From: a virus | Length of the DNA: 26,359 nt | Virus record (IMG/VR): IMGVR_UViG_3300027645_000004 | Coordinates: 1-26,359 of that record | Strand: one strand, 5' to 3' | Shown: one piece after another, positions 1 through 26,359 of the stretch | Layout of the letters: the number at the start of each line of letters is the position of its first letter | Numbering within the stretch: the first letter of the stretch is position 1 | Made by a program: the position numbers and the translations under genes | Notes under the pieces: model-generated | The model's input: the letters and a program-made list of their open reading frames with translations, nothing else | What the model was told of the DNA's origin: nothing | Databases searched by the model: none

Positions 1-2
1 CG

Positions 3-167
3 GCGCCCAGGCGCGGCCGCGGACGGCCGCCAAAGGCGGCCACAGCACCGGCGCCGGCGAACGGCGCAAAGCGCGGCCGCGGCAGGCCCCGCAGGGATCA
101 ACCACAGCCGGGGCTCGCGCTCGTCGAGGGCGGCACCGAACAAGCACCCGAGGCGACGCAACACTAG
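3..167 (+). CDS. AT-hook DNA-binding protein, C-terminal part (5' end outside window)
   Basis: An open frame enters from the left edge and stops at TAG 165-167, giving the last 54 residues of a longer protein. It carries two basic AT-hook motifs: GRGRPPK near visible residues 5-11 and KRGRGRPRR near residues 24-32. They are joined by an Ala/Pro linker and followed by a short acidic tail. AT hooks bind the minor groove of AT-rich DNA, so a nucleoid-like or regulatory role is plausible. The gene ends 11 nt before the next start, consistent with one plus-strand operon. The N-terminal domain is not visible, so the family cannot be named. It could also be a low-complexity basic tail on another DNA-binding protein. 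Confidence 0.6.
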   Translation, partial: APRRGRGRPPKAATAPAPANGAKRGRGRPRRDQPQPGLALVEGGTEQAPEATQH

Positions 168-178
168 GGGCCGGGCCG

Positions 179-688
179 ATGCCCGACGACCTGTTGTCGC
201 GCGCGCTTATCGAGCCGACGCCGGCGGCGAGGCTGCCGGTCCAGCTCGACGAAATTGCGCGCGCCCTGGCCGCCGCATCTGCACCCGACGAAGCGCTCGC
301 GATCGAAAGGCAACTCGACCTCGCCGAGCAATACATGCGCGACAGCGGACGCATCGAGGAAATCCGCCCGGTCAACGAGCTGCGGATGCGCGCCCGCTGG
401 AAGCTCGGGCAGCTGCTCGCCGCCGTCGAACGCCGACAAGGAGCCAGGACCGATCTAACTTCGTCAGTCGATCTGACAAAGTTGTTTCGGGCGCTACTCA
501 AAAAGATCGAACTCGACCCGGATACCGCGATGAAGGCGCAGCGCATCGGGGCTTTGCCGGAGGCGGAGCTCGACAAGGCGCTGGCCGCGGCGCACCAGGC
601 CGACACCTTCGCCAGCTTCGCCGACCTGATCGAGCGCGCCCGGCCGTTCTGGCAACGCGCGCGCCGGGTCGCCCGGCACCGCGCATGA
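179..688 (+). CDS. small phage protein of the replication region
   Basis: 169 residues, starting with ATG 179 and ending in a TGA that overlaps the next ATG by 4 nt. The middle (about residues 65-85, with the motif RARWKLGQLLAAVERRQG) followed by KAQRIGALPEAELDKALAA resembles small phage proteins in which a conserved RRAGELLA-type helix precedes a helix-turn-helix-like segment reading roughly QRIAALPEEEFE. Those proteins usually sit near phage replication or regulatory genes, and this one lies just upstream of resolvase, primase and helicase. It has no signal peptide, no membrane segment and no recognisable catalytic motif. DNA binding is inferred only from the family resemblance. The coding assignment is firm and the function is not. 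Confidence 0.75.
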   Translation: MPDDLLSRALIEPTPAARLPVQLDEIARALAAASAPDEALAIERQLDLAEQYMRDSGRIEEIRPVNELRMRARWKLGQLLAAVERRQGARTDLTSSVDLTKLFRALLKKIELDPDTAMKAQRIGALPEAELDKALAAAHQADTFASFADLIERARPFWQRARRVARHRA

Positions 689-1284
689 TTCTCGCGCTCG
701 ACACCCGTCCCCATGCCCGGATAGCTGCGCCTATCCAGCGGAGCGCCTGGCGCGGCGGCGCCCACCGGGTCGAGGTGAGTTGCACGAATTGCGGCGTCAG
801 CTTCGAGCGCTATGCCTCGGCGGTCCGTCGCCGGAATTTTTGCAGCGAGCCATGTCGGATCGCTGGGATGGCCGGTCAGGGAAATCCTAAATGGCGAGGG
901 GGCCGCGCGACGGTCCTTTGCGAACAATGCGACCGGCCCTTTGAGCCCGCCCGGGATCAAATCGGCCGCTTTTGTTCGATCGACTGCAAGACCATTTCTC
1001 AGCGGCTCTACCCAAGTCGCCAGGTGAGGCACCGCGAAGCCGGGCGCAGGCGTGACGCGCGCCAGCGGGCCGGGAGAGAAATCGCCACCCACACATTCGC
1101 CGAATGGGAGACGTTACTCGCCGCGGCAAAAGGTCGATGCGCTATTTGTCGGAAGCGTCGGAAGCTGGAAAGAGATCACGTCATCCCGCTCTCTAAAGGC
1201 GGCTCCGACGCGATCGCGAACATTCAACCTGTCTGTAAGTCGTGTAATTGCCGGAAGCATGACAGACGGACACACCTGTTATGA
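685..1284 (+). CDS. HNH endonuclease with zinc ribbons (probable free-standing homing endonuclease)
   Basis: 199 residues. Two N-terminal zinc-binding units are visible: Cys33/36 with Cys53/57, and Cys79/82 with Cys97/101. A C-terminal HNH nuclease follows: CAIC at 152-155, the catalytic RDHVIPL around Asp164-His165, Asn179, and CKSC at 184-187. HNH nucleases of this type nick or cut DNA and often spread as homing elements in phages. Both ends overlap neighbours by ATGA. Its first residues, MILALDT, nearly repeat the start of the downstream resolvase, MILSLDT. This suggests that the element took over the resolvase's original start region. The 3' third is visibly less GC-biased than its neighbours, a sign of separate origin. 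Confidence 0.88.
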   Translation: MILALDTRPHARIAAPIQRSAWRGGAHRVEVSCTNCGVSFERYASAVRRRNFCSEPCRIAGMAGQGNPKWRGGRATVLCEQCDRPFEPARDQIGRFCSIDCKTISQRLYPSRQVRHREAGRRRDARQRAGREIATHTFAEWETLLAAAKGRCAICRKRRKLERDHVIPLSKGGSDAIANIQPVCKSCNCRKHDRRTHLL

Positions 1285-1925
1285 TCTTGAGCTTAGATAC
1301 CTCGACAATCACCGGCTGGGCCGCGGGCCGCCCCGGCGAGCGGCCGCAATTTGGCGAGCGCCACTTCGGCAGCGGCCGGTCGAACGGCGAGGTGCTGTGC
1401 CTGTTCCGGCACTGGCTCAACGCGCGCTGCGACGAGCTGCGGCCGACCTCGATCTGGGTCGAGGCGCCTTATGTGCCGTCGAGGTTCAGCCCCGGACCGC
1501 CGATGAACGCGCTGACGATGCGGCGGCTGCTGGCGATGGCGGTCGAGGCCGAGGCGGTCGCCTGGGAGCGCCGCATCGAATACCACGAGCCGACGATCGG
1601 GGAGATCGCGAAATTCTTTCTGGGCAACGCGCGCCAGGGCGGCCGGGCGAATAAAAAGGCCGCGACCATCAAAATGTGCAGCATTTACGGCTGGGATACG
1701 ACCAGCGACAACGCGGCCGACGCGCTGGCGCTCTGGCACTACGCCGAATTTAATCTCGCGCCGCAAATTGCCTCGCAGCGCCTCGCCGGCGCCAAGCGGG
1801 AATTACCGCTGCACGGCACTCTCACCCCACAAAAGACGGAAGCCCCGAGGGGACAAACCTCGGGGCTTCCTGATGCGGCACCGAACCACGGGAATAGCCA
1901 ATGCCAAACGAGAATGATTATTTAG
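1281..1925 (+). CDS. RuvC-like Holliday junction resolvase/nuclease
   Basis: 214 residues with an RNase H-like RuvC fold signature. Asp6 lies in MILSLDTSTITGWA, Glu61 in WVEAPY, and Asp143/Asp147 in SDNAADALALW, matching the metal-binding acidic residues of RuvC-type resolvases. It would resolve branched DNA during phage replication or before packaging. The conserved part ends near residue 170. The last 40 or so residues read through a 13-bp hairpin and look like non-conserved sequence, so an older stop may have been lost. The first codons (TTG, AGC, TTA) are unusual for this GC-rich genome, consistent with rebuilding by the upstream HNH element. It overlaps the next gene by 25 nt. Confidence 0.85.
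   Translation: MILSLDTSTITGWAAGRPGERPQFGERHFGSGRSNGEVLCLFRHWLNARCDELRPTSIWVEAPYVPSRFSPGPPMNALTMRRLLAMAVEAEAVAWERRIEYHEPTIGEIAKFFLGNARQGGRANKKAATIKMCSIYGWDTTSDNAADALALWHYAEFNLAPQIASQRLAGAKRELPLHGTLTPQKTEAPRGQTSGLPDAAPNHGNSQCQTRMII
1838..1870 (+). other. perfect 13-bp stem-loop near the 3' end of the resolvase gene
   Basis: The arm GGAAGCCCCGAGG (1838-1850) and its exact reverse complement (1858-1870) flank a 7-nt loop. No T-run follows, so it is not a canonical intrinsic terminator. It lies 30 nt upstream of the next start at 1901, inside what looks like a former intergenic spacer. It may be an attenuator, an RNA-processing site or a 3'-end stabiliser. Confidence 0.6.
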
Positions 1926-2260
1926 TTACGTCTGCCGATACACGCAAGAAAAAAAAGCGTGCGACTTCGGGGGATTTTCAGCCACTCGGCGCGATCGCCG
2001 AGCGGCTCGCAAAGAGCCACCAGTGGTGGAAGACCCCTCGCCGGCGGGCGATCGGTTCAGCTGCGATCAACCACCAGCGCGAGGTGGCGACGGAAATCGT
2101 CGACCTGACGCTCGACATCCTCGCCGACCCCGACGATGAAATGCTGGCCGCCGGCGCCGAGGAACTCGCCCACGCGTTGCCGGCCGAAGCCAAGCCCACT
2201 TACCGGCGCGACCTGGCCGGCGTCATCTGGCGCGCGATGCTGCACCGGGCGCGGACATGA
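1901..2260 (+). CDS. hypothetical protein upstream of primase
   Basis: 119 residues from ATG 1901. It overlaps the resolvase frame at its 5' end and the primase start by 4 nt (ATGA 2257-2260). The N-terminus is basic (KKKKR near residue 18). The rest is helical, with an acidic run around residues 75-90 (ILADPDDEMLAAGAEEL). There is no signal peptide, membrane segment or recognised domain. The basic stretch could bind nucleic acid, but I do not recognise the family. Its place between resolvase and primase suggests an accessory replication role. Confidence 0.7.
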   Translation: MPNENDYLVTSADTRKKKKRATSGDFQPLGAIAERLAKSHQWWKTPRRRAIGSAAINHQREVATEIVDLTLDILADPDDEMLAAGAEELAHALPAEAKPTYRRDLAGVIWRAMLHRART

Positions 2261-3210
2261 TCGCTGAGAGCGACATTGCTGCCGCGCGGGCCCGCTTCGA
2301 CCTGATCGGGGCGGACGTGGCCTTGAAGCGCAGCGGCCGCGAGCTGGTGGGGCTCTGCCCGTTCCACAGCGAGAAAACCCCGAGCTTCTATGTCGTGCCG
2401 GACAAGGGGTTTTATCACTGCTACGGCTGCGGCGCGCACGGCACCACGATCGACTACATCATGCGGGTTCGCGGGCTCGGCTTCATCGAGGCGGTGACCG
2501 AGATCCTCGGGCTGCCGGCGCAGCGCGCGAAGGAAGCGGCCCCCGCCGCAGTTGTACGAAACGACCGGACAACTGACGAGCACGACGCCGAGCGGGTGCG
2601 CGAGATCCTGGCCGGCTGCGGGCCGGTGGTGGTCGGGACCGCGGCGCACCTCTACCTGACGCTGCGCCGTCTCAAGTCCGATCAGCCGGCGCTGCTGGCC
2701 CACCAGGCGCTCTACTGCCACGAGACGCGCGGTCCGCTGCCGGCGCTCGTCGCGCCGCTCACCAACAGCGCCGGCGAGGTCAGCGCGGTGCAGCGGATCT
2801 GGTGCTTGCCCCGCATCGAATACGTCTACGGGGTAGGCCCGCGCGACAGCCGGGCGCCGCTCAAGGTCCGCAAGAAAACCCTCGGCCACATGGGCGACGG
2901 CGCGGTGCAGCTCAAGCCGCCGAGCGGGCCGCTGCTCGGCCTGGCCGAGGGCGTCGAGACGGCGATCGCCGCGATGCGGCTATACCGGATCGCGGTCTGG
3001 GCGGTCTGCGGCGCCGCGCGTCTCGGACACGTCTGGATCCCGGGGACTGTCAACGAGGTCCTGATCTTTGGCGACAACGGCGACACCGGGCACGAGCTCG
3101 CCGAGCGCGCCGTCGGCCTGCATGAAAGCCGCGGGCTGGCGTGCTCCGCGATTTACCCGAAACCGCAATATGGCGACTTCGCCGACGAGCTGATCGGGTG
3201 GCGGCCGTGA
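2257..3210 (+). CDS. DNA primase: CHC2 zinc finger plus Toprim domain
   Basis: 317 residues. The N-terminal CHC2 zinc finger is intact: CPFHSEKTPSF with Cys34/His37, and FYHCYGCGAHG with Cys55/Cys58, as in DnaG and phage primases. The C-terminal third is a Toprim domain with the glutamate motif AEGVETA (Glu231) and an acidic motif GDNGDTG (272-278) in place of the usual DxD. It would synthesise primers for phage DNA replication and works beside the RepA-like helicase encoded next but one. It is shorter than DnaG and lacks the DnaB-interacting C-terminal domain, typical for compact phage primases. Both junctions are 4-nt overlaps (start 2257, stop shared with GTG 3207). Confidence 0.9.
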   Translation: MIAESDIAAARARFDLIGADVALKRSGRELVGLCPFHSEKTPSFYVVPDKGFYHCYGCGAHGTTIDYIMRVRGLGFIEAVTEILGLPAQRAKEAAPAAVVRNDRTTDEHDAERVREILAGCGPVVVGTAAHLYLTLRRLKSDQPALLAHQALYCHETRGPLPALVAPLTNSAGEVSAVQRIWCLPRIEYVYGVGPRDSRAPLKVRKKTLGHMGDGAVQLKPPSGPLLGLAEGVETAIAAMRLYRIAVWAVCGAARLGHVWIPGTVNEVLIFGDNGDTGHELAERAVGLHESRGLACSAIYPKPQYGDFADELIGWRP

Positions 3211-3431
3211 AGGCGCGGCCGCGCGCCGAGCCGGGCGAGCGTTTCGACATCGCCGTCGAACATGCCATGTGGGCGATCTCGTCCGGGTTTACTCCCCGCG
3301 AGGTGATCCTGTCGCTCAACCAGGCTCTCCCGGTCGACCCGAGCTGGTCCGATGCGATTTATGCCCTGGTCTATGCACAGGTCGCGATGGAGCGGCAGGC
3401 AATGTCGCTGGTGCTGCGGAGGACCGCATGA
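3207..3431 (+). CDS. small protein between primase and helicase
   Basis: A GTG start at 3207 overlapping the primase stop (GTGA) gives a 74-residue protein whose stop overlaps the helicase ATG at 3428. An upstream ATG at 3141 would extend it into the primase gene, but the 4-nt overlap start matches the pattern of the whole cluster. The protein is helical, with FDIAVEHAMWAISSGFTPREVILSLNQ (residues about 14-38) looking like a small globular domain. I do not recognise the family. The position suggests a helicase or primase accessory factor. Confidence 0.7.
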   Translation: MKARPRAEPGERFDIAVEHAMWAISSGFTPREVILSLNQALPVDPSWSDAIYALVYAQVAMERQAMSLVLRRTA

Positions 3432-4633
3432 GCGACCCCCGCGATCCCCGCGACGACAACGTCTATGACATTGGATCGGCGCGGGCGCGCAAGGCGCCGA
3501 TCGATCCCTTCCTGCCATTCTTTGCCTCGCAGCTTGAAGGGTACACCCCCCAGCCTCGGGAATGGATTGTCGACGGCGTATTGCTGCGCAAGACCATCTG
3601 CCTGTTCGCCGGGCCGCCGAAGATCGGGAAATCGCTACTCCTGCAGCAGCTCTTGACCTCGGTCGCCACCGGGCTCTCCTGGCTCGGCCGCGAGACGGTG
3701 CGCTGCCGCGCCTTCGGGCTTTTCACCGAGGATCCCGAGGACGAACTGCGCCGGCGGCAGCTCGACATCAACGCGCTGGTCGACCGCTCGCCGGCGGACT
3801 TCGAGCTCGACCTCAGCTGGGACGCGCGCGAGGGCAAGGATGCGCTGCTGGTCGAATATGAGCGCTTCAGCGACCGGCCGAAATTCACGCCGCTCTGGTA
3901 TCAGCTCTGGGACTTCGTGCGCGACGAGGGCGTCCAGGTGATCGGCATCGACACCGCGGCGGTGGTGTTCGGCGGCAACGAGAATTACCGCGGCCAGGTG
4001 ACCAGCTTCATGCGCGAGCTTGTCAAGCAGGCGATCGCCGTCAACGGCGCGATCGTCCTGACCGCGCACCCATCGAAGACCGGTCCCAACAGCTATTCGG
4101 GCTCGACCGCCTGGCTCGGCTCGGCACGCTTCGCCCTGTCGCTCGGCCGCCCGAATGACTATGACGCCGATCTCGGCCCGCACCATCAGCGAGTGCTGCG
4201 CGGCCTCGGCGCCAATTACGGCGCCGGGCTGGTCGCGGAACGAATCGAATACCAGGACGGCGTTTTCGTCGCCTCCGACCCCGAGATCCGGCAAGGCAAG
4301 AGCGGACCGCTGACGACGCAGGAGCGGCTCGACCTGCGCTACCGAATGCTGATGGGGTTGAAGCGCGTGCTGCACAACGGCGCCAAGGTGCCGGCCGACA
4401 CGATGTCGCCGATGTCGATGCCGAGCCGCGCCCGCCGCTCGCCCGACCCGCTCATCAACCGGGTGCCGCTCAACGACCTCTACCAGGCGCAGGACGACTT
4501 GATCGAGGCCGGCCAGGTGGTGCGCGTCGATGTCGGCCGCAAGATGCTGCTGCGCCCGGCCGAGGGCCCGTTTTACGACGGGGAGCAGCCGTGGATACCG
4601 GCTGTCGCGCCCGGCAGCGAGGCGGCGCAATGA
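3428..4633 (+). CDS. RepA-like RecA-fold replicative helicase/ATPase
   Basis: 401 residues from ATG 3428. Walker A is AGPPKIGKS (61-69), followed by the RepA-type motif FTEDPEDELRRR (99-110), Walker B VIGIDTAAVV (171-180), and a motif-3-like LTAHPSKTG (211-219) with STAWLGSARF. This order matches the AAA_25/RepA-like hexameric helicases of plasmids and phages, which unwind DNA at the fork. The C-terminal part (about 300-401) is variable and carries helical segments likely used for partner or DNA contacts. The gene overlaps both neighbours by 4 nt and belongs to one replication operon with the primase. Confidence 0.88.
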   Translation: MSDPRDPRDDNVYDIGSARARKAPIDPFLPFFASQLEGYTPQPREWIVDGVLLRKTICLFAGPPKIGKSLLLQQLLTSVATGLSWLGRETVRCRAFGLFTEDPEDELRRRQLDINALVDRSPADFELDLSWDAREGKDALLVEYERFSDRPKFTPLWYQLWDFVRDEGVQVIGIDTAAVVFGGNENYRGQVTSFMRELVKQAIAVNGAIVLTAHPSKTGPNSYSGSTAWLGSARFALSLGRPNDYDADLGPHHQRVLRGLGANYGAGLVAERIEYQDGVFVASDPEIRQGKSGPLTTQERLDLRYRMLMGLKRVLHNGAKVPADTMSPMSMPSRARRSPDPLINRVPLNDLYQAQDDLIEAGQVVRVDVGRKMLLRPAEGPFYDGEQPWIPAVAPGSEAAQ

Positions 4634-5019
4634 AAATCCTACCGCGCGCGCCGCTGCCGCTGCATTGCCCCCATTGCAACTGCCGCATGGTGCGCCGCGG
4701 ACCGCCCGGGGTTCGGCTGGGTCACGACCAGGCGCCGACGCGCGATCATATCCGCCCGATCGCCTGGGGCGGCGCAGACACGCCCGATAACCTTCGCTGG
4801 TGCTGCAAGCGCTGCAACGAGGACAGGGGTCTCTGCGGGCATTGCGTCGGCGTTCTAGCCTGCGTCATGACCGTGAAGCGCTCTATCGGACGCAGCGCGC
4901 GCCACGTCATCAAACGCTGGCGTCTTCGGATGCCGGTGCGACCGCGGCCGCCTTGGCCCCGGGCTGGCGACAACCCTCACCTGGCACAAGGAGGGACCAA
5001 TGGCGAATATCAAACCTGA
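4630..5019 (+). CDS. HNH endonuclease-like protein
   Basis: 129 residues from ATG 4630 (ATGA overlap with the helicase stop). It has a compact HNH core: CPHCNC near residues 13-18, RDHIRPIAWGG with the catalytic Asp-His near residues 38-48, and NLRWCCKRCNEDRG carrying the Asn and second Cys pair. The last 60 residues are Arg/Pro-rich and show no domain. Phage HNH proteins act in packaging or as homing nucleases. This one is far from the terminase, so a packaging role is less likely. The second half could be poorly conserved or degraded. Confidence 0.78.
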   Translation: MKILPRAPLPLHCPHCNCRMVRRGPPGVRLGHDQAPTRDHIRPIAWGGADTPDNLRWCCKRCNEDRGLCGHCVGVLACVMTVKRSIGRSARHVIKRWRLRMPVRPRPPWPRAGDNPHLAQGGTNGEYQT

Positions 5020-5167
5020 TCCGCGTGAGAAGCTGCCGAAGATTGTCCCGGGGCGCTCCGACGGCTGGCTACGGCGTAATGGCGAGGGCCGCTTTGTGCG
5101 TCGCCTACGCGCCACCAATCGCCGGGAAGGCGGCAAGCGCGCGAACCTGTTGAAGACCGTGAAATAG
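5000..5167 (+). CDS. small basic protein (55 residues)
   Basis: ATG 5000 follows a strong ribosome-binding site, AAGGAGG at 4988-4994, and the frame runs to TAG 5165-5167. The 55-residue product is highly basic and begins MANIKPDPREKLPKIVPGRS. It overlaps the end of the HNH gene by 20 nt in another frame. The strong ribosome-binding site and the charged composition argue for a real gene, perhaps a small nucleic-acid-binding or phage regulatory protein. No family is recognised. It is the last gene before a long non-coding stretch. Confidence 0.65.
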   Translation: MANIKPDPREKLPKIVPGRSDGWLRRNGEGRFVRRLRATNRREGGKRANLLKTVK

Positions 5168-5450
5168 CAGAAAACGACTCGGCGCCGAGACGGGGCAGAA
5201 CTCACCTGCGGCGTCGGGAATTTAGGTGGCAAAGGGCTCCAAGTCACCGAGGGCGGCCTTGGCCGGATGCCCGGGAGACATGACGCAGTTAGCGGACGCA
5301 GGGCCGGCTTGCCGAACCCTCCGCTTGGCGGCATCAAATCCGGCAGTGGAAAGAGCATCTCGCGCTCTGTCCATAGGCCGCCGCCCGTCGGCTGGCCGCT
5401 GCTTTGGCTGAGCTGACGGGGAGGCGGCCTGTGGGCAAAGCGGATCTGCT

Positions 5451-5496
5451 TTCAAGGTTAGATCGTCTTCCAGGACGATTGCCTTCGAGGTCAGAT
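5451..5496 (+). repeat. imperfect direct repeat, iteron-like pair
   Basis: TTCAAGGTTAGAT (5451-5463) and TTCGAGGTCAGAT (5484-5496) match at 11 of 13 positions and are offset by 33 bp, three helical turns. A pair is too few to call iterons, but the phasing and the location next to DnaA-box-like words make a replication-protein binding site possible. Confidence 0.35.
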
Positions 5497-5585
5497 AGCA
5501 AGGAATAAGCATAAACCCAGCCTGTGGAATCATTGTGGAACGCGCTTGCGCGCGCGAGCCGGCCGGGCACAGGCTCGGTGCAATC

Positions 5586-5605
5586 GTTGTTTCACATGAA
5601 ACAAC
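5586..5605. promoter_or_regulatory. parS-like 20-bp palindrome
   Basis: The core TGTTTCACATGAAACA (5588-5603) differs at one position from the widely conserved chromosomal parS consensus TGTTTCACGTGAAACA. The dyad extends to GTTG...CAAC, so only the central base pair breaks symmetry over 20 bp. Such a long dyad in non-coding DNA is very likely a protein-binding site. ParB of the host is the best guess from the sequence. A phage repressor operator upstream of ssb is the alternative. Confidence 0.55.
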
Positions 5606-5725
5606 AATCGCGACCACGAGCGGACTAAGAACGGATGCCCCGCGCCGCGATTTTTTTTTCGCTTGCGCGGCTGCGAGCCGCTCGGGCATTGTTGCGCCGA
5701 ATGCAACTCTTGCGGAGCCTGAGAA

Positions 5726-6250
5726 ATGGCCGGCAGCGTCAACAAGGTGATCATCCTCGGTCGCGTCGGAAAAGACCCCGAAATCCGCTCTACCAACAGC
5801 GGCTCGAAGATCGCGAATTTCAGCGTCGCGACCTCGGAAAACTGGCGCGACAAGCACTCGGGCGAGAAAAAGGAAAAAACCGAGTGGCACCGGATCTCGG
5901 TATTCCCCGAAAATACCGTGAGGGTCGTCGAGGACTATGTCCGCAAGGGCGACCTCATCCTGGTCGAGGGCCAGATCGAAACCCGGAAATGGACCGACCA
6001 GGGCGGCGTCGAGCGTTATTCCACCGAAATCATCGTCACCGGCTTTAAGGGGTCGGTGACCTTGATCGGCAAGACCGACAACAGTGGGCGTAACTCTGGC
6101 GGCGGTCGGATGTCCGATCGGGAGGTCGAGGAGCGCGCTGGGGGGACCCCGCAGCGCGGCAGTCGCGACGAGATCGACGACGAGATCCCCTTTGTCACCA
6201 GCGATATGTCGGCTGAGCCCTATCTCAGCAAACAGCGGCCGGTCCTATGA
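5726..6250 (+). CDS. ssb: single-stranded DNA-binding protein
   Basis: 174 residues with a canonical bacterial SSB OB fold: SVNKVIILGRVGKDPEIR at the start, then NFSVATSENW, EWHRISVF and RKGDLILVEGQIETRKW. A Gly/Ser-rich linker follows (about 117-148). It coats single-stranded DNA during phage replication and recruits partners through its acidic tip. The tip-like DDEIPF lies at residues 151-156 and is followed by 18 more residues ending QRPVL, so it is internal, unlike host SSBs where it is terminal. The start is preceded by GGAG at 5715-5718. It is the first gene of a long overlapping operon and probably uses a promoter in the upstream non-coding region. Confidence 0.95.
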   Translation: MAGSVNKVIILGRVGKDPEIRSTNSGSKIANFSVATSENWRDKHSGEKKEKTEWHRISVFPENTVRVVEDYVRKGDLILVEGQIETRKWTDQGGVERYSTEIIVTGFKGSVTLIGKTDNSGRNSGGGRMSDREVEERAGGTPQRGSRDEIDDEIPFVTSDMSAEPYLSKQRPVL

Positions 6251-6663
6251 GCGAGGAAATCTGGCGCGAAATCCCGTCGCTTCCCGAATATGAAGCAAGT
6301 TCCTGGGGGCGCGTTCGGCGCATTCCCTATGAGGCGCCGATGCCGAAGGGCGGGACGCGCATTTACGGCGGAAAGCCCTGGCGAGGCACCTGCACGGTCG
6401 ACGATCCGCGACTGCTGATCGTTTTTCGCGGCAAGAGCTATCGCGTCTCTAAGCTGGTCTGTGAAGCATTCAACGGGCCTAAGCCGTTTCCGCGTGCGGT
6501 AGCGATGCACGCCGATGACGATGTGCAAAACAACCAGCCCGGAAATCTAATCTGGGGGACACAAAAGGAAAATTTGAACGCGCCGGCTTTCCTGGTGCAT
6601 TGCCGATCGCGCATCTATGAACACAGTGGGCACGCGATCCATCGAAGCAGGGCCGCCGCCTGA
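6247..6663 (+). CDS. NUMOD4/HNH-type homing endonuclease-like protein
   Basis: 138 residues with ATGA overlap on ssb. The N-terminus EIWREIPSLPEYEASSWGR matches the NUMOD4 motif that precedes HNH domains in phage homing nucleases. The C-terminal half has the HNH_3-like pattern with His88, Asp90-91, Asn95-96 and NLIWGTQKENLN (100-111). The motif that anchors DNA binding (RVSKLVCEAFNG) is present. These genes usually spread beside conserved replication genes, and this one sits directly after ssb. The catalytic core looks complete, so it may be active. Confidence 0.85.
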   Translation: MSEEIWREIPSLPEYEASSWGRVRRIPYEAPMPKGGTRIYGGKPWRGTCTVDDPRLLIVFRGKSYRVSKLVCEAFNGPKPFPRAVAMHADDDVQNNQPGNLIWGTQKENLNAPAFLVHCRSRIYEHSGHAIHRSRAAA

Positions 6664-7028
6664 TGCCCGACGCGGTCACGATCAGCCGCACTGACGTCCT
6701 GCGCTGCAATCGGCTGCGCGGTCTGAGCGTGGCGACCTGCAGCTGCCGCACCGGACCCGACACGCCGGATAATCACGCCGGCTGGCTCGAGTGCCCGCCT
6801 GGCGCGCGCGGTGTCTTGGAAAACTGGCTCATCGAGGAATGTAGAAGCCTCGCGAAGCCCGTTGTGCTGGCGACCGCCTTCATCACCCCGCGCCCGCCCA
6901 AGGGCAACGAGCGGCCGTTGGCGCAATACACCGGCGAGCACTGCGATAATTGCGGCGGCCTGGAAATGGTGCGGACGGGCGCCTGCTCAACCTGCCAGCA
7001 ATGCGGCACCAGCGGCGGGTGCGGGTGA
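6663..7028 (+). CDS. zinc-ribbon protein with RNR-like C-terminal cysteine motif
   Basis: 121 residues starting at ATG 6663, overlapping the previous stop by one base. The C-terminal 30 residues read CDNCGGLEMVRTGACSTC then QQCGTSGGC, with Cys94/97, Cys108/111/114 and Cys120. This resembles the zinc-ribbon tail of class II (B12-dependent) ribonucleotide reductases. Here it stands alone on a short N-terminal segment with Cys15, Cys26 and Cys28. No reductase catalytic domain is encoded nearby. It may be a zinc-binding adaptor, or the tail may have been captured from a reductase. The function is otherwise unknown. Confidence 0.72.
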   Translation: MPDAVTISRTDVLRCNRLRGLSVATCSCRTGPDTPDNHAGWLECPPGARGVLENWLIEECRSLAKPVVLATAFITPRPPKGNERPLAQYTGEHCDNCGGLEMVRTGACSTCQQCGTSGGCG

Positions 7029-7032
7029 TCCA

Positions 7033-7368
7033 ATGGCTGAGCCCGGTCAAACCGTGCTGCGGGTGGTCAACCGGATCGACGGGGTGCCGACCCCGGCCGA
7101 CGGCGGATACATCGTCGAATACGATCCGCGGCTGGGCTGGGAGCCCAGCTGGCAGGCGGGGTCACCTTGGGACATATATTGGGCGGGCGGTTATGACCGC
7201 CGGTTCAAGCTGGTCACCTCGGCCGACATCAAAAAGGCGCGCGGCTTCCCGAGCCTCGTGGAGGCGCTCGAATACTGGCGCCAGGTCTGCCCGAATGAGC
7301 CGCGGCGCCCTGACGGCCGGCCTAATCGCCCGCTGACCGCCTTCACCTGTGAGGTGGCGCGAGCATGA
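7033..7368 (+). CDS. hypothetical phage protein
   Basis: 111 residues from ATG 7033, 4 nt after the previous stop and overlapping the next gene by 4 nt. A longer frame from 6811 exists but would lie inside the previous gene, so the internal ATG is preferred. The sequence is Gly/Trp/Tyr-rich in the middle (YDPRLGWEPSWQAGSPWDIYWAGG is split here as YDPRLGWEPSW and GSPWDIYWAGG). A helical end follows (SLVEALEYWRQVC). It has the look of a small soluble phage protein. No domain is recognised. Confidence 0.7.
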   Translation: MAEPGQTVLRVVNRIDGVPTPADGGYIVEYDPRLGWEPSWQAGSPWDIYWAGGYDRRFKLVTSADIKKARGFPSLVEALEYWRQVCPNEPRRPDGRPNRPLTAFTCEVARA

Positions 7369-7706
7369 CCTACATCGAGAGAAGCAGCGTTCCGTGCAAT
7401 GGGTGCACGGCTTGTTGCCAGGGCGAGCTCGTCGTGCTCGACCCCGAAGCTGGTGATGACCCCGCGCTGTATCTGACGCGGCAGTCGGCGGACGGTGCCC
7501 ATCACGCGCTTCAACAAAAAGCGAATGGCGACTGCGTCTATCTCGGCCCCAGCGGCTGCTCGATCTGGGCGCGCGCACCGGCAATGTGCCGAACCTTCGA
7601 CTGTCGCAAGTTCTTCCTCCGGTTTAACCGAGCGGCGCGCCGGCGCATGAAGGACGGGAAGGATATTTTCGACGCGGGTCGCGCTCGATTGGGCTCGCTG
7701 CAATGA
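7365..7706 (+). CDS. YkgJ-like cysteine-cluster protein
   Basis: 113 residues. The pattern PCNGCTACCQGE (Cys11/14/17/18), then GDCVYLGPSGCSIW (Cys57, Cys65) and MCRTFDCRKF (Cys75, Cys80) matches the YkgJ/CxxCxxCC family, which binds iron or zinc. All eight cysteines expected of the motif are present. The cellular role of the family is poorly known, and it is common in phages among small accessory genes. Both ends are 4-nt overlaps with unrelated small genes. Confidence 0.85.
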   Translation: MTYIERSSVPCNGCTACCQGELVVLDPEAGDDPALYLTRQSADGAHHALQQKANGDCVYLGPSGCSIWARAPAMCRTFDCRKFFLRFNRAARRRMKDGKDIFDAGRARLGSLQ

Positions 7707-8185
7707 CCGAGCCGGTGTTCTTTGTCGTGGAGCGGTGCCCTGGCGGCGAGACGGCGGCGATCTACCACGAGCGGCTGCCCGAACGGCTGACGCGCAAGAC
7801 CGCCACACCGCTGGTCTATGCGCTGCGCCTCGACCGGCTGGCGGGCGGTGAGCATTGGGCCAAGCTGACGATGGTGGCGCTCTATGCTCATTACTGCTGG
7901 CTGCGTGATGCCGGCAAGCTGCCGCCGGCGAACCTCGCCGATCCGCCGCGCGCAAAGGGCGAGCAGGGCGTCACGCGCGGCGAATACTGGACTCCGCCGG
8001 CGCGCGCCTGGCCGGAACGCCCGGCCGATCCATTCCCGGCCCCGAGCGATCTCGCGCTGAAGCCTGATGCCGTCGCCTTCATCAGATCGGGGGAGCACTA
8101 CGAGCGTGCGGCTACCGCCCCCGATCCGCGGCCGTCGCCTTCCAGAGAGGATGACGGCCGCGGCATCTTTCTGGGCCTGACATGA
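7703..8185 (+). CDS. hypothetical protein
   Basis: 160 residues, 4-nt overlaps at both ends. The first 75 residues look folded (FFVVERCPGGETAAIYHERL, then HWAKLTMVALYAHYCWLRDAG). The second half is Pro/Arg-rich and probably unstructured, with PPARAWPERPADPFPAPSD. No signal peptide or known motif is seen. It belongs to the chain of small overlapping accessory genes downstream of ssb. The function is not recognisable. Confidence 0.68.
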   Translation: MTEPVFFVVERCPGGETAAIYHERLPERLTRKTATPLVYALRLDRLAGGEHWAKLTMVALYAHYCWLRDAGKLPPANLADPPRAKGEQGVTRGEYWTPPARAWPERPADPFPAPSDLALKPDAVAFIRSGEHYERAATAPDPRPSPSREDDGRGIFLGLT

Positions 8186-8511
8186 GCGGCTGGATCGATC
8201 CGCTCGGCGTGCGCGCCCTCTATCGCTTCGTCCAGGCGGAGCAGCTGCGGCTGCTGGGGCTGATAGCGGAGCAGGGCCGATTACACCCCGACGGCCGCCG
8301 GGTGGCGCGATACCGGGCGCGCTACGCGCAGCTTTGCCGAGTGCAAGCGCTGATCCAGGGCGTCGAGCGCCCGGGACTCGAACTGCGCCCGCACAAGGCG
8401 CTGGTCAACCAGCACCCCGATCGCCCTGACCTGATCCGCGCGATCGACGGGCACTATCACAGCTTCCTCCACGATTACGACTTGCGGCAGCGGGAGGCGC
8501 GTCAGCCATGA
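8182..8511 (+). CDS. hypothetical protein, helical
   Basis: 109 residues, linked by 4-nt overlaps on both sides. It is rich in Arg, Leu and Gln and is predicted by eye to be helical through most of its length, with the motif VARYRARYAQLCRVQALIQG around residues 38-57. There is no cysteine cluster, signal peptide or membrane segment. I do not recognise the family. It may be a small accessory factor of the early operon. Confidence 0.65.
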   Translation: MSGWIDPLGVRALYRFVQAEQLRLLGLIAEQGRLHPDGRRVARYRARYAQLCRVQALIQGVERPGLELRPHKALVNQHPDRPDLIRAIDGHYHSFLHDYDLRQREARQP

Positions 8512-8693
8512 GCGCGGACCCGCTGCTCGACCGCATCCTCTACGACTGCAAGCTGTCGGGCGGCACCATGCCGATCTGCATCGTGGTCAAAGACGAGGCT
8601 GAAAAGGCGCGCGGCCTGGCGCTAGGCCGCCACAACAACCGGACGATCACCTTCGCGAGCGAAGCCGAAGTCCCGAGAGTGCGGCCATCATGA
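8508..8693 (+). CDS. hypothetical small protein
   Basis: 61 residues from ATG 8508, overlapping neighbours by 4 nt at both ends. It contains a beta-like segment MPICIVVKDEAEKARGLALG (residues 20-39) followed by RTITFASEAE. It looks like a small alpha/beta domain. No family is recognised. Its main support is the junction pattern and the codon use, both like its neighbours. Confidence 0.6.
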   Translation: MSADPLLDRILYDCKLSGGTMPICIVVKDEAEKARGLALGRHNNRTITFASEAEVPRVRPS

Positions 8694-8968
8694 AAACCGT
8701 AATTGTTGCCTTTGCCGCGTTTGCCGCCATTGCGCCAGCTCAGGCCGAAGTCAATCTCGATCAAGCACAAGCTTACCTCGCCGTTCTCGATGCAGCCCTT
8801 GCGGCGGCAGCGGTTGCGCAACAACAGGCGCACGCAACGCTGGAACGGCTGCCACTGGATGATCCGTTACGCCCACCACTGATTGCCCTTCAGAAAGGCA
8901 ACGACAACACCTTTGAGCTGCTTAAAGCTCTTTCAGTCGCTGTTCACAGAAGTTGGGAAAGTAAATGA
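8690..8968 (+). CDS. small secreted/periplasmic protein with signal peptide
   Basis: 92 residues. The N-terminus MKTVIVAFAAFAAIAPAQAE is a typical Sec signal peptide with an AQA cleavage site near residue 19. The mature part (about 73 residues) is helical and Ala/Gln-rich, ending SVAVHRSWESK. Base composition is lower in GC than the genes around it, suggesting separate acquisition. It lies directly upstream of the papain-like peptidase gene with an ATGA overlap, so the two may act together at the envelope. A role as a chaperone, inhibitor or substrate of that peptidase is speculation. Confidence 0.65.
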   Translation: MKTVIVAFAAFAAIAPAQAEVNLDQAQAYLAVLDAALAAAAVAQQQAHATLERLPLDDPLRPPLIALQKGNDNTFELLKALSVAVHRSWESK

Positions 8969-9774
8969 TCGCGCTGTCACGAGGGACCGGCTGGCGCCGG
9001 CAGCGACCCGATCACCGCGACCGGCTCTACTCCGCGCCGGCGCCGGTGCTGCGCCAGCTGCCGGCGGTCGTCGACTTGCGGCACTCGGGGTTCTCAATGC
9101 CGGTCTACGATCAACTGGCTACCTCGTCCTGCACGGGCAACGGCCCTGGCGCGCTCGTGCACTTCTGCCTGATCAAAGAGGGGCTGGCGACACCGCAGCA
9201 AGTCCCGTCGCGGCTTTTCGCCTATTACAACGGGCGCGAGATCACCGGCGACACCACGATCGACGGCGGCGCCGAGATTCGCGACGTCATCAAGGGCCTC
9301 GTCACGCATGGCATCTGCTTCGAGTGCGGGCCCGATGGAGCCGTGCGGCCGGAGGACTGGCCCTTCGACCCGCGCGCGGTGCTGACGAAGCCGCCGCAGG
9401 CCTGCTACGACGCCGCGCTCAAAGACCGGGCGCTCGAATACCAGGCGGTCCCGCAGGTCATCAACCAGCTGCGCGCGTGCCTGGCCGACGGCTTTCCCTT
9501 CACGTTCGGGATGAACGTCTTCGCCGAGTTCGACGGGCAAGAGGTCGACCAGACCGGCAGGCTGCCGATGCCGGGACCCAATGAGGCGAGCGCATCCGGC
9601 CACTGCGTCGATGCCTGGGGCTTCGATGACACCAATCGCTGTTTTCTGATCCGCAACAGTTGGGGTCCGCTTTGGTCCAAGTCGATGAAGGGGTTTTTCT
9701 TGATTCCGTATGAATATGTGATTGACCCAAACCTGAGCTCGGATTTCTGGACTATTAGGACCGTTGGCGCATGA
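8965..9774 (+). CDS. papain-like (C1 family) cysteine peptidase
   Basis: 269 residues. It has the C1 catalytic set in papain order: Gln50 and Cys56 in VYDQLATSSCTGNG, with the same six-residue spacing as in papain, His213 in ASGHCVDAWGFDD, and Asn231 in IRNSWGPLW. The short N-terminal segment before Gln50 leaves little room for a pro-peptide. No signal peptide is visible, so it may act in the cytoplasm or in the virion. C1 peptidases are unusual in small phage genomes. Possible roles are prohead maturation, host protein cleavage or lysis. It is placed far from the portal, which argues weakly against maturation. It overlaps neighbours by 4 nt. Confidence 0.87.
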   Translation: MIALSRGTGWRRQRPDHRDRLYSAPAPVLRQLPAVVDLRHSGFSMPVYDQLATSSCTGNGPGALVHFCLIKEGLATPQQVPSRLFAYYNGREITGDTTIDGGAEIRDVIKGLVTHGICFECGPDGAVRPEDWPFDPRAVLTKPPQACYDAALKDRALEYQAVPQVINQLRACLADGFPFTFGMNVFAEFDGQEVDQTGRLPMPGPNEASASGHCVDAWGFDDTNRCFLIRNSWGPLWSKSMKGFFLIPYEYVIDPNLSSDFWTIRTVGA

Positions 9775-9851
9775 GCGCGAATTTAGCCGTCATCTGCCCG
9801 CTGACCGGACAGCCGTGCCCCCGCGGCTGCCCCCGCCGGCGCGGTGAATGA
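9771..9851 (+). CDS. 26-residue Cys-rich peptide
   Basis: A short frame from ATG 9771 overlaps the peptidase stop by 4 nt and ends in a TGA that overlaps the next ATG at 9848. The product is MSANLAVICPLTGQPCPRGC followed by PRRRGE, with Cys9, Cys16 and Cys20, which could form a small zinc knuckle. The double 4-nt overlap is the same as for every neighbour and is the main support. Without it the next gene would lie 73 nt away from the peptidase. Confidence 0.55.
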   Translation: MSANLAVICPLTGQPCPRGCPRRRGE

Positions 9852-10132
9852 GCAAAATGGGTCCGCTCGGTGCGGCCCGAGATATGGCTCACCGGCGCGA
9901 AGATAGAGCGCGGCGCCGAAAATTTGGCGGTTGCCTGGTGTCGCTGATCCTCTTGCCGTCGCTGTTTCTGCTCGGCGGCTGCGGGATGTTTGTGATGGGG
10001 GTCTCCGCCGCCGGCGGCCTGGTGACGTTCGCCAAGGATGTGCTCGATCTCGATGTTGCTTGGCATCAGCGCACGCCCAACAAGACGCCGATCGACAAGG
10101 CGCTGCTGCCCATGTTGGAGATCCCGAAATGA
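9848..10132 (+). CDS. small membrane protein with lipobox-like motif
   Basis: 94 residues. A basic N-terminus (AHRREDRARRRKFGG) is followed by a hydrophobic helix CLVSLILLPSLFLLGGC at about residues 29-45. The helix ends in LGGC, a lipobox-like motif, although the long N-terminal region (over 40 residues before the Cys) is atypical for a lipoprotein. It could equally be a single-pass membrane protein of the holin/spanin type, but no lysis partner is visible. It overlaps neighbours by 4 nt. Confidence 0.65.
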   Translation: MSKMGPLGAARDMAHRREDRARRRKFGGCLVSLILLPSLFLLGGCGMFVMGVSAAGGLVTFAKDVLDLDVAWHQRTPNKTPIDKALLPMLEIPK

Positions 10133-10458
10133 GCGACACGCTGCAACGGCTATGCAAATGGCGGGCGATCTTCGCCGGCTGGCAGCTCGGGACCCGCGTC
10201 AAGGAAGACCCGGAAGCGCAGGCGGTGCGCGACCAACGCGAGCTGACGCTGCTGTTGCGGGCCGAGCTCAGTGCGCTCACCGCGCTGCTGATCGAAAAAG
10301 GCATCATCGGCCAGGAGCAATTCGCCGCGCAGATCGATCGCGAGGCGGAACTCCTGATGGCTTCGCTGGAAAGGCGGTTCCCCGGCGCCAGGGCTCAGCT
10401 GGACGGTATGCACCTGAGCCGCGAGGCTTTCGTCTGGATGCGGAATTTCCCGCCGTGA
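10129..10458 (+). CDS. hypothetical protein, helical
   Basis: 109 residues from ATG 10129, in the 4-nt overlap chain. Long amphipathic helices dominate (LTLLLRAELSALTALLIEKG around residues 40-59, then EAELLMASLERRF). It may oligomerise through these helices. No domain, signal peptide or cysteine motif is seen. A longer frame opens at 9931 but would overlap two other genes, so the ATG at the overlap is chosen. Confidence 0.68.
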   Translation: MSDTLQRLCKWRAIFAGWQLGTRVKEDPEAQAVRDQRELTLLLRAELSALTALLIEKGIIGQEQFAAQIDREAELLMASLERRFPGARAQLDGMHLSREAFVWMRNFPP

Positions 10459-10652
10459 CAAACCCGCGGATCGTCGAATGCGACGCCTGTCAGGGCGAGC
10501 GCGGCTTCGAGCATGTGACCGGCTACGATCCGCGCGACGGCAGCCTGACCGGCTGGATTGAGCCGTGCGATGCTTGCGCTGGGAGGGGCGTCGTCGTGCT
10601 CGAGGCCGAATTGATCGAGCAAGAGGATTTGGACAATCAAAGCGCGGCGTAA
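10455..10652 (+). CDS. DnaJ-like zinc-finger protein
   Basis: 65 residues from GTG 10455, overlapping the previous stop (GTGA). Two motifs are separated by about 30 residues: CDACQGERGFE and CDACAGRGVVV. They resemble the CxxCxGxG repeats of the DnaJ cysteine-rich domain. Phage proteins of this size with one such zinc unit are common, and their role is unknown. It is the last gene of the plus-strand run and meets the minus-strand operon tail to tail with a 16-nt overlap. Confidence 0.72.
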   Translation: MTNPRIVECDACQGERGFEHVTGYDPRDGSLTGWIEPCDACAGRGVVVLEAELIEQEDLDNQSAA

Positions 10653-10738
10653 ATCAGGCCGGCCAGGACGAGCAGCCAGAAGACCCGCGAGCGCACGATC
10701 AGAAAAATGATCAGGATCGCGACGAGCGTGCCGATCAT
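10637..10738 (-). CDS. 33-residue membrane peptide
   Basis: A short minus-strand frame whose ATG (10736-10738) overlaps the stop of the upstream gene in an ATGA junction. The peptide is MIGTLVAILIIFLIVRSRVF plus 13 more hydrophobic residues. It has one or two hydrophobic helices around a central RSR. It could be a small membrane regulator or a holin-like peptide. The coupling and the composition argue for a gene. It is the last gene of its operon. Confidence 0.6.
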   Translation of the reverse strand: MIGTLVAILIIFLIVRSRVFWLLVLAGLIYAAL

Positions 10739-11271
10739 TCGGCGTCTTCCTCGCGCGGCCGCTGCACCGCGCCGGCGCCGCTCTCGGCATGGACGCTCCG
10801 GTCGGTGTACCCGAAGGGGAACCGGAAAAGCGGGTCGAGGATGCACCAAAGATGAAATTGGTTGGCGGTGTCGACGAGCCGACTTTCCGCGGGGTAGAGC
10901 TCGATCGCCTCGCACTCGGGGCCGACCAGCTGGTTTTTGATGCGCTGAAAATCGCGCCAGTCGCGCGCCGCGCCGCGATCGAGGCGGCGGATCGACAACT
11001 GCACGATCGGCGTGTTGCGCCCGTTTAGCGTCAGCGGAGGCCAGCGGATGACGTGCGCCTGATATCGATCGTTTTTCCAGACCTCGGACGCCTTCTGCGC
11101 GCTGCGCGCGATCATTCCGCGGATCTGCGCGTCGTCGAGGTCGGGCGCGACCTGGCGACAATGGGCGACCATGTTCTCGATCTGAGCCGGGGTCCGCGGG
11201 TCGAGGGTGGCGCGCCGCATCGGCAGCCACCCTCCCTGCGCCTTCAAGGCGCGTCGCTCGCTCCGGTTCAT
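10735..11271 (-). CDS. DUF7694-type phage protein
   Basis: 178 residues from the internal ATG at 11271. The frame extends to 11334, but the later start sits in a 4-nt overlap with the upstream gene. The core VIRWPPLTLNGRNTPIVQLS, then DWRDFQRIKNQLVGPECEAI and ELYPAESRLVDTANQFHLW, matches a conserved domain of unknown function found in many phages and actinobacteria, from memory DUF7694. The highly conserved DWRD.QRIKN and RLVDTANQ.HLW elements suggest an enzyme or nucleic-acid-binding site. The Arg-rich N-terminus may contact DNA or RNA. Confidence 0.82.
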   Translation of the reverse strand: MNRSERRALKAQGGWLPMRRATLDPRTPAQIENMVAHCRQVAPDLDDAQIRGMIARSAQKASEVWKNDRYQAHVIRWPPLTLNGRNTPIVQLSIRRLDRGAARDWRDFQRIKNQLVGPECEAIELYPAESRLVDTANQFHLWCILDPLFRFPFGYTDRSVHAESGAGAVQRPREEDAE

Positions 11272-11447
11272 CGCGCGGGCGCCGGCGGGATCGCCATCAG
11301 CACCGTCTCGCCCTGCGACAGCTTCACCTCGCAATCAAGATAGCGACCAAGCGCCAGCTCAAATGCGCGATGCGCCTCGGGAAGATGATCGAAGCCCTGG
11401 CGCAGCACCTCCTCGGGGCTGCGCGCGATCGCAATCTCGAATTTCAT
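11268..11447 (-). CDS. hypothetical small protein
   Basis: 59 residues from ATG 11447, preferred over a longer frame from 11531 because it makes a 4-nt overlap with the upstream gene (11444-11447). The sequence starts MKFEIAIARSPEEVLRQGFD and ends in a beta-like CEVKLSQGETVLMAIPPAP. It looks like a small alpha/beta protein. The family is not recognised. It is cotranscribed with the DUF7694-type gene. Confidence 0.62.
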   Translation of the reverse strand: MKFEIAIARSPEEVLRQGFDHLPEAHRAFELALGRYLDCEVKLSQGETVLMAIPPAPAR

Positions 11448-11686
11448 CGCTGCGCCTCGACCAGCGTAGTCGCAATGTCGAGCGCGACGTGGAAGGGCGA
11501 CGGGATTACCGACGTGCGCAGATAGCGCCATTGTTGCGGGCGCGGCTCGGCGCCGGGGGCGATCCCGCGCGCGTCGTCGACGAGCACGCGCCGATAGAAG
11601 GCGACGGCCGCGCCGTCGTCGGTCGCGGAGACGATCGCGCGATGTGAGCCGTCGCTTGAAAGTATGGTCAAAAAATCATGGGGCAT
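11444..11686 (-). CDS. hypothetical small protein, first gene of minus-strand operon
   Basis: 80 residues from ATG 11686. A longer frame to 12061 exists, but its extra 125 residues are Arg/Ala/Pro-rich and cross candidate promoter DNA, so the ATG at MPHDFLTILSSDGSHRAIVS is preferred. The protein alternates strands and a helix (VSATDDGAAVAFYRRVLVDD). No known domain is seen. It heads the 11686-to-10637 operon and is probably transcribed from a promoter in the divergent region. Confidence 0.62.
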   Translation of the reverse strand: MPHDFLTILSSDGSHRAIVSATDDGAAVAFYRRVLVDDARGIAPGAEPRPQQWRYLRTSVIPSPFHVALDIATTLVEAQR

Positions 11687-11954
11687 TTGAGCCGGTCCCT
11701 GTTGGGGGCGCGCGTTGCGCCCTACGAAACATAGTGCGCGAGCGCGCGGGATGGCAGGAAAAATTGCATCAAATCCTGGGCACGCAGGGCGCGATCCCGG
11801 CGCGGCAAATGCGCGGATCCTCGCTTGTGCGCGGGACGCGAAATTCGACCTGGGCGGGACAGCCGGGGCGCGCCCCGTCTTAACCACGTATCTCCTTGAC
11901 ACGCTTTTTGCGGGACAAAAGGGGTTCAAAACCATGACCGCGCCCCGACGTGCT

Positions 11955-11982
11955 GGTATAGCGCCCAGCGCGGACCCGTCTA
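11955..11982 (-). promoter_or_regulatory. candidate sigma70-type promoter for the minus operon
   Basis: Read on the minus strand, TAGACG (11977-11982) and TATACC (11955-11960) are separated by 16 nt. The match to TTGACA/TATAAT is moderate. It would give a leader of about 260 nt before ATG 11686. It is supported only by motif and position. Confidence 0.25.
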
Positions 11983-12133
11983 GGAACCCACGGCCCGCGT
12001 TTTCCCAGCATCTCGCGCGAAGATGGGCCCGCGACAGCCCCCTCTCGCGCGCCGGCTGCACCCTTGGATCACACGGCGCGCGCTCGCTCGCGAGGCGCGC
12101 GCGTCATGCAACCAGCGCAGGGCGGGTCCATCC

Positions 12134-12161
12134 TTGCTTGGGGCATTTCCTGCGCTATATC
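12134..12161 (+). promoter_or_regulatory. candidate sigma70-type promoter for the MoxR operon
   Basis: TTGCTT (12134-12139) and TATATC (12156-12161) are separated by 16 nt. It is the best plus-strand pair in the region. It would start an RNA with an unusually long leader of about 525 nt before GTG 12694. It is supported only by motif and position. Confidence 0.3.
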
Positions 12162-12597
12162 TTGGGGTGTCGAAACGCAAGCAAAGCTGGGGGCGAACTA
12201 GCAGACGGGAGGGCCCCAGCCTCCCATTCGATGACGATCGATCGGGCGATCATTCCCGAAAAGACTCGGCAGTCACGGTCCACCCGTCCAGCGGTTCAAC
12301 CCCGCACCCTCAGCGACGAGCCCGTCAGTAGCGCGCCCCCTGGACGTGAAATTCGTCAGGGCGGAAACAAAGCTCTACCCCGATCGCCACGGCCGTCGGG
12401 GACGAAAACCCGAAAACCCGATAGGAAGAATTAAGCAAAGCCTGATAAGGCAAAAATCTGGCGCATCAGGCGACCACCCTCCGCCCCTCGCCGACCGCGT
12501 TGCGATTGTCGGCAGGGCTCGACCCTTCGCCCTCGCGGGCAAGCGACGCGGTCCAAATCGCGAGGGACACCACCCCAACCCTAAGACGCTATCGACG

Positions 12598-12639
12598 CGC
12601 CCTCGTCCGCGAGGGCGACTCGATGCCGCCTTTCGGCAT
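12598..12639 (+). other. two tandem stem-loops in the MoxR leader
   Basis: The first is an 8-bp perfect stem CGCCCTCG/CGAGGGCG around a TCCG loop (12598-12617). The second is a 6-bp stem ATGCCG/CGGCAT around CCTTT (12623-12639). They are followed at once by the CTGAAAAA-loop hairpin at 12641-12673. No T-run follows, so they are unlikely to be intrinsic terminators. Confidence 0.5.
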
Positions 12640-12640
12640 T

Positions 12641-12693
12641 GCTCGACGCCGGGCTGAAAAACCCGCGCCGAGCCCCCCAAACAGGAGATCCCA
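12641..12693 (+). promoter_or_regulatory. structured translation leader L1 (CTGAAAAA loop, AAACAGGAG box)
   Basis: The hairpin spans 12641-12673, with arms GCTCG/CGAGC at its base, small bulges, and GGG-CTGAAAAA-CCC at its tip. A C-run and AAACAGGAG (12679-12687) then lead to GTG 12694 with 6-nt spacing. The 11-mer GGGCTGAAAAA recurs at 13668-13678. It is the first of the structured leaders in this operon. Confidence 0.6.
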
Positions 12694-13674
12694 GTGAAAC
12701 CCTCAGAAGTTGCCCAATCGCTCGAATTGCTGATCGGGATCGACCGGCCGGCCTTTCTCGTGGGCCCCGCCGGAATCTACAAATCGTCGGTTGTCGCGCA
12801 GGTCGCGCAAAAGCTCGATCGTCAGCTTATCGACGTTCGAGCAGTCCTGCTCGACGCGGTCGATCTGCGCGGGTTGCCCCACGTCAACGGCGACGGGCGC
12901 GCCCATTGGGCGACCCCCGATTTCTTGCCGCGCGACGGCGAGGGCGTCTTGTTCCTCGACGAATTGAACCGCGCCCCGCCCCTCGTGCAGAATGCGTGTT
13001 TGCAGCTGAGCCTTGAACGGCGCATCGGCGAATATGAGCTGCCCGCGGGCTGGGCTGTCGTCGCGGCCGGCAACCCCGACACCTCGCGCGGTGTCACGCG
13101 CATGAGCGAAGCGCTCGCCAGCCGGTTCGTTCACCTCAGCTGCGAAGTTGACGTGAACGATTGGTGCCGCTGGGCGGTCAGTCACAACGTCCGCCCCGAG
13201 GTCATCGCGTTCGCGCGTTTCCGCCCCGAGCTCTTGCACAACTACGATCCTCGGGCGACCGAGAAATCGTTTCCGTGCCCGCGCTCCTGGGCCTTCGTCT
13301 CGCAGATCCTCGACGCGATGCCCGCGTATGAAATCGAACATTCGCTCTATCAGGGCACCGTCGGCGAGGGCGCTGCCGGCGAATTCATGGCGTTCCTCAA
13401 CATCTATCGGAAGCTGCCAAGCCTCGACGGGATCCTGCTCAACCCAGGTAAAGCCAAAGTCCCCGAGAAGCCGAGCGTGCTTTACGCAGTGGCAGCCGGC
13501 CTCGCTCGCAAAGCAACCGAGCAGAATTTCGATCGCGTGATCCAATACGTCGATCGGATGCCGAAGGAATGGGGCGTCTATTGCGTCAAAGACGCGACGG
13601 GACGCGACGAGCAGCTTTGCTCGACCCCCGCGTTTATCAAGTTCGGCTCGGAAAACGCCGACATCATGGGCTGA
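12694..13674 (+). CDS. MoxR-type AAA+ ATPase
   Basis: 326 residues from GTG 12694, preceded by CAGGAG with 6-nt spacing. Walker B VLFLDELNRAPP (85-96), sensor-1 AAGNPDT (124-130), and the arginine-finger region SEALASRFVHL (138-148) place it among MoxR/CobS-like AAA+ proteins. These act as ATP-driven chaperones or remodelers with VWA-domain partners. The P-loop reads GPAGIYKS (24-31), with Tyr29 replacing the usual Gly before Lys30. The rest of the ATPase motifs are intact. It heads an operon with a DUF3150-like protein and a VWA protein, the normal partners in phages. Translation probably depends on the hairpin directly upstream. Confidence 0.9.
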   Translation: MKPSEVAQSLELLIGIDRPAFLVGPAGIYKSSVVAQVAQKLDRQLIDVRAVLLDAVDLRGLPHVNGDGRAHWATPDFLPRDGEGVLFLDELNRAPPLVQNACLQLSLERRIGEYELPAGWAVVAAGNPDTSRGVTRMSEALASRFVHLSCEVDVNDWCRWAVSHNVRPEVIAFARFRPELLHNYDPRATEKSFPCPRSWAFVSQILDAMPAYEIEHSLYQGTVGEGAAGEFMAFLNIYRKLPSLDGILLNPGKAKVPEKPSVLYAVAAGLARKATEQNFDRVIQYVDRMPKEWGVYCVKDATGRDEQLCSTPAFIKFGSENADIMG

Positions 13675-13731
13675 AAAAGCGGGGCGGCTGAAACCGCCCC
13701 GCCCCCCGCCCCCCCAAACAGGAGTTGTCAC
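13668..13731 (+). promoter_or_regulatory. structured translation leader L2 (CTGAAA loop, AAACAGGAG box)
   Basis: Starting over the MoxR stop codon (13672-13674), the sequence has GGGCTGAAAAA, then a perfect 9-bp stem GCGGGGCGG/CCGCCCCGC with hexaloop CTGAAA (13679-13702). A long C-run and AAACAGGAG (13716-13724) lead to ATG 13732. The layout is the same as in L1, but the stem sequence is different. No T-run follows, so a terminator is unlikely. Confidence 0.7.
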
Positions 13732-14604
13732 ATGGCTAACACGATCACCGAAAAAGCAATGCTCGCGAAGCTGAACATCAGCCAGTGGGCCGCTTCCAAG
13801 CATGACAAGGCGATCACCGAGGAAGTCGCGAAGCAACACGGCAGCGACCCCTCGATGGGCCGCTACTCCAAGCGGCTGATCGCCAAGACCGCGCTCGACG
13901 ACATCCGCGGCATCGCGATCCAGGCGCGTCATCACCACTACGAAAACACGCTGCCCTGGCTCGACGACGGCGCGCGCATCCTGCCCGCCGGCAACTACTT
14001 CGATTACATGGCGGCGCAGCGCGACTTGCAGCACAAATTCGAGACTGCGGTCGTCGACTTCGTCAGCGTGTACCCGCAGCTGGTCGAGCACGCGAAGGCC
14101 TCGCTCAACGGGCTATTCGTGCCCGCGGATTACCCGACGCCCTCCGACATCGGCAGCAAATTCGCCTTCGACGTCTCGATGACGCCGATGCCCGACGCTG
14201 ATGACTTCCGCGTCAATCTCGGCGACGCCGAGCAGTCGCGGATCAGGGCCGACATCGAAAGCCGCGTGAACGGCGCGGTCGAGGGGGCCATGAGCGATCT
14301 GTGGACCCGCATCCATGACGCCGTCTCGAAGATGGCCGAACGGCTGCGCGCCTACGAGGTCGACCCCGATGGCAAGGTGATCAGCACGTTTCGCGACTCG
14401 CTGGTGACCAACATGCGCGATCTCTGCGAAATGCTGCCCAAGCTGAATTTCGCATCCTCGAATTCGCTTGAGAAAATGCGCAGCCGGCTCGCCGCCGAAC
14501 TCTGCGAATTCGACGCGCCGGTGCTGCGCAGCGACGCAGCCAAGCGCGAGGAAATCGCGGCCAAAGCCGAGGCGATCCTCGCCGAGGTGTCGGACTTCAT
14601 CTGA
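13732..14604 (+). CDS. DUF3150-like partner of MoxR/VWA system
   Basis: 290 residues from ATG 13732, preceded by CAGGAG. It is a largely helical soluble protein with no Cys clusters. It starts MANTITEKAMLAKLNISQWA, has a motif RYSKRLIAKTALDDIRGIAI near residues 44-63, and carries helices to the end (RLAAELCEF, AKAEAILAEVSDFI). Size, position and sequence resemble the DUF3150 proteins that sit between MoxR-type ATPases and VWA proteins in phages. It may bridge the ATPase and the VWA protein or bind their target. The assignment is from memory of the family and from context. Confidence 0.8.
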   Translation: MANTITEKAMLAKLNISQWAASKHDKAITEEVAKQHGSDPSMGRYSKRLIAKTALDDIRGIAIQARHHHYENTLPWLDDGARILPAGNYFDYMAAQRDLQHKFETAVVDFVSVYPQLVEHAKASLNGLFVPADYPTPSDIGSKFAFDVSMTPMPDADDFRVNLGDAEQSRIRADIESRVNGAVEGAMSDLWTRIHDAVSKMAERLRAYEVDPDGKVISTFRDSLVTNMRDLCEMLPKLNFASSNSLEKMRSRLAAELCEFDAPVLRSDAAKREEIAAKAEAILAEVSDFI

Positions 14605-14611
14605 TGCGACC

Positions 14612-14714
14612 CCCGCCTGACGATGGCCCCATGATAGGGGCCGAAAACGCCGCCCTCCACCAGCGGCGTTCGCGGAAATCACCCCGATTTTCCCCAACAA
14701 ACAGGAACAGGAAA
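14612..14714 (+). promoter_or_regulatory. structured translation leader L3 (two hairpins, AAACAGGA box)
   Basis: Hairpin A is GGCCCC-ATGATA-GGGGCC (14625-14642). Hairpin B is the perfect 8-bp stem AACGCCGC/GCGGCGTT with a 9-nt loop (14646-14670). GCGGAAATC, a pyrimidine-rich stretch and AAACAGGAACAGGAAA follow, directly before ATG 14715. The element is a diverged copy of the leader at 15873-15971: the first 35 nt are almost identical and stem B differs in sequence but still pairs. Confidence 0.75.
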
Positions 14715-15872
14715 ATGGACGTTGGAAAACTGATGATCCAGGCTCGCACGAGTCTGGTTTTGACCCAGCCGTTTTTCGGCGCGCTGTCGCTTCGCTTGAA
14801 GCTGCTCGCGGCCGAAATCCCGACCCTCAGCGTCGACGGGAAGACGCTGCGCTACAACCCCGACTTTGTCGCCAAGCTGACGTTTCAACAGCTGGTCGGG
14901 GTGATCGCCCACGAGGTCATGCACTGCGCCTTGGCGCATCATGCCCGACGCGGCGGGCGCGACCCGCGCACCTTCAATGAGGCGTGCGACTACGCGATCA
15001 ACCCCATGATCGTCGCAGCCGGGATGCAGCTGCCCGACGGCCTGCTGAATGACCCGGCCTTCGCCGGCAAGTCGGCCGAGGAAATCTATGGCGTGCTGTG
15101 GGCGCGCAAGCGCCAGCAACAGCCGCAGCCCGACGCTGACGACGACAAGCCCGGGCAGTTCGAGGCCGACGTCGGGAATTGCGGGTCCTTCTGCGACAGC
15201 GTTGACGACCAGGGCAAGCAACAGTCCCCGGCCGAGCGCCAGCATGAGGAACGCGAATGGAAGACAGCGGGCGCCGAGGCGATCGCCGTCGCCAAGCGCG
15301 CGGGCAACGTGCCCGGCAGTCTCGTCGAAATGTTCGACAAGCTGCGCGCCCCTCGCGTCGACTGGCGCGAGCAGTTGCGGCGCTTCGTCGGGGCCAGCGC
15401 CAAGCAAGATTACAGCTGGACCCCGCCCAATCGTCGCTACGTGGCCGCTGGCCTCTATCTGCCATCGGTGCGCAGCGACAGCGTGGGCGAGATCGTTTTC
15501 GCGATCGATACCTCGGGAAGCATGAATGAGGAGGCGCTTCAAAGCGCGGTCGACGAATTGAATTCAATCCTCGTCGACGTCGAGCCCGAGCGGGTGCACG
15601 TCATCCATTGCGACACGATGATCCATCAGGTCGACGTCCACGAAGCGGGCGACTACCCGATCAAGGTCGAGGCGAAGGGCCGCGGCGGGACGCTGTTTGC
15701 CCCGGTGTTCGATTGGATCGCAGAGCAGGAATTCACGCCGGCCTGCGTCGTCTACTTCACCGATCTGGAGTGTGGGCACTACGGCACCGAGCCCGCTTGC
15801 CCGGTGCTTTGGGCGACCGTCTCTCCCGGCGACGCGCCGCCCTTCGGCGAAGTGATCAACGTCACTGACTAA
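14715..15872 (+). CDS. metallopeptidase-like plus VWA domain protein (DUF2201 type)
   Basis: 385 residues from ATG 14715. An earlier in-frame start at 14604 lies in the structured leader and is rejected. The N-terminal domain has HEVMHCALAH (His66, Glu67, His70) and FNEACDYAIN (Asp92), the pattern of putative zinc-peptidase DUF2201 proteins. A charged linker (about 131-210) leads to a VWA-like domain with an intact MIDAS motif, Asp265-Thr-Ser267-Gly-Ser269, and a later FTDLECG. With MoxR it probably forms an ATPase/VWA machine that remodels or inserts metal into a target. The peptidase activity of the family is unproven. Confidence 0.88.
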   Translation: MDVGKLMIQARTSLVLTQPFFGALSLRLKLLAAEIPTLSVDGKTLRYNPDFVAKLTFQQLVGVIAHEVMHCALAHHARRGGRDPRTFNEACDYAINPMIVAAGMQLPDGLLNDPAFAGKSAEEIYGVLWARKRQQQPQPDADDDKPGQFEADVGNCGSFCDSVDDQGKQQSPAERQHEEREWKTAGAEAIAVAKRAGNVPGSLVEMFDKLRAPRVDWREQLRRFVGASAKQDYSWTPPNRRYVAAGLYLPSVRSDSVGEIVFAIDTSGSMNEEALQSAVDELNSILVDVEPERVHVIHCDTMIHQVDVHEAGDYPIKVEAKGRGGTLFAPVFDWIAEQEFTPACVVYFTDLECGHYGTEPACPVLWATVSPGDAPPFGEVINVTD

Positions 15873-15971
15873 CCCGCCTGACGAGGCCCTGTGATAGGGG
15901 CCGAAAGCCGCGCCCTTCCCATCCGGGGCGCGCTAGCGGAAATCCACCCGCATCAAACAGGAAACAGGAAA
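15873..15971 (+). promoter_or_regulatory. structured translation leader L4 (copy of L3)
   Basis: Hairpin A is GGCCCT-GTGATA-GGGGCC (15885-15902). Hairpin B is CGCGCCC/GGGCGCG (15909-15932). The element starts one base after the VWA stop. AGCGGAAATC and AAACAGGAAACAGGAAA then precede ATG 15972. It matches L3 closely in order and spacing. Stem B is changed on both arms, so pairing is kept, which points to a functional RNA fold. Confidence 0.75.
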
Positions 15972-16241
15972 ATGGACGACGACCAGAAGGACGACGCCCG
16001 CGCACTCGCAGTTATCGAATTGGCCCGAGCCAAATATCATCGCGACGGTGAAGTCGAGATCGATGGGGGCACGATCAGCGAGGGTGACGATAACGGGGCC
16101 TATGTTCAAGCGTGGGTCTGGGTCGGCTTCGCGGGGACCCCCTTCGACAAGGGAAATAGAGCCATGACGCGCGGAGGTGAGCTGTGGCCTATGTGGCGCG
16201 ACGACCTCGCGCCGGACAACGAGGCGGCCGGCGGTTGCTGA
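15972..16241 (+). CDS. hypothetical acidic protein of the MoxR/VWA operon
   Basis: 89 residues from ATG 15972. An upstream in-frame start at 15891 lies inside hairpin A and is rejected. The protein is acidic (MDDDQKDDARALAVIELARA at the start) with a central beta-rich segment DNGAYVQAWVWVGFAG. Similar small proteins occur in phages without a known role. It uses the same leader type as the VWA gene, so the two are probably expressed together. Its TGA stop lies in the loop of the hairpin at 16223-16257. Confidence 0.7.
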   Translation: MDDDQKDDARALAVIELARAKYHRDGEVEIDGGTISEGDDNGAYVQAWVWVGFAGTPFDKGNRAMTRGGELWPMWRDDLAPDNEAAGGC

Positions 16242-16257
16242 AACAACCCCGGCCGCC
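16223..16257 (+). promoter_or_regulatory. 14-bp hairpin with CTGAAA loop around a stop codon (L5)
   Basis: The left arm GGCGGCCGG-C-GGTTG and right arm CAACC-CCGGCCGCC pair over 14 bp with one bulged C, closing a CTGAAA loop. The TGA in that loop (16239-16241) is the stop codon of the 89-residue gene. GAACAGGAAA follows at 16276-16285. The next gene starts at 16328. It has the same loop as L2, with an unrelated stem. Confidence 0.65.
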
Positions 16258-16327
16258 GCCCCGGCCACCGATCGCGAACAGGAAACGCGACGGCGCCAGC
16301 GGGGCTTAAACATGGGAAGGCAGGACG

Positions 16328-16561
16328 ATGACACCAAGCGAATTGAAAGAATGGCGCGCGGGGATGGGCTGGTCGCAACAGAAGGCGGCCGAGCACCTCG
16401 ACGTCGCGCTGCGAACCTATAAGGGCTACGAATGGGGGACGCGCAGCAGCGGTGGCACCGAACTCGCGGTCCCCAGGTCGATCGCGCTCGCGGCGCTGGC
16501 GCTGCGCTTTGCGCGCGACGTGCTGCTCCAAGAGCAACGAGAGGGAGGCTCCAATGGATAA
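16328..16561 (+). CDS. XRE-family helix-turn-helix regulator
   Basis: 77 residues from ATG 16328, with a GGCAGGA ribosome-binding site 5 nt upstream. TPSELKEWRAGMGWSQQKAA and EHLDVALRTYKGYEWG form a typical XRE/Cro helix-turn-helix in residues 2-38. It is followed by helices ending in LLQEQREGGSNG. It probably represses or activates a phage promoter. Candidates are the divergent region at 11687-12693 or its own operon. It overlaps the next gene by 8 nt. It is smaller than CI-type repressors and lacks a peptidase domain. Confidence 0.82.
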   Translation: MTPSELKEWRAGMGWSQQKAAEHLDVALRTYKGYEWGTRSSGGTELAVPRSIALAALALRFARDVLLQEQREGGSNG

Positions 16562-16928
16562 GCCGCCGATCAACGCCCGCTTCCCGCTCATCGTGGTGAA
16601 GCGGGGATTTTATGACCAGTTCGAGGCGGGGACGAAGACGGTCGAGCGACGCTTGCACCGTCCGCCCTTCACCCAGCGCGCGTTCTACCCCGGGCGCTGG
16701 GTGCGGCTCGCCTACAACTTCAACGTCGCGAAGACCCCCTCGCTGATCGCGAAGGTGACCAGCTTCGAGGTCGTCGCCGCGCGCGACGCCCTCGGCTGGG
16801 TCGAATTGATCTCGATCTACCCGCAGCTGATGATCGCCGACCCTGACACCGAGATCGCGCTGATCACCCTCGCTATCCAGCGGGGCGCAGGGGACGCGCT
16901 GGCGACGGGTGTTTCGACCCCGCGCTAG
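16554..16928 (+). CDS. ASCH/PUA-like domain protein
   Basis: 124 residues from ATG 16554, preceded by GAGGGAGG. FPLIVVKRGFYDQFEAGTKT then VERR and YPGRWVRLAYNFN then LIAKVTSFEVV follow the ASCH pattern: a lysine near the start, GxKTxExR, a G-R-W-V strand and a closing strand. ASCH domains are PUA-like and thought to bind RNA or modified nucleosides, and some are amidohydrolases. Its position at the end of the structured-leader operon makes an RNA-binding role attractive, but this is inference. It is followed by an intrinsic terminator. Confidence 0.7.
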   Translation: MDKPPINARFPLIVVKRGFYDQFEAGTKTVERRLHRPPFTQRAFYPGRWVRLAYNFNVAKTPSLIAKVTSFEVVAARDALGWVELISIYPQLMIADPDTEIALITLAIQRGAGDALATGVSTPR

Positions 16929-16981
16929 TGCTACAGCGCCCGACCCTGCCCTATCGCCAGCGACCGTCCCTGCCCGTCCTC

Positions 16982-17009
16982 CCTCCCCCCTCGCGGGGGG
17001 AGGATTTTT
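16982..17009 (+). terminator. intrinsic terminator of the MoxR/VWA operon
   Basis: The 9-bp stem CCTCCCCCC/GGGGGGAGG with a TCGC loop is followed by ATTTTT. It is a clear rho-independent terminator 53 nt after the ASCH-like gene and in the plus direction only. Confidence 0.85.
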
Positions 17010-17148
17010 CGCTTGGGCAAAGCGTTCACGTTTCCTCCCGCCCCGCAGGGAACGCCCCAGGCGGCCCCAGGCGAGCGTCCCGATCGGGTGCAACGGGACT
17101 AGCGTCGAGGGTCGGTCCCCCTCGCTGGCGACGTCGGCCCGCGACGGG

Positions 17149-17170
17149 CGAAACGGGTTAACCCGCTTCG
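17149..17170 (-). terminator. candidate 3' hairpin of the minus-strand operon
   Basis: CGAAACGGGTTAACCCGCTTCG is a 22-nt dyad with one mismatched pair. It lies just downstream of the minus-strand stop at 17175. No T-run follows on the minus strand, so termination may be weak or Rho-dependent. Another hairpin, CGAGGG/CCCTCG, lies at 17106-17124. The rest of 17010-17174 shows nothing clear. Confidence 0.4.
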
Positions 17171-17174
17171 GGCC

Positions 17175-17411
17175 TCAGCGCAGCGCGTCGAGCGCGCCCC
17201 TGATCAAACCCGCGCGCGGTTGCGACGTTGTTGCGCGGGCCTCGCGCCCCAGCTGCTCGAGGTGATGATCATCGAGGGCCAGTGCCCCGGCGCCCATGAT
17301 CAGCGCGTCGACCCAGCTGTCGTCGTGTCGATGTGTCAGCACTTCGTCGTCAGCGTCAAAGCGCGGTGGCGCCGCCTTTGGCGCCTCCGGTGGGTGCGCG
17401 TCGGTTTTCAA
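17175..17411 (-). CDS. possible small protein at the end of the ParB/ABC operon
   Basis: An open frame runs from 17564 down to 17175, but its first 50 residues are Arg/Pro/Ser-rich and overlap the ABC gene. A TTG at 17409-17411 would give 78 residues with more ordinary composition (DADDEVLTHRHDDSWVDALI, then DHHLEQLGREARATT). It would overlap the ABC gene's end by 56 nt. No strong ribosome-binding site is visible and the family is unknown. It may be a real last gene of the operon or a chance frame in GC-rich DNA. Confidence 0.4.
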   Translation of the reverse strand: MKTDAHPPEAPKAAPPRFDADDEVLTHRHDDSWVDALIMGAGALALDDHHLEQLGREARATTSQPRAGLIRGALDALR

Positions 17412-18540
17412 AGAGGGCCCCGACGCGCTCGGGACGCTGCGTCGAGGGCGACCCGGCCGGCGCGATGTAAGCGAAAGCCGCGGAGACGCGGGTGGCGGAG
17501 AATTTGCCCTGGTGCTTTTTGAAGCCGGGATCCGCCCGTCGCCCGCCGGGGCTTTGCGTACCATGTCGCATCAACCTCCACCGCGGCGAAGCCGCTTTCT
17601 GGGCGATGATCGCCGGGTGCGAGGTCACCGCATGAAATCGCCACCCCCGCTCCCAGAGGTGTTGCCCGAGCCATTCGGTCAGCGCGCGCGATAGGCCCAG
17701 CCCTTGATTGTCCGGCAGCACGACGGTGCGATGCTCCGCGAAAATGTTGCGCGCCGTTGGGTGAGGAAATTTGGCCGCGGCTGAAAAGGCGACGCAGCGG
17801 CCCTCGACGAACCCGCCGACGCACAGCGCGCCAGGCGAAAGACGCGAGCTTAGATAATGATGCGGTGCAAAAATTGGCCAGATTTCTCGACCCACTGAGC
17901 GGATTTCAAAGGCAATGTCTGGTCGTCGTTGAACTGACCTCGCTTCGAACGCGCCCAAATGCGGTTCGTAAATCCAGTCGGGTTGAATCCAGGGGATGAC
18001 ATCGTAGTGGCAAGAGATCGCGATCAGCCGGCGCTTGGCGCGACGCACCGCTTTCTGAACCGAATGCGAGGCGATCTTGGCAACCTGGCGGTCGACGACG
18101 CTGGTGAATTCGTCGACCACGAGGAGATCGGAAGTCTCAGCCAGCCCCCGCGCCATCGTTACCCGGAATTGTTCACCATTGCTGAGAGTGTGAAAGGGAC
18201 GAAGCCAGGCTGGCGGCGAGCCGAATCCGACCGCCGTAAGCAAGCCGGTGACCTCCTTGATACCGGCGGTCGGCGGGAAGCCATCGAGGACCGATTGATC
18301 CGCCGGCCAGTCGAAAGCCGTCACGAGGTCGGCGCCGAACAATGCGCGCGCGACGCTCGATTTGCCCGACCCCGACGGCCCGACGATAAGGCCGACATTC
18401 CAGTCAAGGTCTTCAATCGGCAGCTCGCCGGCGATAACCATTCGACTCTTTTCCTCGGTCGCCATGTCGAACATGCCGGACACCTGAACCACGCGCGGCG
18501 TGCGCATGATTGCCGCTTCCAGCGTGATATCGATCTTCAC
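17356..18540 (-). CDS. ABC-type ATPase fused to GNAT-like acetyltransferase domain
   Basis: 394 residues. The N-terminal half is an ABC ATPase: Walker A GPSGSGKS (54-61), signature LSNGE (119-123), Walker B LLVVDEFTS (139-147), D-loop Asp150 and a switch histidine in SCHYD (His178). No membrane domain is present, so it is not a transporter. From about 240 the sequence is GNAT-like: FVEGRCVAFSAAAKF, RTVVLPDNQGLGLSRALTEW, then HAVTSHPAI. A late KFSATRVSAAFAYI resembles the closing strand of this type. The arrangement fits COG2401 (ATPase fused to predicted acetyltransferase). It follows the HNH-like gene with a 4-nt overlap. The substrate is unknown. Confidence 0.85.
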   Translation of the reverse strand: MKIDITLEAAIMRTPRVVQVSGMFDMATEEKSRMVIAGELPIEDLDWNVGLIVGPSGSGKSSVARALFGADLVTAFDWPADQSVLDGFPPTAGIKEVTGLLTAVGFGSPPAWLRPFHTLSNGEQFRVTMARGLAETSDLLVVDEFTSVVDRQVAKIASHSVQKAVRRAKRRLIAISCHYDVIPWIQPDWIYEPHLGAFEARSVQRRPDIAFEIRSVGREIWPIFAPHHYLSSRLSPGALCVGGFVEGRCVAFSAAAKFPHPTARNIFAEHRTVVLPDNQGLGLSRALTEWLGQHLWERGWRFHAVTSHPAIIAQKAASPRWRLMRHGTQSPGGRRADPGFKKHQGKFSATRVSAAFAYIAPAGSPSTQRPERVGALFENRRAPTGGAKGGATAL

Positions 18541-19001
18541 GCCGCTCGCCTGTTGTGTCGCTGTTCCAATGCCGTCGCCCAGCGGCAGTTGGTCGGCTCG
18601 TAATTACCGTCAGCGTCCGGCCAGCGATCGAGCGAATGCCGCGGCGACGGTCTGCGACCCATGTCGGCCAAAAAGGCGTTAAAGTCCCGCCAGCGCTCGC
18701 AAAACGTTATGCCGCGGGCGCCATAGTTTTTGAAGCCCGTGGCGTTGGGATTTCCGCAACGAGCTTTCATGCTTCGCCAGCTCAGATATTCGGGCGAACC
18801 AAATTCTCCGTTGATCGTGCGATGAAGGCACCCGCAGCTCCCGGTGTTCCCGGTTTTTAAATCGCGCCTTCGAACATCCGTTTCGTTGCCGCAGTCGCAG
18901 CGGCAACGCCATATTCGACCCGTTGTTGCGCCGCCCGATTTCCAATCGATCGCCACCAGTCGGCCGAAGCGCTGTCCTGTAAGATCGAGCGGCGCCGTCA
19001 T
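18537..19001 (-). CDS. HNH-like phage protein, probable homing nuclease family
   Basis: 154 residues. LTGQRFGRLVAIDW and CRCDCGNET with SCGCLH form a Cys-rich N-terminal module. YLSWRSMKARCGNP, NYGARGITFCERW, DMGRRPSPRHSLDRW and YEPTNCRWATALEQRHNRR follow. This string is very common in phage proteins and resembles HNH-type homing nucleases in its NCRWAT..EQ..N ending. No experimental role is known to me. It sits between the ParB-like and ABC genes, with 4-nt overlaps on both sides. It may have been inserted into a ParB-ABC pair. Confidence 0.72.
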   Translation of the reverse strand: MTAPLDLTGQRFGRLVAIDWKSGGATTGRIWRCRCDCGNETDVRRRDLKTGNTGSCGCLHRTINGEFGSPEYLSWRSMKARCGNPNATGFKNYGARGITFCERWRDFNAFLADMGRRPSPRHSLDRWPDADGNYEPTNCRWATALEQRHNRRAA

Positions 19002-19627
19002 CCGATGCTCCCCTTCACCTTATGCCCCTCGCGCTCGAGCTGCTCGATCAGCGCGACCTGAGATGCCTCGTCCGGGCAATCGACGATCACCGCCCACGAG
19101 GACGGGACCTCCTGCCTGGGCGCGTCGCCCGCCTCGCCTGGTCCCCCGATCCCAAGCCCCTTCAATTCGCCCAGCGAGAAGCCGGTCAGGTCGAGGTCGA
19201 AGCCGTCGAGGCTGAGCTCGGCCAGCTCGCTCGTGAGGATCCCCTCATCCCATGAGGCATTGAGCGCCAGCTTGTTGTCGGCGATCACATAGGCGCGGCG
19301 CTGTTGCGGGCTCAGGTAGGAGGTGTCAATCGTCGGCACCTCCACCAGGCCCAGACGCCCCGCTGCCAGCACGCGGGCATGACCCGCAGTGATGGTCCCC
19401 TCCTCGTCGGCCAGCACCGGCACGGTGAACCCGAATTCCTTTATGCTCGCGGCGATCTGGTCTATTTGCCCGTCGCTGTGCAGCCGGCTGTTGCGCGGAA
19501 ACGGCTTCAACTCCGAAAGCAATCGCATGACGATCTGCGGCCGCCTGGTGATCAGCGGCGAGCCTGCTGGAGGTGGTGTGACTGCACCTCGACGACGGGC
19601 GCGCGGGCGTCGCGCGGTCGTCACCAT
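18998..19627 (-). CDS. ParB/Srx-domain phage protein
   Basis: 209 residues from ATG 19627. A GTG at 19645 would add six residues, and no strong ribosome-binding site decides between them. The ParB/Srx fold is clear: LSELKPFPRNSRLHSDGQID, IKEFGFTVPVLADE, AGHARVLAAGRLGL and VPTIDTSYLSPQQRRAYVIADN. The C-terminal end SSWAVIVDCPDEASQVALIE resembles a tail common in phage ParB-like proteins. It has no helix-turn-helix domain, so it is unlikely to bind parS. Related phage proteins are nucleases, NTPases or DNA-modification partners, often fused to or next to methylases. No methylase is encoded here. Confidence 0.85.
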   Translation of the reverse strand: MVTTARRPRARRRGAVTPPPAGSPLITRRPQIVMRLLSELKPFPRNSRLHSDGQIDQIAASIKEFGFTVPVLADEEGTITAGHARVLAAGRLGLVEVPTIDTSYLSPQQRRAYVIADNKLALNASWDEGILTSELAELSLDGFDLDLTGFSLGELKGLGIGGPGEAGDAPRQEVPSSWAVIVDCPDEASQVALIEQLEREGHKVKGSIG

Positions 19628-20017
19628 CGTGGGCGCCACCCGCACCCGGGCGGGTCAGCGCGGCTGGCCCCGGCCCGATCGCAGCGCGGTGAATTGGGTA
19701 CTCCGCACCCTGGCAAGACCCGTCTAGCAACCATCATCGCTGCGGTGTGGGGTCCTTTCCCGCCCTGATCCTATGGGGGCGCTTCGGTGGGCGGGTAATA
19801 GCATGAGTGAGAGATTTTCGACATTGTTTAATCGGCCCCTCGCTGGTAATCCCATGTCTTCGATCGGGCTGGCGTTGCATGGGGCGCAACTTATGCGGGT
19901 GGCGAAGACGCCCCCGCGACGATCTCAAGGGCGGGGTGTTTATTACACAGGCCCGTTGACGTGCGAATTCTTTAAGCGCACAAGCCAACATGGCAACGTC
20001 GCCTGGAATTGTTTTAT
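19628..20017. other. divergent non-coding region upstream of terminase genes
   Basis: 390 nt between the minus ParB operon and the plus packaging operon. No convincing gene is present. An 82-residue frame (19773-20021) overlaps the terminase start and has no ribosome-binding site. No promoter is good enough to call. In lambda-like phages with GpA-type terminases the cos site lies just upstream of the small subunit gene, so a packaging site here is possible but not recognisable from this sequence. Confidence 0.5.
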
Positions 20018-20584
20018 ATGAGTGAAATTCTCTCCAAATCCCAATACGCCGCGGCGCGCAACGTGACGCCCGGCGCTGTCACCAACTGGATTGCCCGAGG
20101 GAAACTCACCCGGCCCGCCTTGCGAAGCGACGGAAAGATCGACGCCAATCTCGCCGACAAGCAGCTCGGGCTCACCCTTGATCCGGTGCGCGCCGCCAGC
20201 GCCGGCGATCGCCCACGACAGCGACAGTCACCACCGGATGCCGGCACCGGTTGGTCTGACAACGACAAGGCCTCCCAGCAATTACTTCGAGCGCGCGCAG
20301 TCAAAGCCAGCGTCGAGGCCGAGCGCGCGCGTCGCGAGCTCAATGTCGAGCGCGGCAGATATGCGATCAGCAGCGACGTGACCGCCGTCTGGGCGAGGAC
20401 GCTCGGCGCCTTCCTGCAACGGGTCGAGGAAGGCTTCGCCGACCTGGCGACCGACATTGGTCTTGACCGGGAGCAGTTGACGGGGCTGCGCAAATACTGG
20501 CGGGCCCAGCGAGCGGGCGCGGCCGAAGATGCCCGGCAGATCGCGAAGGCGCTGCCAGAATTCGTCGCTGACGAGGCGGCATGA
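20018..20584 (+). CDS. terminase small subunit (Nu1-like)
   Basis: 188 residues from ATG 20018. A TTG three codons upstream is less likely. The N-terminus SEILSKSQYAAARNVTPGAV and TNWIARGKLTRPAL form a winged helix-turn-helix typical of Nu1-like small terminase subunits, which bind the packaging site. A helical, Arg-rich middle (residues about 90-120) and a C-terminal region that would bind the large subunit follow. It overlaps the large subunit gene by 4 nt. The N-terminal domain match and the neighbour make the call strong. Confidence 0.85.
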   Translation: MSEILSKSQYAAARNVTPGAVTNWIARGKLTRPALRSDGKIDANLADKQLGLTLDPVRAASAGDRPRQRQSPPDAGTGWSDNDKASQQLLRARAVKASVEAERARRELNVERGRYAISSDVTAVWARTLGAFLQRVEEGFADLATDIGLDREQLTGLRKYWRAQRAGAAEDARQIAKALPEFVADEAA

Positions 20585-22557
20585 GCGATCTTCCCGCCAA
20601 CGCCTTTCTCGCCAACCCCGAGCGGCTCGCGGCGGCGGTCGCCGGCGAGGTGTTCGAACCTCCTCCGCCGGTCGACATCAACGCCTGGGCCGAGCGCTAT
20701 CTTGTCGTCGGCAGCGAATCGCCGTTCCCCGGGAAATACAATCCGGCCCGGTGCCCGTTTTTCTACAGCGTCTTCGAGGCGCTCGGCCCCGAGGACCCTG
20801 CGCGGGTAATATCGGTGAAGGCTTCAGCGCAGACCGGCAAGACCTTCCTGGCGCAGGCCTTCATCGGCGCCTATGCCGATCTGGATCCCGGCGCCGCGCT
20901 CTATGTGCACCCGACCGAGGCGAACGCGATCCGGTTTGCGCGCATGAAGTGGCGACCATTGATCCGCAACACGCCGCGCCTCGGCGAAATCTTCGACCTG
21001 CGTCAGTCGAAAGAGGGCGGCAACAGCACTCTATTCCAGGAGCGGCGCGACGGCCGCGGATCGGTCCTTATCGGCGGCGCGAGCTCGGAAGCATCGCTCT
21101 CGATGGTCAGCGTCCCGCGCCAGGTGCAGGACGATCTGTCGAAATGGGAGAACAACACCGCCGGCGATCCCGAGGCGCAGGCCGACAGCCGTTCCAAGGC
21201 CTTTGCCGCGGCCAAAATCTTGAAGCTGGGGACCGCGCTCTTGGCGGGGACCTGCCGCATTACCCGCGCTTACGAGGCCGGGACCCAGAACCACTACCAT
21301 GTGCCGTGCCCGCACTGCGGCCACGAACACCCGCTCGACCCGGACAACTTCATCGCCGCGATCGATGCCGACCATCCTGAGCTCGCGCACTTCACATGCC
21401 CGGCCTGTGGCGAGGCGATCGAGGAGCGGCACCGTCGCGACATCGTGGCGCGTGGGTGCTGGGTGACGCACAACCCGGGGGCCTTCGATCAGAGCTTCAC
21501 GATCTGGGCGGCCTATGCGCCGTTCGAGAGCTGGGAACGGATCGCGCGCAGCTATCTCGCGGCGCTGGGGGACCCGGCCAGCGAACAGACCTGGTGGAAC
21601 GATACCGGCGGGCGCGCCTACGAACTCCCCGGCGAGGCGCCGCCGTGGGAGGAGCTCAAAAAGCGCGGCGACGCCGGCGGGCGTCTTCTCGGCCAGGTGC
21701 CGCATGGCGCATTGATCATGACGCTCGCGCTCGACTGCCAGGACGATTACGTCGACGGCGTCGTCACCGGATGGGGCAGCAACTTGCGGCGCTGGATCGT
21801 CGCCCGGGTCCGGGTCGAGGGGCATATCTCGATCCCCGAGACGCGCGCCGAATTGAACCGGTTGGTCGAGTTCGAGTGGCCGACGAGCTCGGGGGCTGGC
21901 CGCAAGGTCGACCTTACCGGGGTCGACGCGAACGCCTGGACCGACGACGTCCTCGATTGGGCGAAGGGCTTTCCGAAGACTCGCGTCATCATGCTGCGCG
22001 GCGTCCGCGGCGATGCTGCGCCGGCCCTTGCGATCGTGCGGCGCGAGCGGCGCAGCGATGGGCGCCTGGTCAAATACGCCGGCCGGTTCTTCAACGTCGG
22101 CGTCAACTCGCTCAAGGGCGGCCTCTACAAGTTCCTGCGCGAGGATCGCCCAGGTGCCCGCGGCTTTGTCGATTTTCCGGCCGGGCTGGACGATGATTTC
22201 TACGAGCAGCTGACCTCGGAGAAGCGGACGCCGACCACCAACCGGGCAGGCTTCACGGTGCACGCCTGGATCAAGCCGCGCGGCCAGCGCAACGAGCAGC
22301 TCGATGTCGCAGTCTACAGCCAGGCGCTCGCGACCAAGATCGGCTGGCGCGTGATGACGGATGAACATTGGGCCCGGCTCGCCGCCGCGCGCGAGGTCGA
22401 TGGCGCGACTTCCGACCAGGCCGCCCCCAATGAGTTCTGGGAGCGCGAGGCCGCGCCTGCCGATGCCGGCGAGGTCGTCGTACCGGTGCCGCCGGTCGTC
22501 GCTGCCGCCGCGGTGCGCCGCGTGATCCGCAGCAACTTCATGCAGAGGCGCTTCTGA
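20581..22557 (+). CDS. terminase large subunit, GpA family
   Basis: 658 residues, matching the length of lambda gpA (641). The ATPase domain has VKASAQTGKT (79-88) as the variant Walker A and a DINAWAERYLVVGSESPFPG N-terminal motif typical of Terminase_GpA proteins. A zinc-like CPHCGHEHPL and CPACGEAIEERH pair lies in the middle (about 240-290). The nuclease part starts near ALDCQDDYVDGVVTGWG. It cuts concatemers at the packaging site and drives DNA into the prohead. The gene overlaps both neighbours by 4 nt or less. Confidence 0.95.
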   Translation: MSDLPANAFLANPERLAAAVAGEVFEPPPPVDINAWAERYLVVGSESPFPGKYNPARCPFFYSVFEALGPEDPARVISVKASAQTGKTFLAQAFIGAYADLDPGAALYVHPTEANAIRFARMKWRPLIRNTPRLGEIFDLRQSKEGGNSTLFQERRDGRGSVLIGGASSEASLSMVSVPRQVQDDLSKWENNTAGDPEAQADSRSKAFAAAKILKLGTALLAGTCRITRAYEAGTQNHYHVPCPHCGHEHPLDPDNFIAAIDADHPELAHFTCPACGEAIEERHRRDIVARGCWVTHNPGAFDQSFTIWAAYAPFESWERIARSYLAALGDPASEQTWWNDTGGRAYELPGEAPPWEELKKRGDAGGRLLGQVPHGALIMTLALDCQDDYVDGVVTGWGSNLRRWIVARVRVEGHISIPETRAELNRLVEFEWPTSSGAGRKVDLTGVDANAWTDDVLDWAKGFPKTRVIMLRGVRGDAAPALAIVRRERRSDGRLVKYAGRFFNVGVNSLKGGLYKFLREDRPGARGFVDFPAGLDDDFYEQLTSEKRTPTTNRAGFTVHAWIKPRGQRNEQLDVAVYSQALATKIGWRVMTDEHWARLAAAREVDGATSDQAAPNEFWEREAAPADAGEVVVPVPPVVAAAAVRRVIRSNFMQRRF

Positions 22558-22784
22558 TGGCAACCTACAGCCTGGCCCAGCGCGACGCCCTGGCGAACGC
22601 CCTGGCGAACGGATACCTGCGGGTGTCGCACGAGGGGCGCAGCGTCGAGTATCGCTCGCTGGCCGATGTCGAGCGGGCGCTGGCGATCGTCGAGGCGGGG
22701 CTCATCAATCAGGGGCTCGTCGCCGCTCCGGTACCGGGCCCGGTTCGACGTCTCCGTGTCGTCACCAGGAAGGGGTTACACTGA
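22557..22784 (+). CDS. gpW-like head-tail joining protein
   Basis: 75 residues between the large terminase and the portal, the same place as gene W in lambda. The sequence SLAQRDALANALANGYLRVS, then RSVEYRSLADVERALAIVEA, follows the gpW pattern of helix, beta hairpin and helix. gpW stabilises filled heads and joins the tail connector. The gene overlaps neighbours by 1 nt at each end. The short length matches the family (68 residues in lambda). Confidence 0.85.
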   Translation: MATYSLAQRDALANALANGYLRVSHEGRSVEYRSLADVERALAIVEAGLINQGLVAAPVPGPVRRLRVVTRKGLH

Positions 22785-24571
22785 TGCGCAGCCAACGTCC
22801 CGCGCGACATCTCCCCAACCAGGTGCGCAGCGGCGGGTTGCGCGCGCGCCTGGCGCAGGCGCTCACCGGCCTCGCCAACGCGGTGCAGCGGGTCGACGGC
22901 GGCGATGCCGACGGGGCGAGCGGCCAGGGGCCGGCCTATGGCGAGCGCACCAATCCGAGTTACGAGGGCGCCTCGATGGCGCGCCGGCTGTCGCCTTGGC
23001 GGCCGAACCGTACACATATCAACACCGCGCTCGCCGGCGAGGGGCCGCTGCTGCGGGCCCGCACGCGCGCACTGGTCGCCAACGCGCCGCTCGCGTCGAG
23101 CCTTTCGGAAACCTTCGTCTCCTACGCGACGGGGCCGGGGATCAAGCCCTCGTCCCTGATCGAGAACGCCGATCAAAAGAAGGCGGTTCAGCAGGCCTGG
23201 CGCGACTGGACGGACGAAGCGGACGCCGACGGGCTGACCGATTTCTACGGGCTGCAATCGCTGGCCGCGCGCGCGCTGTTCGACGCCGGCGAGGTCTTTA
23301 TTCGGATACGGCCGCGCTTCGTGTCGGACGGTCTATCGGTGCCGCTGCAACTGCAGATCATCGAAAGCGAGCAGCTCGACAGCGCCTACACGCTGACCGC
23401 CTCCAACGGCAACGTGATCAGGAGCGGGATCGAGTTCGATGCGATCGGCCGCCGGGTCGCCTATCACTTCTGGCAGGTGCACCCCGGCGACTCGACCATT
23501 TGGGTCGGCCAGGGCGTCAGGACGAGAGTGCCGGCCTCAAGCGTGCTGCACATCTACAAGCCGCTTCGCCCGGGTCAGATCCGCGGGCGTCCCTGGCTGA
23601 CCTCGGTCATGGTCAAGCTCTACGATCTGGATCAGTACGACGACGCCGAGCTGTCGCGCAAAAAGGGCGCGGCGATGTTCATGGCCTTCCTGACCAAGGG
23701 GGTCAACGCCGATGCGGCGAGCTTGGTCGAGGGAGCGGATGCGCCTGACGACAACGGCACCGCCGACCTGATGATGGAGCCGTCGGTGATGAATATCCTG
23801 CCGGACGGCGTCGACGTGAAATTCAACACGCCGGCCGATGTCGGGCCGAATTATGCGGCCTTCCAGGACCGCAACCTCTACACGGCCGTTTCGGCGGCTG
23901 GCGGCCTGCCCTATCACGCCGTCACCGGCGATGTGAGCAAGGCGAATTATTCTTCGCTGCGAGCCTCGCTCGTCGAGGTCAAGCGCCGCATCGAGCAGTT
24001 CCAGCACGAGACGCTGGTCTACCAGATGTGCCGCCCGGTCTGGTGCGCCTGGCTGCCGCAGGCGGTGCTCGCCGGCGCGATCACCCTGCCGGGCTTCGCC
24101 AATCAGAAGCTCCAGGCCGGCTACATGCGCGTCAAATGGATCCCGCCGAAATGGGATTGGGTCGATCCCTTGAAGGACGTGCACGCCGAAAAGGTCGCGG
24201 TCGACGCCGGCTTCCAGTCGCGCTCCGATGTCATCGAAAGCCGCGGCGAGGACCCGGAGGAAACCGATGCGCGGATCGCGGCCGACCACAAGCGCGAGGA
24301 GCGCCTCGGCCTCTTTTTCCCGGTCGGGTTCTCCAAGTCGCCAGATCCGCTTCAGCCGGGGTCGGACCTTCAGAACGCCGGCGACGCGCCGCCCGCCGAC
24401 ACGCCCCCAGGCGAGCCCGCGCGCGCTGCTAAACCGGCGGCCGAGGCGCAGCCCTATGCCATCACGATCAACATGCCCGGCAAGCGCGGCGAGCGCACGA
24501 TCGTCACCAAACACGACGCGCAGGGCCGCATCCTTGAATTTGAGCGCCACGAGGTCGACGAGGCGGTGTAA
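22784..24571 (+). CDS. portal protein, lambda gpB family
   Basis: 595 residues. A basic N-terminus is followed by NPSYEGASMARRLSPW, ARTRALVANAPLASSLSETF, LAARALFDAGEVFIRIRP, LQIIESEQLDS, SGIEFDAIGRRVAYHFW, VLHIYKPLRPGQIRGRPWL and DLDQYDDAELSRKKGAAMF, which are hallmarks of the lambda-type portal. It forms the dodecameric channel for DNA packaging and exit. The last 90 residues are charged and Pro/Ala-rich, as is usual. The frame begins at ATG 22784. No scaffold or protease gene follows. Confidence 0.93.
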   Translation: MRSQRPARHLPNQVRSGGLRARLAQALTGLANAVQRVDGGDADGASGQGPAYGERTNPSYEGASMARRLSPWRPNRTHINTALAGEGPLLRARTRALVANAPLASSLSETFVSYATGPGIKPSSLIENADQKKAVQQAWRDWTDEADADGLTDFYGLQSLAARALFDAGEVFIRIRPRFVSDGLSVPLQLQIIESEQLDSAYTLTASNGNVIRSGIEFDAIGRRVAYHFWQVHPGDSTIWVGQGVRTRVPASSVLHIYKPLRPGQIRGRPWLTSVMVKLYDLDQYDDAELSRKKGAAMFMAFLTKGVNADAASLVEGADAPDDNGTADLMMEPSVMNILPDGVDVKFNTPADVGPNYAAFQDRNLYTAVSAAGGLPYHAVTGDVSKANYSSLRASLVEVKRRIEQFQHETLVYQMCRPVWCAWLPQAVLAGAITLPGFANQKLQAGYMRVKWIPPKWDWVDPLKDVHAEKVAVDAGFQSRSDVIESRGEDPEETDARIAADHKREERLGLFFPVGFSKSPDPLQPGSDLQNAGDAPPADTPPGEPARAAKPAAEAQPYAITINMPGKRGERTIVTKHDAQGRILEFERHEVDEAV

Positions 24572-24981
24572 TGGCGAGCCTGATATTCGATTCCGCGCTC
24601 GACGACCTGGCCCGCGGTCAGATCAACTTCGAGGATGATGTCTTCGCTGTTCTCCTCGTGGGGCTCGGCTATTCCGCCGACAAGGCGGCTCACACCCGAC
24701 GATCCGACATCACGGACGAGGTGACCGGGGCAGGCTATGCCGCCGCGCTCGCCGAGGTGGACGTCGTCAAGGATCTCGGGTTCGACCGGATAGACATCAC
24801 GCTCGGCGCGGCGAATTGGCCGCTCTCGACGATCTCCGCTGCCGGTGCGGTCTACTTCAAGTCTCGAGGCGGGGCTGCCGACGACGACGAGCTGATCGCC
24901 TTCATCGATTTCGACTTGGTCGTGGTTTCGACCAACGGGCCCTTCACCTTGTCAGCCTCGACATTGAGGCTGCAAAACTAG
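24571..24981 (+). CDS. phage structural-region protein of unknown function
   Basis: 136 residues with a 1-nt overlap on the portal. LIFDSALDDLARGQINFEDD, then VTGAGYAAALAEVDVVKDL, IDITLGAANWPLSTI and YFKSRGGAADDDELIAFIDF look like a family of small phage proteins often found among head and tail genes. It is beta-rich and compact. The position just after the portal suggests a head-decoration or tail-associated part, but I cannot assign a role. Confidence 0.78.
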   Translation: MASLIFDSALDDLARGQINFEDDVFAVLLVGLGYSADKAAHTRRSDITDEVTGAGYAAALAEVDVVKDLGFDRIDITLGAANWPLSTISAAGAVYFKSRGGAADDDELIAFIDFDLVVVSTNGPFTLSASTLRLQN

Positions 24982-24991
24982 GAGGCGATAA

Positions 24992-25432
24992 ATGGCCGGC
25001 AAGAGTTCAGCTTGGGAAAATGCGCTGTTGCTGTTGCTGTTCAACAACATTGCAGCCGCGAACATCGGGAATGTTGGCGGTCTTTTACCGAGCTCCGTCG
25101 CGGGCAGCCTCTATCTGTCGCTGCATACCGCCGACCCTGGCCCAGCGGGCAACCAGACCACCAGCGAGGCGACCTATACCGGGTATGCGCGCGTCGCGAT
25201 CGCGCGCTCGTCGGCCGGCTTCACCGTTTCCGGCAACAGCGTGTCGCCTACGGCCAACTGCGACTTCCCGATCGGCACCGCCGGCAGTGGCACGGTGACG
25301 CATTTCGGAGTCGGCACGGCGGCGAGCGGCGCCGGCGAGCTGCTGTATAGCGGAACGGTCACGCCGAACATCGTCACCGGAAACGGGATTACGCCAAGAC
25401 TTACCACGGCCAGTGCGATCACCGAGGCCTGA
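24992..25432 (+). CDS. phage tail/fibre-like structural protein
   Basis: 146 residues from ATG 24992, with a strong AGGAGG ribosome-binding site. LLLLLFNNIAAANIGN, then LYLSLHTADPGPAGNQTTSE and TYTGYARVAIARSSAGFTVS, is the signature of a common phage structural family with the invariant LSLHTADP motif. The rest is Gly/Ser/Thr-rich and beta-structured, ending VTPNIVTGNGITPRLTT. It is probably a virion surface or fibre-associated protein. The name in databases varies. Confidence 0.78.
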   Translation: MAGKSSAWENALLLLLFNNIAAANIGNVGGLLPSSVAGSLYLSLHTADPGPAGNQTTSEATYTGYARVAIARSSAGFTVSGNSVSPTANCDFPIGTAGSGTVTHFGVGTAASGAGELLYSGTVTPNIVTGNGITPRLTTASAITEA

Positions 25433-25456
25433 TCCACCAAACAACGGGAGGCTTAA

Positions 25457-26242
25457 ATGGCTGACGAACGGATTTCCGATCTCATCCCGGCCACGCTGCC
25501 GGTGAATTCGGCAAGCTTGATCGAGCTGTCATTGCCGGCGGGAGGCGGTTCGCGCTCTGCGCCGCTTTCCGCGTTGCCGCTGCATAGCGAGATCACGGAC
25601 GGCGTATCTGTTTTGGCGGCAACGTCGGCCGTTGCGGGCGTTCCTGCCATAGGCTCCGGATTTGAACTTGTGGGTGTGGGTGCAGGAGGAGGGGCTCTTG
25701 GACTTGGCGTAGCGGCTGGCTTTACTGGGGGAGCGTCGCTTTGTCTCGAGGCGTATCAGCCTTCGATCACCGAAGGATATGAGGCATCTGTTGATTTATT
25801 CGGGTCTCGCGGCGTGGCGGGAGCGCCTACAGCAGTCAAAACCGGGGATTTTATCGGTAGCGTGGTTTGGATGGCGCACATCGGAGTTCCCGCTGATGTT
25901 GGCGACTATCGTACCTGCGCCTACGACTACGTGGTTATGGAGGAAGACGCTGACGGCACTCATACGGGCGTGTCTCGTCACATGCAAACCCGAGCCACGG
26001 TTACGGAGTCTCTGCTCGACCGCATCGTCTTTGACAGCCTGGGGCACACAAATATCGAGAATGGCGTCCTGATCACTGAGGAGTACACCGTTGCTACGCT
26101 GCCGACAGCGAGTGCGGCAGTGAAGGGCGGTCGAGCCCACGTCACGGATGCGCTTGGTCCGGCGTTCCTGGCCCCCGTCGTCGGGGGCGGTGCCGTCGTA
26201 TGCCCGGTGTTCTGCGATGGTGCGGCCTGGGTTTGCGGATAG
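25457..26242 (+). CDS. tail fibre-like/receptor-region structural protein
   Basis: 261 residues from ATG 25457 after GGGAGG. The N-terminal 60 residues (ADERISDLIPATLPVNSASL) resemble attachment segments that precede fibre domains. The C-terminus TVATLPTASAAVKGGRAHVT, then GGGAVVCPVFCDGAAWVCG, matches the closing motif of many phage fibre and spike proteins. The middle is Gly-rich and lower in GC than neighbours, which suggests exchange of this module, as expected for receptor-facing parts. The receptor is unknown. Confidence 0.75.
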   Translation: MADERISDLIPATLPVNSASLIELSLPAGGGSRSAPLSALPLHSEITDGVSVLAATSAVAGVPAIGSGFELVGVGAGGGALGLGVAAGFTGGASLCLEAYQPSITEGYEASVDLFGSRGVAGAPTAVKTGDFIGSVVWMAHIGVPADVGDYRTCAYDYVVMEEDADGTHTGVSRHMQTRATVTESLLDRIVFDSLGHTNIENGVLITEEYTVATLPTASAAVKGGRAHVTDALGPAFLAPVVGGGAVVCPVFCDGAAWVCG

Positions 26243-26254
26243 TCTAGCGGCGCC

Positions 26255-26359
26255 ATGGCTTCGGTCGGTAGCAGTCACGGCTTATCGACCGTCCTCGCGA
26301 CCGGCAGCTCGGCCGCGGCTGCCGCCGGCGCCTCGGCCGGCACCGCGACGGCCTCAGCC
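26255..26359 (+). CDS. Ala/Gly/Ser-rich structural protein, N-terminal part
   Basis: Starting at ATG 26255, 35 codons run open to the window edge, beginning MASVGSSHGLSTVLATGSSA and continuing in Ala/Gly/Thr-rich sequence. The composition resembles the N-termini of some phage tail proteins that carry short Ala/Gly repeats. There is no strong ribosome-binding site (CGGCGCC precedes). Without the rest of the gene the function cannot be named. Confidence 0.5.
   Translation, partial: MASVGSSHGLSTVLATGSSAAAAAGASAGTATASA

Follow-up and report, generated by a model that had tools for sequence, protein, structure and literature searches.

Two of the intergenic leaders in a phage operon that encodes a MoxR-type ATPase, a DUF3150-like protein and a DUF2201/VWA protein are almost certainly hammerhead ribozymes, and the best reading of the sequences is that the operon message is probably processed into single-gene mRNAs capped by hairpins. 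The window, by which we mean the whole 26,359-nucleotide stretch that was analyzed (IMGVR_UViG_3300027645_000004), comes from a phage contig carrying terminase, portal, primase and SSB genes. The MoxR, DUF3150-like, VWA, 89-residue and XRE genes are co-oriented within it at the coordinates given in Table 1, and, in agreement with the original prediction, AAACAGGA-type boxes were found ahead of each of the first four genes and genes outside the operon are packed by 4-nt overlaps in the list of open reading frames. In phage records, as well as in phrog_1314, relatives of the DUF2201/VWA protein are widely labeled "HNH endonuclease"; this looks like a propagated error, since Pfam matches a metallopeptidase-like domain together with VWA. 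Further downstream, at 17356-18540 on the minus strand, the window encodes a 394-residue protein of phrog_11143 (E = 1.5e-96) with weaker matches to phage "ABC transporter" proteins.

The original prediction had placed structured leaders before the first four genes of the operon and a fifth hairpin behind the 89-residue gene, and folding confirmed hairpins at all five places, with z-scores against shuffled sequences of -1.8, -2.3, -3.3 and -1.8 for leaders 1 to 4 and -3.8 for hairpin 5. The operon junctions carry real RNA elements, but the five are not all of the same type: HHR-A and HHR-B, as we call leaders 3 and 4, are hammerheads, whereas elements 1, 2 and 5 are simple hairpins. When the pieces of 71 and 81 nt that span leaders 3 and 4 are folded, they give a three-way junction with an unpaired core, and both copies have the layout CCGC-CUGACGA-stem II-GAAA-stem III-UH-GCGG of a complete type I hammerhead, open at stem I. 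Stems I, II and III measure 4, 6 and 8 bp in HHR-A and 4, 6 and 10 bp, with a bulge, in HHR-B; stem II and the core are common to the two copies, and the stem III sequences differ, yet both pair. All positions of the invariant core (C3 U4 G5 A6 N7 G8 A9, G12 A13 A14, A15.1-U16.1 and H17) are matched in both copies. The core criteria, and a strict curation rule by which the 10.1-11.1 pair must adjoin A9, are those given in PMC3088659; HHR-B has a G-C pair at this place, and in HHR-A an inserted U precedes the G-C pair. Stems I and II are predicted to be in tertiary contact through a pseudoknot of 4 bp in HHR-A and 3 bp in HHR-B.

Table 1. Positions of genes and RNA elements in the window and of associated elements in related loci
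Feature	Position	Strand	Basis or detail
Hairpin before MoxR gene (leader 1)	12641-12675	+	CUGAAAAA loop; no ribozyme core
MoxR-type AAA ATPase	12694-13674	+	GTG start; Pfam AAA_5 7.7e-9; phrog_1297 2e-92
Hairpin between MoxR and DUF3150 (leader 2)	13679-13702	+	9-bp stem, CUGAAA loop; no ribozyme core
DUF3150-like protein	13732-14604	+	Pfam DUF3150 E 0.011, below cut-off
HHR-A, type I hammerhead upstream of VWA gene (leader 3)	14613-14675	+	Folding, descriptor scan, covariance model
HHR-A stem I	14613-14616/14672-14675		
HHR-A core; extra U	14617-14623; 14624		Core CUGACGA
HHR-A stem II	14625-14630/14637-14642		
HHR-A GAA	14643-14645		
HHR-A stem III; C17	14646-14653/14663-14670; 14671		
HHR-A predicted cleavage site	14671-14672	+	After C14671; hammerhead consensus on sequence
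HHR-A predicted pseudoknot	14632-14681	+	Loop II UGAU 14632-14635 with tail AUCA 14678-14681
HHR-A 3'-product hairpin	14674-14692	+	Predicted; from nt 3, GGAAAUC/GAUUUUC
DUF2201 metallopeptidase-like/VWA protein	14715-15872	+	Pfam DUF2201_N 6e-57, DUF2201 1e-26
HHR-B, type I hammerhead upstream of 89-aa gene (leader 4)	15874-15939	+	Folding, descriptor scan, covariance model
HHR-B stem I	15874-15877/15936-15939		
HHR-B core	15878-15884		
HHR-B stem II	15885-15890/15897-15902		
HHR-B GAA	15903-15905		
HHR-B stem III; A17	15906-15934; 15935		Stem III with one bulged C
HHR-B predicted cleavage site	15935-15936	+	After A15935; hammerhead consensus
HHR-B predicted pseudoknot	15893-15944	+	Loop II GAU 15893-15895 with tail AUC 15942-15944
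HHR-B 3'-product 5'-terminal hairpin	15936-15951	+	Predicted; GCGG 15936-15939 with CCGC 15948-15951
89-aa protein, gene behind HHR-B	15972-16241	+	List of open reading frames
Hairpin across stop codon of 89-aa gene (hairpin 5)	16223-16257	+	CUGAAA loop
XRE gene	16328-16561	+	
G001 terminator-like hairpins	L078 ~608-636; L107 ~4515-4546, 2268-2310	-	
L225 36-nt array	1633-2362, 3396-3887; G021:C1 ~2212-2599, 7816-8220, 9291-10001	-	

Searches of controls and databases bear on how specific these assignments are. A descriptor scan of both strands of 300 first-order Markov windows returned eight loose motifs (at least 3 bp per stem), none with stems like those of HHR-A or HHR-B. A covariance model from which the window sequences had been omitted gave exactly two matches in the window, HHR-A (E = 4.1e-14) and HHR-B (E = 1.2e-10), the next match having an E-value of 0.09. 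Rfam 15 detected neither hammerhead in the window at its curated gathering thresholds (RF00163, RF00008 and RF02276), HHR-B scoring 13.5 bits against the RF00008 threshold of 48.5 and HHR-A matching no Rfam hammerhead; at E-value thresholds, the window returned chance matches only, apart from this weak match of HHR-B. In 12 more loci, the Rfam hammerhead models likewise miss the type I members of arrays, so the failure to find HHR-A and HHR-B reflects a limitation of these models. When leader 3 was compared with named phages by BLASTN, no match was returned, and the leader itself is therefore without a named relative. Activity of both copies as ribozymes is likely.

The two copies belong to a large phage family. 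When viral contigs were scanned with a DNA pattern, 110 stretches were recovered, compared with approximately 7 estimated by chance, and full motifs were present in 83; assemblies of Clostridia, Paenibacillus and Alphaproteobacteria supplied prophage-like matches. The covariance model was built from 49 of the pattern-scan sequences, the window being left out. Among these 49 relatives, 97.9% of stem cells were paired and double changes numbered 100, compared with 26 after shuffling, while all slid versions performed far worse; covariation was likewise strong on 150 sequences, although the motif search had already demanded the stems and related sequences were counted. Pairing of loop II with the tail in a pseudoknot provides a cleaner test, because the motif search did not require it: it can form in 197 of 208 copies, versus 131 after permutation, and the observed mean was reached in none of 1,000 permutations. 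The extra base after A9 seen in HHR-A occurs in two thirds of 217 relatives and is U in 131 of 144. Up to 16 hammerheads lie within approximately 8 kb of a single contig, all copies are co-stranded in each of the 44 multicopy loci, and a start with a Shine-Dalgarno sequence is found 20 to 70 nt past the cut in 70% of 197 copies, compared with 12 to 14% in controls. In the window, the DUF3150 stop precedes HHR-A by 9 nt and the VWA stop precedes HHR-B by 2 nt, and the predicted leaders after cleavage are 43 nt on the VWA message and 36 nt on the 89-aa message. Hammerheads also occur in mobile elements elsewhere (PMC6155905), and the copies could in principle be selfish or circle-forming, retrozyme-like RNA elements that sit between genes by chance; their common strand, their position between a stop and a ribosome-binding site and their fixed distance from starts, together with the occupation of the same homologous junctions by different ribozyme classes, make this the least credible of the explanations that we considered.

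A further property concerns the predicted 3' products of cleavage. The HHR-B product begins with GCGG and carries the complement CCGC 8 nt later, and in both window copies a predicted 5' hairpin lies before the ribosome-binding site, as in the synthetic insulator RiboJ. Across the family, the first four bases of the product are complemented at nt 8 to 20 in 132 of 254 copies, compared with 21 when the tail is shuffled and 6 to 20 in stretches farther along. A wider set comprised 465 copies, some of them gathered with stem I left free; in 237 of these a hairpin can be anchored at nt 1 to 3, versus 45 in shuffled sequences and 48 and 42 at downstream offsets; with one copy per locus, the figures are 147 of 280 versus 28. 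A hairpin at the 5' terminus is thus within reach of about half of the 3' products in the family, which is five times as many as expected by chance. Head and tail also change together: CCGC is present in the tails of 140 of 231 copies with a GCGG head and 10 of 234 others, and CCAC is present in 14 of 24 tails behind GTGG and 64 of 441 others. Heads other than GCGG have a matching tail in 46 cases, compared with 19 after permutation (maximum, 30).

The 5' hairpin and the ribozyme cannot coexist, because the hairpin takes a strand of stem I. When longer contexts are folded, the probability of stem I falls to between 0 and 0.3 in an energy model that omits the pseudoknot and the order of transcription, since the downstream hairpin competes with it, and this competition is our chief doubt about HHR-A and HHR-B. 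It could also be the basis of a regulated switch: pairing of GCGG with CCGC would block stem I and so keep the ribozyme off, until a ribosome, protein or ion tipped the balance, and cleavage would thereby set the timing. Hairpin and stem I do compete for identical bases and the long-context fold prefers the hairpin, but the other strand of stem I is transcribed first, so that fast cleavage should precede the hairpin, and we saw no ligand-binding domain or conserved extra structure; we regard a switch as unlikely. Cutting first and hairpin formation afterwards is the order that we infer from the earlier transcription of the first strand of stem I.

Related leaders are present in homologous operons; the original prediction would have been refuted by their absence, and it therefore survives that test. 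In a relative phage, G001 (IMGVR_UViG_3300036832_000818), the MoxR, DUF3150 and VWA genes follow in identical order, with protein identities of 58 to 70% (in two pieces), 53% and 56 to 71%, respectively, and four of its eight hammerheads lie ahead of these three genes and of the gene that follows VWA. Three hammerheads in G001 have a terminator-like hairpin with a U-rich tail directly 5' of them, and transcripts that read through such a hairpin would be cut immediately. A single-sequence search with the window DUF3150 protein gave no match, and its relatives were consequently reached through an alignment of three DUF3150 proteins, which yielded 68 viral loci, nearly all with MoxR and VWA genes as neighbors; no link between DUF3150 and phages was found in the open-access papers searched. 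MoxR, DUF3150 and VWA constitute a recurrent three-gene phage module with at least two gene orders (L200-L271). Type I hammerheads precede MoxR in L215 and DUF3150 in L225, three type II hammerheads precede MoxR, DUF3150 and VWA in L216, and a twister-P5 ribozyme precedes DUF3150 in L217. The presence of different ribozyme classes at the same homologous junctions points to selection for cutting there. In most of the 68 operons, including those of the close relatives L204 and L206, no ribozyme was detected (with our model on all 68 and Rfam on 30), and the ribozyme is therefore dispensable for the operon. Twister-sister ribozymes and RAGATH-5 RNA share gene arrays with hammerheads in L203 (4751-4822, 7777-7854 and 8141-8215), L178 (3080-3161 and 4744-4828) and L134 (4861-4913). 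L225 (IMGVR_UViG_3300005253_000193) also contains 35 units of a 36-nt array, AGAAATCCA-N9-AGCGAGCCA-N9, whose half period is 18 nt. The units form three clusters, of which two lie between MoxR and DUF3150; a control pattern gave 0.

The remaining hairpins of the window have a CUGAAA loop in common, and this motif lies inside a stem of at least 5 bp at 2 of its 7 places in the window, compared with 3 of 1,188 for permuted motifs. Junctions in L204 carry CUGGAA hairpins, two counterparts of which end in CUCUUUU. No ribozyme core was found in hairpins 1, 2 and 5 by descriptor, covariance model R1 or Rfam; the match of hairpin 5 to Proteo-phage-1 (21 bits against a threshold of 42) is weak and at the level of chance. 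They were also rejected as intrinsic terminators, as C-rich sequence follows them and there is no U tract, and the CUGRAA loop was rejected as a general phage element, being suggestive in the window, L204 and G001 and unenriched in 92 G+C-rich loci. Perhaps these hairpins are a second, unrelated element with a role in end protection or a weak terminator-like role, which is a guess. In the original view, the leaders are static structures that fix the ratio of the subunits or are bound by a common regulator, for which the XRE and ASCH-like proteins are candidates. The shared loop and its L204 counterparts would suit this view, as would the recurrence of both proteins in relatives: homologs of XRE occur in L204 and, at a more downstream position, in G001, and those of its neighbor, the so-called ASCH protein, are present in both L204 and L206. 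That view accounts poorly for the catalytic core and hammerhead-specific covariation of leaders 3 and 4, for the lack of CUGRAA enrichment in the wider phage set and for an ASCH identity without support from Pfam, NCBIfam or PDB (an AlphaFold model, at pLDDT 52, was too poor and was discarded), and we consider it very unlikely. Nothing links either protein to the leaders, and a common binding protein finds no backing in elements of which the best supported are self-cleaving ribozymes, predicted to cut between genes with no need of protein. It is possible that the leaders do set the subunit ratio, through the separation of messages.

Under the message-processing reading, leaders 3 and 4 would cut a long transcript just past one stop and approximately 40 nt before the next start. 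By the established chemistry of hammerheads, which leaves 2',3'-cyclic phosphate and 5'-OH ends, the folded ribozyme, ending in the cyclic phosphate, would stay at the 3' end of the upstream message, and the message downstream would start with a 5'-OH; such 5'-OH ends escape decay that depends on a 5' monophosphate. The freed strand of stem I would then pair with its complement just downstream, and the resulting 5'-terminal hairpin may block religation and shield the new 5' end. The VWA and 89-aa messages would thereby become separate, their stability and translation independent of the remaining operon.

Elements of this scheme have precedents. Clustered prophage hammerheads were described by Perreault et al. 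in 2011 (PMC3088659) from Agrobacterium ardA, Azorhizobium and Clostridium scindens; cleavage of the phage clusters was demonstrated in vitro and, for one set, in E. coli also. As in the window, those type I to III hammerheads stand in series between phage genes, are stabilized by pseudoknots and were proposed to cut transcripts; the genes here differ in forming a MoxR-DUF3150-VWA operon, and in the available part of that report we found no mention of a 5' hairpin that refolds or of ribozyme classes replacing one another at homologous junctions. The paper also records a hammerhead just 5' of a phage gene in haloviruses HF1 and HF2, 13 nt before a helicase gene, but as a single copy with a variant core in an archaeal virus. 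Other ribozyme or RNA classes, none of which occurs in the window, are twister, twister-sister and RAGATH-5 (RF02684, RF02681 and RF02685): twister-P5 occupies the same junction in a homologous operon (L217), and members of these classes also turn up within the arrays of L093/L203, L178 and L134. In RiboJ, the sTRSV hammerhead followed by a 23-nt hairpin approximately doubles transcript in E. coli and increases protein two- to tenfold, an effect for which a stabilizing 5' hairpin has been proposed as the reason (PMC6206723). The order of hammerhead, residual 5' hairpin, ribosome-binding site and single gene is that predicted here; RiboJ is engineered, with its hairpin appended, whereas the phage hairpin would reuse the freed strand of stem I. 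The operon hammerheads are best read as a natural counterpart of this insulator.

Although the kind of ribozyme is already known, this operon and its matching front-end hairpin appear to be undescribed. The Rfam models miss a large population of phage hammerheads, and standard annotation therefore undercounts them. The MoxR-DUF3150-VWA operon makes the message-processing idea for bacterial and phage hammerheads directly testable, and the mixture of ribozyme classes at its junctions, together with the refolding hairpin, suggests why selection maintains a cut. More tentatively, and with somewhat more doubt than confidence, we suggest that phages carry insulator cassettes composed of a ribozyme (hammerhead I or II or twister, interchangeable at a given junction), a 5' hairpin that arises from the freed strand, renders the cut irreversible and caps the new mRNA, a ribosome-binding site and a single gene; if so, with up to 16 cassettes per phage, one long transcript would be converted into independently tuned messages.
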